Below are positions 1-64,000 of a stretch of 64,000 nucleotides of DNA, piece after piece; position 1 is the first letter of the stretch; each line of letters begins with the position of its first letter. Below the pieces are notes generated by a model, which ran no database searches, was not told where the DNA came from, and saw only the letters and a program-made list of their open reading frames with translations. The DNA comes from Henriciella sp. (GTDB taxonomy: Bacteria; Pseudomonadota; Alphaproteobacteria; Caulobacterales; Hyphomonadaceae): positions 1-64,000 of the forward strand of contig JAEPOM010000016.1 in the NCBI GenBank assembly GCA_017642885.1, in the 5' to 3' direction. The position numbers and the translations under genes are program-made.

Positions 1-158
1 TGCCAGTAACAGGCAGAGGGGCGCAAATGGTCTTCCATTCGCTTGCCGAGGACGAGCCGATCCGCATCATAATACCGATAGGCCAGCGGGTTATCCGATT
101 CTGGTCCCTCATAAGAGATGGGGGCTATTCCGTCATAAAATCCGGCTGCGTCGAACAT
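1..158 (-). CDS. xylA: xylose isomerase, N-terminal part (cut by window edge)
   Basis: This is the start of D-xylose isomerase, which converts D-xylose to D-xylulose in the cytoplasm with divalent metal ions. Only about 52 codons lie in the window. The reverse strand reads [20 protein letters not shown] followed by [20 protein letters not shown], which is the characteristic N-terminus of the long (class II) xylose isomerases. Two in-frame ATGs exist at 164 and 158. The AGGA motif upstream sits only 3 nt from the first but 9 nt from the second, so I prefer 158. The gene follows xylB by 13 nt and is surely co-transcribed with it. The catalytic domain lies outside the window and cannot be judged. 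Confidence 0.93.
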
Positions 159-171
159 GGGCATGCGTCCT

Positions 172-1617
172 TCAATTCAAATCTTTTGTTCTCGTGTAGA
201 GCTCGCGGTATCGCGCGAGTTTTGCGCTCATAATCTCCACGTCACTGGGATCTGGTTCCACGACGTGCTCAATTTCTGGTGCCGGAAACGAGGCTTCACG
301 CTCGCCATTCGCGGCCATTTGCGCAAGCCGTGCAGCGCCTAGCGCAGGACCGACATCCGCATACTTTCGATAGATTAGGGGCCGCGACAAGGCTGCCGAG
401 AGGATGCGCCCCCAATAGGCTGAGCGAGAGCCGCCGCCAATCACGGTGATCGTTTCTATATCCGCGCCCGATGATAATGCGGCGAGCCCGTCAGCGAACC
501 CGTGCGCGACGCCTTCCAACACGGCCTGAGCAATATCAGACGCTCCGCTATCATGGGTCATTCCAAACAACATTCCCGTCGCATTCGGGTCATTGTGCGG
601 TGTGCGCTCTCCTGAGAGATAAGGCAGGAAAGTCGGAGTATCTGCTCCAAACCAGTCGGCGCGCTCAGCATCTGCGATGAGCTGTTCAGCCGATGCCGCG
701 CCGGTCAGGCGAACCGCCCAATCCACGCAGCTCGCCGCCGAGAGCATCACTGCCATTTGGTGCCAGAGGGTTGGCAAGGCGTGGCAGAACGTATGTACAC
801 CGTTTTTCGCGTCTGGCTGATAGGACGTATTTGCGGTGAACAAAACACCGGAGGTTCCGAGCGACAGGAAAGTATCTCCCGGTGCGATGATGCCCGCCCC
901 CACAGCGCCTGCTGCATTATCGCCACCGCCAGCCACGACCGGCGTGCCTTCAGGAAGACCCCACACCGCCGCAACACTGTTCAAGACCTCGCCGGTGACC
1001 TCACACCCCTCATAGAGATCCGGCATGTGCTCACGTGAGAGACCGCAAGCCCCCAACAAGCGGTCAGACCAGTCTCGAGCCCCGACATCCATCCAGAGCG
1101 TACCGGCGGCATCGGACATGTCCGAGGCATAGTTACCGGTCATGCGCAGGCGCACATAATCCTTGGGCAGAAGAACTTTTTCGACTTTTGAGAAGGCTTC
1201 TGGCTCATGCTCAGCCAGCCAGACTAGTTTGGGCGCGGTAAACCCAGGCATGGCCAGATTACCCGCGATATCATGCAATTCAGGAACGCGATCTTCGAGT
1301 ATCGAGCATTGCCCATGGCTACGTCCATCGTTCCAAAGAATCGCGGGCCGAATAGGATCATCACTCTCATCGAGCAGCGTTGCTCCATGCATTTGCCCGG
1401 AAAGTCCTACGGCCTCTACACGGTTTCGGTCAGATTGCGGAAGCGATAACACGGCGGCATTCGAAGCCTGCCACCAATCTTCTGGCTCCTGCTCCGACCA
1501 TAAGGGATACGGTCGCGAGACCGACAGGGGCGCAGTCGCCTGGGCCACTACATCCCCTTCGGGATCCATCAGTACCGCTTTTACCCCGGACGTTCCAACA
1601 TCTATCCCGAGGAACAT
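172..1617 (-). CDS. xylB: xylulokinase
   Basis: FGGY-family sugar kinase that phosphorylates D-xylulose to xylulose 5-phosphate with ATP, feeding the pentose phosphate pathway. At 481 residues it has the usual length. The N-terminus [18 protein letters not shown] is the phosphate-binding loop of the actin-like fold, LSGQMHG near residue 75 is typical of XylB, and [13 protein letters not shown] near residue 230 carries the predicted catalytic Asp. It is followed directly by xylA, so the isomerase route of xylose catabolism is encoded here. It lies 43 nt after the carbohydrate-binding protein gene and probably shares its LacI-type operator at 2350-2363. The Shine-Dalgarno sequence is weak, but no better start is visible. 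Confidence 0.95.
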
Positions 1618-1660
1618 GTCGGCCGCTGGCTCTTGATCAATCGGTGATGCACGGACCTAA

Positions 1661-2251
1661 TCACTCAGAAGGCATTCCTTTGGAGATGGCGTAAAATGGA
1701 CCAAGTTCGATTGTTTGCTTCACGAAACCGAAATTGAAACCCATCTCGGATTCACTGGTTGGAAAATACCTCTCAGCAACTCCCGAGACGCGGTACATTT
1801 TCCATTCCTCAGTGGGCAGAATTTCCGCGTTCAGCACAGTGTCATATGGCTCGACGTCGCGTCCGATTGCAACGCTGATCTTACCTGTCTCGCTTCGACG
1901 CGCTGGTTTCGCAGCGCGCGCCCAGAAATAGACTTCGATTTCTTCGCCCGCTGAGATGCTCTTATCAAACGGTGCGCGCATTCGAATATCCCATGGCTTG
2001 TTGCTCTTTTTGCGCACGCGAAAACTGATCGCCTGCGAGCCGGGAACGCCCTCAGATTCTACGATCGAGACGCTCTTATTGCCACCTTCTGGGTTCCATT
2101 TGATCGCCATCGGATTGTGGATCAAATCGCCGGGTAAGGCTCCTTGCGTCACTGGCGCAACTTCAAACTGCGGATCAGCGGCGACCGTCGGCGCGAGCGC
2201 CAATGACATAGCCAAAGCACTGCCAGCAACAAACAGTTTTACGGACTTCAT
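1661..2251 (-). CDS. secreted carbohydrate-binding-domain protein (CBM4/9-like)
   Basis: A 196-residue exported protein with a Sec signal peptide (MKSVKLFVAGSALAMSLALA, cleavage predicted near TVAA). The rest looks like a single jelly-roll carbohydrate-binding domain: an Ile-Lys-Trp-Asn segment, a Gly/Ala-rich RVRKKSNKPWDIRM strand, EIEVYFWARAA, and the closing GFNFGFVKQTIELGPFY pattern, which resembles CBM_4_9 modules fused to xylanases. No catalytic domain is attached. The start at 2251 is chosen over an ATG at 2305 because GGAGG lies 9 nt upstream of it. It heads the xylBA transcript and sits 87 nt downstream of a LacI-type operator. I infer that it binds xylan fragments; the sequence does not show the ligand. 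Confidence 0.75.
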   Translation of the reverse strand: MKSVKLFVAGSALAMSLALAPTVAADPQFEVAPVTQGALPGDLIHNPMAIKWNPEGGNKSVSIVESEGVPGSQAISFRVRKKSNKPWDIRMRAPFDKSISAGEEIEVYFWARAAKPARRSETGKISVAIGRDVEPYDTVLNAEILPTEEWKMYRVSGVAERYFPTSESEMGFNFGFVKQTIELGPFYAISKGMPSE

Positions 2252-2349
2252 TTTATCTATTCCTCCCATTTCCCGGCACTCCAATTCCGGATGTCTTCGG
2301 GTCATTGCACGCTCTTTGAGAGATTACGTTTCGCAACAACCACCGATAA

Positions 2350-2363
2350 TGTTAGCGCTACCA
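2350..2363. promoter_or_regulatory. LacI-type xylose operator, 14-bp near-palindrome
   Basis: The sequence TGTTAGCGCTACCA is an imperfect palindrome around AGCGCT. From memory it matches the XylR (LacI-family) operator described in Caulobacter xylose genes. It lies 99 nt upstream of the carbohydrate-binding protein gene that heads xylBA. A closely related site is at 9322-9335. No LacI-family regulator gene is in the window. Confidence 0.7.
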
Positions 2364-2447
2364 TAAGTGCGCCAAAGTGACCATCCCCTTGATGGGAATG
2401 ATCACAATTTTGTTTTCGAAATACGGCAGCTTCGAGGCGCACTCTGC

Positions 2448-3185
2448 CTATTGCAGGCTAACCTCACCATTGATCGCTTTCGACAGGTGATCGATGCGAT
2501 CGACGATTTCTTGTTTTGCTTCGCAGTCTCTGCAGCGCTCCAGGATACCTTCCATCTTCCGAAGCTCAGATTCTGCTTTACGCGTGTCGCCGGTCAGAAG
2601 CTTAATCAACCCAATCTTGTAATGTGCATCGTACAAAATTCGGCTAGAGGCAGTTGCTTTTTCAAAACTTCTCAAAGCCTCATTTGTTTTGCCAAGCTGG
2701 ATCTGAGACAAGCCCGCAAAATAAAGCTGCTTTGCTTTCGCATCACAAGTTCGATCATAGGTATTGCGCAGGTTGCGCACCGCCACGCCGTCTGTGGCGG
2801 CGACGCCGGTTGGTGTGGTTTGCCCAGCACCCGCATTTGCCCCCTGCGACGACGCACCAGAGTCAGTTATAGCGGAATTCGTGAACACTTCTGCTCTCTG
2901 CGAGTTGATTTGCGCGGAATCCACCGACGCCCTCACATTGCGCTCGCGGCGCAAAGCGCACATGGCATTGTCGAGGAATTCGATTTCTGCGGTTTCAAAG
3001 TCTCCGGCTCGAAACGCCGCCATGGCCGCATCGTTCTGAACCCCGACAACTTCAACCGTGTCTAGGACGCGGTCTTCGCTTTCCGATTCGGCGGCTTCGT
3101 CCTGAGCGGCAGCGATGGGTGCAGCCAAGCTCATTGCCGCAGCAATTGCGATTGTAGAGAGGAAACGTTTTGTGTTCTTGCGCAT
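2448..3185 (-). CDS. periplasmic TPR protein of the halogenase/TonB-receptor locus
   Basis: A 245-residue protein with a clear signal peptide (MRKNTKRFLSTIAIAAAMSL, cleavage near PIAAAQ). The C-terminal half (about 150-240) holds helical repeats of TPR type, such as KQLYFAGLSQIQLGKTNEAL and AHYKIGLIKLLTGDTRKAE. A first half-repeat lies near FRAGDFETAEIEFLDNA. The mature N-terminus contains DTVEVVGVQN, which resembles the TonB box and plug start of the receptor in this locus. Several Cys residues occur (CALRR, DRTCDAK, CRDCEAK). It is the last gene of the minus-strand flavoprotein operon, 47 nt after the fourth halogenase-family gene. I infer a role in periplasmic handling or energising of uptake; no enzymatic motif is visible. 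Confidence 0.75.
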   Translation of the reverse strand: MRKNTKRFLSTIAIAAAMSLAAPIAAAQDEAAESESEDRVLDTVEVVGVQNDAAMAAFRAGDFETAEIEFLDNAMCALRRERNVRASVDSAQINSQRAEVFTNSAITDSGASSQGANAGAGQTTPTGVAATDGVAVRNLRNTYDRTCDAKAKQLYFAGLSQIQLGKTNEALRSFEKATASSRILYDAHYKIGLIKLLTGDTRKAESELRKMEGILERCRDCEAKQEIVDRIDHLSKAINGEVSLQ

Positions 3186-3232
3186 TTTTATGCCTTTTCT
3201 TGTCTATAGTGTCCTCAACTCCCGGGCGCATC

Positions 3233-4741
3233 TTACCCGTTCTGACACAACTTGTTAAGGTAGGTTGAGTGGTCCTCGAACGCGTCGAGACATTTATGCA
3301 TGGTCCGACGCACCTCGGCCATACGGCGATCCAGAGCATCGTCTGACATAAAATCAATAACTGGATGGTATCTTTTGGGGCGAAAATTTTGCCCCTCGAA
3401 AACAGCAAACCAACTGTTTTCACTAAATAATTCATGGTTGTCCCGATAAAGGCGACCATTCTCCATATAAATATCGATCCGCTCACGCAGCGTGTCGGGG
3501 ATCTCCATCGAACGCACATAATCCCAAAACGGACTGTCGGTGCGTTGGGTCGCATAGTAATGCAAGATCAGAAAATCCCGGACCTGTTCAAACTCCAATT
3601 GGGTCTTGTAATTGAAGTAATCGATATCTTTTTGATTGAAATGCTTGTCGGGGAAGTATGTCAGCAAGCGCGCGACAGCAGATTGAATCAGGTGGATAGA
3701 GGTTGACTCCAATGGCTCCAGGAAGCCAGCGGACAGCCCGAGCGCGACGACGTTCTTGTTCCAGTTTTTCTTGCGGATGCCGGTCGTGAAGCGCAAGAAT
3801 TTGGGCTCCCCCATCGGCGCACCATCCAAGCCGGACCTCAACTGCGCATAAGCTTCGTCGTCACTAATGTACTCGCTGCAATAGACGTGACCGTTGCCAA
3901 TCCGATTCTGCAACGGAATGCGCCATTGCCAACCGGCTTTGTGAGCAGTCGCGCGCGTATATGGAATGGGTGGACCATCCGACTCGCACCCCTGAGCGAC
4001 AGCGCGATTGCATGGCAGATAATGCGACCAGTCTTCATATCCGGTCTCGAGCGCCTGTTCGATCAGCAATCCTCGAAACCCCGAACAATCTATAAACAGG
4101 TCGCCCGCAACTTCTTCGCCAGATTCCAATACGACACTTTCGATGAAGCCGTCTTCAGCGCGTTTCCGGGTATCGACAATCTTGCCTTCAATCCGTTGCA
4201 CGCCTCTCGCTTCCGCAACGCCGCGCATATATTTCGCGTATAGTGCAGCATCAAACTGAAACGCGTACTCGATCGAACTAAGAGGTGAGCCTCTGAGGTC
4301 CGGTTTCGGATGCGCGAATTTGTTCTGCTTAGAGCCCAGACAATGGAGATTGTACTCGTCGATCGGCGCGGCGTCTTCCTGCATCGCATGGCGAAGCCAG
4401 AAATGATGGAAGTGAACGCCTTCCATATTCACGCCATAGGGACTGAACGAATGGAAATATCGCTCACCCACCTGCCCCCAATTCACGAACTCAATTCCAA
4501 CTTTGAACGTCGCATTGGTCTGCCGCAGAAAATCGTTTTCATTTAAGTTCAGCAGCTGATTGAAATACCGGATGTGCGGAATGGTGGCCTCACCAACACC
4601 AACCGTTCCGATTTGCTCCGATTCCACGAGACGGATCCGGATCTCGGGATTTCGCAGCATAATCGCTAACGCCGAAGCAGCCATCCAGCCTGCCGTTCCG
4701 CCGCCAACGATCACAATGTCTTTGATATTCTTGTCGTGCAT
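3233..4741 (-). CDS. tryptophan-halogenase-family flavoprotein (paralog 4 of the array)
   Basis: A 502-residue FAD-dependent halogenase-family protein. Known members use FADH2, O2 and halide to halogenate tryptophan or other indoles. Visible motifs: the FAD loop GGGTAGW (13-19), GVGEATIP (48-55), a lysine at residue 80 in ATFKVGIEF at the position of the catalytic Lys79 of PrnA, WQWRIP (the WxWxIP signature), and PLESTS at the PrnA Glu346-Ser347-Thr348 position. All catalytic signatures are therefore present. I chose ATG 4741 because AGGA lies upstream; a longer start at 4774 would overlap the previous gene by 23 nt. It follows the previous paralog by 10 nt. The true substrate is unknown; context suggests a link to xylose or oligosaccharide use rather than antibiotic synthesis. 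Confidence 0.88.
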   Translation of the reverse strand: MHDKNIKDIVIVGGGTAGWMAASALAIMLRNPEIRIRLVESEQIGTVGVGEATIPHIRYFNQLLNLNENDFLRQTNATFKVGIEFVNWGQVGERYFHSFSPYGVNMEGVHFHHFWLRHAMQEDAAPIDEYNLHCLGSKQNKFAHPKPDLRGSPLSSIEYAFQFDAALYAKYMRGVAEARGVQRIEGKIVDTRKRAEDGFIESVVLESGEEVAGDLFIDCSGFRGLLIEQALETGYEDWSHYLPCNRAVAQGCESDGPPIPYTRATAHKAGWQWRIPLQNRIGNGHVYCSEYISDDEAYAQLRSGLDGAPMGEPKFLRFTTGIRKKNWNKNVVALGLSAGFLEPLESTSIHLIQSAVARLLTYFPDKHFNQKDIDYFNYKTQLEFEQVRDFLILHYYATQRTDSPFWDYVRSMEIPDTLRERIDIYMENGRLYRDNHELFSENSWFAVFEGQNFRPKRYHPVIDFMSDDALDRRMAEVRRTMHKCLDAFEDHSTYLNKLCQNG

Positions 4742-4751
4742 CTCTGTTTTC

Positions 4752-6272
4752 CTAGTCGCGCATTGCTGGCGCATATCTGTTCAAGAACGCCTGGTGTGTT
4801 TCCATTTTCATAACTGCGTTGTTCATCGCTGCCTTCATAGATCCCAAGCTGCGCTCAACTTGTTCTTCGGGGACGCCTTCCACAATTGGATCAGTCGTCT
4901 TCGGGAGAATGTTCTGCCCGAGCAAAACTGCCACCCAGCTAGGTTTGGAAAACAACTCGTCTTCATAGCGGAATACTCGTCCGGCTTCCCGGAAGAGCTC
5001 GATCTTTCGGGTGAGCGAGTCTGGGACACTCATGGTTCGACAATAGTTCCAAAACTCGCTGTCGTCGCGCTCCGTCGCCTTGTAGTGAAGGATGATGAAA
5101 TCGCGCACCTGTTCGAATTTCTGAGTGAGCTGTCGGTTATATTCATCGCGAATGGCGGTCGGCATATTCTTGCTCGGGAACAGTGAGATGAACTTGCTGA
5201 TACCTTCCTGAATCAAGTAGAGCGAGGTCGACTCTAGTGGCTCGAGAAACCCTCCGGACAAGCCTATTGCGATACAGTTCTTGTCCCAGAAGCGTGTTCG
5301 GCATCCGGTTCTGAAGCGGATCTTCCGCGGCGAGCCCAACGCTGGCCCATCCAGATCCGCGAGCAGGCTGTCAATTGCGGCCTCATCATCCATCATCGAG
5401 CTGCAATAGATGTGACCATTTCCGGTGCGATGCTGTGTCGGAATCCGCCATTGCCACCCGGCCGTCTTTGCGGTGGATTTTGTGTATGGCAACAGATCGC
5501 CGGTGCGCTCGCACGCGACCGCCTGCGCCGTGTCGCAGGGCAGCCAGTGTGCCCAGTCCTCGTAATCCACTCCAAGCGTATCGCCCAGCAGCAGCGCGCG
5601 AAAGCCAGAGCAGTCGAAGAACAGATCACCGATCAATTTTGATCCATCCTCCAATTGCACATCCGAGATGAATCCGGTCTCGTCCTTCAGATTGACCTCA
5701 ACCACCTTACCCTCGACGCGCTTCACGCCGCGCTGTTCGGCATAGTCTCGCAGGAACCTAGCATATGCCGTGGCATCGAAGTGATAGGCGTAGCGCAATT
5801 GCGAGAGAACCGACCGCGGATCGTTTGTCGGCATTGCGAATTTGCCCGCGCGAGAGGCAACCGCGCTGAGGCTAAATTCCTCGATCGAACTGCCGGGATT
5901 GGCGCGCTGGAACCGCATCCAATACTGATGGAAGTCGATCCCTTGCATATCGACGCCATGCTCCCCGAACGGATGGAAATAAGTATCGCCTAAACGCCCC
6001 CAATTATTGAACTCGATACCAAGCTTGAACGTGCCATTGGTCGCACGAAGGAAGTCTGTTTCCTTGATTCCCAGTATTCCATTAAAGTTGATGATATCCG
6101 GGATCGTCGCTTCGCCGACACCTACGGTTCCAATCTCCTCAGATTCAATCAGGGTGATCTTAACCGAACGCGGGTCGAGCAAACTCGACAAGGCCGCAGC
6201 CGTCATCCAGCCAGCAGATCCACCACCGACAATGACAATTGATGTCACCAGATTGTTCGCTGACTCATCCAT
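4752..6272 (-). CDS. tryptophan-halogenase-family flavoprotein (paralog 3 of the array)
   Basis: A 506-residue member of the flavin-dependent halogenase family with an intact signature set: GGGSAGW (16-22), GVGEATIP (51-58), Lys83 in GTFKLGIEF at the catalytic lysine position, WQWRIP, and GFLEPLESTS. ATG 6272 is preferred over 6287 because GAGAAG lies 7 nt upstream. The start overlaps the stop of the preceding degenerate paralog by 8 nt, so translation is probably coupled. It is similar along its whole length to the genes at 3233 and 7707, pointing to tandem duplication followed by divergence. The reduced flavin must come from a separate reductase; one candidate is at 20776. Confidence 0.88.
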   Translation of the reverse strand: MDESANNLVTSIVIVGGGSAGWMTAAALSSLLDPRSVKITLIESEEIGTVGVGEATIPDIINFNGILGIKETDFLRATNGTFKLGIEFNNWGRLGDTYFHPFGEHGVDMQGIDFHQYWMRFQRANPGSSIEEFSLSAVASRAGKFAMPTNDPRSVLSQLRYAYHFDATAYARFLRDYAEQRGVKRVEGKVVEVNLKDETGFISDVQLEDGSKLIGDLFFDCSGFRALLLGDTLGVDYEDWAHWLPCDTAQAVACERTGDLLPYTKSTAKTAGWQWRIPTQHRTGNGHIYCSSMMDDEAAIDSLLADLDGPALGSPRKIRFRTGCRTRFWDKNCIAIGLSGGFLEPLESTSLYLIQEGISKFISLFPSKNMPTAIRDEYNRQLTQKFEQVRDFIILHYKATERDDSEFWNYCRTMSVPDSLTRKIELFREAGRVFRYEDELFSKPSWVAVLLGQNILPKTTDPIVEGVPEEQVERSLGSMKAAMNNAVMKMETHQAFLNRYAPAMRD

Positions 6273-7710
6273 GGTTCTGCTTCTCAAGATATCGTTTCAT
6301 ATTGGTCATATAGACGTGATGGGGCGGCATTTTGGATACCATTTGAGCAACCGCGCGTTCGATCCCCTCCAGCTGCTGAATGATAGACGCTTGATCAACG
6401 CCGTCGACTTGTCGGTCATACCGCTCTGGCTTTATGCCCATACCGTTCAGCAAGATCGCCCAATCCTCTTCATTGAACGGCTCGAGGTCGTAGCGAACCA
6501 GGATTCCGCGGCTTTTAAACTGAGTGAGTTTTCTTTGAAGCTTTGCATCAACCGGGACGGCCACCGCATCCTGCCAGTATCGATCCTCCGGCACATTCTC
6601 GACTGCGAACAAAGCCCGCTGAAACGCATTGGTATGGGCGATATCATCCTCAAATCGGCGATTATACTCGCGCGCTTCCACTCTGTGATCGTTGGTGACC
6701 GGGATGAGATCAAGCGCGCGCTCAATGTCCCGCTGTAACAGCATCATTGGCGCAGGCGTGAGGGGCTCAACGCCCCATGCCGCATGACCGATCGCGACGC
6801 AGTTTCCGACCCACGCCTCATCCAGCTTTCCCGTCGTGAACTCAAAAGCTGTCGGGGCCTGCTGGGCGCTCGGGTGGGTTATCGACAAGGTCTCCGTTCG
6901 TCCTTGCAATGGTGTGATCGCACTCCAGCCATGATCGCTGGCTGTAAGCGACCGATACGCAGGGCCTAATTGCCCGCCTTCTTGCCGGGACGAGGATGCG
7001 CGCAATTCTCGAACAGTCTCGAACGAAGCCCCCAAGGCACTCACGAGCGCGCGTTCGTCTGCCGAGCAATCGATGAATAGATCCGCCTCAATCTGGCGGC
7101 CGCTCTCAAGCACTAGCGCGGAAATCCTTCCGTCTGCGACTTGCACCTCACGCAGGCGCTCCGCCACGAGTTCAATTTCTTGCGTTTCATTCCGCTTCGA
7201 TAAGAATTCTTGCAACTCTGAAACGGAAAATTGGTACCCGTATTCAGCACGAGACAATGGATGCCTGGGATCATCCGGCGGGTGCGCGAACACTCCTTTT
7301 GCGGCTGCCCGCGCGGATATGAGATATGGCTCGAGCGCGGCCCCGCGCTCGGTCAGAAAGTGCTGAAACGGCACGCCAGACAATATCGGAAAGGGCAAAT
7401 GGTAGGTCTGTATCCAGGATGGCGATCCGGAGGGCCAGTTGGTGAACCGCGTTCCGAGCGAAAACGCCGAATGCGTGCGCACCATCAAAGTCGGCTCATC
7501 GAGCCCGATAGATTCAAAGAAATTATGCGCTGTTGGCGCTGAAGCGCTGCCATACAGCGCATCCGACTCAGCCGTCTGATCCGATGCCACGATGACGAGG
7601 CGCGCTGCTCGGCCCAAGCTGCGAGAAAATGCGGCAGCGGTCAGGTGGGCGGCGAAACCGCCGCCGTAAACTACGATCGTGCGAGAAGGGTTAGTCATCG
7701 AATTGATCAC
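6265..7710 (-). CDS. degenerate tryptophan-halogenase-like flavoprotein (paralog 2, catalytic residues lost)
   Basis: A 481-residue full-length homolog of its three neighbours but strongly divergent. The FAD loop survives only as GGGFAAH (16-22). The GVGEATIP motif is replaced by YGSASAPT. The catalytic Lys is replaced by Ser84 in SAFSLGTRF. WxWxIP has become GWSAITP, and PLESTS has become PLTPAP, so the residues equivalent to PrnA Lys79, Glu346, Ser347 and Thr348 are all missing. The frame is open throughout, so this is not a decaying pseudogene. It starts at GTG 7710, which overlaps the upstream TGA, or at ATG 7698. It probably does not halogenate; it may bind flavin or substrate, pair with an active paralog, or have another activity. 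Confidence 0.8.
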   Translation of the reverse strand: MINSMTNPSRTIVVYGGGFAAHLTAAAFSRSLGRAARLVIVASDQTAESDALYGSASAPTAHNFFESIGLDEPTLMVRTHSAFSLGTRFTNWPSGSPSWIQTYHLPFPILSGVPFQHFLTERGAALEPYLISARAAAKGVFAHPPDDPRHPLSRAEYGYQFSVSELQEFLSKRNETQEIELVAERLREVQVADGRISALVLESGRQIEADLFIDCSADERALVSALGASFETVRELRASSSRQEGGQLGPAYRSLTASDHGWSAITPLQGRTETLSITHPSAQQAPTAFEFTTGKLDEAWVGNCVAIGHAAWGVEPLTPAPMMLLQRDIERALDLIPVTNDHRVEAREYNRRFEDDIAHTNAFQRALFAVENVPEDRYWQDAVAVPVDAKLQRKLTQFKSRGILVRYDLEPFNEEDWAILLNGMGIKPERYDRQVDGVDQASIIQQLEGIERAVAQMVSKMPPHHVYMTNMKRYLEKQNHG

Positions 7711-9251
7711 GTTCCTCGTGCGTCCATGCGGCCTGCTGCCAATCGCGCCGATTCCGATTCGGCGCCATAACGTGTCAGGAAGGTTTGCTGCTCTGGTGTT
7801 GTCTCCACAGCTTTGTGATTTTCGCGCAGAATACGCTCCAGTTTGCTCATCGCGTCGGTATCGGCAAACCGGTCAGCTCTTGGATCGTATCCGCTCGGAA
7901 CGAGATTCTGTCCGAGCATGACAGCGATCCAGCTTGGTGGAAGAAACACGCCGAATTCGTACTTCAGAATGTAGCCGCGGGTCAGCCAGGCCTCGAGCTT
8001 TTCGTTCAAACTATCGGGCAGCTTCATATTTCGAAAGTAGCGCCACATTTCGCTATCATCGCGTTGCGTAGCGACATAATGAAGAAGAAGGAAGTCTCGC
8101 ACGCGCTCGAAATTCAACGCCATGCGCTCATTGTACTCTTCGCGATCCAGCGCGTTGATGCTGCCATCCGGGAAGAGCTCAATGAGGGCGGTGATACCTT
8201 CCTGGATGAGATGGATCGATGTCGATTCCAATGGCTCCAGAAAGCCTCCCGAGAGGCCGATACAGACTACATTTTGATTCCAGAATTTACGACGACGCCC
8301 GGTTTTAAAGTATAGCTGTTTGGGATCTGCGAGCGCCGGACCCTCCAGTGTACCCATCAACTGCGCTGTCGCTTCGTCGTCTGAAATGAACTCGTTCCAA
8401 TAGACGTGCCCGTTGCCGGTGCGATGTTGCAAGGGAATGCGCCATTGCCATCCGGCTTTGCGAGCCGTAGCCCGTGTGTAGGGCAGCAACTTCCCGCGGG
8501 ACTCGCTTGGCACGGCAACGGCGCGATTGCACGGCAACCAATGGCTCCAGTCATCATATCCGGTTTCAAGCGACTGCTCGATCAGCACGCCGCGGAAGCC
8601 AGAGCAGTCAACGTAGAGGTCGGCCTCAATTTCCCGGCCATCGTCCAGCTCAATCTTGCGCACATCCCCGGTGTTCGGATCGCGAACAGCATTGACCACT
8701 TTGCCCTCGGTGCGAGCGACCCCTTTGCCCTCGCAATAGGTTCGCAGGAACTTTGCATAGAGGCTTGAGTCGAACTGGTAAGCATATCCAAAGTTCGATC
8801 CAATCTTATTTGTGTCCGGGCCAGGCAATTGAAATTTGCCCTTCTCTGCGGCGACAACCGGATAAGAATACTCATCCAGACGCGGGACCCGTTTGGCTGC
8901 ATTGAGCTTCAACCACAACTGATGAAAATCCAAATCACCCACCGGGAACCCATAGTCGCCGAAGGGATGTACATAGTGATCGCCTAGCCGACCCCAATCG
9001 CAGAATTCGATTCCAAGTTTGAAGGTTGCGTGGGTCGATTTCATGAACTCTCGCTCGTCGATTCCCAGTGCCTGATTAAAAAACCGAATGTGTGGTAAAG
9101 TTGCCTCACCTACGCCGATCGTGCCGATCTGATCCGACTCCACCAGCTCGATATCGAGACCTAATGCGTTGAATTTATTAGAAAGTGCGGCCGCGGCCAT
9201 CCAGCCGGCGGTGCCTCCCCCAAGGATACAGATCTTCCGCATCTTGTTCAC
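7707..9251 (-). CDS. tryptophan-halogenase-family flavoprotein (paralog 1, first gene of the operon)
   Basis: A 514-residue flavin-dependent halogenase homolog with GGGTAGW (11-17), GVGEATLP (46-53), Lys78 in ATFKLGIEF as predicted catalytic lysine, WQWRIP, and GFLEPLESTS. The start is GTG 9251: GAGGG lies 7 nt upstream, whereas the internal ATG at 9242 has no Shine-Dalgarno sequence. It heads the minus-strand operon and diverges from the TonB-dependent receptor, with a LacI-type operator between them. Comparable flavoproteins next to TonB receptors are known in Brevundimonas, Caulobacter and Xanthomonas, some with brominating activity on indole; their physiological role is unsettled. Confidence 0.88.
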   Translation of the reverse strand: MNKMRKICILGGGTAGWMAAAALSNKFNALGLDIELVESDQIGTIGVGEATLPHIRFFNQALGIDEREFMKSTHATFKLGIEFCDWGRLGDHYVHPFGDYGFPVGDLDFHQLWLKLNAAKRVPRLDEYSYPVVAAEKGKFQLPGPDTNKIGSNFGYAYQFDSSLYAKFLRTYCEGKGVARTEGKVVNAVRDPNTGDVRKIELDDGREIEADLYVDCSGFRGVLIEQSLETGYDDWSHWLPCNRAVAVPSESRGKLLPYTRATARKAGWQWRIPLQHRTGNGHVYWNEFISDDEATAQLMGTLEGPALADPKQLYFKTGRRRKFWNQNVVCIGLSGGFLEPLESTSIHLIQEGITALIELFPDGSINALDREEYNERMALNFERVRDFLLLHYVATQRDDSEMWRYFRNMKLPDSLNEKLEAWLTRGYILKYEFGVFLPPSWIAVMLGQNLVPSGYDPRADRFADTDAMSKLERILRENHKAVETTPEQQTFLTRYGAESESARLAAGRMDARGT

Positions 9252-9321
9252 GTCGCAACCCTCATCCTGCCTCTACATATCACTTTTATGACTCTTCTCT
9301 TGCCATCAAGGAATAAAAAAT

Positions 9322-9335
9322 GATAGCGCTATCAA
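9322..9335. promoter_or_regulatory. LacI-type operator, perfect 14-bp palindrome
   Basis: TGATAGCGCTATCA is a perfect palindrome and shares the TAGCGCTA core with the xylose operator at 2350-2363. It lies in the 314-bp divergent region (9252-9565) between the first halogenase-family gene and the TonB-dependent receptor, 71 nt from the former and about 230 nt from the latter, so one bound repressor could control both directions. I could not assign -35/-10 boxes with confidence. Apart from this site and the hairpin at 9499-9526, I see nothing else in that gap. Confidence 0.7.
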
Positions 9336-9498
9336 TTCGAGACGCAGCTCACGGTCAAGAGAAGAAACCAGAGCGTGTCAGGGAGGAAACCAGTGCTACC
9401 CTAAAGTGTGGCGCATGTTCAGGGAAGATATCTGATAAATCACGAGTTATCCGTGCATGAGGCATTGGCACAATTTTGCCAGGCTCAAATGCGGACAA

Positions 9499-9526
9499 AA
9501 AAACCGACATCCAATCATCGGTTTTT
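9499..9526 (+). terminator. terminator-like hairpin in the leader of the TonB receptor gene
   Basis: AAAAACCGA and TCGGTTTTT form a 9-bp stem with a 10-nt loop. The 3' arm ends in a run of five T. It sits between the operator and the receptor start, 39 nt before GTG 9566. It could be a leader terminator (attenuation) or an RNA stability element. The stem has only three G-C pairs, so it may be weak. Confidence 0.4.
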
Positions 9527-9565
9527 CTATCAAGATCACTGAATTCGATTGAGGGAGATACATCA

Positions 9566-12500
9566 GTGAAATCGAAGTTGAAGATCGGCCGCAAAGGGCC
9601 AAACAAACTCACGCTTCTGGGAACGACGGCACTGTTCGCAGCGTTCGGCGCGCAAACCGCGTGGGCGCAGGCTGACGATCAAGCCGAAGACGCTCAGGTT
9701 GAAAATGTTAGCGATAACACAACCGAAGATGAGGCCCGTCAGGACGTTATTGTTGTCCAGGGTGTTCGTGGCGCGCTGCAAAATGCGCGGAACTTGAAGC
9801 GGGATTCTGACACGTTTGTGGATTCGATCACTGCGTCAGACGTGTCCCAGCTCCCAGACCTGTCTGTGGCAGAGGCGCTCGCGCGTGTTCCCGGCGTTGT
9901 TACCCAACGCTTCGAACTGGGTGGCAGTGACGGTGACTTCCCGTCCCCCGAAGGCTCAGGCAATATCGTCCGTGGCCTGCAATATGTACGCTCCGAGTTT
10001 AACGGTCGTGATGCGTTCTCCGCCAATGGCGGTCGCGCGCTGGAATGGGCAAGCATCCCGCCAGAATTGATCGGTGCGGTTGACGTCTTCAAAAACCAAC
10101 GCGCTGACATGATCGAAGGCGGCATCTCAGGCGTTGTGAACCTGCGTACGCTCGAACCATTTGACCGCGACGGCCTTGTTGCGGTTGTGATCGCAGACGG
10201 GACGTATACCGATCTGGCAGAAGAATGGAGCCCAGGTTTCAGCGCGGTTCTCGGCAATCGCTGGGAAACCGATGCGGGTGAGTTTGGCCTTCTAGGCTCT
10301 TTCTCTACGTCTGAACTGAACTCAGCCATTCACGGCTTCCAATTTGGTCCTCTTTTGACGCTCGATAATCAATTCAACCCCGGTTCAACGATCGCGCTTC
10401 CAGGCGGCTGGCAAGCGCGTGACGTCGAATTCCAACGTGAACGCGATAGCTACTATCTCGCAGGGCAATGGCGCTCCCCAGATGGGAATACCGAGCTGAC
10501 CGTCAAAGGCGTCCGCGTCGAAAACGATACGCAATCAGATGAGCGCACATTCGAATTCTTCACCGACGCTGAGTCTTGGGCATCTTGGGAATTCCTTGGC
10601 GACGGCACGGCGTTCAATCTCCGTCCGTTTACGTCCGATGGCATTTCGCAGTGTAACGGCAACGGCGAAGCGGCAAATGGCGGTATCGGCATTTGTGAAA
10701 CCCTCCGTCCGGTAGACGGCGGTCTCTTTGATCGCGGTGTCGTCTCAAACGGCTTGCGCGATTGGCTGGGTGACGGCGCCACTGGCACTGGCAGCCTCGG
10801 CACGCCGTTCCAGTCGCTCGCTGTTTACGAAGCGCGTGAATCGGTTACGCAAGACATCAGCGCAAACCTGAAATGGCGCGCCAATGATCAGTGGTTCTTC
10901 GAATTCGATACCCACTATACGGAAGCCGAAGCAACGCTCGATCGTCTCTGGGCGGGCGGCAATCACTTTGGCGACTACGCCTATGACTTCACCGACCCAA
11001 TGAACCCGGCGATTTCCCTGTTCCAAACAGGCACGCAATTGCAGTCTTGGGTCCCTCGCGGCGGTCAACCAAACACGCCGCCAACGTCTCTAGCAGATCC
11101 ATCGACCGCGTATCTGCTGTACGCGGCTGACCAGTTCGAAGACAATACGGGTGACCTGTTCGCCTTCCGCGCCGATGCGGAATACGAGTTCGCGGACGAA
11201 GGATGGTTTGACTCCGTCAAGTTTGGCGCGCGTCGTTCAGAGCGTGAGCAACAGAACCGCAGTGCAGGCCTCAACTGGGCGGGCATCGCGCCACCTTGGG
11301 CGGGCGGCTATTTGCCTTACTCAAATCGTGCAGATTCCGACGCATTTGAAGTCTTTGATTTTTCTGATTTCCAGCGCGGTGGCCTCTTCATCGGTGATGC
11401 GGGCGTGGTCTTCCCATCTCGCGATCAGATGCAAAACTATCAGGCATTCGTCGACTCTATCGCGAATGAGCCGCTGATCACTACAGCGACCAATTCCGAC
11501 GGAAATCTGCAAATCGGCGACTGGGCCCCTCTGGTTCAGAACGGCGTCATTGACTATGCCGGTCGTGGGATCGATGGTTCCGTTCGCGAAGAAACCACCA
11601 ATGTCTACGGTATGCTGAACTTCGGCGAAGAGTTCGACAACGGACAAGCGCTCTCTGGTAATGTGGGCGTCCGTTATGTCAAAACCGACATCTCCGGCGG
11701 CGGCGTTGGAGGGTTCTCGGAATTTGCAGACCTCGACCCGACAAATGCCGCGTCGAACCCACGCACTTATCTGCCGGAACTCGCAGCGTATCTTGATCAA
11801 GCTGATACGCAGATCGGGATCGACAACAGCTATGAGTATTGGCTGCCTTCGTTGAACATGAAGTGGGAGCTGACGGATGAAATCCTGATCCGCTTTGCGG
11901 CGAGCCAGGCAATCACTCCGCCAAATATTGCAGACCTCAATGCGAGCCGTAACTCGCGGGCTCTGCTTGGCATTGTAACCGACCCGAACCCGGCGCCTGG
12001 CACCTTGCCCGGTGTAGTCGACATCATCCCTGATGCGGTCCGTGTCGACGGTGGCAACCCGAACCTGCAGCCTATCGAAGCGACAAACTTCGATCTGTCG
12101 TTCGAATGGTACTTTGGTGATGACGGTCAGTTCACGGTCTCCGCGTTCCAAAAAGACATTGAGAACATCATTGTCTACGGTACGACCAACGAAGGATCGG
12201 CAACATTTGATGGGTACACGATCCCGATAGACTTCGGTGGTAACGTCAACCTCAATGACGGTTCCGTTCAAGGTATCGAAGTCGCCTATCAGCAGTTCTA
12301 CACCGACCTGCCGGGTCTGTTCGGAAACCTCGGCATTCAGGCCAACTTTACAATCATCGAGTCTGAAGCAACAGCTCTGCCTGCATTCGAAGATGCGGAT
12401 GGTGACGGCATCCCGGACGACTTCCTGACCGTCTATCGGTATGGCATTGACGAGCTGCTTGGTCTTTCAGACCTGTCAGGCAACCTGATCGGTATCTACC

Positions 12501-12790
12501 AGGATGATCGTTTTGAGGCTCGCCTCGCATATAACTGGCGGTCTGACTATTTCAGCTCTTATCGTGACTTCGTGACCGGGAACCCGATCATTCAAGAAGA
12601 GATTGGCTTCCTTGATGCCTCGTTCAAATGGGACATCACGGATCAGGTTCAGCTCAGCGTACTGGGGGCCAACCTGCTCGACACGAAAGCGTTCGCGAGC
12701 CAACAGGTCGATCAGGCGGGACAACGCTACGCGCGGTCTAGCTTCGTCAATGACCGACGGTTCGAAGTATCGGTACGATACGCCTTCTAA
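9566..12790 (+). CDS. TonB-dependent receptor, Xanthomonas/Caulobacter type
   Basis: An outer-membrane active transporter of 1074 residues driven by TonB-ExbBD. The signal sequence contains KLTLLGTTALFAAFGAQTAW and ends near WAQA. The TonB-box region DVIVVQGVRGAL is followed by a plug domain (LPDLSVAEALARVPGV, with VNLRTLEPF at its end). A long beta-barrel ends in the aromatic RFEVSVRYAF typical of outer-membrane proteins. GTG 9566 is chosen over ATG 9476 because GGGAG lies 9 nt upstream and the longer start adds 30 unlikely residues before the signal. Length and style match the family that takes up plant or algal oligosaccharides. The flanking LacI-type operator and nearby xylose genes suggest xylo-oligosaccharides as substrate; this is inference. 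Confidence 0.9.
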   Translation: MKSKLKIGRKGPNKLTLLGTTALFAAFGAQTAWAQADDQAEDAQVENVSDNTTEDEARQDVIVVQGVRGALQNARNLKRDSDTFVDSITASDVSQLPDLSVAEALARVPGVVTQRFELGGSDGDFPSPEGSGNIVRGLQYVRSEFNGRDAFSANGGRALEWASIPPELIGAVDVFKNQRADMIEGGISGVVNLRTLEPFDRDGLVAVVIADGTYTDLAEEWSPGFSAVLGNRWETDAGEFGLLGSFSTSELNSAIHGFQFGPLLTLDNQFNPGSTIALPGGWQARDVEFQRERDSYYLAGQWRSPDGNTELTVKGVRVENDTQSDERTFEFFTDAESWASWEFLGDGTAFNLRPFTSDGISQCNGNGEAANGGIGICETLRPVDGGLFDRGVVSNGLRDWLGDGATGTGSLGTPFQSLAVYEARESVTQDISANLKWRANDQWFFEFDTHYTEAEATLDRLWAGGNHFGDYAYDFTDPMNPAISLFQTGTQLQSWVPRGGQPNTPPTSLADPSTAYLLYAADQFEDNTGDLFAFRADAEYEFADEGWFDSVKFGARRSEREQQNRSAGLNWAGIAPPWAGGYLPYSNRADSDAFEVFDFSDFQRGGLFIGDAGVVFPSRDQMQNYQAFVDSIANEPLITTATNSDGNLQIGDWAPLVQNGVIDYAGRGIDGSVREETTNVYGMLNFGEEFDNGQALSGNVGVRYVKTDISGGGVGGFSEFADLDPTNAASNPRTYLPELAAYLDQADTQIGIDNSYEYWLPSLNMKWELTDEILIRFAASQAITPPNIADLNASRNSRALLGIVTDPNPAPGTLPGVVDIIPDAVRVDGGNPNLQPIEATNFDLSFEWYFGDDGQFTVSAFQKDIENIIVYGTTNEGSATFDGYTIPIDFGGNVNLNDGSVQGIEVAYQQFYTDLPGLFGNLGIQANFTIIESEATALPAFEDADGDGIPDDFLTVYRYGIDELLGLSDLSGNLIGIYQDDRFEARLAYNWRSDYFSSYRDFVTGNPIIQEEIGFLDASFKWDITDQVQLSVLGANLLDTKAFASQQVDQAGQRYARSSFVNDRRFEVSVRYAF

Positions 12791-12843
12791 TCATGAGCGC
12801 CGGCGAAAGCCGGCTCTCAAAAACAAATTGTTCTCAAAACTTC

Positions 12844-12876
12844 AGGGAGGCCCTTTTCGGCCTCCCTTTTCTTTTG
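12844..12876 (+). terminator. rho-independent terminator after the TonB receptor gene
   Basis: AGGGAGGCC (12844-12852) pairs perfectly with GGCCTCCCT (12859-12867) across a 6-nt loop, followed by TTTTCTTTT. A second, smaller GCCGGC-gaaa-GCCGGC hairpin lies just upstream near 12801-12818. Confidence 0.88.
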
Positions 12877-12888
12877 TGTGATGTCGGA

Positions 12889-13557
12889 TCAGAAGCGGCG
12901 CTTCAGGTTCGCGATGACCTTGGACAGTGTGAGCATCTCCGGAGACTGATCATCCAGACGGCCCGCCAGCTCAGCTTTTAGATTGATCAGATCGAAAAGC
13001 GTTTCCCTGTCTTCGACGCGCCGAGCGCGGCTCTCGATCCAGCCAACGCAGACAAGGCGCTCACCCGATGTAACTTCGGCGACCTGGTGCAGGCTAGAGG
13101 AGGGATAGAGGACGAGATCGCCGGCATTAGGCTTCATCGACTGTGTTTGCCCGGCATGCTCGACCAGTAATTCGCCGCCCTCATATGTCTCTGGTCGAGA
13201 CAGAAAGAGTGTGAAGGAAAGATCCGTTCTCAGGCTCTGCTCTCCATCTCCCATAAATGGATTGTCCACGTGCAACCCATAGCCGCCGCCCGTGGTCGTC
13301 TTGCTAATCAGGACCGACGAAAATTTGTGCGGTTGCGCTGCGGCGCGCAGGACCGGATGCGCGGAAATGGCGCCAAACAGGATCTGCTCAACTTTTGGGC
13401 CGATCGATTGATTCAAATCAGCCCGCTGATTTCGTTTCACCTGCGCGGCCACGCGTCCTGCGGTTTCAGCGCCATCTTTCCAGACCAGTGCGTCGAGCAT
13501 TCCGCTCAACAGCTCCCGCTGATCGGCGTCGAGCACCTGAGAGATCGAAATAAGCAT
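12889..13557 (-). CDS. PiuC/YbiX-type Fe(II)/2-oxoglutarate-dependent oxygenase
   Basis: A 222-residue PKHD-type hydroxylase-family protein. The iron ligands are visible as His96 and Asp98 in GLHVDNP and His157 in SSLHQVA; Arg167 in GERLVCVGW is placed to bind 2-oxoglutarate. Length fits the PiuC family (about 225). In many Gram-negative bacteria this gene sits beside a TonB-dependent siderophore receptor and is iron-regulated, though its substrate is unresolved. Here it converges with a TonB receptor across a strong terminator and diverges from a lipoprotein gene 79 nt away. Start ATG 13557 is supported by the family N-terminus (MLISISQVLD). Confidence 0.85.
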   Translation of the reverse strand: MLISISQVLDADQRELLSGMLDALVWKDGAETAGRVAAQVKRNQRADLNQSIGPKVEQILFGAISAHPVLRAAAQPHKFSSVLISKTTTGGGYGLHVDNPFMGDGEQSLRTDLSFTLFLSRPETYEGGELLVEHAGQTQSMKPNAGDLVLYPSSSLHQVAEVTSGERLVCVGWIESRARRVEDRETLFDLINLKAELAGRLDDQSPEMLTLSKVIANLKRRF

Positions 13558-13636
13558 GTTTCCCTACTTGCGACTGATTTTCATTAAGCGCATAAGACGT
13601 AGTGCATCTTGCAGCTTATCTGAAGGAAATAAATCG

Positions 13637-14428
13637 ATGAAGCTCCGCATGAAGACCTGGGCAAAACTGGGACTGAGCACCGCGCTGGCATCGGGAGCTG
13701 TCGCGGCGTGTGGCCAGGCGCCGAGCGATGACGGCCCATCAGCAGAAGAGCCGCCCGTCTCCGTTTCAAACTTAGGTGAGGGTGGCGAAAGCGGTGAAGG
13801 CGAGGGAGAAGGCGAAGGCGGCGAAGCTGGACACGGCATGGATATGCTGCCGGTCGAGAAACGCGTGGCGTTTATGTCTGGGCATGTCGAAGCGGGTCTG
13901 GCCCTATTCCGCGCGGGTGCACCGGATCAAGCTGCCAAACACTTGATGCACCCAGTATCGGAAACACACGAGGCAGAGCGCGCAGGCATTGACGCGCTTG
14001 GCTTTGACCAGGATATTTTCATCGAGGTTTCCGTGGCGCTGGAACAGGGCCGCCCGGCTGATGAGATTGAACCCCAACTGGCGGCAGCCGAAGCGAACAT
14101 GACCCTGATGCAGCAAAATGCAGGCGGCGATCCTGTAGATGTCATCAGCTACCTGATGGACACTGTCTTCGAAGAGTACCGGATCGGCGTCACCAATGGT
14201 GTCATCACCGATGCTGGCGAGTATCAGGATGCGTTTGGGTTTACGGTCGTCGCGCTGGGAATCGCGAGCCGGATCGAAGATCGAAACACAGATCGCCTGG
14301 TCGCTGAGCTCGAAGCTTTGTTGGCTATGTGGCCCACGACCGGCCCCTTGGCAGAGTCAACGCCGACACCCGTCTCGGAACTGGTTGCTCAAACCTCCCG
14401 CGTCCACATCGCGCTCGGCGAGCTCTAG
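13637..14428 (+). CDS. acidic lipoprotein of unknown function next to PiuC
   Basis: A 263-residue protein with a lipoprotein signal: MKLRMKTWAKLGLSTALASG followed by the lipobox AVAAC, giving Cys25 as lipidation site. After a low-complexity Gly/Glu linker (about 55-70) comes a helical domain with several His residues (GHGMDM, SGHVEAG, HLMHPVSETH). GAAGGA lies 9 nt before ATG 13637; an upstream ATG at 13556 would remove the lipoprotein signal from the N-terminus. I do not recognise the domain. The His-rich stretch and the divergent PiuC gene make a metal-linked envelope role possible, but that is a guess. Confidence 0.7.
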   Translation: MKLRMKTWAKLGLSTALASGAVAACGQAPSDDGPSAEEPPVSVSNLGEGGESGEGEGEGEGGEAGHGMDMLPVEKRVAFMSGHVEAGLALFRAGAPDQAAKHLMHPVSETHEAERAGIDALGFDQDIFIEVSVALEQGRPADEIEPQLAAAEANMTLMQQNAGGDPVDVISYLMDTVFEEYRIGVTNGVITDAGEYQDAFGFTVVALGIASRIEDRNTDRLVAELEALLAMWPTTGPLAESTPTPVSELVAQTSRVHIALGEL

Positions 14429-14439
14429 ACGAGATAGCT

Positions 14440-14946
14440 TTATTCCAGTTCTTTCAACGCAGACTCGACATCCTCCAGGACGCGCTCGAACGATTGCGTC
14501 GCATCGACAATCGCAGTTCTCGGTTCATTCTCTGGTAGTTCGAGTGTGGCGAGTTGACTCTCAACCAGAGCGGTCGGCATGAAATGCTCGGTTCGGCCCC
14601 CTGCCCGCTGCGCAGCCGTGGCGGCATCTAGCGTCAGACAGATCGTCGTCAAACCAGGTAATCTTGCTCGCAAGCGTTCGCGATAGACGAGCTTGAGCGC
14701 GGAGCAGGAGAACACTGTTTGCGGCCCCATCTCTCTTGCCGCTCCGACTTCCGCCGCGAGATGGTTTAGCCAGGGCGCGCGATCTTCATCTGTCAGCGGG
14801 ATGCCAGCAGCCATTTTCTCGACATTCTCTTTCGGGTGCCAATCATCGCACTCGATAAAATGGCCGCCCCGCAATGCCGCAATGCGCTCACCAATCCGGG
14901 ATTTTCCGGAGGCCATGATTCCCATGATCATGATGGGTGGTTTCAT
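14440..14946 (-). CDS. gntK: gluconokinase
   Basis: A 168-residue thermoresistant-type gluconokinase that phosphorylates D-gluconate to 6-phosphogluconate with ATP. The P-loop is GIMASGKSRIG (9-19), a variant of the common GVSGSGKS form. The family motifs ECDDWHP, GIPLTDEDRAPWL and CSALKLVYRERLR follow in the usual order. It is a single gene convergent with the lipoprotein at 13637, the two ending 11 nt apart. It would feed the pentose phosphate or Entner-Doudoroff route, complementing rpiA and the xylose genes of the window. Confidence 0.92.
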   Translation of the reverse strand: MKPPIMIMGIMASGKSRIGERIAALRGGHFIECDDWHPKENVEKMAAGIPLTDEDRAPWLNHLAAEVGAAREMGPQTVFSCSALKLVYRERLRARLPGLTTICLTLDAATAAQRAGGRTEHFMPTALVESQLATLELPENEPRTAIVDATQSFERVLEDVESALKELE

Positions 14947-15058
14947 TCCGGCTCCTTGCCTACTCGAACGCCCTTTCTAACACGCGTCCTGATAAATTCA
15001 GCATGGATTCTTTCAGCCATCGCGGGTTAGGGTTCGCCGGATTACTTCGGAGGCTGGC

Positions 15059-16138
15059 ATGAAAATCTATGGCTCTCGCGTTTCCTATTATACCGGGAAG
15101 CTGGAATCCTACCTCAAGTACAAAGGCGTTCCGTACACGCTTCATGGCATGCCATACGACAAAGCGGATGAGTTGAAAGAGAAAGTCGGCTCGATCCAGA
15201 TGCCAATTGTCGATCGCGAAGACGGGCGCTGGATGTCTGACACGACGCCAATCTTGTTCGAGCTCGAAAAGGAAATGCCCGACAACTCTATCCTGCCGGA
15301 TGATCCTGTCGTGGCCTTCATCGCGTTACTGATGGAGGATTATGCAGATGAGTGGCTTTGGCGCTCCGCGATGCACTATCGATGGAGTTACCGGTATAGC
15401 CGCGAGCTCCTTTCAAACATTCTTGTCGACGAAATCAGCACACCCGTCCCGCTTCCTCGTTTCATTGTTCGGCGGATGATCCGTCGGCGTCAAATCAAGT
15501 ATTTCACAAAGCGCGATGGGGTCACTGCGTCGACTCGGGATCATATTGAGCGTGGATATTTGCAAGCGCTCGACTGCATGAGCCAGATCCTTGAGCATCG
15601 CCGTTTTCTCCTCGGCACGAAGCCCTCGCTCGCAGATTTCGGGTTCATGGCGCCGATGTTCAGGCATTTCAGCCAGGATCCAGATCCGGAAGAAATCATG
15701 CGCACGCGGGCACCGCTCGTCTATGAATGGGTCGCGCGCATGTGGGCTGCCCGGCAAGTCCCGGAGGGCACGTTCGTTTTCAAGATCTCCGATGAGCTGA
15801 AACCGATGCTGAAGGAAATCTGCGAGACGCATCTGCAACAGCTTGCCTCAAACGCCGCAGCCTATGGCGCGGGGCAATCCAGTTTCGAAATGTCCGTTCA
15901 GGGCTGCGCCTATCGCGACCTGCCGGTTTCCCGATACCGCGTCTATTGCCTCGAACGCCTGCGCGAGCACTTCCAGTCGCTCGATACGAACAGTCAGGAC
16001 ACAGTTCGATCCCTGTTGCCCCACGCCGAGGCGACCATCCTCTGGGATGGCGAGTTCGACGTGGCTTCAGGGTATGACGAAGACCGCCACCTGCCATATG
16101 GCCATGCGATCAATGTTTACGGAGAAGGTACGCCTTAG
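15059..16138 (+). CDS. glutathione S-transferase-family protein with C-terminal extension
   Basis: A 359-residue protein beginning with a thioredoxin-like GST N-domain: MKIYGSRVSYYTGKLESYLK, a strand/turn with IQMPIVDREDG (cis-Pro region) and WMSDTTPILFELE. The helical C-domain includes FLLGTKPSLADFGFMAPMFR, which carries the conserved GST N-capping motif. At 359 residues it is about 130 longer than a usual GST; the last part is unfamiliar. GGAGG lies 6 nt before the ATG. It converges with the glutathione reductase gene, 17 nt apart. The substrate is unknown. Confidence 0.8.
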   Translation: MKIYGSRVSYYTGKLESYLKYKGVPYTLHGMPYDKADELKEKVGSIQMPIVDREDGRWMSDTTPILFELEKEMPDNSILPDDPVVAFIALLMEDYADEWLWRSAMHYRWSYRYSRELLSNILVDEISTPVPLPRFIVRRMIRRRQIKYFTKRDGVTASTRDHIERGYLQALDCMSQILEHRRFLLGTKPSLADFGFMAPMFRHFSQDPDPEEIMRTRAPLVYEWVARMWAARQVPEGTFVFKISDELKPMLKEICETHLQQLASNAAAYGAGQSSFEMSVQGCAYRDLPVSRYRVYCLERLREHFQSLDTNSQDTVRSLLPHAEATILWDGEFDVASGYDEDRHLPYGHAINVYGEGTP

Positions 16139-16155
16139 AAGGCAAACTAGAGAGG

Positions 16156-17550
16156 CTAAGCCGCGTTCGGTTGCCACTTCGTCTTCATCGTAACGATCTC
16201 TTCCGCGATGGTTGGGTGCACGGCGCAAGTCTCGTCGAATTGCTGTTTGGTGGCGCCCATTTTGATCGCAATACCGAGCATCTGGATCATCTCACCCGCA
16301 TCCGGCGAGACGACGTGCGCCCCAACCACGACCTGGTCTTCCTGGCGGACGATCAGTTTCATGAAAACACGTTCCGACTTTCCGTTGAGCATGTTCTTCA
16401 TCGGACGGAACTTCGCCTTGTAGATATCGACGGCGCCAAATTTCTTGCGCGCCTCATGCTCAGCGAGACCCACTGTTCCAACTTCAGGCTGCGTGAACAC
16501 CGCTGTCGCGATCTTGTCGTGATCAAACGTGCGGGGATTGCCGCCAAACTCGGTATCCGCAAAAGCGTGACCTTCGCGAATGGCGACCGGGGTCAATTCC
16601 GCACGACGCGTTACATCGCCGACTGCCCAGATATTGTCGACATTGGTTTTTGAATAATCGTCGACAACAATTTCGTGTCGATCACCCGTCATGACTCCAG
16701 CCTTATCCAGACCAAGTCCGTCAATGTGCGGCCGGCGACCAACTGCCATCATCACGACATCCGCATCGAGCATCATGCCATTGTTCAATTTCAAATGGAG
16801 CGGTCGTTCGGCATTGTCGGTCTTCTCAATCGACTCAAACACCGTGTTGGTAATCACGCGAACGCCGGCTTCCTTCAGCCCCTCATGAACCTCGGTCCGG
16901 ACGTCCATATCGAAACCGCGCAAGACGGTATCACTGCGATAAACGAGGCAAGTCTCAACACCGAGTCCGGCAAAGACGTGAGCAAACTCACAGGCAATGT
17001 ATCCGCCGCCCGCAATCACAATATGCTTCGGAAGTTCGGTCAGCTGGAAGACACCGTCGGAGGTGATCGTGTGCTCGACGCCCGGCAACTCATCTTGAGA
17101 CGGCCGCCAAGGTGATCCACCGACCGCGATGAGGATTTTGTCGGCGGTGACCGTCTCGCCGCTGGTGACAAGTTTCAGCGTATGTGCATCGACAAATTCT
17201 GCACGCTCTTCAAACACTTCCACACCTGCGTTCACCTGCCCACTCATATACAGGCCGGAAAGGCGATCAACTTCGGCGTGAAGATTGGCCATGAATCCTG
17301 GGAAATCGAACTCGCCGATCGTAATATCCCAGCCAAACTTTTTCGCTTCTTCGAGCTTGCGACCGTAGTCACTCGCATAGACCATGAACTTTTTCGGTAC
17401 GCAGCCACGGATCACGCAGGTGCCGCCCATGCGATACTCTTCGGCGAGCGCAACTTTTGCGCCGTGACCCGCCGCAATTCGCGCTGCGCGGACTCCGCCG
17501 GAACCGCCGCCAATCACAAATAGATCGTAGTCGTATGAATGATCAGCCAT
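16156..17550 (-). CDS. gor: glutathione-disulfide reductase
   Basis: A 464-residue FAD-dependent pyridine-nucleotide disulfide oxidoreductase that reduces glutathione disulfide with NADPH. It shows the FAD loop GGGSGGVRAAR (14-24), the redox pair Cys45/Cys50 in GGTCVIRGCVPKK, the NAD(P)-binding GGGYIACEFA, a later WAVGD FAD motif, and the C-terminal CAVHPTIAEE containing the catalytic His-Glu pair. A reversed NADPH-type Arg in VYRSDTVLRGF supports glutathione reductase rather than lipoamide dehydrogenase. AAGGA lies 7 nt before the ATG. It is the third gene of a glmU-rpiA-gor run. Confidence 0.95.
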   Translation of the reverse strand: MADHSYDYDLFVIGGGSGGVRAARIAAGHGAKVALAEEYRMGGTCVIRGCVPKKFMVYASDYGRKLEEAKKFGWDITIGEFDFPGFMANLHAEVDRLSGLYMSGQVNAGVEVFEERAEFVDAHTLKLVTSGETVTADKILIAVGGSPWRPSQDELPGVEHTITSDGVFQLTELPKHIVIAGGGYIACEFAHVFAGLGVETCLVYRSDTVLRGFDMDVRTEVHEGLKEAGVRVITNTVFESIEKTDNAERPLHLKLNNGMMLDADVVMMAVGRRPHIDGLGLDKAGVMTGDRHEIVVDDYSKTNVDNIWAVGDVTRRAELTPVAIREGHAFADTEFGGNPRTFDHDKIATAVFTQPEVGTVGLAEHEARKKFGAVDIYKAKFRPMKNMLNGKSERVFMKLIVRQEDQVVVGAHVVSPDAGEMIQMLGIAIKMGATKQQFDETCAVHPTIAEEIVTMKTKWQPNAA

Positions 17551-17612
17551 GGCTTGGTCCTTATAGGAAGATGCGGTGAGGTGTGGTGGTCGCCGTATAT
17601 GGCGTTGCCGCT

Positions 17613-18311
17613 CTAGTATTCAAATATGGTGGCGCCGTCGTCCGATCCTATGATCACAGTCCGCGCCAGATTGATAAACAATCCGTGTTCGACCACGCCT
17701 GGAATGTTGGACAGCAAGGCTGAAGCGAGGGGTGCTTCAGGTATGGCGCCGCATGAACAGTCGAGAATGAAGTTTCCGCCGTCCGTAACGATGGGTTTGT
17801 TTCCAGGACCGGTGCGCACATTGATCATCGGTTTCAGTACGCCAGCCTTCTTCAGCGCATCATAAACTTTCTTGGCGGTGATCGTGTAGCCGAAGGGTGT
17901 CACTTCGACGGGCAAGGGAAACTGCCCCAACATCTCGACGCTCTTCGAACTGTCCGCGATCACGATCATCAGATCGCTCGCATTGGCGATGATTTTTTCG
18001 CGGAGTAACGCAGCGCCGCCGCCTTTGATCAACTGCGCATGTTCGTCGACTTCATCGGCGCCATCGACCGTCAGGTGAATTCGATCGACCTGCTCGACAT
18101 CAACAAGAGGCACACCAAGCGACTCCGCAAGACGCCGCGTCTGCTCACTGGTCGGCACGCCGCGAACCACCAAGCCCTCGGCGATTTCCTCGGCTAGGTA
18201 CTCAACAAAGAACTTAGCCGTCGACCCCGTACCGAGCCCAATCGTCATTCCGTCTTCGACAAAATCCATAGCCGCTTGAGCCGCGTTTTCTTTTTCTAGC
18301 TCATTTGCCAA
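17613..18311 (-). CDS. rpiA: ribose-5-phosphate isomerase A
   Basis: A 232-residue enzyme that interconverts ribose 5-phosphate and ribulose 5-phosphate. Family motifs are clear: MTIGLGTGSTAKFFVEYL, the substrate loop TSEQTRRLAESLG, DGADEVDEHAQLIKGGGAAL with the active-site Asp-Gly-Ala-Asp, and VEVTPFGY. The start is TTG 18311, with GGAGG 6 nt upstream inside the end of glmU's 3' region. It lies 12 nt downstream of glmU and 62 nt upstream of gor. It completes the non-oxidative route from xylulose 5-phosphate. Confidence 0.95.
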   Translation of the reverse strand: MANELEKENAAQAAMDFVEDGMTIGLGTGSTAKFFVEYLAEEIAEGLVVRGVPTSEQTRRLAESLGVPLVDVEQVDRIHLTVDGADEVDEHAQLIKGGGAALLREKIIANASDLMIVIADSSKSVEMLGQFPLPVEVTPFGYTITAKKVYDALKKAGVLKPMINVRTGPGNKPIVTDGGNFILDCSCGAIPEAPLASALLSNIPGVVEHGLFINLARTVIIGSDDGATIFEY

Positions 18312-18323
18312 ATTCAGCCTCCA

Positions 18324-19668
18324 TCAGCCCTTTTTTCTAGCGGCCTTTATCTCCGCCATCTTATCTCGGAACGCCGTCGCCCAGCCGGCCTTTTGCATCT
18401 GCCGACCGCGCGCCACAGCCAGGGCATTCGCTTCGACATCTTTGGTGATCACAGACCCGGATCCGACAAAGGCGCCATCGCCAATGGCCACGGGCGCCAC
18501 AAGCGCCGAGTTCGAGCCGATAAAGGCATCCTTGCCGACTGTGGTTTTGTGTTTCAGGAACCCGTCATAATTGCAGAAGATCGTCCCGGCACCGATATTC
18601 GCGCCCGCTCCAATCTCGCCATCGCCCAGATAGGATAGATGGCTTGCCTGGGCACCCGCCCCCATTTTGGTGTTCTTGACCTCGACAAAGTTTCCGATCT
18701 TTACGTTCGATTCAAGCTCCGCGCCGGGGCGCAGCCTGACGAAGGGCCCGATGACGCTCTCCGCGCCGACAACAGCCCCTTCCAGGTGCGAGAAAGCGCG
18801 GATCCGAGCACCGCTTTTCACGGTCACTCCGGGAGCGAATACAACATTAGGTTCGATGACCGCATCGGTCTCGATTTCCGTGTCGTAGCTGAAATACACG
18901 GTTTCTGGTGCGGTCATCGTGACGCCAGACGCCAATACCTGCGACCGGGTGCGGGCCTGGAATGCCGCTTCCGCATTAGCCAGCTGGGCGCGCGTATTTA
19001 TCCCCATCACCTGCGCTTCATCGCAGCTGACCGTCCGGCAAATACCGCCCGCTTCACGCGCCAGTTCGACAATGTCCGTGAGGTAATACTCACCCTTGAT
19101 ATTATCGTTCGTCACTTTGCTGAGCAGATCGAACATGATCTTTGACGGCGCCGCGATCACACCGGAATTGCAGAACGAAACAGCGAGCTGCTCGGGCTTC
19201 GACAATGGCTTCGAGATTGCCGGCTGCATCGGTGATCAATCGTCCATAAGCGCCTGGGTCAGCGGCTTCAAATCCAAGGACGCCGACAGTGGCGCCTGCG
19301 CTGACTTCGGCAAAGAGGCCTTCAAGGGTTTCGGTTTCGATCAATGGTACGTCACCGCACAGGACGACAAGCTCACCTTCAAAATCGCTGAGCGCTTGCT
19401 GTGCCGTCAGGACGGCGTGCCCGGTTCCACGCGGAGGATCCTGGATCGTGACCGCGCTCGGCCCAAGCAAATCGACAACATGGTCCCGAACAGCCTCGCC
19501 CGCAGGCGAACACACGACCAAAATACGATCACATCCAACCGATTGCGCGAGCGCGATTGACCAATCGATCATTGGGCGTCCGCCAACCGGATGCAAAACT
19601 TTGGGAAGAGCAGATTGCATGCGCGTTCCCTGCCCCGCCGCCAAGATCACTGCCGCACGATTTGCCAT
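18324..19668 (-). pseudogene. glmU: bifunctional GlmU, frameshifted in this sequence
   Basis: GlmU makes UDP-N-acetylglucosamine: an N-terminal uridylyltransferase and a C-terminal left-handed beta-helix acetyltransferase. The N-terminal part starts at 19668 with the nucleotidyltransferase loop LAAGQGTRMQSALPKVLHP, GTGHAV and CGDVPLI, but its frame runs off into nonsense after residue 158 and stops at 19102. The remainder continues in another frame from about 19190 ([17 protein letters not shown]) through the hexapeptide repeats to 18324. Family members read roughly EA-KDAS-PEQ at the junction, so loss of about 11-14 nt near 19190-19204 would explain the break. GlmU is normally essential, so an assembly or sequencing error is the likely cause. 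Without the shift the protein would be about 450 residues, the normal length. Confidence 0.85.
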
Positions 19669-19973
19669 CGCAAAGTTCCCTCGTGAACGTTCTGGGACTG
19701 GACTAGAGCAAGATCTGAGTCGTTGCGAGCCCTATTGTGCCCGTCCGGGTGCAGATTCGATTAGGTCTTTTGGGAAACACTCCCGAATGCGGTTTTGGGG
19801 AATGTTTTTTAGTCTCCAGACACACGAAAGGGCAGCTCGCGATGCGAAGCTGCCCTTCCTGTCCGTGTCACCAGGGTGTGGCACTCTCCTGCCACCCCCA
19901 ATGTGACCGCCCGAATACATCTGATTCGCGGCGCGGTAATCGGTGAGCTCTCTCCAAAGCTCACCATCCAGAC
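19669..19973. ncRNA. 305-bp gap with nested inverted repeats (possible structured RNA)
   Basis: No convincing gene. AAGGGCAGCT (19828-19837) and AGCTGCCCTT (19848-19857) form a perfect 10-bp hairpin, extended by an outer 5-bp pairing (19822-19826 with 19864-19868). A second hairpin GGTGAGCT-N8-AGCTCACC lies at 19942-19965. A third, CCAGAC-tta-GTCTGG at 19968-19982, surrounds the stop codon of the next gene. None has a proper U-tract, so they are poor intrinsic terminators. They could be 3'-UTR structure of the small gene at 19974 or a small RNA. An A/T-rich stretch (19795-19811) with six T lies beside them. Confidence 0.3.
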
Positions 19974-20198
19974 TTAGTCTGGACGATACTCATTGCGAAC
20001 TTCGTTCACATTCACGATCTTACGGCGAGGCATGCCGTTGACCATGTTGCTGCGCACATCGGTACGTGCACTGCGCATTGCAGGGACGAATCCAGCATCC
20101 ACAAGGTCGACTTCGACATCGTAGCCACGCTCGGACCAATACTCAGCAATTTTGTCTTTCAGACGGCGAGCGCCGTCGTTGTTACACCAGTCTTTCAT
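19974..20198 (-). CDS. small protein, 74 residues, unknown function
   Basis: It begins MKDWCNNDGARRLKDKIAEYW and continues with a central AGFVPAMRSARTDVRSNMVN segment, ending in a charged tail. No signal peptide or membrane segment. Codon use and the regular amphipathic helix at the N-terminus support a real gene. ATG 20198 is preferred over one at 20216 because GAGAGTGAG lies just upstream. From memory, short alphaproteobacterial proteins with a similar N-terminus exist as conserved hypotheticals, but I cannot confirm this. It stands alone between the glmU leader and a long non-coding gap. Confidence 0.65.
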   Translation of the reverse strand: MKDWCNNDGARRLKDKIAEYWSERGYDVEVDLVDAGFVPAMRSARTDVRSNMVNGMPRRKIVNVNEVRNEYRPD

Positions 20199-20775
20199 TG
20201 TTCTCACTCTCTGCATCTTGGTCGTTGCCCGCAGATATTTTCGGCAACTGTTAAAAGATGTCCTTCACTGCATTTCGGGGCTTGCTGCCCGCTCTAAGCG
20301 CTTCCTAGATGCCTGTTATAAATCTTACATACAAGGTCTTTTTTGGATGAACTTTCGATAAGGAAACTCGATGAACAGCCGTTCATAATGAACAGATGTT
20401 CATCGCATGAACCGTTAACATCCAGCTTTCACAAAAGTGTCGAAAATCCAATAATTGCCTTGATTTATAGCACACCGCACGAAGGCTTCCCTAGTTAACG
20501 GCAGCTTTCACACTGGTTGCGAACACAACCAATATTCCAAATACGCATAGCAGCCATGCTCTTTTGGGGTATCTGTTTTTTGCGATATGACAGCGCTCGC
20601 CATTTTTTCGCATTGGATTCGTCGACGTCAGCACCATTTTCGCTCACGAAAAGAATCAATTCAGAAACAAACATTCGAGGCATTAGATACATTCTCGCCA
20701 TCGAACGCGGAAATTGAGTGTTACTTACGCAATCAGGGGCTGGACCCGTGTCTCAAATAGTCCAAATAGACCAAC
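20199..20775. other. 577-bp low-GC gap with repeated sequence modules
   Basis: No supported gene; it is visibly richer in A/T than its surroundings. Contents: a palindrome array of ATGAAC/GTTCAT at 20371-20412 (separate entry), and a direct repeat of GTTAAC-N2-3-CAGCTTTCACA at 20414-20433 and 20494-20512, 80 nt apart. A 68-codon minus-strand frame at 20495-20701 has no ribosome-binding site and atypical composition. The gap must hold the promoters for the small gene at 20198 and the flavin reductase at 20776. Confidence 0.5.
20371..20412. promoter_or_regulatory. array of ATGAAC-N4-GTTCAT palindromes (possible operator cluster)
   Basis: ATGAAC-agcc-GTTCAT at 20371-20386 is followed after one base by ATGAAC-agat-GTTCAT at 20388-20403, and a further half-site ATGAAC at 20407-20412. 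Another half-site is at 20347-20352. The two full palindromes are 17 bp apart centre to centre, which suits two dimers on nearly the same helical face. The form resembles TetR-type operators. It lies 173 nt upstream of the small gene at 20198 and 364 nt upstream of the flavin reductase. Confidence 0.5.
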
Positions 20776-21264
20776 ATGAGTTTTGACCTCCGCACCTTCC
20801 GCGAGACGCTCGGACTGTTTGTTACGGGCGTGACCATCATCACTACACGTGACGATCGCGGTGACCCAGTTGGCATCACTGCGAATTCCTTCAACTCCGT
20901 CTCGCTCGATCCACCTCTCATTCTCTGGTCAGTGGGACAGAAGGCGCTCAGCTTAAACGCCTTTTCTGACGCTGAAGCTTTTGCCGTGCATATCCTGCGG
21001 GACGATCAGGCTGACCTGTCGCAAAGGTTTGCTACATCCGGAACAGATAAGTTTCGCCAGCTCGCCGTAGAACCCGGCCTGGGCGGCGTGCCTCTGCTGC
21101 CAGATTGCGCCGCACGCCTGGAGTGCTCTTTGTTCGCTAAATATCCCGCCGGCGATCACTTACTCTTCATCGCCAAAGTGGAGCGTCTCTCATCAGACCC
21201 GTCCTCGATGCCGCTGGTTTATCATGGCGGTCGCTATGCGGAGCTCTCCGACAAGCCGAATTAG
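20776..21264 (+). CDS. flavin reductase (FMN/FAD-binding split-barrel)
   Basis: A 162-residue NAD(P)H:flavin oxidoreductase-like protein. Family features: FRETLGLFVTGVTIITTRDD at the N-terminus, the flavin-binding GITANSFNSVSLDPPLILWS, and LPDCAARLECSLFAKYPAGDH containing the conserved Cys/His strand. Such reductases supply reduced flavin to two-component monooxygenases and halogenases. No monooxygenase partner is adjacent. The four halogenase-family proteins at 3.2-9.3 kb need a reduced-flavin source, so this gene is a possible but unlinked partner. It follows a 577-bp gap and stands alone. Confidence 0.88.
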   Translation: MSFDLRTFRETLGLFVTGVTIITTRDDRGDPVGITANSFNSVSLDPPLILWSVGQKALSLNAFSDAEAFAVHILRDDQADLSQRFATSGTDKFRQLAVEPGLGGVPLLPDCAARLECSLFAKYPAGDHLLFIAKVERLSSDPSSMPLVYHGGRYAELSDKPN

Positions 21265-21407
21265 CCTCCTAAAACATGGTTAACGAAGCAAAACAGAATT
21301 TCGTATGCTTTTAGCGGAATATAAGAATTTTTCTGAGACATTGGGAACATGAGGTCAAAAGGCCCGTACGGCGGCAATCACGCTGCCATCCAATGGAGAT
21401 GAAAATA

Positions 21408-22235
21408 ATGAGCTTTCGCAAACTGCTTCTGGCAGGTGCCGCACTTGCGGCCAGTACTGCCGCTGTCGCCACTCCGGCACATGCCTCGATCATTGACCGC
21501 CCGCACTTTAAAGTGCTCGGCGTTGTGATTGTCTGGGCAGCTGACGAGACGAATGGCAACACGCCAATCGCAACAGACTTCATCATTGATGACAGCGTTG
21601 GTGGCACTGCTTCTAACGATACAGACCTGATTGGCGGAGCCGCTCTTGACGGTCGAACTGTGGTCACTGGTTCTTTGACACCAACTAAAGACTCCACGTC
21701 TACCGCCGCTCTTGGCGACATCCTGACAATCGACAATGATGGTGACGCGACGAATGGCGTGACGCAGTCGGTCGATACAGGCACGCCAACATCTTTTGGC
21801 GCTTTTGATGTCACAGGTGAGTCGCTGTCTGGCGATCTGACACACAATTCAAGCTTCTTCGTTGCTTCGAACACAGGCTTCAACATCAATGGCGCCGCGA
21901 CGCCACTGACTGAATCTGGTGATTTCGACATGACCGATATCAGCTTCTCTATGGGCGTCACTGTCGCAGGTACGGCTGCCAATGACGGCATCGACTTTGG
22001 TGGCAACGCTCAGGACCCAGGTGGTTCGTTCGGCACGTTCGCTAATCTCGGCGCGATGACCGGAGCAACTCCTGTCTATACAGGTAACCTGCGCACGGCG
22101 GCATCTGCTGGCTCGATCACCGCTCAGTCTGTTCGCTTTGACGCGACTTATGAGCTGGGCACAACCGGATACGACCTGTCTATGGGTGCCGGTGAAGTCG
22201 AAGCAGAAGTCGTTTACACGGTCTACGTCCCGTAA
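21408..22235 (+). CDS. secreted acidic Thr/Gly/Asp-rich protein, unknown function
   Basis: A 275-residue protein with a signal peptide (MSFRKLLLAGAALAASTAAV, cleavage near PAHA). The mature part is rich in Thr, Gly, Asp and Asn, has no Cys, and consists of predicted beta-strands separated by short acidic turns such as DNDGDATNG. It ends in alternating hydrophobics (EAEVVYTVYVP), in the style of surface, pilin-like or S-layer-associated proteins. GGAG lies 9 nt before ATG 21408; an in-frame ATG at 21393 precedes that motif. A strong terminator follows, so it is a single-gene unit. I do not recognise the family. Confidence 0.75.
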   Translation: MSFRKLLLAGAALAASTAAVATPAHASIIDRPHFKVLGVVIVWAADETNGNTPIATDFIIDDSVGGTASNDTDLIGGAALDGRTVVTGSLTPTKDSTSTAALGDILTIDNDGDATNGVTQSVDTGTPTSFGAFDVTGESLSGDLTHNSSFFVASNTGFNINGAATPLTESGDFDMTDISFSMGVTVAGTAANDGIDFGGNAQDPGGSFGTFANLGAMTGATPVYTGNLRTAASAGSITAQSVRFDATYELGTTGYDLSMGAGEVEAEVVYTVYVP

Positions 22236-22272
22236 GCGACGACACCGACCTTCTCGAGCCATCGAGCAAAAG

Positions 22273-22305
22273 CGCTCAGCCCTGTTCGTCAGGGCTGAGC
22301 GTTTC
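22273..22305 (+). terminator. rho-independent terminator after the secreted protein gene
   Basis: CGCTCAGCCCT (22273-22283) pairs perfectly with AGGGCTGAGCG (22291-22301) across a 7-nt loop, followed by TTTCTGT. The U-tract is short but the stem is long and GC-rich. Confidence 0.82.
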
Positions 22306-22354
22306 TGTATCGGCCTCTATGCGCCGCCTGCAATCACCGCTACATAACGGCGCC

Positions 22355-23068
22355 ATGAAAGCGATCCTGCGAAGTGCATTTGTCGCCAGTCTTCTGGGCT
22401 GGTTGATTTGGGCCTACATGGCCTTGTGCAACCGCACCATTCGTTGGACCGTTGAGGGAGACGAAGAAGCCCTGAAGGTCTGGTTAGAAAACCCAGGCAT
22501 CATCATCGCAGCCTGGCACTCAACTATCTTATTGTTGCCGTCGGGGTGGAACCGGATCATCCAGAAGTGGCCAGGGCAAAAAACTCGGTCCGCCATGTTG
22601 ATTTCACTGTCCAAAGACGGCGAACCGGTTGCCAAGGCGATCAAGCATCTCGGACTCGAAGCGGTACGAGGATCATCGACGCACAAGCGCAAGAAACGCG
22701 ACAAAGGCGGAATGAAAGCGCTCGCAGAAGCATTGCGCATCCTCAAGAATGGGGGCGGCATTTGCATCACGCCTGATGGACCGCGTGGCCCAGCCGAAAT
22801 TGCTCAGAATGGCCCGATCATCATGGCGCAACGTACAAGCGCTCCGATTCTTCCTTATGCAATTGTCTCCGCCCCTCGACGGCGCCTCAACACCTGGGAT
22901 GGATTTCGCATCCCTTATCCCTTCACACGCGGGGCGTTGGTTTTCGGCGAAGCGGTGTTTCCGAATGAGACCGACGATCGCGAAACGCTTCGCCAGCGAC
23001 TTGAAGACAATCTGAACACGGCAATGGCCCGCGCCGAAAGCATCGCGCAAAAAAAAGGCCGTTCATAA
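22355..23068 (+). CDS. DUF374 lysophospholipid acyltransferase-family protein
   Basis: A 237-residue protein with an N-terminal membrane helix (SAFVASLLGWLIWAYMAL) and the DUF374 signatures: IIIAAWHSTILLLP, AMLISLSKDGEPVAKAIKHL, GGICITPDGPRGP and APILPYAIVSA. The family belongs to the glycerolipid/lipid A acyltransferase superfamily and probably acylates a lipid on the cytoplasmic face of the membrane. ATG 22355 gives the canonical N-terminus; an ATG at 22319 adds 12 residues. The stop codon lies inside the loop of a terminator serving the opposite strand. Confidence 0.85.
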   Translation: MKAILRSAFVASLLGWLIWAYMALCNRTIRWTVEGDEEALKVWLENPGIIIAAWHSTILLLPSGWNRIIQKWPGQKTRSAMLISLSKDGEPVAKAIKHLGLEAVRGSSTHKRKKRDKGGMKALAEALRILKNGGGICITPDGPRGPAEIAQNGPIIMAQRTSAPILPYAIVSAPRRRLNTWDGFRIPYPFTRGALVFGEAVFPNETDDRETLRQRLEDNLNTAMARAESIAQKKGRS

Positions 23069-23076
23069 GAACGGCC
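23049..23076 (-). terminator. minus-strand rho-independent terminator inside the end of the DUF374 gene
   Basis: Read on the minus strand, GGCCGTTC-ttat-GAACGGCC (23076-23057) is followed by eight T (23056-23049). It ends transcription arriving from the 38-residue gene and the histidine phosphatase, and overlaps the last codons of the plus-strand DUF374 gene. The hairpin may also act on the plus strand, though the downstream AAGG there gives no U-tract. Confidence 0.85.
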
Positions 23077-23080
23077 AAGG

Positions 23081-23197
23081 TCAAGCAAGAAGGACGTCGT
23101 CGGACCGTCTGAAACCAGACGGGAACTCCGTCGACATCACCTGTATAGTCGAACCAACATGAACGCAGTCGGAGCCGTTTCTGTAGGTTCCGTTCAT
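23081..23197 (-). CDS. probable 38-residue small protein
   Basis: A short open frame runs from ATG 23197 to TGA 23081 on the minus strand. It encodes MNGTYRNGSDCVHVGSTIQV followed by MSTEFPSGFRRSDDVLLA. A GGGCG stretch lies upstream of the ATG, and a strong U-tailed terminator begins only 4 nt after the stop. It starts 35 nt downstream of the histidine phosphatase stop. The position between gene end and terminator argues for real coding or for an RNA element of that size. I do not recognise the sequence. It also contains a short inverted repeat (CCGTCTG-aaac-CAGACGG at 23105-23122). Confidence 0.45.
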   Translation of the reverse strand: MNGTYRNGSDCVHVGSTIQVMSTEFPSGFRRSDDVLLA

Positions 23198-23232
23198 TTT
23201 CGCGCCCGGTTTCTGCCTTAGTTGGAACTGGT

Positions 23233-23967
23233 TCAGGCTTCGGCGCGGGTAAAAATTGCCTCGAGCGAGCGCAAATTCATTCCATTTTTCAGATAGTTAG
23301 CGGGGGTCAGATTAACCGCCTTGATCATCGCGCGCTCGATACGCGTGTTTCCAACTTCATCCGGCACCAGATCGAAATCGATAATATTAATGCAGCCGGT
23401 ATCCTGTTCGAAGCCAGCGCTAGATCCGAGCGGCGCTCCAATTGCCCAGGCCAGAATCATTCGATTGACGACCTCGTGCGCCACTAAAAGCGCAGACGCC
23501 CAACCTGGACGAGAGAGCAGGCCTTTCAGTCCATCCTCGATCCGCTCCATGGCATCGGAGAATTTCTCACCGCCATCCAGAAACGTCGCGCCCGGTTTTC
23601 CGGCCTGCTCGAACTGGAACGTCATCGTTGCTGCAAGGTGCTCTGCGGACTTGAAATCAATATACTGACCAGACCGCAGCTCCTGAAACCGGGATTCCTT
23701 TTCAAGCTCCGGCGTCTCTAGTTCGTGTTCCGATAGCACAATCTCGGCAGTCTCCTGCGTTCGGCGCAGACCCGTATGGAAGGCCGCGTCGAGTGAAACT
23801 TCCGACAGCGCAATGCCCGCTGCGCGCGCTTCGTCACGCCCTCGCTCGGTGAGATAAGCAATCGTCGGATCCTGAGCCGCGCGAACTTCTGGCGACGTAT
23901 AGTCGACAAAACCGTGTCGCATCAGATAGATCCGCCGTCGTCCGGTGGTGCCGGGAAGTGCGCCCAT
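23233..23967 (-). CDS. histidine phosphatase family protein
   Basis: A 244-residue member of the phosphoglycerate-mutase-like histidine phosphatase superfamily. The catalytic motif LMRHGFVD (15-22) carries the phospho-accepting His. A second conserved arginine/His region appears as HTGLRRTQETAEI and LLVAHEVVNRM. Substrates in this family range from sugar phosphates to phosphoproteins, so the exact reaction cannot be told. GGAG lies 6 nt before ATG 23967. It lies 36 nt downstream of the CoA enzyme gene on the same strand order break (that gene ends at 24004), so the two probably form one transcript. Confidence 0.85.
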   Translation of the reverse strand: MGALPGTTGRRRIYLMRHGFVDYTSPEVRAAQDPTIAYLTERGRDEARAAGIALSEVSLDAAFHTGLRRTQETAEIVLSEHELETPELEKESRFQELRSGQYIDFKSAEHLAATMTFQFEQAGKPGATFLDGGEKFSDAMERIEDGLKGLLSRPGWASALLVAHEVVNRMILAWAIGAPLGSSAGFEQDTGCINIIDFDLVPDEVGNTRIERAMIKAVNLTPANYLKNGMNLRSLEAIFTRAEA

Positions 23968-24003
23968 TCATGTCTCCGCTCAATAAGGTTCAGGAGGCGG
24001 GTT

Positions 24004-25098
24004 TTAAGCGATTCCCCAGTCTTTGAGCACCTCTTCCTGATGCTGCCCGATTCCGGCGGGTTTGCCCTGAATGGCACCCGGCGTTTTTGAAAAGCGCGGC
24101 GCAGGGCCCGGCTGGACGACTCCGTCAATCGTCTCAAACGTTCCGCGATCCGTATTGTGCTTGTACTCTGGTGCTTCAGACATGGAGAGAACAGGGGCGA
24201 AGCAGATATCCGTGCCTTCCATGATCTCGCACCACTCATCGCGTGTTTTGGTTTTCATCACCGCCATAAGTTTTGCCTTTAAATCCGGCCACTTGGAGCG
24301 ATCCATCTGAGCCTGGAAGTCAGGATCTGTGAGACCCGCCTTTTCAACCAACAATGCGTAGAATTGCGGCTCGATCGAACCAATCGAGACCCATTTCCCG
24401 TCTGCACACTCATACGTGTCGTAGAAATGAGCGCCGCCATCCAGTAGGTTGGCTTCGCGATCATCGGTCCAGATACCCATGGCGCGCATGCCGTAAAACA
24501 TGGTTGCAAGGGACGCTGCCCCATCTGACATAGCACAATCAATCACTTGTCCGCCGCCGCCATTCTTTACGCTGATGATGCCTGCCAACAGCCCCATCGC
24601 CAGATACAACGCGCCGCCACCATAATCGCCAATCAGGTTCAGAGGTGGGCGCGGGCGACCATCTCCATCCCCCATCGCATGCAGTGCACCCGTAATTGCA
24701 ATATAATTGAGGTCATGCCCCGCTGAGTGTGAAAGCGCGCCATGCTGCCCCCATCCGGTCATGCGCCCGTAAACAAGCTTTGGATTGCGCGCCAGGACCT
24801 CATCTGGACCGAGACCATTGCGTTCCATGACACCAGGACGAAATCCTTCAATCAGGCCATCGGCTTGTTCCAGTAGCTTGAATGCGGTTTCGCGATCCGC
24901 ATCGTCTTTCAGATTGAGCGCGATCGAGCGACGGCCGCGACTCATAACGTCTGCCGGATTGCCGGGTCGATTCGAGCCCGCCCGATCGATTCGCACGACA
25001 TCTGCTCCCATGTCGCTGAGCAACATCCCGCAAAACGGACCAGGACCGATCCCTGCAAATTCGACAATTTTTACGCCATCCAATGGACCTTGCGCCAT
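24004..25098 (-). CDS. alpha-methylacyl-CoA racemase / CaiB-family CoA enzyme
   Basis: A 364-residue class III CoA-transferase-family protein. The N-terminus [20 protein letters not shown] and [20 protein letters not shown] are family hallmarks. [11 protein letters not shown] and [15 protein letters not shown] match the His and Asp catalytic pair of alpha-methylacyl-CoA racemase, which epimerises 2-methylacyl-CoA for branched-chain lipid breakdown. GGGAGA lies before ATG 25098. It is the first gene of a short run with the histidine phosphatase and diverges from the gene at 25208. Racemase is favoured over CoA-transferase on the motifs. Confidence 0.88.
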
Positions 25099-25207
25099 CG
25101 TTCTCTCCCTATTGTGCGGGCTAAATAACCACTCAGATCAACCAGACCTTAAGACTCAAGGGCGCAAAGGAAAGGCATGACGCAACGTCGACTCGAGGGC
25201 GAACAAA

Positions 25208-26404
25208 ATGCTCAATGACCAACGGTTCGATGCACCGGTGATACATGTCGTATCCGAAAGCCCCCGCCTGGAAATGCTCCAGACGCGGCTTCGGCAAGCT
25301 GGCCTGCGGCCAGTTCCGGTGCGTGGATCTTACCTTCCACCAGATTCAGCCCCCGCCCTGATCGATAATCTGACCCACCGTAGCGAGTTTGACGGATTGG
25401 ATAATCGACTGATTGTCACCATCGGCAAGCAAGGCCTTTCTACGGTGCATAGCGATATCCACCTCGCCGATGTCGCCCAGATCGAATCGTTGCCGGCGCG
25501 GCTGGCCATTCGACAGCGCGAAAGTCAGCGTCAGCGCGAAATTCAATTGCGCGCCCGAACAGCTGAAAAGTTTGGAACCGGCACTGCTTCGGCAACCCCT
25601 GTCGGCCGCGCCCGTGTGCTGTGGCTTGGCCAGGACGCCCCGTTTCTGAACGCCATCAAGTCCAACCTCGCCGAAGCGCAAGTCACGCTCGTTGCCGCCA
25701 TAAGCCGGTTGACGGCGGAAGACTATCTCGCGAGCGGGCGGTTCCAGACTCTGGTCCTCTGCCCCGCTAGCGCCAACGACGAAGCGGCGAAACTTCTGAC
25801 CCGAGTAAAGTCGATGCAAATCGTCACAATCCCGCGCGTGGTATTGCTTCTTCGTCCTGAACTGGCTGGCCAAATTTCGAGCGAAGACATGTCCAACGCG
25901 GATGAGATTCTGGACCTGAGCTCGAACCTTGAAAGCATCGCCAACAATTTGCACGCCTTGTCCCATGAAGTATTGGTCGAACGCGATGCACATCAGATAC
26001 CCGCCGGTATGATTGAAGATCACGCGACGGGATTGGTCTCTCGGGAATATCTTGAATCGCATCTCGAAGCCCAAATGGAACAAGCCGATCGTCTGCTCAT
26101 CCCGCTCACTGTCGTCGCCTTCACGCTGACACCGGAACATGACATTCGCTCGGTTGCGCTGACAATCAAGTCGATGCTGCGCGACACAGATCTGGCCGCA
26201 CGCCTCGATTCCCAGCATGTTTGCATTACATTGCCTGAAACCTCTTATCGAGGGGCGGTCGTGCTATCGCGCCGTATCGAGGAAGCTGTGGGCGGACGTC
26301 TGTCTTGGCGCGCGATTGAGCGACGTCAGTTCCATACGCTGAAAACTCTGATCGGCGGCCTGACGGCAAAGTCGCCCTTCACGCGGCAGCGAACCGCATC
26401 CTAA
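25208..26404 (+). CDS. degenerate GGDEF-domain protein (receiver-like N-terminal region)
   Basis: A 398-residue cytoplasmic protein. The C-terminal part (about 265-385) aligns with GGDEF domains: TGLVSREYLESHLEAQMEQA, VVAFTL, SMLRDTDLAARL, CITLPETSYRGAVVLSRRI. The GG(D/E)EF active-site loop is replaced by LDSQHV, so diguanylate cyclase activity is unlikely. The N-terminal 250 residues look like one or two receiver-type folds with parts such as ARVLWLGQDAPFLNAIKSNL but lack an obvious phospho-acceptor Asp set. The protein may be a c-di-GMP-unresponsive regulator or a structural scaffold. It overlaps the convergent mfd stop by 4 nt. Confidence 0.7.
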   Translation: MLNDQRFDAPVIHVVSESPRLEMLQTRLRQAGLRPVPVRGSYLPPDSAPALIDNLTHRSEFDGLDNRLIVTIGKQGLSTVHSDIHLADVAQIESLPARLAIRQRESQRQREIQLRARTAEKFGTGTASATPVGRARVLWLGQDAPFLNAIKSNLAEAQVTLVAAISRLTAEDYLASGRFQTLVLCPASANDEAAKLLTRVKSMQIVTIPRVVLLLRPELAGQISSEDMSNADEILDLSSNLESIANNLHALSHEVLVERDAHQIPAGMIEDHATGLVSREYLESHLEAQMEQADRLLIPLTVVAFTLTPEHDIRSVALTIKSMLRDTDLAARLDSQHVCITLPETSYRGAVVLSRRIEEAVGGRLSWRAIERRQFHTLKTLIGGLTAKSPFTRQRTAS

Positions 26405-29400
26405 GCCGATACCGCCGTTGCGGCTAACTCAGTCAGCAGACCTTTAACAGATAACATTCGCGCGTCTGCATCGGCAGGCACGCCCATGATGACCAGCTTG
26501 CTGTCTGGGCGCAGCTTCATTTTTCCAGGCCGCGACCGGACCAACATCATAAGCTTGGCAGGGTCCACGGCGGTGTCTTCCCGGAACGTAAGCACGACAC
26601 CTTTAGGTCCAGCGTCGAGCTTGGAAATGCCAAGCGATTTGCACGTTACTTTGACGGCGGTGACATCGAGCAGTTGCTGGGTCTCTTTCGGCAAAGGTCC
26701 GAAACGGTCGATCAATTCGGCCGCAAAAGCCTCGCGCTCCTGCTCAGTCGCAAGATCGGCAAGCCGGCGATACAAGCCAAGGCGCACTCCAAGGTCTTCA
26801 ACATATCCTTCTGGAATAAGAACTGAGAGCCCCAGATTGATCTGCGGCGACCATTCGTCCGCCACATCATCAACATCGTTCGATCCGGACTGAAGCGCCT
26901 TGACCGCGTCTTCTAGCATCTGCTGGTAAAGCTCGACGCCGACTTCGCGAACATGTCCGGATTGCTGATCGCCCAAGAGGTTGCCGCCCCCGCGCATGTC
27001 CAGGTCATGACTGGCGAGCTGGAATCCAGCGCCAAGGCTGTCGAGCGATTGCAAAACGCGTAGTCGCCGTTCCGCGGATTGCGAGATCACCCGGTCTGCC
27101 GGGGTGGTCAGATAGGCATAAGCGCGCAGTTTTGATCGTCCGACACGGCCGCGAAGCTGGTAAAGCTGCGCCAGACCAAACCGATCTGCCTTGTGAATGA
27201 CCAGCGTGTTGGCGCGCGGAATATCAAGACCACTTTCGACAATCGTGGTCGAGAGCAGCACGTCATACTCGCCCTCGTAAAACGCCGTCATCAGGTCTTC
27301 GAGTTCGCCGGCCGGCATCTGGCCATGGGCCACGCAGAACTTCACTTCCGGGACGTTCGATCTGAGGAAGTTCTCCAGGTAATCCAGGTCTGAAATGCGC
27401 GGCGCAACATAGTAGCTTTGGCCGCCGCGATACTTTTCACGCAGCAGCGCTTCGCGGACCGTGACGGTATCGAATTCAGTGACATACGTGCGCACCGCAA
27501 GACGGTCGACGGGAGGTGTCGCAATGATAGAAAGATCACGGATCCCCGTGAGCGCCATTTGCAGCGTGCGGGGGATCGGCGTCGCCGACAAGGTCAGGAC
27601 GTGCACGTCTGCCTTCAGTTCTTTCAAACGCTCTTTGTGCTTCACCCCAAAACGCTGTTCCTCATCAACGATGAGCAGACCCAGCCGTTTGAACTCGACA
27701 TTCTTAGCCAGCAACGCGTGAGTGCCGATGACGACATCAACCGTCCCGTTCGTCATACCCGCTTTCGTTTCATTCGCCTCTTTTGCTGACACGAAACGCG
27801 ACAGCGGACGGACATTGAGCGGCCAACCTGCGAACCGTGCTGCGAACGTATTATAGTGCTGCCGGGCCAACAGCGTTGTCGGCGCGATGATCGCCACTTG
27901 TTGCCCAGCCATTGCGGCGACAAAAGCCGCACGCAGCGCAACTTCGGTTTTGCCAAATCCGACATCACCGCAAACCAGGCGGTCCATTGGCTTTCCGGAT
28001 GACAAGTCCGACAATGCATCTTCGATGGCGTTCAACTGGTCATCGGTCTCTTCATATGGGAAGCGCGCCGCGAACTCTTCGTACAAGCCATCTCCGGTTA
28101 CGACGGAATCGGCTTTCTTCATCTCGCGGGCCGCCGCGATAGCCATGAGCTCGGCCGCCATTTCGAGGATTTTCTTCTTGGCTTTCGCCTTGCGGGTCTG
28201 CCAGCCAGCACCGCCGAGCGCGTCAATCGCGCTCTCGGCATCTTCGCTGCCATACCGACTGATCAGATCGATATTCTCAACCGGCAGGAAAACCTTGTCG
28301 CCTTTGCTATAGCCAAGCTCCAGGCAATCATGCGCCGCCCCTGCCAGGTCGAGCGTTTTCAGCCCGACATAGCGCCCGACGCCGTGGTCAACGTGAACCA
28401 CCAAATCACCGGGGTTGAGACTTCCCGCCTCTGCTATGAAGTTCGCAGCCTTGCGCTTGCGGCGCGGAGCCGCGAGGCGGTCTCCCAGAATATCCGGCTC
28501 GCCAATGATAACGAGGTCATCGGTCTCAAAGCCACTCTCCAGCGGCAGCTCACAGATTGCGATCTCGGCCTGTTTCGCAGCTTCGAGCGAGTAAATTCGC
28601 GTCGCATCGGGAAGGCCGTGATCTTCCAGAACCCCTTCGAGGCGACTGGCTGAGCCTTCCGTCCAGGCGCCGAAGATGATGGTTTTTCCAGCATCATGTT
28701 TGCCCTTTGCGTGGGCGGCGGCAACTTCGAAAATATTGACCTCAGGCTGGGCACGCTCTGGCGCAAAGTCACGCCCCTGCGCGCCGCCAAGGTCCAAGCC
28801 CCCTTCCCCAGAACCGCTATGGAACCGAGCGACGCCGCGTGTTTGCAACGCCTCAGTCAGCTCTTTCTCCGTCAGATAGAGATGGTCGGGCGGCAATACC
28901 CGGGCTTGGCGCTCTTCACCCGCCGCTTCGAGCCTCGCTTCATAATAATCCTTGGCCTGCGCCAAGCGTTCACCCGCCGCCTCTGCGGACAAAGCGCCAA
29001 GCCCGATCAGGACCCCAGGGCCAAGATAGTCGAACAGCGTTTGCAAGCGGTCATGAAACAGCGACAACCAGCTTTCGATACCGCCGCGGCGGATCTCCGC
29101 TCGGGCGGCCTCATACATCGGGTCACCGACGGGCGATCCCAGCGCTTCCAGATAGCGCGTCCGGAACAATCCAAGCGTTTGCTCATTGAACAAAACTTCC
29201 GAAACCGGAGCGAGCGCGACACGGTTCAGGACGCGGGTCGAGATCTGTGTTTCCGGATCGAACGCCTTGATCGTCTCGATTTCATCGCCGAACAGGTCGA
29301 GGCGAACTGGCTCGTCACCGATTGGCGGATATATGTCCACCTTGCCGCCTCGGATCGAATACTCGCCTTTCTCCGATACGGACGCAACGCGAATGTATCC

Positions 29401-29850
29401 ATTGATCGCGAGATATGAGGACAGCTCATCCTGCTGTATTCTGCCGCCTGTATATACGGAGAGCGAGCTGGCGCGCATCGTCTCAATTGGCGGCACCCGC
29501 TGGACCAAAGAGCTCGCCGTCGTGATGACGAGGCACGGTTCTGCATTTGCCGCACGCTGAGCAAGAAACGCCAATCCCGCACATCGCGCAGCAGCGACGG
29601 CGGGCGATGGACTAACCCGGTCATAAGGTAGAACGTCCCATCCCGGCAGGCGCACAATCTCGAGCGAGGGGCGGTAGAACTGCGCCAATTTGAACGCCGT
29701 CGCCGCCTGCTTGTCATCCCGCGCGACATACAGAGCTGCAGAGCCGCGCTCGTCCAACGCCTCAATCAGGCGCAACACGTCAAGCCCGAACGGCGCTCCA
29801 TAAACGGAAGCCGGGCTGGAGAGATTAGACAGCATCGAGACCGGGCTCAT
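26401..29850 (-). CDS. mfd: transcription-repair coupling factor
   Basis: Mfd displaces RNA polymerase stalled at DNA lesions and recruits UvrAB. The 1149-residue length is normal. Order of domains: UvrB-like N-terminal part (GWDVLPYDRVSPSP), RNA-polymerase-interaction domain (GDLVVHVDHGVGRYVGL), superfamily 2 translocase with Walker A CGDVGFGKTEVALRAAF, the DEEQ box VDEEQRFGVKHKE, SATPIPRTLQMA, and QLRGRVGRS, then a C-terminal TRCF domain. GGAGAG lies before ATG 29850. The single-gene unit converges with the degenerate GGDEF gene and diverges from dnaB. Confidence 0.97.
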   Translation of the reverse strand: MSPVSMLSNLSSPASVYGAPFGLDVLRLIEALDERGSAALYVARDDKQAATAFKLAQFYRPSLEIVRLPGWDVLPYDRVSPSPAVAAARCAGLAFLAQRAANAEPCLVITTASSLVQRVPPIETMRASSLSVYTGGRIQQDELSSYLAINGYIRVASVSEKGEYSIRGGKVDIYPPIGDEPVRLDLFGDEIETIKAFDPETQISTRVLNRVALAPVSEVLFNEQTLGLFRTRYLEALGSPVGDPMYEAARAEIRRGGIESWLSLFHDRLQTLFDYLGPGVLIGLGALSAEAAGERLAQAKDYYEARLEAAGEERQARVLPPDHLYLTEKELTEALQTRGVARFHSGSGEGGLDLGGAQGRDFAPERAQPEVNIFEVAAAHAKGKHDAGKTIIFGAWTEGSASRLEGVLEDHGLPDATRIYSLEAAKQAEIAICELPLESGFETDDLVIIGEPDILGDRLAAPRRKRKAANFIAEAGSLNPGDLVVHVDHGVGRYVGLKTLDLAGAAHDCLELGYSKGDKVFLPVENIDLISRYGSEDAESAIDALGGAGWQTRKAKAKKKILEMAAELMAIAAAREMKKADSVVTGDGLYEEFAARFPYEETDDQLNAIEDALSDLSSGKPMDRLVCGDVGFGKTEVALRAAFVAAMAGQQVAIIAPTTLLARQHYNTFAARFAGWPLNVRPLSRFVSAKEANETKAGMTNGTVDVVIGTHALLAKNVEFKRLGLLIVDEEQRFGVKHKERLKELKADVHVLTLSATPIPRTLQMALTGIRDLSIIATPPVDRLAVRTYVTEFDTVTVREALLREKYRGGQSYYVAPRISDLDYLENFLRSNVPEVKFCVAHGQMPAGELEDLMTAFYEGEYDVLLSTTIVESGLDIPRANTLVIHKADRFGLAQLYQLRGRVGRSKLRAYAYLTTPADRVISQSAERRLRVLQSLDSLGAGFQLASHDLDMRGGGNLLGDQQSGHVREVGVELYQQMLEDAVKALQSGSNDVDDVADEWSPQINLGLSVLIPEGYVEDLGVRLGLYRRLADLATEQEREAFAAELIDRFGPLPKETQQLLDVTAVKVTCKSLGISKLDAGPKGVVLTFREDTAVDPAKLMMLVRSRPGKMKLRPDSKLVIMGVPADADARMLSVKGLLTELAATAVSA

Positions 29851-29980
29851 GAAGAAAGCTCTCCGCGGAGTTTTGGTGAATCAAATCAGAGCGAAGGGCG
29901 CTACATAGCGTATAGAATCAGAAACGCCACCCGATGCGTTGCAGCCACCATTTCCGTGCAATAATGCAGGCGTGGTCAAC

Positions 29981-29989
29981 TGTGGATAA
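29981..29989 (-). promoter_or_regulatory. DnaA box upstream of dnaB
   Basis: TGTGGATAA reads TTATCCACA on the minus strand, an exact match to the DnaA-box consensus TTATNCACA. It is 73 nt before the dnaB start in the mfd-dnaB divergent gap and is flanked by CAACT/AGTTG. A single 9-mer can arise by chance, but the position in front of the replicative helicase gene is suggestive. Confidence 0.45.
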
Positions 29990-30061
29990 GTTGCATGAAG
30001 TCCGTGGGTTTCCTGCATCCGGGGGATGATCAAAACTCATAACTATGGTTAACACTTGCGC

Positions 30062-31564
30062 ATGAGCACTGCTATCTCACCCCTTCCGGAATCGGATGAA
30101 CCTGGACGCGAACTGCCGCACAATTTGTCTGCAGAGGCCGCCGTCATCGGGTCGATCCTGTATGATAATAACGCGTTTCAGCGCGTCTCTGACTTTCTAC
30201 GTCCGGGTGATTTTTACGCACCCGCACATCAGGAGATCTTTGAAGCCTGCATGATGCTCATTCAAAATGGTCGCGTGGCGGATGGTGTCACCTTGCGCGA
30301 ACAGTTTGAGAAGGATGAGCGGCTGACTCAGATCGGCGGCGCGCAATACCTCGCTGACCTGCTCGACAGCGCTGCGTTCGGACCAGAGGTCCAGGACTAT
30401 GCGCGCATTATCCGCGACCTCGCGATGCGCCGGGAGCTCATCGATATTGGCGCCGGAGTTCAGTCGCGTGCGCAGCATCACGACCGAGAAGTTGATGGCA
30501 CGCAACAGATTGAGCTGGCCGAGCGCGAGCTATTCTCCCTGGCCGAACGTGGATCCACCGGACGCGGCTTCTCCACCTTCTCGGAAGCACTAACCGAGTC
30601 CCTGCAAATGGCGGAAGCCGCCTTCAAGCGTGAGGGCAAGATTGCAGGCATTGCGACGCTTCTGGACGATCTCGATCACAAGATGGGCGGGCTGCATAAA
30701 TCCGATCTGATCATCCTCGCAGGTCGTCCCTCGATGGGTAAGACGTCGCTGGTCACCAATATCGCTTACAATGTCGCTGCAAGTTATCGCGGTGAGAAAC
30801 AAGAAGACGGTTCGACCAAGACCATGGATGGCGGCAAGGTCGCTTTCTTCTCTCTGGAAATGTCATCAGAGCAGCTCGCAACTCGGATTTTGGCTGAGCG
30901 CACCAGCATCAACGCACACAAGATCAGACAGGGCGATCTCGATAAGAACGATTTCGAAACCCTGCGCGAAGCGACCGAAGAACTGCAAAACCTGCCGCTC
31001 TATATCGATGACCAGGGCGGCATCTCGGTCAGCCAACTAGCCGCCCGCGCGCGCCGTCTGCAGCGCGCACAAGGGATAGACCTGATCGTTATCGACTACC
31101 TTCAGCTGCTCACTGGCACGTCCGGTAAGTCAGATGTGAACCGGGTCCAGGAAATCACCCAGATCACAACGACGCTGAAGGCGCTTGCTAAAGAACTCCA
31201 CGTCCCTGTGATCGCGCTGTCCCAGCTGTCGCGTCAGGTCGAACAGCGTGACGATAAACGCCCACAACTCTCTGACTTGCGTGAATCTGGTTCGATCGAG
31301 CAAGACGCTGACGTGGTGATGTTTGTCTATCGCGAGAGCTACTATCTCGAGCGAACTGAACCGCAGGCAGATGGCGGCGATCCGGCGGCGGCTGATAAGT
31401 GGGCCTCCTGGCGACAACGCATGGACGAGGTATACGGAACTGCAGAAGTCATTCTCGGCAAACAGCGCCACGGTCCTATCGGCAAAGTGGTTCTCACGTT
31501 CGACGCCAATGTGACGCGTTTCGGCAACCTCGCACGACCATCGCAGAGTGCATTTGAGGAATAG
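30062..31564 (+). CDS. dnaB: replicative DNA helicase
   Basis: The 500-residue DnaB hexameric helicase that unwinds DNA at the replication fork. N-terminal domain: LPHNLSAEAAVIGSILYDNN. RecA-like domain: Walker A ILAGRPSMGKTSLVTNIAYN, Walker B LIVIDYLQLL, and RPQLSDLRESGSIEQDADVV. An insertion between Walker A and the next strand (SYRGEKQEDGSTKTMDGG) is common in Alphaproteobacteria. ATG 30062 is preferred to a TTG at 30056. No intein is present. The alr gene follows 38 nt later. Confidence 0.97.
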   Translation: MSTAISPLPESDEPGRELPHNLSAEAAVIGSILYDNNAFQRVSDFLRPGDFYAPAHQEIFEACMMLIQNGRVADGVTLREQFEKDERLTQIGGAQYLADLLDSAAFGPEVQDYARIIRDLAMRRELIDIGAGVQSRAQHHDREVDGTQQIELAERELFSLAERGSTGRGFSTFSEALTESLQMAEAAFKREGKIAGIATLLDDLDHKMGGLHKSDLIILAGRPSMGKTSLVTNIAYNVAASYRGEKQEDGSTKTMDGGKVAFFSLEMSSEQLATRILAERTSINAHKIRQGDLDKNDFETLREATEELQNLPLYIDDQGGISVSQLAARARRLQRAQGIDLIVIDYLQLLTGTSGKSDVNRVQEITQITTTLKALAKELHVPVIALSQLSRQVEQRDDKRPQLSDLRESGSIEQDADVVMFVYRESYYLERTEPQADGGDPAAADKWASWRQRMDEVYGTAEVILGKQRHGPIGKVVLTFDANVTRFGNLARPSQSAFEE

Positions 31565-31602
31565 GCCTTACATCTGCCGCAAAGCGCTGTAATCCGGCGC
31601 GT

Positions 31603-32679
31603 ATGAGCCTGAGACCACGCGCCCATATCCATCTGTCCAATATCGCCGACAATTGGCGCACGGTTAGCGCTGCGCAAGTGGGCGGCGTAACGGCTGCGGT
31701 CATCAAGGCGGACGCCTATGGACATGGCTTGCCGCACGTTGCGGCGACCTTGCATGATGCAGGGTGCGACCACTTTTTCGTCGCCCACATTCATGAAGCA
31801 GAAGTGACGCGCGCGACACTGGGCAGCCATCCGAATATTTATGTCCTGAACGGTCCCTCCCCGGATGAAGAAGCGCTTTACCGCGAGAACGCGCTCATCC
31901 CGGTGATCAATTCCAGTTTTCAGTTCCGGACAATGGCGGACTGGCTGGTCGACGGCGTGAAGATGCCTCGCGGTTACGTCCTGCACTTTGACACCGGCAT
32001 GAACCGGCTGGGTCTGCCGCCAAAGGACGCCCACGATCTCGCAGCGGCGAGTGAAGCCCAGGACCCCGTTTTGATCATCTCGCATCTGGCTTGTTCTGAA
32101 GATGCGAGCGCGATGATGAACGCGCATCAACTTGAGGCGCTCAAGACACTCTCCAATGCATTTCCGGATGTACCGCTCAGCCTCAGCAATTCTGGCGGCG
32201 TCTGGCTGGGCGCCGACTATCACCAGACGCTGACCCGGCCTGGTATTGCACTCTATGGCGGCGGGCATCCGCCAGAAGGCCTAATTCTTAAGCCCGGACT
32301 GACTCTCGAAGCCCCAATTCTTCAGGTTCGCCAGCTCGAAGCCGGAGACACGGTTGGCTATGGCGCCACATGGCGGGCGACCGAGCCCACATTAGTTGCA
32401 ACGCTGGCAATCGGCTATGGTGACGGGTTTCCGCGGTCTGCCTCAAACAAGAGCTTTGCGATCCTGGGCAAGAAGCGTTGTCCGATTATCGGGCGTGTCT
32501 CGATGGATTTGATTACTGTTGACGTCACAAATGCCGCGGACCTTGCACGTCCCGGTGTTTATGCCCAATTGATCGGGCCTGACGCTCCTTTAGAAGAACA
32601 AGCCGCCCTGGCGGGCACCATTGGTTACGAACTCACCACAGGACTGACGCCTCGTGTCAAACGCATCTACGAAAGCTAA
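31603..32679 (+). CDS. alr: alanine racemase
   Basis: A 358-residue PLP enzyme that makes D-alanine for peptidoglycan. The PLP lysine is Lys35 in AAVIKADAYGHG. The catalytic tyrosine region VGYGATW and IGYGDGFPRS follow, and GRVSMDLITVDVT is the C-terminal signature. Its end overlaps the mlaE start by 26 nt. The dnaB-alr-mlaE-mlaF order suggests one transcript. The Shine-Dalgarno sequence is weak. Confidence 0.95.
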   Translation: MSLRPRAHIHLSNIADNWRTVSAAQVGGVTAAVIKADAYGHGLPHVAATLHDAGCDHFFVAHIHEAEVTRATLGSHPNIYVLNGPSPDEEALYRENALIPVINSSFQFRTMADWLVDGVKMPRGYVLHFDTGMNRLGLPPKDAHDLAAASEAQDPVLIISHLACSEDASAMMNAHQLEALKTLSNAFPDVPLSLSNSGGVWLGADYHQTLTRPGIALYGGGHPPEGLILKPGLTLEAPILQVRQLEAGDTVGYGATWRATEPTLVATLAIGYGDGFPRSASNKSFAILGKKRCPIIGRVSMDLITVDVTNAADLARPGVYAQLIGPDAPLEEQAALAGTIGYELTTGLTPRVKRIYES

Positions 32680-33469
32680 ATCGGGTTTCCCCAATCCGCT
32701 CCAATGGCTCGGCGGCGCAACGCTGGCCATGCTGGGCGAGATGGGTCGTCTCTCGATTTTCACCGCGAAAACCATGGGTGCGAGCTTTAGCCCGCGTTGG
32801 TACCCGTCTCAGATCATCCGGCAAATGATCGCGATTGGTTTCTACAGCCTGCCTGTGGTCGGTCTATCCGCGATCTTTATCGGCGCTGCGCTTGCTCTGA
32901 ACATCTATTCTGGCGGCAGCCGGTTTGGCGCGGAGCAATTCGTTCCGAACATTGTCGTCCTCGGCATCACCCGCGAGCTCGGCGTCACGATTACCGGCTT
33001 GATGCTGGCCGGGCGTGTCTCTGCCGGAATCGCGGCGGAGATTGGCGCCATGCGCGTCACCGAACAGATCGACGCGCTGAAGACGCTGAGCGCCAATCCA
33101 TTTCGTTATCTGTACGCGCCGCGCTTTCTGGCCGGGATCCTAACCCTGCCCATTCTGGTCCTGATTGCCGACGTCATCGGGGTCATGGGCGGCTGGGCCG
33201 TCAGTACGTTAGGGCTCGGCTTCGACTCAACCACTTATTTGCGCAACACAATCGATTTCCTGACCTGGCAGGACGTGACAGTCGGCCTGATCAAGGCGGT
33301 AGTCTTCGGCGGCGTGATCGCGATCCTCGGCTGTTATCACGGAGACAAGTCCACGGCTGGCGCGACAGGCGTTGGTCGCGCTGCGACCTTTGCGATGGTC
33401 GGCGCTGCGGTCCTGATCCTTGCGTTCAACTACCTCATCTCAACCGTCCTGGTGGATTTCGGATCATGA
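32654..33469 (+). CDS. mlaE: MlaE-type ABC transporter permease
   Basis: A 271-residue integral membrane protein of the MlaE family, the permease of the ABC system that moves phospholipids between the inner and outer membrane to keep outer-membrane asymmetry. Family signatures are ALALNIYSGGSRFGAEQFVP, ELGVTITGLMLAGRVSAGIA and EIGAMRVTEQIDALKTLSAN. There are about five membrane helices. The start is GTG 32654, inside the end of alr. It overlaps mlaF by 4 nt (ATGA). No MCE-domain mlaD follows here, so the rest of the system must lie elsewhere. Confidence 0.92.
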   Translation: MSNASTKAKSGFPNPLQWLGGATLAMLGEMGRLSIFTAKTMGASFSPRWYPSQIIRQMIAIGFYSLPVVGLSAIFIGAALALNIYSGGSRFGAEQFVPNIVVLGITRELGVTITGLMLAGRVSAGIAAEIGAMRVTEQIDALKTLSANPFRYLYAPRFLAGILTLPILVLIADVIGVMGGWAVSTLGLGFDSTTYLRNTIDFLTWQDVTVGLIKAVVFGGVIAILGCYHGDKSTAGATGVGRAATFAMVGAAVLILAFNYLISTVLVDFGS

Positions 33470-34233
33470 GCACGAAACCTCTTCTCGAACTGAAGGACGT
33501 GCATAAGTCCTTTGGCCCCAAACAAGTCCTGAAGGGCGTGGATATCGACGTCGCTCCGGGCAAATCCCTGGTTGTGCTGGGAGGCTCAGGTTCGGGCAAA
33601 TCGGTCATGCTCAAGAATGCGCTTGGCCTGATGACGCCAAACCAGGGGAAAATCCTGTTCGATGGTGAAGACGTCACTCATGATCAGGGCAAAACCCGTG
33701 AGGCGATGCGCGCGCGCATCGGCATGTTGTTCCAGTCAGCGGCTTTGTTCGACAGCCTGACCGTGTGGGAGAACATAGCCTTCAGACTGCTAAATGCGGA
33801 CGGCATGAAGCGCAAAGAAGCCAAGGAACGCGCCATCGAAACACTGAAGCAGGTTCGCCTCGGATCCGACGTCGCTGATCTCACCCCAGCCGAAATCTCA
33901 GGCGGCATGCAAAAGCGGGTTGGCCTCGCTCGCGCTATCGCCTCGCGCCCGGAACTGATTTTCTTTGACGAGCCAACCACCGGCCTCGACCCAATAACCG
34001 CGGACGCCATCAACGACCTGATCGTTGAGCAAACCAAAGCCCTCGGCGCTGCAGCGATATCGATCACCCATGATATGGCGAGCGCGCGCAAGATTGCCGA
34101 TGAGATCGCCATGCTGTTCGAGGGCAAGATCATCTGGCGCGGCCCGGCAAGCATGATTGACGACAGCGGCAACGCTCATGTCGATCAATTCGTGCACGGA
34201 CGCGCAGACGGCCCGATCCAACCCGCACTATAG
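33466..34233 (+). CDS. mlaF: MlaF-type ABC transporter ATP-binding protein
   Basis: A 255-residue ATPase that pairs with the MlaE permease. Walker A GGSGSGKS, the Q-loop LFQSAALFDSLTVWENIAF, the ABC signature ISGGMQKRVGLARAIA, and Walker B LIFFDEPTTGLDPITA are all intact, followed by the switch His in SITHDMASARKIAD. The start ATG overlaps the mlaE stop. A longer open frame reaching back to 32797 is out of phase with mlaE and only passes through it; that part is not real coding sequence. Confidence 0.93.
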   Translation: MSTKPLLELKDVHKSFGPKQVLKGVDIDVAPGKSLVVLGGSGSGKSVMLKNALGLMTPNQGKILFDGEDVTHDQGKTREAMRARIGMLFQSAALFDSLTVWENIAFRLLNADGMKRKEAKERAIETLKQVRLGSDVADLTPAEISGGMQKRVGLARAIASRPELIFFDEPTTGLDPITADAINDLIVEQTKALGAAAISITHDMASARKIADEIAMLFEGKIIWRGPASMIDDSGNAHVDQFVHGRADGPIQPAL

Positions 34234-34300
34234 CTACCGGCTTACCCTCTGACACAGCTTCGGCTAAGCTGACCCTCGAGAGATCTGAGGGGATTGGGCA

Positions 34301-34924
34301 ATGTTGGAATTTATCAAATACGCGTCCGTAGCATTTACCGCGACCACCGCGGTCGTGACGGGCTGGATGCAGTACGAGAAATTCAGACTGGATGGGGAAT
34401 GGCAAATCGACACCTGTACGGAGACGGCAGACCTTTCAACATATCAAGGGCTGCATCTGGCCTGGCGGGTGTTTCTGTCAGATGACCCGCTCGCTGCGCC
34501 GGTGGTGGGGAACGGTGAAAAAGTCGAAGAGGCGTTCCAGCTAATCGCACCAAGAGGGCGGTTTCCGGTGAGCTTCGTCGGCACGAAGGAAATCAATCGT
34601 GTCTCTCTGACCGGCCGGTTCGAAGGCGCGCGCCGAGCCTCGACGGGGCGGTTTGAACTCGCACCAACTTTGACGCGCAGGACCTGGTCGGGATACCTGC
34701 CCTTCTATCAGCGCAACGTGAATGTGCTTGAGGGCACGTTCGCGCTGACCGCAGGCAATGCCCGCGGCACCGCGCGGGCCGTTCGCTTGATCGAGGGGAA
34801 GCCTGTAGCTGCCGAACCATTTGCCTGCGAAGGCGTAGCCACGCAGATACCGCCCGCCGTGGAGGAAGCGTCAGAGCCAGATCAAGATCCGGATACTGTT
34901 GAGGCTGTGCCTGACGAAAACTAG
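34301..34924 (+). CDS. membrane-anchored or exported protein, unknown function
   Basis: A 207-residue protein with a hydrophobic N-terminus (LEFIKYASVAFTATTAVVTG) that could be a signal anchor. The rest looks beta-rich and ends in an acidic, proline-rich tail (VEEASEPDQDPDTVEAVPDE). No family recognised. GGGGATTGGG lies just before ATG 34301. It follows mlaF by 67 nt and may be co-transcribed, but it is not an MCE (MlaD) protein. It ends convergently with the leucine dehydrogenase gene, sharing 4 nt. Confidence 0.6.
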   Translation: MLEFIKYASVAFTATTAVVTGWMQYEKFRLDGEWQIDTCTETADLSTYQGLHLAWRVFLSDDPLAAPVVGNGEKVEEAFQLIAPRGRFPVSFVGTKEINRVSLTGRFEGARRASTGRFELAPTLTRRTWSGYLPFYQRNVNVLEGTFALTAGNARGTARAVRLIEGKPVAAEPFACEGVATQIPPAVEEASEPDQDPDTVEAVPDEN

Positions 34925-35964
34925 GTTCGCGCAGCAGCGATCCGGGCGCGAGCAATCTCGTCCGCGACCTCGTTCGTCGGTCGCCCGCTATCCAATGCAG
35001 TATCGAGAACGCTGCCAAGCGTAACGATCAAAGTCTCAAGCTTCTGATCGACCCAGGCGCGCGAATAGTCGCCGGAGATTTCAGCCGCCACGTTGATGAT
35101 CCCGCCGCCATTTATAACGTAATCAGGCGCGTACAGGATGCCCGCGCGGCGCACAAACTCGCCCATCGCAGGTGTCACCAGCTGATTGTTCGCGCCGCCC
35201 GCAATGACCTTCACTTTGAGGCGTTTCAACGTGTCTTCATTGATGATCGCACCCAAAGCATTGGGGGAGAAGATGTCGGCGTCGACATCATAGATGTCAT
35301 CCGGCGCGACAATCTTGGCCCCGGTATTTTTTGCAATCTCCGCCAGGGCGTCCTGATCAATGTCGGTGATCACCAGATTGGCTCCCGCGTCGGCGAGGTG
35401 TTCGCAAGTATATCCGCCAACGGATCCAACGCCTTGAACAGCGACCGTCTTGCCGTTCAGATCGTCACTGCCGAAGGCGCGCAGCGCGGTTTGTTGAATG
35501 CCCTTAAAGACGCCCAGCGCCGTTACGGGCGATGGGTCGCCGCTCGCAGCATCGCCAGTTGTGAGCCCGGCGGCATAGCGGGTCTCCTGAGCCGCAATTT
35601 CGATGTCCGCGGTATCGATACCAACGTCTTCAGCCGTCCAGTAACGCCCTTGCAGGCTGTCGACGGCACGCCCGAAAGCCAGGAACAAGGCTTCAGTCTT
35701 ATCGGTTTTGGAGTTACCCCAGATGACCGCCTTGCCACCGCCGTGCGGAATGGAAGCCATGGCATTCTTATAGCTCATGCCCTGGCTCAACCGCAGCACA
35801 TCCGTGACCATGGAATGGCTATCCGAATAGTCCCACATCCGCGTTCCGCCGGATGATGGGCCGAGCGCCGTTGAGTGGATCGCTATGACTGCGCGCAGAC
35901 CACTTGGCTCGTCCGAGAAAAAGTGTACGCCCTCGTGATTATCGAATGCGGGATTGTCAAACAT
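34921..35964 (-). CDS. leucine dehydrogenase-type amino acid dehydrogenase
   Basis: A 347-residue Glu/Leu/Phe/Val dehydrogenase. It oxidatively deaminates branched-chain amino acids with NAD+. The catalytic lysines lie in GMSYKNAMASIPHGGGKAV, and the nucleotide-binding loop is VQGVGSVGGYTCEHLADAGA. ENDPNALGAIINEDT-like text and NNQLVTPAMG complete the family. Length fits leucine dehydrogenase (about 350) rather than glutamate dehydrogenase (over 400). The active-site region reads ALGPSSGGTRMW where many homologs have ALGGCRM. It forms a single gene, probably in valine/leucine/isoleucine catabolism. Confidence 0.88.
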   Translation of the reverse strand: MFDNPAFDNHEGVHFFSDEPSGLRAVIAIHSTALGPSSGGTRMWDYSDSHSMVTDVLRLSQGMSYKNAMASIPHGGGKAVIWGNSKTDKTEALFLAFGRAVDSLQGRYWTAEDVGIDTADIEIAAQETRYAAGLTTGDAASGDPSPVTALGVFKGIQQTALRAFGSDDLNGKTVAVQGVGSVGGYTCEHLADAGANLVITDIDQDALAEIAKNTGAKIVAPDDIYDVDADIFSPNALGAIINEDTLKRLKVKVIAGGANNQLVTPAMGEFVRRAGILYAPDYVINGGGIINVAAEISGDYSRAWVDQKLETLIVTLGSVLDTALDSGRPTNEVADEIARARIAAART

Positions 35965-36037
35965 ACCGGCTGCCCATCGTCATGGTTGCATTTGAAACAA
36001 AGCGGCGGTGTAACGCCTCTTCGCGCTGGGTCAACAA

Positions 36038-37093
36038 TCAGTCGGACGTTCGTCCCGGAACTTCGTTCACATTGCTGGGAAGTGGCGCGTTTGGATCACG
36101 CAGGAATGTGAGCACATCTTCGAACACCGTTTCTGCCTGCAAGTCACGAAGCAGCATGTGATAGCCATTGGGATAGTACGCGGTGCGCACATGACCCGGT
36201 AGGCGTTTTGCGGTGCGACGGACGCCATTTTTTGGAATGACAATATCCTTTGCCCCATAGGTCAGGAGCATTGGAATATCCGATTTCAGGTTCGGCGCTG
36301 CCTTATGGGCATTTTCCATCAGAGAGACGACGCCGTGCACTTGTTCAATCTTATTGGTGCGGATGCCGAGCGGGTCAGTCCACAGACGCTGGAGCATTTC
36401 GACATTGTCGCTCGGCTCGATCTTCACGAAGCGTGGCGGTCGGACCACCCAGCCAGGACGCGCGCGGACACTCGTCCACAGCGCCACACGTTGCACGACG
36501 GGAATGGACCCCCACCCGCGTAGGCCCGGCCCGGAAAATACGACTCGATCAACGCCCTGAGGCGGCCGGTCCGATCCAAACGCAGTCATCGTCACAGCGC
36601 CGCCCATCGAGATCCCGACCACAGCCAGTACGGCGTCTGGGTGATCCGCTCTCACCAGACGAACCGCTGTGCGCAGGTCTTCGCGCATGGACTCTTCATC
36701 CGGCCATTCTCCACGCCCGTAAGACCGCCCAAAGCCTCGCTGATCGTACGCGTACGTCTTTACTCCGCGCGCTGACCAGTAGGGTGCCGCCATGTGAAAG
36801 GCGTTGGCGTAGTCATTCATGCCGTGCACACCGACAATAACGATTTCCGGCGGCGTCTCTGTATCCCAAACGGTGAGGCCAAGCTCGGCTCCGTCGAAGC
36901 TGATCATTCGGTTGGCATCTGGCTCCAGCATGGGCATGGGCGGGTTCTCGAGGTTAAGCGATTTCAAAGTGGCCGGCGTGACACAGGCGGCCAGAAACCC
37001 AAAGCCGATTGCAATCAGGAGAGCAAGGAGCGAACCCGCTTTCGCAATTCGGGCAACAGATCGGTTTCGAACCAAGGATTGCGCTTCAACCAT
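36038..37093 (-). CDS. lipoprotein alpha/beta hydrolase (lysophospholipase-like)
   Basis: A 351-residue serine hydrolase of the Hydrolase_4 family. The N-terminus carries a signal with lipobox GFLAAC, so it is predicted to be a lipid-anchored envelope protein. Catalytic features: oxyanion region VGVHGMND, nucleophile elbow GISMGGAV, and a late His in YPNGYHMLL. Such enzymes act on monoglycerides or lysophospholipids. The start at 37093 makes it overlap the end of the uracil-DNA glycosylase gene by 79 nt. A TTG at 37075 would shorten the overlap and keep the lipobox. It is likely co-transcribed with that gene. Confidence 0.82.
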   Translation of the reverse strand: MVEAQSLVRNRSVARIAKAGSLLALLIAIGFGFLAACVTPATLKSLNLENPPMPMLEPDANRMISFDGAELGLTVWDTETPPEIVIVGVHGMNDYANAFHMAAPYWSARGVKTYAYDQRGFGRSYGRGEWPDEESMREDLRTAVRLVRADHPDAVLAVVGISMGGAVTMTAFGSDRPPQGVDRVVFSGPGLRGWGSIPVVQRVALWTSVRARPGWVVRPPRFVKIEPSDNVEMLQRLWTDPLGIRTNKIEQVHGVVSLMENAHKAAPNLKSDIPMLLTYGAKDIVIPKNGVRRTAKRLPGHVRTAYYPNGYHMLLRDLQAETVFEDVLTFLRDPNAPLPSNVNEVPGRTSD

Positions 37094-37605
37094 GCATTAT
37101 TTCTCCAGCTGGGATGTGGCGTAACGATGACACCCTGATCCAGAAAGCTCTGCCATTTTTGCACCGTGGCCGTGAGCGTCTTTTCCATCTGATCGCCGAT
37201 ATGCCACTTCTGAGCATAGCCGCCGATCAAAACGGTCAGTCCGATATTCGACATCCGGTCCAGCAGCGGCTGACGCCAGGTTTCGGCGCAGCGCTTCATC
37301 GGTGGAATATCGCCGCCATTCTTGTCATATCCCGGAAAACAGAATCCCATCGGGACAATCGCAACTTTGGATGCGTCGTAGAACGTCTTTTCATCCACGT
37401 TCAGCCAGTCCCGCAATCGAACGCCGGACGGATCGGTGAAAGGCCGACCCGACTCCATCGCGAGATTACCCGGCGCCTGACCCGCAATCAAAATTCTGGC
37501 CGTATTGGACACTTGCAATATCGGTTTCGGCGGACGCTCCATGTCAGCTTTGCATAATTGACATGCGCGGATCTCGGCTACGAAATTATGGAGATCGGTG
37601 CTCAT
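37015..37605 (-). CDS. uracil-DNA glycosylase family protein (family 4/5-like, Fe-S)
   Basis: A 196-residue DNA-repair enzyme that removes uracil from DNA. Motif A is GQAPGNLAMESGRPF; motif B is TPHPSW. Four cysteines (CQLC near 15-18, GFCFP and KRCAE with 16 residues between) fit the Cys-X2-Cys ... Cys-X14-17-Cys spacing of the 4Fe-4S family. ATG 37605 is favoured; a longer start at 37659 would cross into the pirin gene's first codons. It diverges from pirin 44 nt away. Confidence 0.82.
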   Translation of the reverse strand: MSTDLHNFVAEIRACQLCKADMERPPKPILQVSNTARILIAGQAPGNLAMESGRPFTDPSGVRLRDWLNVDEKTFYDASKVAIVPMGFCFPGYDKNGGDIPPMKRCAETWRQPLLDRMSNIGLTVLIGGYAQKWHIGDQMEKTLTATVQKWQSFLDQGVIVTPHPSWRNNAWLKRNPWFETDLLPELRKRVRSLLS

Positions 37606-37649
37606 TGGACTAATTACTTCCTGAATCTCAAATACTGAGGACGAGAACC

Positions 37650-38552
37650 ATGAGTGCACAAATCGAGCAAATCATAAAACCGCGAGAAAAAGACCTAGGT
37701 GACGGATTTGTCGTGCGACGGATCCTCCCATTCCACAGTCGCAAAATGGTTGGTCCATTCATATTCTTCGATCATTTCGGGCCGGTTGAGTATGCACCAG
37801 GACAGGGATTCGATGTCCGCCCGCATCCGCATATAGGTCTCTCAACCGTGACCTTTCTGTTCGAAGGTGCCATCCGGCACAAGGACAATCTGGGGAATGA
37901 TCTCGTCATTCGACCGGGCGCTGTGAACTGGATGACGGCCGGGCGCGGGATCTGCCACTCCGAGCGGACACCCGACGCAGAACGCGTGGCGGGCCAGTCC
38001 ATGCACGGCATCCAGACCTGGGTCGCCCTGCCGAAGGAATATGCGGAAGTTGCCCCGGATTTCGTTCACCACCCAGCAGATGCGATACCCGCGTTTGATC
38101 TTGGCGGCGCCAACGCACGTGTCCTTGCAGGAACCGCCTTTGGGCATACCTCGCCAGTCGAGTTTCCATGGGGCATCTGGTATGTCGGCGCAGAAGCTGA
38201 CGCTGGCGCCGACTTCACCATTGGCGCAAATGAGGCAGAGGAACGGGCGCTGTACGTGGCTTTTGGGTCCGCCTCAATCAACAACGAAACGATTGAAGCC
38301 GGTCAGATGGCCATTCTGACGCCAGGTGCTGATGTCGAAGTGTCTGTTTCTGCGGGTACGCGCTTCATGCTGGCAGGCGGAGAACCGATGGACGGACCGC
38401 GCAAGATTGACTGGAATTTTGTTGCCACTGACAAAGCACGCATTGAACAGGCCAAGGCCGACTGGCGGGCCTCTATTGAAGGCAATTGGAATGGCACGCC
38501 GTTCACGTTGCCAGACGGCGAGGTCGAGCACATTCCCCTGCCCGGGGAATAA
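37650..38552 (+). CDS. pirin family protein
   Basis: A 300-residue bicupin. The N-terminal metal-binding set is in DVRPHPHIGLSTVTFLFEG (two His) and HSERTPD-type text further on; WMTAGRGICHSERTP is a pirin hallmark. A second cupin follows (about 180-260). Some bacterial pirins are quercetin dioxygenases, others regulatory proteins; the role here is not determined. It is followed by the M28 peptidase 80 nt downstream, with a GCGCCC/GGGCGC hairpin between them that lacks a U-tract. Confidence 0.9.
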   Translation: MSAQIEQIIKPREKDLGDGFVVRRILPFHSRKMVGPFIFFDHFGPVEYAPGQGFDVRPHPHIGLSTVTFLFEGAIRHKDNLGNDLVIRPGAVNWMTAGRGICHSERTPDAERVAGQSMHGIQTWVALPKEYAEVAPDFVHHPADAIPAFDLGGANARVLAGTAFGHTSPVEFPWGIWYVGAEADAGADFTIGANEAEERALYVAFGSASINNETIEAGQMAILTPGADVEVSVSAGTRFMLAGGEPMDGPRKIDWNFVATDKARIEQAKADWRASIEGNWNGTPFTLPDGEVEHIPLPGE

Positions 38553-38632
38553 ACGGTTTCAGAAGCAACCTTGTCGCTCTGAGCGCCCTGTGCCACACCG
38601 GGCGCCATAGAAAATCACAGGAGCGAGAGACC

Positions 38633-40399
38633 ATGATTCGTCTCACAATTGCGGCATCAGCGCTGGTGCTGATCACGGCTTGCGGGCAGACCGCGGAAGA
38701 CACCGACCCAATCACACCGGAAACTCCACCCGCGGAAACTGAGACGAGCGAGGGCGACGCCCTGCTCATGCCGCTTCCTGAAGGGACGAGCCCGGCGATT
38801 AGCGCGGATGATCTGCGCCAGCGCATCGCAGCGCTTGCAGATGACGCATTTGAAGGACGTGGACCAGCCGCCGAAAAAGGCGAACAGGCTGCCGACTGGA
38901 TCGCCGCTGAGATGGCGCGTGTCGGCCTTCAACCCGCAGGCGAGAATGGCAGCTGGTTCCAGACTGTCGGAATGGTCGAGCAGACGTTGGACGAAAACGC
39001 ATCAGCGCTCACATTCTCTGGCGGCGCATCTGGTGAAGACTTCCCGATGGCGCTGAAGGAAGACGCAGTTCTGTGGACCAAGAAGCAAGACCGCGACCAG
39101 GCCGAATGGACGGATTCCGAGTTGGTTTTTGTCGGCTATGGTGTCGTCGCGCCTGAATATGGCTGGAACGATTATGAAGGCCTCGATGTCGAGGGAAAAA
39201 CCGTCGTCATGCTGGTCAATGACCCAGGCTACGCACTGGAAGGCGAGCTCTTCAAAGGCAAGTCCATGACCTATTATGGCCGCTGGACCTACAAGTTCGA
39301 AGAAGCCGGTCGCCGGGGCGCAACAGGCGCAATTGTCGTGCACGAAACCGCACCCGCTTCATATGGCTGGGACGTGGTTGGAAATTCCTGGTCGGGCGCG
39401 CAAGCGGATCTGGTGCGGACCGATGGCGGCGACAATCGCACTCTGTTTGAGTCCTGGATCACCGAAGAAACCGCGCGATCCCTGTTCGCGGAGGCGGGCC
39501 TTGATTTTTCCGAGATGAAAATCGCTGCCAAAACGCAAGGGTTCCGTCCGGTCGACATGGGCGGCCTCACGGCTAGCGGAAACCTGGTTCAATCGGTGAC
39601 CACCACACAGTCCCGCAACGTTGTCGGCATGCTGCCGGGCTCAACGGCGCCGGACGAATATATGCTGTTCACCGCGCACTGGGATCATCTCGGCAAAAAG
39701 TCCGAGGAAAAGGCCGGAGAGCCTAATCAGGATTTCTACCAGGACGACATCTTCAACGGAGCGGTCGACAATGCGACTGGCACATCGGCCCTGTTGGAGA
39801 TGGCGGAGGCAATGGCGGTTGAGGACCTCAATCGCTCGGCCTTGTTCCTCGCCGTGACTCTGGAAGAATCCGGTCTACTCGGCTCAGCTTACTATGCTGA
39901 GAACCCAACCATTCCGATGAACCAGATCGTCGCTGGTCTGAATATGGACGGTATGCTGCCGGTGGGCCAGACGAATGATATGGTCGTTGTCGGTTATGGT
40001 GCATCTGAGCTGGAAGACTTGCTCAAAGAGCATCTCGACGAGACCGGCCGTGTCATCGTGCCCGACCCGAACCCACAAGCCGGATACTTCTATCGCTCCG
40101 ACCACGTGTCTTTTGCCAAGAAAGGCGTGCCCATGCTGTACGCTGATGGTGGTGTCGACAAAGTAGATGGCGGGATCGCAGCCGGTAAAGCAATTGGCGA
40201 CACCTACACGGCGCAGCGCTACCACAAGCCGATGGACGAATATAATGACAATTGGGATCTGTCCGGCATGGAGCAAGACATCGCAGCGCTCTATTCTGTC
40301 GGATTGAAGATTGCCCAGTCTGATGCCTGGCCAACCTGGTATCCCGGCAACGAGTTCGAAGCGATCCGCCAGGCATCGCTCGCCGAACGCGAAGAGTAG
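38633..40399 (+). CDS. M28-family metallopeptidase, lipoprotein
   Basis: A 588-residue exported zinc aminopeptidase. A lipobox is visible (SALVLITACG), with lipidation at Cys17. A protease-associated domain occupies the middle part (about 190-290). Zinc ligands appear as HWDHLGK, a later DNATGTSALLEMAEA with the bridging Asp, EESGLLGSAYY, and a final His near YHKPMDEY. AGGAG lies before ATG 38633; the longer frame beginning at 38486 overlaps pirin. It is followed by rlmJ after 8 nt, so the two are probably co-transcribed. Confidence 0.9.
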   Translation: MIRLTIAASALVLITACGQTAEDTDPITPETPPAETETSEGDALLMPLPEGTSPAISADDLRQRIAALADDAFEGRGPAAEKGEQAADWIAAEMARVGLQPAGENGSWFQTVGMVEQTLDENASALTFSGGASGEDFPMALKEDAVLWTKKQDRDQAEWTDSELVFVGYGVVAPEYGWNDYEGLDVEGKTVVMLVNDPGYALEGELFKGKSMTYYGRWTYKFEEAGRRGATGAIVVHETAPASYGWDVVGNSWSGAQADLVRTDGGDNRTLFESWITEETARSLFAEAGLDFSEMKIAAKTQGFRPVDMGGLTASGNLVQSVTTTQSRNVVGMLPGSTAPDEYMLFTAHWDHLGKKSEEKAGEPNQDFYQDDIFNGAVDNATGTSALLEMAEAMAVEDLNRSALFLAVTLEESGLLGSAYYAENPTIPMNQIVAGLNMDGMLPVGQTNDMVVVGYGASELEDLLKEHLDETGRVIVPDPNPQAGYFYRSDHVSFAKKGVPMLYADGGVDKVDGGIAAGKAIGDTYTAQRYHKPMDEYNDNWDLSGMEQDIAALYSVGLKIAQSDAWPTWYPGNEFEAIRQASLAEREE

Positions 40400-40407
40400 A
40401 CAAGGCG

Positions 40408-41193
40408 TTGCTGTCCTACCAGCACGGCTTCCACGCAGGTAACAAGGCGGACGTGCTGAAGCACGCCGTCTTGCATGCTGTGCTAGAAACCGAAGCCGAG
40501 GCAGACCGTCCGTTGCTCTATGTCGAGACTCACGCTGCACGCGGTTTCTATGATTTGAACAGTGCGCAATCGATCAAGACGGGCGAAGCGCTGACGGGCG
40601 TTCTCGCCATGCCTAAAGCCAAAAAGGCGGCGAACGCTCTGCAGCCATGGTTGCGTCATGTGCAATCGAAAGGTCCGGGGTCTTATCCGGGATCCCCTGC
40701 CCTAGCTTCGCAGATCCTCGGCCCCAAGGCCAGACTGGCCCTGTTCGAGCTGCATCCAGCTGAGCACACGGCGCTATCTCAGGCTTTGCGCAAAGATGAT
40801 CGCGTGCAGATTCGCAAGGAAGACGGGTATCGCGGTGCCCTGCGCCTGCAACCGCGCCGAGCCGAAGACATGCTGGTCGTGCTGGATCCAAGCTACGAGA
40901 CCGAAGCCGATATGGACGCACTCGCCAATTGGGTACCTCGCGCCATGCGTAAATGGCCGAAAGCGAAGTTTCTGATCTGGCTACCGCTCTTCGCAGACGG
41001 CCGCGAGGAAGACTTTGGTGCGTTCCTATCCGAGTTGGACGAAGGCTTTGTCGCCGGAAGCAGATGGGCGCGCAACAGCGATGATCCGTCTGCCCTCGAA
41101 GGGTCTGCCATGATCGGCCTGCGCATCGGGGGTGGCGCGGCGAGGAAGTCGTTTGCGATTGCAGCAGAATTGGACAAGCTTTGGCGCGACTAA
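40408..41193 (+). CDS. rlmJ: 23S rRNA (adenine(2030)-N6)-methyltransferase
   Basis: A 261-residue RNA methyltransferase that modifies A2030 of 23S rRNA. The N-terminus LSYQHGFHAGNKADVLKHAV is diagnostic for RlmJ, and VLDPSYE is the catalytic DPPY-type motif with Ser in place of one Pro. The start is TTG 40408 with AAGG just upstream, 8 nt after the peptidase stop. Length fits the family (about 280). Confidence 0.92.
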   Translation: MLSYQHGFHAGNKADVLKHAVLHAVLETEAEADRPLLYVETHAARGFYDLNSAQSIKTGEALTGVLAMPKAKKAANALQPWLRHVQSKGPGSYPGSPALASQILGPKARLALFELHPAEHTALSQALRKDDRVQIRKEDGYRGALRLQPRRAEDMLVVLDPSYETEADMDALANWVPRAMRKWPKAKFLIWLPLFADGREEDFGAFLSELDEGFVAGSRWARNSDDPSALEGSAMIGLRIGGGAARKSFAIAAELDKLWRD

Positions 41194-41332
41194 TTTAACA
41201 AATTGGCGCTTGAATTGTGTCTCCCATTGGGTTGCAACTCATCGCACCAAGCCCCCACGCAAAGAACATGATCGCTTATTCCAGTTATTCCTTTCTGCGC
41301 CCGTCAGAGCGCGCCAGCTCTAGGTTTCCGGC

Positions 41333-41869
41333 ATGAACCTGTTGTTTCGCCTTCTGTGGGTTATGCTGCGAGCGCGCTTTGGCGCCAGGCATACGCCGGT
41401 GACTGCGCCAGCATTCCTGAAGTTTCGGGTTTGGCTGACGGATCAGGACATGTTCATGCACATGACCAATAGCCGATACCTGTCCTTCAGCGATCTTGGT
41501 CGCATTGATCTGTTCAGCCGCTCCGGTTTGCGAAACGTCTTGAAAGCGAACGGGTGGAAGACCGAAATCTACGGTCAGACCATGACCATCAACCGCATGC
41601 TACGGGCTCCGAAACCGTTTTCCCTCGAAACACAAATTCATGGGTGGGATGACGCGTTTCTCGTGCTGGGGCAGCGCTTCCTGCGCAACGCGAAAAACCA
41701 TGCAGGCGTCGTGACACTGCTCGCAATCAAAGACAAAACTGGTGCCGCGGTCTCACCCCAGAAGGTCCTCGATCAGATCGAGACGGGCATTCAATCTCCT
41801 GAATTGTCGCTCCCTTTTGCCGACCTAATCGAGAGCACGAAACGGTCCCGCGCATCCGACAGCAAATAA
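41333..41869 (+). CDS. acyl-CoA thioesterase-like hotdog protein
   Basis: A 178-residue hotdog-fold protein of the THEM6/4HBT_2 type. The motif VWLTDQDMFMHMTNSRYLSF has the family pattern D-x(2)-x-H-M-x-N-S-x-Y. The following GRIDLFSRSGL helix and the EIYGQTMTINRML strand complete the fold. It probably hydrolyses acyl-CoA. It begins 139 nt after rlmJ; that gap holds nothing recognisable. Confidence 0.82.
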   Translation: MNLLFRLLWVMLRARFGARHTPVTAPAFLKFRVWLTDQDMFMHMTNSRYLSFSDLGRIDLFSRSGLRNVLKANGWKTEIYGQTMTINRMLRAPKPFSLETQIHGWDDAFLVLGQRFLRNAKNHAGVVTLLAIKDKTGAAVSPQKVLDQIETGIQSPELSLPFADLIESTKRSRASDSK

Positions 41870-41972
41870 TCGATAAGTCTACTTTTGAATGTATTCGTAT
41901 TTTTGCACTTTGTAATTGTTTGAATACTTATTTCCGTGCATCAGGAAGTTGATTCTTTTTTCGGAAATCAAA

Positions 41973-42206
41973 ATGGCTTTGAAATCCTCTCCGTGGACGT
42001 TTTATGCGCAGGTGCTTTCACGGGCGTTGAACGAACTCGAATCCGCCTGCACGGCGGCGCCTGAAAGTCCGGAATACAAGTTCTATCGATCAGAAGCCCC
42101 GGTCGTTCTGGAAGAAGCGCGTGAAGCCCTCGCGGCCTTGAAACATCATGTGCGCGACCTGGAACTGGCGCAGCCCAAAAGCACGGCGAATCCGACTCAC
42201 CATTAG
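41973..42206 (+). CDS. small protein, 77 residues, unknown function
   Basis: It starts MALKSSPWTFYAQVLSRALN and has long helical stretches (VVLEEAREALAALKHHVRDL) with no membrane segment. ATG 41973 is preferred; an upstream in-frame ATG at 41916 has no good ribosome-binding site. GGAAA lies 6 nt before ATG 41973. No family recognised. The following gene starts 79 nt later on the same strand. Confidence 0.5.
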   Translation: MALKSSPWTFYAQVLSRALNELESACTAAPESPEYKFYRSEAPVVLEEAREALAALKHHVRDLELAQPKSTANPTHH

Positions 42207-42284
42207 GTCCTCCAACGTCAAGCTTGATTATCGTCCGCCATCCGCACATGGTGTCGCCAACGACCGACAGAGGCGGAGAATTCC

Positions 42285-43358
42285 ATGGCCAAGCAGCACC
42301 ACATTTCGAAATCCAATCTGCGTGAGACGCAATGGGTCGACCAGCCTGCGGGCGATCTGGCAGATGGAGATGTCCGTCTGCGCCTCGATGCGTTCGCGCT
42401 CACAGCCAACAATGTCACATACGCCGCTTTTGGTGGCGCACCGATGCACTACTGGAATTTCTTTCCGACGAGCAGCGATGCTCAGGGACGCGTTCCGGTC
42501 TGGGGCTTCGCAACGATTGCCGAGTCCAAAGCCGATGGCGTATCCGAAGGGCAACGCGTGTATGGCTATTTCCCGATTTCTGAGGAACTCATCGTCAGCC
42601 CAACTCGGGTATCTGAGCGAGGGTTCATGGACGGTGCCGCGCATCGGCAAGGTCTTGCGCCGATTTATAATACCTACGCCTTCACCTCGACTGATCCCGC
42701 CTATCTGGAGGGCGCCGAGCCAGAGCAGATGCTATTTCGACCGCTTTACCTGACCGGATGGATGATTTGCGATTTCCTGATGCAGGCAGAACCACGGCCA
42801 GACGCTGCGCTGATCTCCAGCGCCTCATCGAAGACAGCGATTGCCGCTGCCCACAGCTTGCAGCGCCAAGGCGTTCGCACCGTCGGTATCACGTCCCCCC
42901 GGAACGTGGAGTTCGTCAAGAAGAGCGGTTTGTATGATGAAGTGCTGACCTATGACGAAGTCAGTTCCTATAGGGCATCTGGCGCGGTTGCTTACGTTGA
43001 TTTTGTCGGACGTCCCGAACTTACAAAAGCCGTTCACGTCGCATGTGGCGATAGTCTGGCGCACAGCATGATCATCGGCGCTACGGATTGGGAAACCGAC
43101 CGCATGCCGACAGCAGATCTTCCCGGCCCAACTCCGACGCTGTTCTTCGTACCGGATTATGCCGCCAATCGTTCAAAACAGCTCCCACCCGGCGAGCTCG
43201 ACGCCCGCACAGGGAAAGACCTGGTAGCTTTCTACCCGGTTTCACGGTCCTTCGTGACACCTAAAATGGTGGAAGGTACAGACGCGATCACGCAAGCCTG
43301 GCTGGAGACAGTTGAGGCGAACGTTCCCGCCGATCAGGGCCTGGTCTGTAAGTTCTAG
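42285..43358 (+). CDS. DUF2855 family protein (MDR/quinone-reductase-like)
   Basis: A 357-residue protein. The text LRLDAFALTANNVTYAAFG and VPVWGFATIAESKADGVSEG, followed by RVYGYFPIS, is characteristic of DUF2855, a branch related to zinc-less alcohol dehydrogenase/quinone reductases. A Rossmann-like segment (SASSKTAIAAAHSLQ) occurs mid-protein. Its substrate is unknown. GGAGAATTCC lies just before the ATG. The stop overlaps the end of the convergent lipoprotein gene by 4 nt. Confidence 0.8.
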   Translation: MAKQHHISKSNLRETQWVDQPAGDLADGDVRLRLDAFALTANNVTYAAFGGAPMHYWNFFPTSSDAQGRVPVWGFATIAESKADGVSEGQRVYGYFPISEELIVSPTRVSERGFMDGAAHRQGLAPIYNTYAFTSTDPAYLEGAEPEQMLFRPLYLTGWMICDFLMQAEPRPDAALISSASSKTAIAAAHSLQRQGVRTVGITSPRNVEFVKKSGLYDEVLTYDEVSSYRASGAVAYVDFVGRPELTKAVHVACGDSLAHSMIIGATDWETDRMPTADLPGPTPTLFFVPDYAANRSKQLPPGELDARTGKDLVAFYPVSRSFVTPKMVEGTDAITQAWLETVEANVPADQGLVCKF

Positions 43359-44407
43359 TCTTCGCGTTCGTGCACCATGAATACCGTACGCTGATTGCGG
43401 GCGCGCGCTTCCGGCGTGTCACTGGTATCCACCGGGTTTTGCGCGCCAAACCCGCGCGCATCGATAGAGTCTCGATCAGCGAAAATGGACAGCTGGTCCC
43501 GGATCGCCGAAGCACGATTTTGAGATAGTTCCAGCACGTCCACATCGTCTGATGGTCCGGCGGCGTGCTGCCGGATTTCGATCTCGTAACCACGGCAAAG
43601 ACTTGCCACTCCCGCAAGCGCGTCCATAAGCGGCTTGCTCGAATTCGCGACGATCGCCTCCCCTTCGACGAAGGCAATAGACTGGTCATCCATCGTTTCG
43701 AAAAAAGCATTGTCGCATTCGATCAACGATGGCGCATCGCTGAGTGTCAGCAAGGCCTCACCAACCGGTTCCGTCTGACCGGCAACCGAAATCGCGTCGA
43801 CAGCAACATATACCGTATCATCATCGTTTAGCTGAATACTGATCGCATTCATGGCAGCGCGGTAGGCGTCCTGCTTCGTTGCTCCATCCGGTGCCATTCC
43901 GTGCAGAATGACGACCTGGTTTTTGACATCGGCTTTCAACCAGGAGATCCGCATCGCGGCGAACGCATCATCCAGGGTGGAGGAGACATCAGCATTCTGG
44001 AACCGTAATTCGATATTGTTGACGACCTGCTGAACAGTCTCGCCGATCTTTGGATCTTTCTCGAAAGCATCCCTCGCATTTCGAAATCCATCGATCCGGC
44101 TGGCTTCGTTTGGTGCCAGGCCGCCAATCGTTGCGGTTTGGCCGTCCCAGGCCACCGTGAGCCATGGGAAACCCTGTCCGGCGAGACTGCGCCCGATACG
44201 CTGCGCCGTCAGGATAGACTGCTCGCCCCCCTGTTCATCCAATGAAGACACCGCAACTAGCTTGCCATCGATAAACTCGAAGAACTGCCCATCCGGAATG
44301 TCGACGCATTGGGCCGCGTTGGTTAAGGTCGCATCGCTGATCGGGTTGCAAGCCGCAAGGCCTGCGCCCAATACAATCGCAATCACGCCCGTGCGCGTTG
44401 AGTGCAT
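43355..44407 (-). CDS. OmpA/BON-like outer-membrane lipoprotein
   Basis: A 350-residue protein with lipobox LGAGLAAC (lipidation near Cys20). The middle holds two repeats resembling BON domains, each with ISWLKAD- or WDGQTATIGG-type strands. The C-terminal 110 residues are OmpA-like: SQNRASAIRDQL followed by ARGFGAQNP and ARARNQRTVFM, as in peptidoglycan-binding OmpA domains. The start at 44407 follows GGGGCGAG; a TTG at 44419 is the alternative. Role is structural in the envelope. Confidence 0.78.
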   Translation of the reverse strand: MHSTRTGVIAIVLGAGLAACNPISDATLTNAAQCVDIPDGQFFEFIDGKLVAVSSLDEQGGEQSILTAQRIGRSLAGQGFPWLTVAWDGQTATIGGLAPNEASRIDGFRNARDAFEKDPKIGETVQQVVNNIELRFQNADVSSTLDDAFAAMRISWLKADVKNQVVILHGMAPDGATKQDAYRAAMNAISIQLNDDDTVYVAVDAISVAGQTEPVGEALLTLSDAPSLIECDNAFFETMDDQSIAFVEGEAIVANSSKPLMDALAGVASLCRGYEIEIRQHAAGPSDDVDVLELSQNRASAIRDQLSIFADRDSIDARGFGAQNPVDTSDTPEARARNQRTVFMVHERED

Positions 44408-44480
44408 ATCTCGCCCCAAATCTTACTCTACATCCGAGACCTAGCTCTGATCGCCGTATATTGGAAGGGAATGCGTGGGA

Positions 44481-45770
44481 TTACTGGCGATATTCTTCGC
44501 CATTCTTGATGACAAATCCGACAGACTTAAGCACAGAGATATCGTCTAGAGGATCCTCCTCGAGAACCACCATGTCCGCGAACTTCCCTTCCTCGATCGT
44601 GCCGATCTGATCCGACATTTCCAGGTGCTCCGCCGCTACGATTGTCGCGGCACGAATGGCCTCCTCTGGCGTGAACCCCGCCTCGACCATCAGGACAAAC
44701 TCTTCCGCATTGTCACCGTGCTTGGAGACGCCTGTATCGGTTCCAAACGCGATTTTCACACCGCCCTCTCGTGCGCGGCGCATCATATCCACCATGAGCG
44801 GACCAATGATGGCAGCTTTTTCCCTGGACGGCGCTGGCAACCATGGTTGATCGGTCCAGCCAGAAACGGTGACACCCGCAAGCACGGTCGGAACCAAGGT
44901 CCCTCCGGTCGATTTGAAGAGATCGATTGTCTCGTCGTCGAGATAGGTACCGTGTTCGATCGATTGCACGCCGTTTCGCAGAGCGGCTTCTATGCCGCCC
45001 TTACCGTGTGCGTGAGCGGTCACTTTCCGGCCCATCATCTCAGCCGTCTCAACAATCGCGGCGATTTCGTCATCGAAGAACTGCTGTTCCAGGCCGGCCC
45101 TTGTGTTTGAGAGCACGCCGCCCGTCGCGGTGATCTTGATGACGTCTGCGCCGGAGCGGATGGTTTCGCGCACCGCGCGGCGGCAATCGTCTACGCCGTT
45201 ACACGCGTTCGGACCGGTAAAGATCTTGGTCAATGCGGGCGAGAACCCGTTCGCGTCGCCATGGCCGCCGCTCGGCGTGATTGCGGCCCCCGACGCGCGG
45301 ATTCTAGGTCCCGGAACCTTGCCAGCCCGAATCGCATCACGAAGTGAGAAAATCGCTTCATTTGCACCGCCGACATCCTGAACCGTGGTAAAACCCGCCA
45401 GAAGTGTTTTCTTGGCATGGGACGCCCCGTCGAGCGCGGCGTCGACTTCAGAATCACTCAAAATGTTCAGCCGCATGGTCGGTGAGAATTCGCTGGTCAG
45501 ATGAACGTGGCTGTCGATCAGACCTGGGATCACATAGGCATCTCGCAGATTGATCACCTTTGTGGAGTCCGTCTGATTTTTAAAGCCGCGCTCTATGCGG
45601 ACAATACGTCCATCCTCGATCGTGATCGTGCGGTTTTTCAGGTAGCCTTCACCCGGCTGCGCAAGCAGGTAGCCTGCTTCGATCACTGTCTTGGTTTCCT
45701 GCGCCCCAGCGCCCGCAACAAATGCCAGTCCAGCCAGCGCGCCGAGGCAGGCTTTCGCGAATGATTTCAT
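44481..45770 (-). CDS. exported amidohydrolase (imidazolonepropionase-related)
   Basis: A 429-residue metal-dependent hydrolase with signal peptide (LGALAGLAFVAGAGA). It has the metal motif DSHVHLT, a KIT lysine (VIKITATGG) that could be carbamylated, HAHGKGG, SIEHGTYLD, and the metal Asp in FGTDTGVSKHG. Close relatives in Caulobacter are periplasmic carboxypeptidases/prolidases that release amino acids from peptides with C-terminal Pro, Arg or Lys; the specificity here is not determinable. GGGAGAG lies before the ATG. It stands alone. Confidence 0.88.
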   Translation of the reverse strand: MKSFAKACLGALAGLAFVAGAGAQETKTVIEAGYLLAQPGEGYLKNRTITIEDGRIVRIERGFKNQTDSTKVINLRDAYVIPGLIDSHVHLTSEFSPTMRLNILSDSEVDAALDGASHAKKTLLAGFTTVQDVGGANEAIFSLRDAIRAGKVPGPRIRASGAAITPSGGHGDANGFSPALTKIFTGPNACNGVDDCRRAVRETIRSGADVIKITATGGVLSNTRAGLEQQFFDDEIAAIVETAEMMGRKVTAHAHGKGGIEAALRNGVQSIEHGTYLDDETIDLFKSTGGTLVPTVLAGVTVSGWTDQPWLPAPSREKAAIIGPLMVDMMRRAREGGVKIAFGTDTGVSKHGDNAEEFVLMVEAGFTPEEAIRAATIVAAEHLEMSDQIGTIEEGKFADMVVLEEDPLDDISVLKSVGFVIKNGEEYRQ

Positions 45771-45892
45771 CGTACTCTCCCGTTTTCAGCACCTTGAACC
45801 TCGCTGCTATGATCCGCAAGTCTGAGAGCGGTCGCGGCCTTGGATTTGCCGGAATCTTCACGCATGTTTGAATGGTCAGGAAAGGAACCAAG

Positions 45893-46750
45893 ATGAGATC
45901 ATGGTTGTTTGCATTGCTGGGCGCATTGGCTATTGCGCCGCTTGTACAGGCCCAAGTTCAGGACCACGCTCAGGCAATAGGTGCACCAGCGTTCGACCGC
46001 CCAGACGCAAGAACCGACCAACTGGTCGAGCAATGTCTGGCGACCGAGGGCGTTACGATGCTCGAGGGCACGGATGTAATCTGCTATAACGCGGCAATCT
46101 TCCCCGAACAGTTCTTGAAACTGAATGCCCTCCCTGAAGCTAGCCGGATCATCATAACCAGCCCGGGCGGAAACGTGGCGACAGCGCGCGGAATGAGCAC
46201 CATTCTGGACAATCGTGGTGAGCCAGCGGTGATCGCGGGCCAATGCATGTCCGCCTGCGCCATGGTCATTCTGCCTGGTCTTGATGAAGTCCATATCCAC
46301 CACTCGGCGCATATTGCCGTTCACGGGATCACGATGATGGACTATCGAACCTGGTGGGGCTGGTTGAAAAATGATGCCCCGCCTACCCCAATTGCACTCA
46401 TGTCAGCGCAGCTTGGCTATGATTTCGGATACGTCATGCACCGCAGCGGCGCTGATCACATGCGCGATCACCTCAAGGGTCAACGTGTCGATGTCGCCTA
46501 TATCGAGCGTATCAGCTTAAAAATGCTGGATGCCGCGCTCGACCATGAGTGCCGGGTCGATCCGAAGGACTATTGGGGTATGCTTGATGCGAAACACATT
46601 CGCGCGTTCCTTGGTGACCGGATCGTCAGGATGGAAGCTTTCGCGCAGTCGTGGAGCGACCCGAACAATCAAGTTTACAAAGAGATCACCGAACCGATCT
46701 CCGATGAGACGTACATCTTCAATAGAGACCTGGACGGCGCAGACTGCTGA
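45893..46750 (+). CDS. periplasmic ClpP/crotonase-fold serine protease-like protein
   Basis: A 285-residue protein with signal peptide (RSWLFALLGALAIAPLVQA). IITSPGGNVATARGMSTIL and GQCMSACAMVILPG match periplasmic ClpP-like proteins, with the Ser of CMSACAM as predicted nucleophile and VHGI as candidate His region. Family function is unsettled: proteolysis or signalling in the envelope. AGGAAAGG lies just before ATG 45893. It diverges from the amidohydrolase gene. Confidence 0.75.
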   Translation: MRSWLFALLGALAIAPLVQAQVQDHAQAIGAPAFDRPDARTDQLVEQCLATEGVTMLEGTDVICYNAAIFPEQFLKLNALPEASRIIITSPGGNVATARGMSTILDNRGEPAVIAGQCMSACAMVILPGLDEVHIHHSAHIAVHGITMMDYRTWWGWLKNDAPPTPIALMSAQLGYDFGYVMHRSGADHMRDHLKGQRVDVAYIERISLKMLDAALDHECRVDPKDYWGMLDAKHIRAFLGDRIVRMEAFAQSWSDPNNQVYKEITEPISDETYIFNRDLDGADC

Positions 46751-46859
46751 GGCATTTTTTGCAAGCGTCTCAATAAATCCAAACTGAACTTTCCGCTCTT
46801 GCGGGAAGATCTGAACCATGCCAACAGATGCAAATCATTCTCATTTGCAGGAGAGCTTC

Positions 46860-47087
46860 ATGTGCTATCATTTCCAGTCCAGCGATATGCTTGAATGGCT
46901 GAAAACCCAGGTCCGCGTCATTGAAGCGTGGCGCGAAGACGTGGCCAGCCGACCGGATCTCGATATGGATTTGATCACGCGGATAGAGCAACACTATCAA
47001 TGGCTGACCGCGGAGGTCATGAATTTGGAGACAGGCTTAACCCGTCGCGTAAACAAATCGGCCCTTGGAAGGCTGCGTGCGATCTAG
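46860..47087 (+). CDS. small protein, 75 residues, unknown function
   Basis: It reads MCYHFQSSDMLEWLKTQVRV and continues with helical sequence (AEVMNLETGLTRRV) ending in basic residues. ATG 46860 has a strong AGGAG 6 nt upstream; an in-frame ATG at 46818 is possible but less well supported. It follows the periplasmic protein gene by 109 nt and ends 1 nt short of the convergent MaoC-like gene. No family recognised. Confidence 0.5.
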   Translation: MCYHFQSSDMLEWLKTQVRVIEAWREDVASRPDLDMDLITRIEQHYQWLTAEVMNLETGLTRRVNKSALGRLRAI

Positions 47088-47088
47088 C

Positions 47089-48018
47089 TCAAGCCAGTAA
47101 TTCGGACGGATAGCCTTCATAGGAATGCTTCAGCACGCCGTGATTGAGCAGTGTCTCGGCTTTCTGAACTGTGCCCGTCGCATCAAAAATGCGGGTCCGG
47201 GTCCAATAATTCTCAGTTCGCCGCCCCTGGGACAGGCCAACAATCTCACGGCGAATGAGATAAGGCTCATCGACGAAGACCGGACCGTCCAGATAGCGAA
47301 TTTCCAGATCCGCAAAAAGGCCAATCGCTGGGCCTTTTACCGGAAATCCAGCCAATCGATTGGTGTACTCAGCGAGGACGCTGATCATCTCGGTTGGAAT
47401 GATGGCTCGCTCCCAGGGAGACGCCTCGGCACTGTCATACCAGGTCGAGCGTTCTGTAATCTTCTGGAGCTTCTCATTCAGCGAAAACGGGTAAAGAGCG
47501 CCCATATTCTGGTCCGCTGCCATCCGGATCGGCTCATCCTGTTTGCCAACCATACCAACGGTCAGATCGGAAAGGATCACCAGCTCGCCGGCTGGGCGAA
47601 GCTTTTCCATCCGGGCTTCCAGCAAGGTCTGACCATGATCCGGCCCAAGCGTGGCTGACGCTTCCAGCACCGGAGTACCATCTGACTTTTCGGCCCAGCA
47701 CTCTGCGCTCGTGTCGGAAACAGGCTTCACGAAGACGCGGACCTCTTCGCCCTCAACCACCATGTTCTTATAATGGCAGGAGATGCAGCCTTGCTCGAAC
47801 CAGGCCTGCCCCCAAAGCCGCACAAGCAGGGGATCGAACTGACTGAAATGTGTCGGCCCCTCAATTGGACCCGCTTTGAATCCAAGCCGTTCGGCTTCGG
47901 CGTCATCATGGATGGATTTATGTCCGCCATATTCCTGTTCGATCAGCATGTTTGCAGGTGATCGAAACGGACCGCTCAGGACTCCGTCTTGCTCCGAAAT
48001 CGGCGTGTCGAAACTCAT
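47089..48018 (-). CDS. MaoC-like double-hotdog protein (hydratase/dehydratase-related)
   Basis: A 309-residue protein with N-terminal hotdog text GHKSIHDDAEAERLGFKAGP, which matches the start of MaoC-type fold proteins, and a second hotdog half (about 175-305, with RYLDGPVFVDEPYLIRR). The catalytic hydratase Asp-His pair is not clearly present, so it may bind acyl-CoA or another ligand. The start overlaps the stop of the upstream phosphotransferase gene (ATGA), so the two form an operon. Confidence 0.75.
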   Translation of the reverse strand: MSFDTPISEQDGVLSGPFRSPANMLIEQEYGGHKSIHDDAEAERLGFKAGPIEGPTHFSQFDPLLVRLWGQAWFEQGCISCHYKNMVVEGEEVRVFVKPVSDTSAECWAEKSDGTPVLEASATLGPDHGQTLLEARMEKLRPAGELVILSDLTVGMVGKQDEPIRMAADQNMGALYPFSLNEKLQKITERSTWYDSAEASPWERAIIPTEMISVLAEYTNRLAGFPVKGPAIGLFADLEIRYLDGPVFVDEPYLIRREIVGLSQGRRTENYWTRTRIFDATGTVQKAETLLNHGVLKHSYEGYPSELLA

Positions 48019-49103
48019 CCTTCCATCCCGGCTTTACGGGCGCAGTCCGCCGCGAACTCCGCGAGCGGTGCGACCCGTGCCTCCATGGTCGCCGCCGCTG
48101 CGTTGGACGCTGTCCCATCACGAACACGGCCTACTATGCCTTGGCAAATCGCGGCTAGGCGGAACGCGTTATACGCGAAGTAAAAGTCAACTTCCGGCAG
48201 GCCATCCCGGCCCGTGTGCTCGCAATAGAGCGCCGTGTATTCTTCCATGGTCGGGATGCCATAGGCTTTCATGTCATCAATATCGACCAGGGCCCCGCGA
48301 GAGGGATCAGAACTCGGCATGACCCAATTCATCAGGTGATACGTAAAGTCTGCCAGTGGGTCGCCCAGCGTGCAAAGCTCCCAATCGAGGACGGCAATCA
48401 CTTTCGGCTCCGTCGGATGCAGGATCATATTGTCGAGGCGATAGTCGCCATGCACGATCGTCGTCCTGTCGCCATCCGGAATATTCTTCGGCAACCATTC
48501 GATCAGCGCATCCATTTCCGGGATTTTCTTGGTTTCGGAGGCAACATATTGCTTGGTCCAGCGGTGGGTCTGGCGAGCGATATAATCGCCTTCCTTGCCG
48601 AAGCCTTCGAGGCCGGCAGCGCGCCAATCCACATTGTGTAGATCTGCGAACGTCTTGATCTTGGCTTCGTAGATCGCACGGCGCTCCGACGGCTCCAGGT
48701 CCGGCAACGTCCCGTCCCAGAGAATCCGGCCTTCGACGCAATCCATGACGTAGAATATCGTACCCACCACACTCTCATCCATGCAGAGACCGTACGGCCG
48801 CGCGACTGGGAACCCGAGCGGGTAGAGCGCGTCAATGACCCGAAATTCGCGGTCTACCGCATGCGCGGAAGGCAGCAATTTACCCGGGGGCTTGCGGCGC
48901 ATCACATAGGTCTTGCCACCCGCGAACAATTTATAGGTCGGATTGGACTGGCCACCTTTGAACTGTTTGACCGTCAGAGGGCCTTCAAACCCTTCAACAT
49001 TCTCGACCATCCAGGCTTCGAGACTGGCCTCATCAAATTTGTGGCTATCGACCACATCTTTAGTGCCGGTGAACATTTCTTGTGCATTGCCGCTGTGGAC
49101 CAT
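48015..49103 (-). CDS. aminoglycoside-phosphotransferase-fold kinase (ACAD10-like)
   Basis: A 362-residue phosphotransferase-family protein. It has the ATP-site glycine loop FKGGQSNPTYKL, the catalytic loop IVHGDYRLDNMI, and the metal Asp in VIAVLDWELCTLGDPLADF. This is the ACAD10/CHK-like branch often found beside acyl-CoA metabolism genes rather than true antibiotic resistance; here its partner is a MaoC-like protein. GGGAGG lies before ATG 49103. The phosphate acceptor is not known. Confidence 0.85.
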   Translation of the reverse strand: MVHSGNAQEMFTGTKDVVDSHKFDEASLEAWMVENVEGFEGPLTVKQFKGGQSNPTYKLFAGGKTYVMRRKPPGKLLPSAHAVDREFRVIDALYPLGFPVARPYGLCMDESVVGTIFYVMDCVEGRILWDGTLPDLEPSERRAIYEAKIKTFADLHNVDWRAAGLEGFGKEGDYIARQTHRWTKQYVASETKKIPEMDALIEWLPKNIPDGDRTTIVHGDYRLDNMILHPTEPKVIAVLDWELCTLGDPLADFTYHLMNWVMPSSDPSRGALVDIDDMKAYGIPTMEEYTALYCEHTGRDGLPEVDFYFAYNAFRLAAICQGIVGRVRDGTASNAAAATMEARVAPLAEFAADCARKAGMEG

Positions 49104-49180
49104 GGCGCACCTCCCAAAGTGGAATTCTCTTCTGAAACCTGTTTAGCGAAGCCGTCACGCGCGACAAGTCAGACGCAGGG

Positions 49181-49588
49181 TCAGCTGCGCGGTCGAAGCG
49201 CCAGAATGGCTTCGGAAGCGTCTTTGGCGCGCGCTTCCGGCACGAAAATATGATCATGGTGGAATGCGGCGACGGCGTTGCAGGGAATTCCTGCCTCAGA
49301 GAGCGCTGCCGCCACCCGCGCAAGGAACCCCACAGCTTGCAAATCGGAGTAAACAGTCAGCTCAAGCCACGCCCAACGATTGGCTTCGGGCGTTTCGTCT
49401 GTGGCCTGGGTCACAACCGTCAGCCCCTCACGCTCTTGAAATAGCATTGCGATGCCGCGCGTATCCTTGAGATTGACCAGCTCGACCCATGAGGCCTGGT
49501 CCGCCGCGATTGTCTCGAACCGCCACACGCCATCATGCTGTTCGACTTGCAAGCTCGATAGAAGCGTCGAGAGGTCTCGTTCTGCCAC
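49181..49588 (-). CDS. ACT-domain protein
   Basis: A 135-residue protein. The C-terminal half is an ACT-like fold (LELTVYSDLQAVGFLARVAA, then AGIPCNAVAAFHHDHIFVP), the PF10000-type ACT_3 arrangement. Such small proteins bind amino acids or have unclear regulatory roles. It starts at GTG 49588, whose first base is shared with the last base of the purD stop codon TAG, so translation is coupled with purD. Confidence 0.75.
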   Translation of the reverse strand: MAERDLSTLLSSLQVEQHDGVWRFETIAADQASWVELVNLKDTRGIAMLFQEREGLTVVTQATDETPEANRWAWLELTVYSDLQAVGFLARVAAALSEAGIPCNAVAAFHHDHIFVPEARAKDASEAILALRPRS

Positions 49589-50877
49589 TATTTCAGGGCC
49601 CGCCAGCCAATATCTCTGCGATTGAAGCCTTGCGGCCAGTTGATCGCGTCTACTCCCGCATAAGCACTATCAACCGCGGCGCGCAGATCAGGCCCCGTAG
49701 CGGTAACCCCCAGCACCCGACCACCGACCGCAATCAGCTTTCCGTCGCTGTCTTTGTCCGTGCCCGCATGGAACACCGTGACGTTTTCAACCGCATCGGC
49801 CGCCTCGACCCCTTCAATGATCGAGCCTTTGGCATAGGATTCCGGGTAGCCTTCGGTTGCCATCACAACACATGCGGTTGGTTGGAACGCATTTACGCCC
49901 ATCATTTCAGCGACTTCACGATGGCCATGCACCAGACCGCCTGTCGCGCAGATCAGCAGCGCAGGCACGATATCACCGGGCAATCCCGCCATCAGGACCT
50001 GACATTCCGGATCTCCAAATCGAGCGTTGAACTCGACCACTCTCGGACCAGACTCGGTCACCATGATCCCGACATAAAGCACGCCCTGATACGGCATGCC
50101 TTGTTCTGCCATGCCCGAGAGCAGCGGCTCAACGATGAGCGTTTGAACCAGCTCCATGATCCGGGGTGTAACGACAGGCGCAGGTGCGTAAGATCCCATG
50201 CCGCCCGTATTCGGTCCCTTGTCGCCATCACCAACGCGCTTGTGATCCTGGGCCGGCGGCAAATAAATTGCGCCGTCGCCATCGGTCAGCACGAAGATAG
50301 ACGCTTCTTCGCCGTCCATGAACTCTTCGATCACGACTTCAGTCGAGGCATCCCCGAACTTGCCGGTCATCATGGCTTCGACTTCGTTTTCAGCCTCTTC
50401 GAGTGTGTCGCAGATGACGACACCCTTCCCTGCCGCAAGGCCATCGGCCTTGATCACATAAGGGGCGTCCATCGTTTCGAGGAAATCGAGCGCCTCAGTG
50501 AGATCCGTGAACCGGCCATAGGCGGCGGTCGGGATATCAAACTGCTTCATCATGTCCTTTGAGAAACCCTTGGAGCTTTCCAATTGCGCCGCTTTCTCGC
50601 TCGGCCCGAACACATCAAATCCTCGGGCACGCAGAGCATCGGACAATCCCGCGGCCAGCGGGGCCTCAGGACCGATGACAATCAGGTCAGGTGAGAGCTG
50701 CAAGACCAGTTCCTGCATCTTGTGCAGATCGGTTGGCTCGACGTCGAAACAGGGGCCAATCGCATCCATTCCGGGATTGCCCGGCGTGCAGAACACTTCG
50801 TCGACGATTTCAGACTTCGCGATTTTCCATGCGAGGGCGTGTTCGCGGCCGCCCGATCCGACAACAAGAACTTTCAT
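49588..50877 (-). CDS. purD: phosphoribosylamine-glycine ligase
   Basis: The 429-residue GAR synthetase, second step of purine biosynthesis: phosphoribosylamine + glycine + ATP. The N-terminus MKVLVVGSGGREHALAWKIA is diagnostic; ATP-grasp motifs follow in ADGLAAGKGVVI and FNARFGDPECQVLM. Length and all core motifs are normal. It is followed directly by the ACT-domain gene and is divergent from xseA. Confidence 0.97.
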   Translation of the reverse strand: MKVLVVGSGGREHALAWKIAKSEIVDEVFCTPGNPGMDAIGPCFDVEPTDLHKMQELVLQLSPDLIVIGPEAPLAAGLSDALRARGFDVFGPSEKAAQLESSKGFSKDMMKQFDIPTAAYGRFTDLTEALDFLETMDAPYVIKADGLAAGKGVVICDTLEEAENEVEAMMTGKFGDASTEVVIEEFMDGEEASIFVLTDGDGAIYLPPAQDHKRVGDGDKGPNTGGMGSYAPAPVVTPRIMELVQTLIVEPLLSGMAEQGMPYQGVLYVGIMVTESGPRVVEFNARFGDPECQVLMAGLPGDIVPALLICATGGLVHGHREVAEMMGVNAFQPTACVVMATEGYPESYAKGSIIEGVEAADAVENVTVFHAGTDKDSDGKLIAVGGRVLGVTATGPDLRAAVDSAYAGVDAINWPQGFNRRDIGWRALK

Positions 50878-51001
50878 GCGCGCAGCTACTGGACCGGACT
50901 GGATGAGGGATCAAGTCCCCAGTTGAAGGCTGCTCCTAAAACAAGCTGGCAACGCGTAGACAAAGGGTGACGCACGAGACCGTCGACGCTAAGTTCAAAT
51001 T

Positions 51002-52543
51002 ATGGCTGATTCACCCGCGTCCAACATGCCCGAACTCACCGTTTCAGAGCTGTCTTCGGCGCTGAAGCGAACGATTGAGACGGCCTATGACCATGTCCGC
51101 GTGCGCGGGGAACTTGGCCGGGTGACGATCGCGCGCTCCGGTCATATGTATGCTGACCTGAAGGACGAAAAAGCGGTCCTCAATACGATTATGTGGAAAG
51201 GTCAGGTCTCTCGCCTGCCCTTCCGCCCGGAAGAAGGCCTGGAGGTTATCGCGACGGGGCGGATGTCGACTTATCCCGGACGATCCAATTATCAGCTGAT
51301 CGCTGACGATATGCGTCCGGCTGGCGTCGGCGCGCTGATGGCTCTGCTGGAAGAGCGAAAGAAGAAACTCGCCGCTGAGGGCTTGTTCGATCAGCAGCAT
51401 AAAAAGCCGTTGCCCTTCTTGCCGCGCACCGTCGGGGTCGTCACCTCGCCGACCGGCGCCGTTATCCGAGACATCCTCCATCGCATCCGGGACAGGTTTC
51501 CCGTGCGCGTCATTTTGTGGCCGGCTCTGGTCCAGGGCGATACCGCGGCCCCGCAAATCACCGCAGCCATTCGCGGCTTCAACGAAATGACTGGTGCAAA
51601 CCGACCCGATGTCCTGATTGTCGGTCGCGGCGGCGGTTCGATTGAAGACCTTTGGCCGTTCAATGAAGAAGACGTGGTGCGCGCCGCCTTTGAGAGCGAG
51701 ATCCCACTCATCTCAGCTGTCGGACACGAGACGGACACCACGCTGATCGACTTCGTCTCTGATGCGCGCGCACCAACGCCGACCGGTGCAGCTGAAATCG
51801 CCGTCCCCGTCCGATCCGATCTGCAATTGCAAATCGGCGATATGGAACAACGTCTCAAACGCGCACTGGTGCGATACATCAAGCGAGGTCAGGATCGGAT
51901 TGAGGCAAACCGGCTACCACCGCCGAACCGTCTGCTCGACGCCAAACGCCAGCGATACGATGCGGTCGCCGATCGCCTGCCCTCTGCCGTGCGGACACTG
52001 GTGCAACGAAACCGTGCGAAGCTCGATACGATCAGTGCGGGGCTGATCAGCCCGAAGCAAATCGTCTCCGCCAAGCTCGCCAAACTCGAAAACCTTTCCA
52101 TGCGCCTAGGGTCTGGATTGGCGAGCGCGGCTTCGAGGAAACGGATCGCGTTTGCGAAAACTGCGTCGCGCCTGCGCCCTGAACCGGTAGCCGCTGATGC
52201 GAAACGAGCACGGACAGCACTCACTGACGCAGCCCGACGCGCCCGCCCAGCGCTGAACAGGATCTGGGATGCGAAGCAAACCGCACTGAGCGCGCAAGCG
52301 AAACTCCTAGAGACGCTGTCCTATCAGGCAACTCTCGATCGCGGGTACGCAATTGTGCGCGACGACAAAGGTAAAGTGCTGCGCACCGCTAAAGCGGTGA
52401 CGGCATCCAGTCAGGTCGACCTGACCCTCTCCGACGGCACCGTTTCGCTCAAGCCGTCCGGCCAAGCTGCGGCGCCGACGCCATCGAGGCCTCCGAAAAC
52501 AAAGCCGAAAACGGATCCAACCGATCAAGGTGATTTGTTCTAG
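51002..52543 (+). CDS. xseA: exodeoxyribonuclease VII large subunit
   Basis: A 513-residue nuclease subunit that with XseB degrades single-stranded DNA. OB-fold N-terminal region (VRVRGELGRVTIARSGHMYA), catalytic domain with TSPTGAVIRDILHRI, GRGGGSIEDLWPFNEEDVVR and GHETDTTLIDFVSDARAPTP, then a long coiled-coil tail ending in the characteristic YQATLDRGYAIVRDDKG. xseB is not next to it. Confidence 0.95.
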   Translation: MADSPASNMPELTVSELSSALKRTIETAYDHVRVRGELGRVTIARSGHMYADLKDEKAVLNTIMWKGQVSRLPFRPEEGLEVIATGRMSTYPGRSNYQLIADDMRPAGVGALMALLEERKKKLAAEGLFDQQHKKPLPFLPRTVGVVTSPTGAVIRDILHRIRDRFPVRVILWPALVQGDTAAPQITAAIRGFNEMTGANRPDVLIVGRGGGSIEDLWPFNEEDVVRAAFESEIPLISAVGHETDTTLIDFVSDARAPTPTGAAEIAVPVRSDLQLQIGDMEQRLKRALVRYIKRGQDRIEANRLPPPNRLLDAKRQRYDAVADRLPSAVRTLVQRNRAKLDTISAGLISPKQIVSAKLAKLENLSMRLGSGLASAASRKRIAFAKTASRLRPEPVAADAKRARTALTDAARRARPALNRIWDAKQTALSAQAKLLETLSYQATLDRGYAIVRDDKGKVLRTAKAVTASSQVDLTLSDGTVSLKPSGQAAAPTPSRPPKTKPKTDPTDQGDLF

Positions 52544-52622
52544 GCTCTTGCCCCTGCGGCGGCCCTTTTCGATAGGCAATTCATCGCTAAGCTCAAAAAA
52601 AAGCTTTTGGAGGCCCGGCGAC

Positions 52623-54251
52623 ATGGCCAAATCGATTTGGAATTTCGGAGATCTTCTGGACGACAATGCGACGCATCTCGGTTCGGAGGACCCTGCGCTC
52701 ATCCACGGGGACAGGATCGTATCCTGGCCGGAAATGTCGGCCCGGTCGAACAATGTAGCCCGAGCGCTCCTTGATCGCGGCGCCCAACCTGGCGACAAGA
52801 TTGGCTTCTATCTGCGCAATCAACCTGAATATGTCGAAGGACTCGCCGCGGCGTTCAAAGCCAGGCTCACGCAAGTCAACGTCAATTACCGCTATCTCGA
52901 TGATGAACTGTCCTACATTATCGACAATTCAGACAGCGCCGTCGTGCTCTATGATATCGAGTTTCGGGACAATGTAGAGCGCGTCCGAGAGCGACTACCC
53001 AAGGTCAAGATCTGGGTCGAAGTTGGTGGCGCCGGCGATGCTCCAGACTTTGCGACAGATTATGAAGACCTCGCCAAGGGCGGTGACGGCAGTCCGCTCG
53101 AGATTGACCGCTCACCGGACGATCAGATGTTCCTCTATACCGGTGGAACGACCGGCATGCCGAAAGGCGTGATGTGGTCTCACGGGATCTGGCGTGAAGC
53201 CAATCTAGATGGGCTCAAACGCATCTATGGCGCCGCGCCGGAAACGTGGGAAGAGCATCGCGCGTTCGTGCAGGAGGTTGGCAAGCATGGCCGCCAGCTT
53301 CCGGCGTGCCCGCTCATGCACGGCACCGGCCTGTTTACCGCCCTTGGCGCATTCCTCATGGGGGGCGCAATCGTCACCCTGGAGAACAAGAAGAAGTTTG
53401 TTCCCGATGAGCTCTGGCAAACCGTGGACCGCCACGGCGTCACCGCAATGGCGATTGTCGGTGATGCCTTCGCAAAGCCGATGCTTGCCGTCTTGAATGA
53501 CGCCCCTGGCAAATATGACTTATCAAGCGTTGCCAGCATCACCTCTTCAGGCGTGATGTGGAGCCACGAAGTCAAACAGGGCTTGATCGAACACCTGCCA
53601 CAAGTCGCCTTGATGGACAGTTTCGGGGCGTCGGAAGCGGTAGGGTTCGGGATGTCCGTCACCACGGCTGAGGGCATCATCGAAACTGCAAAGTTCGAGA
53701 TCGGGGAGCATTGCAAAGTCTTCGACGAGAACGGCGTCGAAGTCGAACCCGGATCTGACAAACCCGGCTTGATCGCTCGCGGCGGCGCCGTCCCGCTCGG
53801 CTATTACAAAGACGAGAAGAAATCCGCTGAAACCTTCAAGACGATCAATGGCGTCCGCTACGCGATCCCTGGTGACTGGTGTCTTGTGGCTAAAGATGGA
53901 ACTATGACGCTGCTCGGGCGCGGTTCAAACTGCATCAACTCGGCGGGCGAGAAGATTTATCCGGAAGAAGTCGAAGAAGCACTGAAAGAGCACGAAGCGG
54001 TCCGCGATGCGCTCGTGGTCGGCATTCCAGACGATAAATGGGGGCAAGCGGTCACCGGCGTGGTCGAACTCGCTGAGAATGCCAGCGTGTCTGAGGACGA
54101 ACTCAAAGCCTTCGTTCGAACCCGGCTAGCCGCCTACAAATCCCCGAAGCGCGTCCTTGTCAGCTCCGACTTGAAGCGCGCCCCAAATGGCAAAGCCGAC
54201 TATAAAAGTATTCGAGCTTTCGCCTATGACGCGCTCGGAATTGAAGGCTAG
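52623..54251 (+). CDS. acyl-CoA synthetase (AMP-forming)
   Basis: A 542-residue ANL-superfamily ligase that activates a fatty or other carboxylic acid to the CoA thioester via an acyl-adenylate. P-loop FLYTGGTTGMPKGVMWSH, the aromatic-Gly motif MDSFGASEA, a GRGSNCINSAGEKIYPEEVE hinge, and the final lysine in KRAPNGKADYKS are present. ATG 52623 begins the canonical AKSIWNFGDLLDDNA; the open frame extends earlier but overlaps xseA. Its closest style is the mycobacterial-type acyl-CoA synthetases. Substrate unknown. Confidence 0.9.
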   Translation: MAKSIWNFGDLLDDNATHLGSEDPALIHGDRIVSWPEMSARSNNVARALLDRGAQPGDKIGFYLRNQPEYVEGLAAAFKARLTQVNVNYRYLDDELSYIIDNSDSAVVLYDIEFRDNVERVRERLPKVKIWVEVGGAGDAPDFATDYEDLAKGGDGSPLEIDRSPDDQMFLYTGGTTGMPKGVMWSHGIWREANLDGLKRIYGAAPETWEEHRAFVQEVGKHGRQLPACPLMHGTGLFTALGAFLMGGAIVTLENKKKFVPDELWQTVDRHGVTAMAIVGDAFAKPMLAVLNDAPGKYDLSSVASITSSGVMWSHEVKQGLIEHLPQVALMDSFGASEAVGFGMSVTTAEGIIETAKFEIGEHCKVFDENGVEVEPGSDKPGLIARGGAVPLGYYKDEKKSAETFKTINGVRYAIPGDWCLVAKDGTMTLLGRGSNCINSAGEKIYPEEVEEALKEHEAVRDALVVGIPDDKWGQAVTGVVELAENASVSEDELKAFVRTRLAAYKSPKRVLVSSDLKRAPNGKADYKSIRAFAYDALGIEG

Positions 54252-54483
54252 TCAGCCGCAGGCAGCGTGCCAAATTAGTCCAGAATTGGTCGTCAATTCT
54301 GCCGTATATCGCCGCGCGACAATTCGGGGGCTCAAATTCCCTGAAAAATGAACTATATGTTTATCCGTTCAATCAAAATCCCGGCCCGTCTTTTCTGGAT
54401 GGAAATCTCTGGTCGCTATTACGGTTAACGCCGATCAACCAAAGCCGATTGCGCGCGCGCAAAAGAAAAAGAGCTTCCTCCCG

Positions 54484-55572
54484 ATGCCATCCATGCCCAA
54501 TTCCGTCCGTATAGCAGGGTTCATTTTGCTAGCACTGCTTATCTATTTTGTCGCCAGTGCGCTGTTTCGTGCCCCTGCTGAAGAAAGTGCGCCGGCCGAC
54601 AGCGCGCCTGTAACTTCTACTGAGCGGGCCATTCCGCAAGTAATCGTGACTCCGGCACAATTGAAGCCGCACACGGTGTTCGCGACTTTGAAAGGTAGCA
54701 CCGAGCCAGATCGCGAGGTTACCGTGCGGTCCGAGACTATGGGCACCGTCATCGACGCCCGGATTTCCGAGGGCCAGGTGGTCTCGCGCGGTACAGTTTT
54801 GTGTGGACTGGATGTTGAAAGCCGCGCTGCTCGGATTGCTGAAGCAGAGGCAAGCGTCGCATCCGCGCAACTGGATTTTGATGCCGCTCAGCAACTTCAA
54901 GAAAAAGGCTGGACGACGTCCAACAACGCAGCGGCAGCAAAAGCTGCGCTCGATCGCGCTGAAGCGGGCCTTGCAGCTGCCAAGATCGAACTGAACAAGA
55001 CCCGGATTACAGCCCCGTTCAATGGCGTGTTCGAAACCCGTCTCGCGGAGCGCGGCGACTTCTTGTCAGTCGGCGCTGCCTGCGGTCGTCTCGTCGATCT
55101 TGATCCAATCATTGTGGCCGTGGATGCCACTGAAAATCAGCTTACGGCGATTAATCCGGAAACGCCGGTTAGTGTTGAACTCGCAACGGGCGTGGAAACC
55201 ACGGGAAATGTCCGCTACATCGCTCGGACGGCAAACGCTCAGACCCGGACGTTTCGGGTTGAAATTGAAATCCCGAACCCAGACAATGGCATCGCAGCCG
55301 GATTGACCGCGTCTGTACAGGTCGGCCTCGGCGTTGCGCCGGCGTTACTGATGACCCCTGCTTCATTGGTTCTTCACGATGATGGACGAGTTGGCGTACG
55401 CTACGTTGATGACACTGACATAGTACAATTCACCGAAGTTTCGGTGGTCGATGACGCCCAGGACGGGATTTGGGTCACCGGCATCCCGGAAGGGGCAAAC
55501 TTGCTAGCCGCCGGACAGGACTTTCTTCGCGAAGGCGTGAAGGTCGAACCTCAGCTGGTTCAGGAGCGATAG
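54484..55572 (+). CDS. RND efflux periplasmic adaptor
   Basis: A 362-residue membrane-fusion protein with an N-terminal membrane segment (VRIAGFILLALLIYFVASAL). A lipoyl/barrel-sandwich domain (EVTVRSETMGTVIDARISEG), an alpha-hairpin (AEASVASAQLDFDAAQQLQE), and a beta-barrel (ITAPFNGVFETRLAERGDFL) appear in order. It couples the RND pump encoded 3 nt downstream to an outer-membrane channel, for which no gene lies nearby. The 232-bp upstream gap holds a CAGAATT-N7-AATTCTG inverted repeat at 54281-54301. Confidence 0.9.
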   Translation: MPSMPNSVRIAGFILLALLIYFVASALFRAPAEESAPADSAPVTSTERAIPQVIVTPAQLKPHTVFATLKGSTEPDREVTVRSETMGTVIDARISEGQVVSRGTVLCGLDVESRAARIAEAEASVASAQLDFDAAQQLQEKGWTTSNNAAAAKAALDRAEAGLAAAKIELNKTRITAPFNGVFETRLAERGDFLSVGAACGRLVDLDPIIVAVDATENQLTAINPETPVSVELATGVETTGNVRYIARTANAQTRTFRVEIEIPNPDNGIAAGLTASVQVGLGVAPALLMTPASLVLHDDGRVGVRYVDDTDIVQFTEVSVVDDAQDGIWVTGIPEGANLLAAGQDFLREGVKVEPQLVQER

Positions 55573-55575
55573 ACG

Positions 55576-58500
55576 ATGAACGCTCTGATTGATGGCGCAA
55601 TTGATCGGGCACGGATGGTCCTCGCTATCCTGCTCGTTGCCCTGATTGCCGGAACGATTACCTATATTGGTCTGCCTAAAGAAGCCGACCCCGATGTTCC
55701 GATCCCATTTGTCGGCGTGACGATCCCGCTTGAAGGGGTTTCACCTGAGGACGCGGAGCGGTTGCTCGTGCGACCGGTAGAAACGGAGCTGAAGAGTATT
55801 GAGGGGGTCAAGCAAATCGACTCTTTCGCGCTCGAAGGTGCGGGTCAGATCATCATCGAATTTGACGTTTCTTTCGATCAGGATCAGGCGGTTCTGGACG
55901 TTCAGGAGAAGGTAGATCTCGCCCAACGCGAATTCCCAGAAGAGGCGCGCGAGCCGATTATCACCGAGATCAATGCCTCGCTGTTTCCGATCCTGAACAT
56001 CAACCTGTACGGCGACGCCCCGGAGCGCGGCCTGTACAAGATTGGCCAGGAATTACAGGAAGAACTGGAAGGCCTTGAAGGTGTTCTCGAAGCGCGGCTG
56101 CAGGGCGATCGGGAAGAAGTGCTCGAAATCGTCGTCGATCCGGCGAAACTTGAAACCTACAATCTGTCTTACCAGGAAATCTTCGCCGCGGTTGCCAACA
56201 ATAACCGCCTCGTGCCCGCCGGGCGGATCGATATGGGTGAAGGCCGGTTCCCGGTCAAAGTCCCCGGATTGATCAAGACCGCACAAGACGCCTTTGACCT
56301 GCCCGTGAAATCGCAGGGCGATTCCTCAATTACCCTTGCGGACGTCTCGACCGTGCGCCGTACATTTAAGGACCGCGAACAGTACGCCAAGTTCAACGGT
56401 CAGCCTGCCGTCTCAATTCAAATCGTGAAGCGGACCGGGGCAAATATTCTCGACACCGTCGCTGAAGTTCAGGACGTGGTCGCCGTGCAACAATCGCGGT
56501 GGCCAGAAACGGTCAACGTAACACTGACATCCGACATGTCCGAGATGATCGACAGCCAGCTGGGGCAACTTCAATCCTCCATTGGTGTGGCGGTGGTTCT
56601 GGTGATGATCATTGTCGTCGCTGCGCTTGGCCTCCGATCTGCCGCGATGGTAGGTCTCGCGATCCCGGGATCGTTTGTGATGGCCTTCCTGATGCTCGGA
56701 ATGTTTGGCTACACGATCAATATGATGGTGATGTTCGGCATGGTCATCGCGGTCGGAATCCTCGTCGATGGTGCGATTGTCGTCGTCGAATATGCTGACC
56801 GAAAAATGGCGGAAGGGCTGGACCGAAAACAGGCCTATGCAATGGCGGCGAAACGCATGTTCTGGCCGATCGTTGCCTCATCCGCGACAACACTCGCAGC
56901 GTTCTTCCCGTTCCTCTTCTGGGACAGCTTGGTCGGCAAGTTCATGTCCTACCTGCCGATCACGCTGATCTTTGTTCTGGTGGCATCGCTGGTCATGGCG
57001 CTGATCTTTCTCCCAGTGCTTGGCTCTGTGCTTGGCGGCCGCGGGACCAAGGAAGCCACTGGTGGCCTGGTTGAAGTGTCCGGTGTCGGCGGCGATCCGC
57101 TTGAGGCGCCCGGCTGGTTTGGTCGCTATGCCCGCGCAACAAACGAATTGATCAAACGTCCCTTCCTCGTGACGGGTGGCGCGGTGGCGGTGATCATCGC
57201 GATATTCATGTGGTTCGGAGCCACTGATCACAAATCCGAGCTCTTCCTGGATGTGGAACCTGAGCAGCTTTATGTGTTTGTTCAGGCGCAAGGAAACCTG
57301 TCCGCGGACGAAGAGTATGAAATCGTGGACCGTGTTGTGGATCGCCTCTTGCCGCTCGATGGCATCGAATCCATGGCATCGACCTCTGGGAGCGAAGGAT
57401 CTGGTTCGTTCAATTTCGACGGCGTCGGCTCTCCCCCGCAAGACACGGTAGGCCGGATCCTGATCAACCTGAAAGACCGCGATACCGGCTATGATGGCCG
57501 CGTCACCGAGCAGAATATTCGTGATGCGCTCGTCGGTGTTCCCGGTGTTCGAACCGAGGTTCAAAAACTGGAACAAGGCCCACCCGTGGGCAAGGATGTT
57601 CAGATCGCCATTCGCTCCAATGATGGGGCCGCCCTGCTAGAAGTTGCGGCGCAAGTCAGCGAGTTCGTCGCCAGCATGGAAGGCTTGCGGGAAGTCGAAG
57701 ACAGCCGTCCGCTGCCGGGCATTGAATACCAGCTGGAAGTCGATCGCGCGCAAGCTGGTAAGTTTGGAATTGATGTCAGCCAGGTGGGCGCAGCCGTTCA
57801 ATTGGTCACCAATGGTATCCTCGTCGGCCGGTATCGACCAGACGATGCCCTCGATGAGATCGATATCCGGGTCCGTCTACCCGAAGACGAACGCAGCGTT
57901 CAGGCGCTGGATCGACTTCGGATCGCGACGCCGGGTGGGCAGGTTCCGCTGTCACAGTTCGTAACGCGTGTACCCGCGCAAAAAGTCACCAAGATTGAAC
58001 GCCGAGACGGCAAGCGCCTCATCCTCGTTCGCGCCAATGCCGTCGTTCAAGGCGAAGGTGCAGCCAAGGTTGCCGAAATCAAAGACTGGCTGGAAACCGC
58101 CAACCTCAATCCTGCGGTCGACGTTCAGTTCGAAGGGGCGGATGAAGACGCTGCAGAAGCCGCTGCCTTCTTCCAGATTGCGGCCCTGTCGGCTCTGTTC
58201 CTCATGGGCATTATCCTGCTTTGGGAGTTCAACAATTTCTACCATGTGGTGCTCACGCTCTCGGCCGTCGTGCTTTCGACTGCGGGCGTGCTGATCGGTA
58301 TTCAGCTGATCCTGCCTTACATTTCGACCCTCATGATCGGAACGGGAATAGTCGCGCTTGCGGGTATTGTTGTGAACAATAACATCGTGCTCATCGATAC
58401 ATATCAACGTCTCAAGCGTGACGGTCGGACCAGCGAGCAAGCTGCGATTGCAGCGGCTGCCCAACGCATTCGCCCGATCCTGTTGACCACACTGACGACC

Positions 58501-58809
58501 ATCTGTGGGCTGTTGCCAATGGTGTTCATGATGAATGTGAGCTTCATCAAAGGGGCCATCTCATTTGGCGGCATTACAGCTGAATGGTGGGTGCCACTGG
58601 CCACGGCGGTCGTATTTGGACTTGGTTTCTCGACCATGCTGACGCTGATCGTGACACCCGTCTGGCTCGCCGCTCCAGCAAAGATGGGCCGCTGGCGCGA
58701 TCGAATGATCAACCGGATGCTGGGCCGCGATGCCCCTGCCAACGACCCGTTCGTCGAAGACAAGGCGTGGGCCGAGCCCGACGCCGACATTCGCCCAGCC
58801 GCCGAATAA
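55576..58809 (+). CDS. RND efflux transporter permease
   Basis: A 1077-residue, 12-helix proton-driven inner-membrane pump of the AcrB/MexB superfamily. The N-terminus VLAILLVALIAGTITYIGLP and EADPDVPIPFVGVTIPLEGV-type porter text are typical. In the proton-relay helix 4, AcrB's Asp-Asp is replaced by Asp398-Gly399 (GILVDGAIVVVE), and in helix 10 AcrB's Lys940 position reads Asn (VVNNNIVLID, Asn934-936). The single Asp resembles the heavy-metal (CzcA) branch, but other HME features are unclear. It forms an operon with the adaptor. Substrates cannot be told. Confidence 0.92.
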   Translation: MNALIDGAIDRARMVLAILLVALIAGTITYIGLPKEADPDVPIPFVGVTIPLEGVSPEDAERLLVRPVETELKSIEGVKQIDSFALEGAGQIIIEFDVSFDQDQAVLDVQEKVDLAQREFPEEAREPIITEINASLFPILNINLYGDAPERGLYKIGQELQEELEGLEGVLEARLQGDREEVLEIVVDPAKLETYNLSYQEIFAAVANNNRLVPAGRIDMGEGRFPVKVPGLIKTAQDAFDLPVKSQGDSSITLADVSTVRRTFKDREQYAKFNGQPAVSIQIVKRTGANILDTVAEVQDVVAVQQSRWPETVNVTLTSDMSEMIDSQLGQLQSSIGVAVVLVMIIVVAALGLRSAAMVGLAIPGSFVMAFLMLGMFGYTINMMVMFGMVIAVGILVDGAIVVVEYADRKMAEGLDRKQAYAMAAKRMFWPIVASSATTLAAFFPFLFWDSLVGKFMSYLPITLIFVLVASLVMALIFLPVLGSVLGGRGTKEATGGLVEVSGVGGDPLEAPGWFGRYARATNELIKRPFLVTGGAVAVIIAIFMWFGATDHKSELFLDVEPEQLYVFVQAQGNLSADEEYEIVDRVVDRLLPLDGIESMASTSGSEGSGSFNFDGVGSPPQDTVGRILINLKDRDTGYDGRVTEQNIRDALVGVPGVRTEVQKLEQGPPVGKDVQIAIRSNDGAALLEVAAQVSEFVASMEGLREVEDSRPLPGIEYQLEVDRAQAGKFGIDVSQVGAAVQLVTNGILVGRYRPDDALDEIDIRVRLPEDERSVQALDRLRIATPGGQVPLSQFVTRVPAQKVTKIERRDGKRLILVRANAVVQGEGAAKVAEIKDWLETANLNPAVDVQFEGADEDAAEAAAFFQIAALSALFLMGIILLWEFNNFYHVVLTLSAVVLSTAGVLIGIQLILPYISTLMIGTGIVALAGIVVNNNIVLIDTYQRLKRDGRTSEQAAIAAAAQRIRPILLTTLTTICGLLPMVFMMNVSFIKGAISFGGITAEWWVPLATAVVFGLGFSTMLTLIVTPVWLAAPAKMGRWRDRMINRMLGRDAPANDPFVEDKAWAEPDADIRPAAE

Positions 58810-58816
58810 GACCCGG

Positions 58817-60730
58817 TCAGGTCATATCTTCGTAGGGATTTTCGGTCGGCAGTGAGATCGGATTGCTAGCGCCTTTCAGCGAGATCGCTGTATCGGTCAT
58901 CAGGACATCGGCATCAGATATAACCTCTTCGCCGAAGCGATAGATCGGTGCATATTCTCCGCGATCTGCCTGTTCGTGATAATCTCGCGACCTGGTCAGC
59001 GCAGTTTCCCGGCGTTTCGCATAGTCGGCAAACGCTTCACTGCCGTGACGCTTCTCGAGCATCGCCTCAGTCCGGTGCGGTGACAGAACGACGGCGGAGG
59101 CGTTGTTACCGCCAAACCCCTTCGAATTCAGGATCGCAACCTCGAGCTCACTCGGGTCTCGTTTTTGATGCTCGGATCCAAGCACAAGTCGATCCTGATG
59201 AACATCGTCGGCCACGCGGTCCAGGGTTGGGATCCCCGGCAAGATGCCATGCTCAAAACAGCCAAGCGCGGTCGCCAGCTGGTCGCCACTCGCGGGTGCA
59301 ATCGTATGGCCGAGATAGGCTTTCACCGCGATGAGCGGCCAGTCCTCGATCCCAAACACCGCCGCCACCTGATCAAAGATCTGAGACTCAGTCGTCCGGT
59401 TCTGAGGCGTGCTTGATCCATGAGCGAGGATGAAACTGTGCTTCTGAACTGTATCGCGTCCGGCAACAGCACAAGCCGCCGCAACGGCTTTGGCCATGCT
59501 GATATGGTTTCCGGGGCCCGGCGCGGTGATCGATTTCTTGGTGCCGTCCGCGTCGACAAACACATCCGTGATGGAGCCGAGACAAGGCGCCCCCAGCTCG
59601 AGCGCTAAGGCATCATCCATTAGGATGAAGTACTGACTGGCCTCGCCGATCGTGAACCCGCAATTTTCGCCGAACGGGCGACTGGCACGGCGATAATCGA
59701 TTTCGCCGTCGCCGTAGATCGTGGTCATGTTGTCGTCGGTGGCGAGCGCGCCCATCGTGCCAAAACCATCCATGATCTCTGGCACAACCGGCGCTTCGCT
59801 ATTGCCGACCATGGCGACACGAACCTTGCCGGCTTGAATGTCGGCGACGGCGTGGCGCAGATTGGAAAGGAACGTCGCACAAGCGGCTACGGCACTGCTG
59901 GCGATCCCGACATTGGACAGGACATAAGCATTGATGAAATCCGTCGGCATCGAATTGATACCCATGACGAGCGATTTGGCCGTGACGCGCTGGCCCGACA
60001 TGCGGGCCTGATGCATGCCGCCATAGCCTTCTTTGTCCATCTGACCGAACCCGCTGCTGGAATAGACGCCAACGTCATCCGGCTCGATACGCGCAAGGAC
60101 ATCGTCCCACTCGATGCCGAGCGAGCGAAGCGCGTCGGTGGCACCGAACAAGGCCATTTGCAAGCCACGCGGTTGGAAGCGAGAATTGTAGAGGCTCGCC
60201 ATATCGAAGCCGCTGGGTAACTGTCCCGCGGCCTTTACGGGGAATTCGCGGACGTTCGACAAGAAGACGTTCAAGTCCCCTTTGATGGTGATCTGGACGC
60301 GCCCCTCATCATGAGGCGCGACCGTCCAGGTGTCCGGCAGTGGATCCGGAATCGCTGATTTGTCGGCGACCACGCGGATCGTGTCATCGCCATCCTCGGA
60401 AAGCGGCGAGAGGGCCGCGTTTGACTGCCAGTAAAGCGCGTCAACGTTGAACCGTTCTGGCTCGATCCGGCGAACGAGTGTTCCGTTCAAAACGTCGGCT
60501 TTGTATCGATCCGCAACCTCTGCGGCGCTCAGCGTCTCATTGTCCGCATTTACGAAGCCAGCCTCTCCGTTGGCTTTCACCAGCCCCATCATGACCGCGA
60601 GACCCACAATCGTTTTGTTGGCTTCATCCTCAGCCAAGGCGTCGATGATCATTCTGCGATAGGCCTGATGCCCCGATGTGCGGCCAGCGGCGTTCACTCC
60701 GCCCATGCTGACAATGACTGGTAGACGCAT
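58817..60730 (-). CDS. FabY-like beta-ketoacyl-ACP synthase
   Basis: A 637-residue ketoacyl synthase, much longer than FabB/FabF (about 410). The start RLPVIVSMGGVNAAGRTSGH and the overall length match FabY, the initiating synthase first described in Pseudomonas. The active-site Cys is in VAACATFLSNL, the first His in LAHGSSTPQN (HGTGT in FabF), and the Lys and second His in VKAYLGHTIAPASG. FabY condenses acetyl-CoA with malonyl-ACP. It is a single gene, convergent with the RND pump and divergent from selA. Confidence 0.82.
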   Translation of the reverse strand: MRLPVIVSMGGVNAAGRTSGHQAYRRMIIDALAEDEANKTIVGLAVMMGLVKANGEAGFVNADNETLSAAEVADRYKADVLNGTLVRRIEPERFNVDALYWQSNAALSPLSEDGDDTIRVVADKSAIPDPLPDTWTVAPHDEGRVQITIKGDLNVFLSNVREFPVKAAGQLPSGFDMASLYNSRFQPRGLQMALFGATDALRSLGIEWDDVLARIEPDDVGVYSSSGFGQMDKEGYGGMHQARMSGQRVTAKSLVMGINSMPTDFINAYVLSNVGIASSAVAACATFLSNLRHAVADIQAGKVRVAMVGNSEAPVVPEIMDGFGTMGALATDDNMTTIYGDGEIDYRRASRPFGENCGFTIGEASQYFILMDDALALELGAPCLGSITDVFVDADGTKKSITAPGPGNHISMAKAVAAACAVAGRDTVQKHSFILAHGSSTPQNRTTESQIFDQVAAVFGIEDWPLIAVKAYLGHTIAPASGDQLATALGCFEHGILPGIPTLDRVADDVHQDRLVLGSEHQKRDPSELEVAILNSKGFGGNNASAVVLSPHRTEAMLEKRHGSEAFADYAKRRETALTRSRDYHEQADRGEYAPIYRFGEEVISDADVLMTDTAISLKGASNPISLPTENPYEDMT

Positions 60731-60821
60731 AAAAAGACATCCGTTTGGGTTGCGTTAGACGTGCGCCAGCGGCGCGATAAACCGGGACACTAGAAGCTAT
60801 TCGAGACCCGGCTCAACACCT

Positions 60822-60843
60822 AATTGCAATCAAGGTTGCAATT
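60822..60843. promoter_or_regulatory. palindrome AATTGCAA-N6-TTGCAATT upstream of selA
   Basis: A perfect 8-bp inverted repeat with 6-bp spacer, ending 53 nt before the selA start in the fabY-selA divergent gap. Its form suggests a dimeric regulator's binding site; the 22-bp span and A/T-rich arms fit an operator better than a terminator. Confidence 0.45.
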
Positions 60844-60896
60844 CACGCCCCTCCACCCGGTCTTGCACCTGCGCCGGAGTTCGGAAACAATAGGCT

Positions 60897-62294
60897 ATGC
60901 AAGATGAATTGAGACGCCTCCCGAAAGTCCAGACCCTGCTGGAATCTGACGCTGCAGCGCGATTGATTTCACTACATGGGCGCGAAGACGTTGCCGATGC
61001 GGTCCGAGCGAAACTCAACATTGCCCGATCTAAAATCATGGCCGCAGGCGGCGCCTCGACGAGCCCGATCTCCGAGCCGGTCTTTTTCAATGAAATCGCC
61101 GACGACCTGAGCGCCAGGAACGCCAACACCCTTAAGCGCGCTATCAATGCCACAGGCGTGATTATTCACACCAACCTCGGACGCGCTAGGCTCGCACCGG
61201 AAGCGATAGAGGCGGTACAGACTGTCGCCGCGAATTACTCTTCTCTCGAACTGACCCTCCAAGACGGCAAGCGGGGATCGCGTCACGCACATGTGGAGAC
61301 TTTGATCTGCCAACTCACCGGCGCCGAAGCTGCCATGGTCGTGAATAATTGCGCTGCGGCCATCCTGTCTTGCCTGAGCGCACTCGCAAGCGGAAAGCAT
61401 GTCATCGCCTCAAGAGGAGAATTGGTGGAGATTGGCGGGTCCTTCCGCATGCCAGACGTCATTACCCAAAGCGGCGCTGTGTTGCGCGAAGTGGGGACGA
61501 CCAACAAAACTCATCTCAGCGACTATGAGCAAGCCATCGATGATGATGCCGCCATTCTGCTGAAGAGCCACACCAGCAATTTCAGCATAGTCGGGTTCAC
61601 ATCCGCACCAAGCCGACAGGCGCTCTCTGCGCTCGCTCGAAAAACCGGAACCATCCTGGTCGAGGACCTGGGAAGCGGCGTCCTCATCAATCTCGCAGAG
61701 TATGGATTGAAAGAAGAACCGGTGGTTCGAGACGTCATCGCAGACGGCGTCGATCTGGTGACATTTTCAGGCGACAAATTGCTCGGCGGGCCCCAGGCCG
61801 GGATCATCGCTGGAAAGCGGGCACTCGTGGATACCGTTCGCCGCCACCCGATTGCCCGCGCCGTTCGCATCGACAAGCTCTCGCTCGCCGCCTTGCGTGC
61901 AACGCTGGAATTGTATCGCGCTCCGCACGATCCCATGGCCCGCATCCCGGTCTTGCAAATGCTAGCAGAGCCGATTGAAGCGATCGAAACACGCGCCAGG
62001 AAACTGGCTCAGGCGATCCGCGATGAGACACGACTGAATGCAGAGGTGGTGGAGACCACGGCTCGTGCTGGCGCCGGTTCATTACCGCAACAGGACTTGC
62101 CGAGCGCCGCCGTCGCGGTTTCGAACGAACAGTCATCCGCGGAGCACGTCTCCGCCCAATTCAGGAGCGCCAATCTGCCCGTGATTGGCCGCATATCCAA
62201 GGATACGTTCCTGCTGGATATGCGCGCGGTTTCCGATGAAGAAGTCGATTTGATCGCACGTGTCGCGCAAACCCTTTGGCCGCATGACGCATAA
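60897..62294 (+). CDS. selA: L-seryl-tRNA(Sec) selenium transferase
   Basis: A 465-residue PLP enzyme that converts seryl-tRNA(Sec) to selenocysteinyl-tRNA(Sec) using selenophosphate. The family text VIIHTNLGRARLAPEAIEAV, SSLELTLQDGKRGSRHAHVE and DLVTFSGDKLLGGPQAGIIA is clear; Lys294 is the predicted PLP lysine. Length is normal. AGG lies just before ATG 60897. Its end overlaps the selB start by 11 nt, giving the conserved selAB operon. The organism therefore should make selenoproteins; selD and selC are not in the window. Confidence 0.96.
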   Translation: MQDELRRLPKVQTLLESDAAARLISLHGREDVADAVRAKLNIARSKIMAAGGASTSPISEPVFFNEIADDLSARNANTLKRAINATGVIIHTNLGRARLAPEAIEAVQTVAANYSSLELTLQDGKRGSRHAHVETLICQLTGAEAAMVVNNCAAAILSCLSALASGKHVIASRGELVEIGGSFRMPDVITQSGAVLREVGTTNKTHLSDYEQAIDDDAAILLKSHTSNFSIVGFTSAPSRQALSALARKTGTILVEDLGSGVLINLAEYGLKEEPVVRDVIADGVDLVTFSGDKLLGGPQAGIIAGKRALVDTVRRHPIARAVRIDKLSLAALRATLELYRAPHDPMARIPVLQMLAEPIEAIETRARKLAQAIRDETRLNAEVVETTARAGAGSLPQQDLPSAAVAVSNEQSSAEHVSAQFRSANLPVIGRISKDTFLLDMRAVSDEEVDLIARVAQTLWPHDA

Positions 62295-64000
62295 ATCGAT
62301 CGCCGTTATCGGCCACGTGGATCACGGTAAAACAGCTCTGGTCGAGGCACTTACGGGTACCAATACCGACACACTGGCTGAGGAACGCGCGCGCGGCCTC
62401 ACAATCACACTTGGGTTTGCACATCTTCAGATGTCTGCCGGAACCCTACACTTCATTGATGCTCCGGGGCATGCGGATTTTATCCGCACCACGGTGTCAG
62501 GGCTCAGCGGCGTCGACTCTGTTTTGCTGGTCGTCTCAGCGAGCGAAGGCATCGAAGCCCAGACGCGAGAGCATTTCAGACTCGCCCGCCTCCTGGGGAT
62601 CGAGCGCGTGATGGTCACGCTTACAAAGTGCGACCTGGCGAGCGAGGCGATAATCGAAACCCGGAGAGCGGAGATCAATGCCCTGGCGGTTGAAGCAGGC
62701 GATTCATCTCTGCCCATCATCAGCTGCTCAGCACGCGCATCGGATGGACTGCGCGACCTCATACACGAGCTGGTCTCGTTCCTCTCAGTGCCCGCGAGTC
62801 GAGCGAAACTGACGGATTTCTTTCTTCCTATTGATCGCGTCTTCAACGCCCCCGGCGTCGGGACAATCGTTACGGGAACGCTGATCGGTGGCGGAGTTGA
62901 GAGAGGAACCGGCGCCTCCATCGGAACGGAACTTGTTACCATTCGGGGGATCCAGGTAGCCGGTGTGCCGGTCGGGTCAGCCTCCGCCGGATCGCGCGTG
63001 GCTCTAAACCTTCGCGGGATCAATCAATCCGAGGTTCGGAAAGGCGATGTTGTGTGTGCGCCAAACGCGTTCGAGCCGTCTTCACGATTTGACGTTGTGC
63101 TGCGGGGCGCAAGTGGAGAGCGTCCAAAACTGAAACACACGGATCAGGTGATGATTATGGCGGGCACGGCTTACCTACCGGCGCGCGTGCGAATGATCTC
63201 TAGCGGGACTGAACCTGGCGAACCAGTCTTCGCCCAACTCGAACTCCGTCAACCGCTTGTCGGGTATCACGGGCAGCATTTCGTCTTACGGAATCCAGCC
63301 GCTTCGGAGACCGTGGTCGGCGGCACGATTTTAGATCCGATCGCACCGACTGTCCCGCGCAGGAAGCCTTTGCACTTGGCCGTGTTGCGCGCCGCGGAGA
63401 CCAGCAATCCTGTCGCAATTTCACACGCCTTGGCCGACCGTGATCGCGGAGAGGTTCGCGTGAAGGACGCCGCCCGGCTTTCCGGTAAAACCGTGTCGGA
63501 AGTTGAGGACGCCCTTCGCAGAGAGTTCCTCCTGGCCTCACCCAAGCTCGCCCTTCGTCATTCCGAAGTCCGGTCGGCTACAGGCGAGTTCCGCGAAGCC
63601 CTTACATCCTTGCACCGAGCGCGCCCGATCCGCCCCTTCCACGCGTCTGCCACCGTCACATCGAAGCTGCGTCAGGCCCCTGCGTCTATCCTGGACTGGG
63701 TTGAGCGCGATTTGGTCCGATCCGGGGAGGTGCTCGAAACCGCATCTGGACTAGCGTTAGCATCTCATGACCCACACACTTCTATGACGCCCCAACAGCT
63801 GCTGGACTACGAGCAAGCGGCGGCGCGGCTTGCAGAAATGGGCTTGCGACCGACACCGCTCTTCGCTGACCAAACCACCAGCGCTGAGCAGGAAGACCTA
63901 ATCGAATTATTGATCCATCTGGGCGTTGCCGTACGCCTCTATAATCACGGATTGCGACAGCACATTCTCTTGCATGCAGACGTCGTCGCCGCTGCTCAAG
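62284..64000 (+). CDS. selB: selenocysteine-specific elongation factor SelB (cut by window edge)
   Basis: The first 572 codons of SelB, the GTPase that delivers selenocysteinyl-tRNA to UGA codons marked by a SECIS hairpin. The open frame runs to the right edge without a stop. G-motifs: GHVDHGKTALVEALTG (G1), EERARGLTITLGFA (switch I), DAPGHADFIRTTV (G3), and TKCD (G4). EF-Tu-like domains 2 and 3 follow, then winged-helix sequence of the C-terminal mRNA-binding part. ATG 62284 overlaps the end of selA. The last winged helices lie beyond the window. Confidence 0.95.
   Translation, partial: MTHKSIAVIGHVDHGKTALVEALTGTNTDTLAEERARGLTITLGFAHLQMSAGTLHFIDAPGHADFIRTTVSGLSGVDSVLLVVSASEGIEAQTREHFRLARLLGIERVMVTLTKCDLASEAIIETRRAEINALAVEAGDSSLPIISCSARASDGLRDLIHELVSFLSVPASRAKLTDFFLPIDRVFNAPGVGTIVTGTLIGGGVERGTGASIGTELVTIRGIQVAGVPVGSASAGSRVALNLRGINQSEVRKGDVVCAPNAFEPSSRFDVVLRGASGERPKLKHTDQVMIMAGTAYLPARVRMISSGTEPGEPVFAQLELRQPLVGYHGQHFVLRNPAASETVVGGTILDPIAPTVPRRKPLHLAVLRAAETSNPVAISHALADRDRGEVRVKDAARLSGKTVSEVEDALRREFLLASPKLALRHSEVRSATGEFREALTSLHRARPIRPFHASATVTSKLRQAPASILDWVERDLVRSGEVLETASGLALASHDPHTSMTPQQLLDYEQAAARLAEMGLRPTPLFADQTTSAEQEDLIELLIHLGVAVRLYNHGLRQHILLHADVVAAAQ

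Follow-up and report, generated by a model that had tools for sequence, protein, structure and literature searches.

Gene content of the locus

The window analysed here, a stretch of 64,000 nucleotides, carries four tandem genes of the tryptophan-halogenase family (PF04820; E-values from 2.5e-66 to 1.8e-193) on the minus strand, and the whole 3.66 Mb genome holds no further PF04820 match. From first to last, the array comprises H1 (7707..9251; 604 bits), the degenerate paralog Hdeg (6265..7710), H2 (4752..6287; 622 bits) and H3 (3233..4774; 644 bits), with H1, H2 and H3 belonging to the flavin-dependent halogenase family. Also on the minus strand lie a secreted TPR protein (2448..3185), recognised by TPR matches and by orthologs in relatives, with a TonB-box-like stretch following a signal peptide judged by eye; a secreted carbohydrate-binding protein (CBM_4_9; 1661..2305; PF02018, E 6e-8), which also adjoins the array in loci L054-L056, L058 and L125; and the xylulokinase gene xylB (172..1617; TIGR01312, 561 bits against a cut-off of 380). 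A TonB-dependent receptor (9566..12790; TIGR01782, 573 bits) is encoded divergently on the plus strand. Its reading frame opens at 9476, but translation probably begins at a GTG, position 9566, which is kept in L054, L055, L056 and L059 and is followed by a signal-peptide-like stretch.

These profile matches confirm the four halogenase-family genes, the divergent receptor, the TPR and CBM proteins and xylB named in an initial annotation of this DNA. The same annotation placed xylBA in the block, which holds for the complete xylB; xylA (xylose isomerase; 1..164, minus strand, identified by blastp through its intact counterpart in L054) is cut off by the contig end at base 1 of the window, which leaves a 5' end coding for about 54 residues. 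The stretch for residues 77-440 opens another contig, C13, where it adjoins a LacI-family gene. The two pieces match the intact L054 protein at 93% (residues 1-54) and 98% (residues 77-440). A PKHD hydroxylase gene at 12889-13557 was considered as a further part of the system and rejected, having been found in 2 of 19 relatives' loci and in none of 80 named loci.

Xyl-box operators at the array and at xylose genes

Near-identical palindromes had been reported at two promoters of the block, and both are real: TGTTAGCGCTACCA at 2350..2363, in front of the CBM-xylB-xylA operon, and TGATAGCGCTATCA at 9321..9334 (O1), in the gap separating the array from the divergent receptor gene, have 12 of 14 letters in common. 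Read on the minus strand, the first is TGGTAGCGCTAACA, which equals letter for letter the XylR xyl-box given in the accessible text of PMC10380989. O1 agrees with TGGTAGCGCTAACA in 12 of 14 letters, carries every fixed letter of the pattern TGNTAGCGCTANCA, and is present in L054-L057 and L059. A second operator-like site, TGTTAGCGATAACA (one mismatch), lies inside the receptor gene at 9706..9719; its 27 surrounding bases are identical in five genomes, though neighbouring codons vary, and it stands 369-386 bp from O1. L057 retains O1 and lacks the receptor-internal site. At up to one mismatch, TGNTAGCGCTANCA occurs three times in the window where 0.07 would be expected, a number reached by 0 of 100 shuffles. 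The AGCGCT core alone is weakly enriched in the window (32 against 22.6 expected, reached by 4 of 100 shuffles) and too frequent to be useful as an operator marker.

Genome-wide, all seven perfect sites lie at xylan or xylose genes or at the halogenase/receptor promoter; besides this promoter they adjoin GH3/MFS, GH3, lactonase-GntP (two sites), GH10 and CBM-xylB. The genome's remaining seven TGNNAGCGCTNNCA sites each miss at least one of the two TA flanks. A LacI-family repressor gene (C13:1109-2137) adjoins the remainder of xylA, a neighbourhood that recurs in L054-L056 and here extends across two contigs; the repressor gene shows no xyl-box of its own. Taken with the exact xyl-box at 2350, this distribution supports shared control of the array and receptor with the xylose and xylan genes, as the initial annotation had predicted.

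The arrangement resembles the XylR regulon of Caulobacter crescentus and Xanthomonas which, as described in the accessible parts of PMC10380989 and PMC1790865, has a 14-base operator, a LacI-type repressor encoded with the xylose genes, and receptor genes under a common motif. Here, too, a xyl-box stands in the promoter and the LacI-type repressor is encoded with the xylose genes; the difference lies in the array, the word halogenase occurring 0 times in PMC1790865. Carbohydrate utilisation (CUT) loci with TonB-dependent receptors, as set out in the accessible text of PMC1790865, combine under one shared motif a receptor, a repressor, an inner-membrane sugar transporter and degradative enzymes, and the motif found here is likewise shared by receptor, GH3, GH10 and MFS genes. 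In contrast to those loci, the parts are spread over several contigs, and the halogenase module is absent from that part of the published description.

A conserved degenerate member in second place

H1, H2 and H3 retain the FAD motif GxGxxG, the catalytic lysine, WxWxIP and the glutamate before Pro-Leu, and are predicted to be catalytically active. In Hdeg the catalytic lysine is replaced by serine, WxWxIP by WSAITP (W-A-T-P for W-W-I-P) and the third glycine of the FAD motif by alanine; the glutamate is retained. The four genes, originally described as a four-paralog array, are not equal: the one at 6265-7710 is a conserved inactive relative. By sequence, Hdeg is a degenerate relative of the group C flavin-dependent halogenases, and we do not class it as a halogenase.

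Such a gene might be a decaying, functionless pseudogene and the array a mere run of tandem duplicates, and the degenerate member does evolve faster than its neighbours and is difficult to recognise in some loci. Across 100 surveyed loci, however, arrays of at least three genes have the order A-d-A(-A) in 43 of 47 cases (AdAA 26, AdA 17), with the open frame of the degenerate member holding second place. The inactive members form nearly one clade (37 rows, two changes; a long-branch warning weakens the claim of a single origin), their dN/dS values of 0.10 and 0.16 indicate purifying selection, and the fold of Hdeg is confident and matches BrvH with a TM of 0.87. Position, clade, dN/dS and fold largely refute the pseudogene reading, which we regard as scarcely credible. 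What Hdeg displays is the profile of a conserved pseudoenzyme, with catalytic residues lost and fold, purifying selection and position kept. Three- and four-gene arrays proved common among the surveyed loci, and the quadruple array is not unique.

Distribution among sugar loci and linkage to one receptor type

A box with at most one mismatch lies near the halogenase or receptor starts in 15 of 21 xylan loci, 1 of 25 starch/levan loci, 10 of 53 other loci and 0 of 1 mixed locus, and perfect matches across the surveyed loci number 24 against 0-7 for nine control patterns. The initial annotation had named, as evidence against itself, a lack of co-regulation with xylose genes together with related loci devoid of carbohydrate genes or of the shared operator; since operator and array occur together in five relatives (L054-L057 and L059) and in those 15 xylan-type loci, this is not what we observe. 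Arrays of the same type, with an inactive member but no box, do exist in L058, L077, L088, L125 and L151, and weigh against the XylR-controlled reading given below. Among xylan-type loci 20 of 21 have an inactive member, among starch/levan-type loci 0 of 25; the full array therefore follows xylan. The halogenase family as a whole does not: single halogenases of the same family adjoin receptors in starch (GH13, GH97) and levan (GH68) loci, and loci of these and other kinds rule out xylan specificity for the entire family. Among 80 named loci we counted GH13 in 15, GH97 in 11, GH68 in 4, GH9 in 9 and GH5 in 6, all lower bounds, since each family was searched with a single reference protein (E 1e-10). 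Antisense open reading frames mask halogenases in some locus maps, and the counts rest on a six-frame search. One unlabelled cluster of 18 loci (representative L132:9857-11455) has no Pfam match at 1e-8 and runs antisense to the halogenase gene that it overlaps; it was discarded as spurious.

With a profile built from halogenase-linked receptors, a halogenase adjoins the receptor type in 22 of 22 cases at >=1000 bits (best 12 candidates per genome) and in 15 of 15 at >=950 bits (best 2 per genome); two cases are shared, giving 35 of 35 scored. Lower-scoring receptors (774-922 bits) have a halogenase alongside in 2 of 7 cases. Genome G057 has no PF04820 match at all, which shows that receptors of this kind can occur in the absence of a halogenase.

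We interpret the locus, with a probability of roughly 0.7, as a XylR-controlled locus for the uptake and use of xylan oligosaccharides that carries a receptor-linked accessory halogenase module, a reading that draws on what sequence comparison established above: gene content, operators, receptor linkage, the recurrent A-d-A(-A) order and the catalytic residues kept or lost in each member. The LacI-type repressor encoded beside xylA would bind the xyl-boxes before the CBM-xylB-xylA operon, the box in the divergent halogenase/receptor promoter and, probably, the second site inside the receptor gene, and would be released by xylose, allowing the receptor to import what we take to be xylo-oligosaccharides. 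The array would be an accessory module, linked to receptors of this type, in which three flavin enzymes may use reduced FAD, O2 and possibly halide to act on an aromatic ring, with the conserved inactive paralog most likely serving as a partner subunit or scaffold.

Candidate targets of the flavoenzymes

The solved structures nearest to H1 by sequence are BrvH (6frl), 9luq and Xcc4156 (6y1w), and BrvH is also the fold match of Hdeg. Halogenases of the BrvH/Xcc4156 type are group C enzymes, not tryptophan-specific, whose lysine, glutamate and WxWxIP are retained in H1, H2 and H3. According to the accessible text of the BrvH paper, the BrvH gene also adjoins a second halogenase gene and the natural substrate of BrvH is unknown. 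What sets the present enzymes apart is their array, with a xyl-box in front and an inactive gene in second place; the BrvH paper has, in its main text, no word beginning with TonB.

Our leading, though tentative, guess for the target is an aromatic side chain in one of the receptor-system proteins: while still in the cytoplasm and not yet exported, the receptor, the TPR protein or the CBM protein would have aromatic residues modified by the array, and 2OG-type oxygenases would assist in many loci. Consistent with this, the linkage to one receptor type is complete (35 of 35) and spans loci for different sugars. Genes for Cupin_8, TPR-2OG oxygenase or DUF6445 (2OG-like by conjecture) occur in 31 of 80 named loci, but the remaining 49 have none. 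In the accessible literature, the open site and exposed lysine of BrvH could take larger substrates, and MibH, also of group C, halogenates a tryptophan-bearing lanthipeptide. Against protein modification, all 22 genomes without a halogenase match have TIGR01782 matches, 16 of them over the cut-off. Receptor tryptophans also argue against it. We compared Trp, Tyr, His and Cys columns among 45 receptors linked to inactive-member arrays (the window's included), 27 halogenase-linked receptors without an inactive member and 26 unlinked receptors; Trp601 and Trp608 are conserved at 100% and 96% in the first group, 30% and 19% in the second, and 12% and 4% in the unlinked group. Both are nevertheless kept in the G057 receptor, and hence give no support for receptor modification; they are kept as well in receptors of G090, G183 and G346 without an adjacent halogenase, and were rejected as evidence. 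A bolder version, which we consider doubtful, would make the A-d-A(-A) array a protein-modifying complex for one receptor clade, in which active and inactive halogenase-fold subunits pair, recognise a receptor-system protein and oxidise or halogenate its aromatic residues before export. If true, a family known from antibiotic chemistry would serve nutrient uptake.

Plant xylan bears ferulate and coumarate esters, and the flavoenzymes might instead act in the cytoplasm on such aromatic groups imported with xylo-oligosaccharides, an idea raised by the initial annotation and in keeping with the presence of the inactive member in xylan-type rather than starch/levan-type loci. This action is not specifically supported, because single enzymes of the same family also adjoin receptors in loci for starch and levan, which carry no such groups. 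The scan of ten proteins around the array returned no feruloyl esterase or aromatic catabolic gene. For the xylan arrays we judge the idea unlikely, and nothing here favours it. More improbable still is a role in producing or detoxifying some small aromatic compound during growth on xylan, for instance a halogenated signal or an inhibitor of competitors. Diet-linked control of such a product would make ecological sense, and BrvH brominates free indole, slowly, according to the accessible text of its paper; yet the ten proteins scanned (172-14428) include no scaffold-making, biosynthetic or export genes, and among the identified neighbours in the locus maps the constant one is the receptor.

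By pointing to xylose as a likely inducer, to the receptor as a partner and to a conserved inactive companion gene, the recurring setting makes the substrate question of BrvH-type enzymes directly testable. Our literature search, which took in no subscription articles such as those on xylan use in Xanthomonas, returned no paper joining a tryptophan halogenase, a TonB-dependent receptor and a glycoside hydrolase; one new-species description mentions halogenase, TonB and xylan.

Gene content and order around the receptor

As the initial annotation had proposed, four PF04820 genes, a divergent TonB-dependent receptor (9566-12790, +), TPR and CBM proteins and xylB were all confirmed at their positions, and the genome holds no other PF04820 genes. 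Window base 1 is a contig end (the window corresponds to C7:1-64000); the rest of xylA is found where contig C13 begins, together with a LacI-family gene. These pieces match the order seen in three relatives (L054, L055 and L056), where GH3, LacI, xylA, xylB, CBM, TPR, H3, H2, Hdeg, H1 and the receptor follow one another unbroken, the TPR gene of L056 being absent from the ORF map and found by six-frame search. Among the best 80 of 581 relatives, the nearest named halogenase loci belong to Maricaulis, an uncultured Caulobacterales bacterium, Hellea, Asticcacaulis and Aestuariibacter. A PKHD-type hydroxylase and a protein without a Pfam match adjoin the receptor (12889-14428), recurring in two and one, respectively, of the 19 relatives' loci counted.

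A conserved, degenerate second gene

H1, H2 and H3 all keep the catalytic lysine, the WxWxIP motif and the glutamate, whereas in the second gene, Hdeg (6265-7710, -), Ser replaces Lys, W-A-T-P replaces W-W-I-P, and the protein is about 30 residues shorter. Close orthologs of Hdeg (42-82% identity) occur in seven other genomes (61 searched, its own included), where they adjoin other halogenases and form part of full four-gene arrays in the five genomes whose contig allows; the remaining matches among those listed reach at most 33% identity. For Hdeg, dN/dS could be computed in two of three comparisons and was 0.16 and 0.10, versus 0.02-0.07 for H1-H3. Its AlphaFold2 model, built with 17 sequences, has a mean pLDDT of 91.5, and the best structural match of this predicted fold is the group C halogenase BrvH (TM 0.87).

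We surveyed 100 loci, comprising 20 stretches from relatives and 80 named loci; because the relatives were hand-picked and the named loci are the top 80 among 581 confirmed relatives, this sample leans to close kin of the window's genes. The lysine, both tryptophans and the glutamate are kept in 201 of 247 full-length sequences, four of which come from the window. Coding members in gene order as A (active motifs), d (degenerate) or p (cut by a contig end), arrays of at least three genes read AdAA in 26 of 47 cases and AdA in 17; the other four are pdA, AAd (L112), pAA and dAA (L126), the last beginning at a contig end. The d member of L120 differs solely by Glu to Asp. In seven loci no d was recognised between the two genes of an AA pair: in L060, L061 and L065 the intervening gene matches PF04820 and has diverged too far to be picked up at 1e-10, in L141 an ORF labelled as a halogenase occupies the gap at 1e-6, and in L068 the intervening gene (266 aa) gave no match. 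L095 and L133 stand as exceptions to the A-d-A order; besides an AA pair, the former has an Ad group and the latter two degenerate frames. On a 247-row FastTree phylogeny, the second-place genes (37) require two changes and the first-place genes (44) four, counts to which a long-branch warning applies.

Sugar type and the xyl-box

When loci were classed by enzymes within about 10 kb, an inactive member was present in 20/21 xylan-type, 0/25 starch/levan-type, 33/53 unclassed and 1/1 mixed loci, and a xyl-box (at most one mismatch) close to the start of a halogenase or receptor gene in 15/21, 1/25, 10/53 and 0/1, respectively; these counts include non-independent close relatives (L054-L056; L077 and L151). 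The perfect pattern gave 24 matches in 1.82 Mb, 14 of them near halogenase or receptor starts, and nine control patterns gave 0, 0, 7, 0, 0, 5, 0, 1 and 0, the two largest having an AGCGCT core. Of the arrays with the closest second-place relatives of Hdeg, five have no xyl-box (L058, L077, L088, L125 and L151). Nine starch-type loci (L070, L071, L072, L089, L093, L107, L109, L134 and L136) each have two active halogenases that stand singly, next to the receptor or on either side of it, and six of the nine also have DUF6445; levan/sucrose-type L091, L092, L105 and L124 combine GH68 and a receptor with a TPR-2OG oxygenase and a halogenase, the last split into two frames in L105.

The window's box at 2350 (-) reads TGGTAGCGCTAACA, the same as the Xanthomonas xyl-box, which PMC10380989 ties to the xylose repressor XylR, Caulobacter's included; PMC1790865 describes a conserved motif for receptor genes that xylose induces in Xanthomonas and Caulobacter. 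The 3.66 Mb genome has seven perfect TGNTAGCGCTANCA sites: C7:2350; C7:9321 (O1, 9321-9334, between array and receptor); C13:4959, between GH3 and MFS genes; C13:9031, at GH3; C13:11609 and 11663, both before GntP and within the 5' end of the listed lactonase ORF; and C71:21504, about 30 bases from the ATG of GH10. The lactonase domain begins about 150 residues into the listed ORF, and therefore its true start may be later.

Five further genome sites have one mismatch, among them C7:9706. This operator-like site (9706-9719) lies inside the receptor coding region, 385 bases from O1. Around it, a run of 27 bases shows no difference between the window, L054, L055, L056 and L059, whereas nearby codons differ and the receptor gene has a dS of 1.35-1.85 (window, L054 and L055 compared); L057 keeps O1 and lacks the internal site. 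Spacing from O1 is 369-386 bp, a distance that would let a LacI-type repressor bound at both operators form a loop.

Linkage of receptor and halogenase

A receptor was recognised in 70/80 named loci by single-sequence search and in 66/80 by profile, and in 56/80 it was a frame of at least 700 aa no more than 500 bp from a halogenase. Using a profile (A3) built from 22 receptors linked to arrays, we scored the best 12 candidates per genome in 61 relatives and the best two per genome in 299 genomes drawn from the phylum. In the relatives, all 22 receptors at or above 1000 bits shared their contig with a halogenase (within 0.5 kb for 19, at 3.9-5.1 kb for three); in the phylum set, all 15 at or above 950 bits had one within 0.5 kb, making 35/35 linked overall, two receptors being common to both sets. 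At 774-922 bits, two of seven phylum-set receptors adjoined a halogenase and five did not; G057, the source of one such receptor, gave no PF04820 match in its whole genome. As the profile was drawn from linked receptors, the survey shows this receptor clade and the halogenases travelling together and does not show that the receptors need the enzymes. TIGR01782 matches occurred in all 22 genomes searched out of the 24 that had given no halogenase match, 16 of them over the cut-off. Two more TIGR01782 receptors over the cut-off lie about 11 kb apart on contig C70 of the window's genome (89565-92705 and 103534-106398), with no halogenase nearby.

Possible substrates

The nearest characterised enzymes, BrvH and Xcc4156, are described as having open sites, and the BrvH paper gives its natural substrate as not known. 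Because starch and levan loci, too, pair their receptors with this halogenase family, a substrate belonging to the receptor system is a more economical assumption than one linked to xylan esters. Genes of 2OG-oxygenase type recur as neighbours in 31/80 named loci (Cupin_8 in 16, TPR-2OG in 8, and DUF6445, a putative member of this type, in 8), which would fit protein modification. Conserved receptor tryptophans, tried as a direct test, failed; we therefore regard modification of protein by the array enzymes as a possible reading, less likely than not (roughly 0.3).

Each strict word set on a halogenase-receptor-sugar link returned no paper or one new-species description; subscription papers lay outside this coverage, so we make no claim that the link is new to the literature. 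The word halogenase is absent from PMC1790865, PMC2996990, PMC8245568 and PMC11897816; among the matches listed, PMC11337851, PMC7333567 and PMC3377617 each combine a halogenase term with a TonB-dependent one.

The TPR protein (2448-3185, -) has a receptor-like, TonB-box-like stretch, DTVEVVGV, right behind its signal peptide. Judged from this motif, the secreted protein might be a soluble one that contacts TonB. The stretch also occurs in L054, L055 and L058 (DEIVVTGS in L058), and more weakly in L125 and L101.
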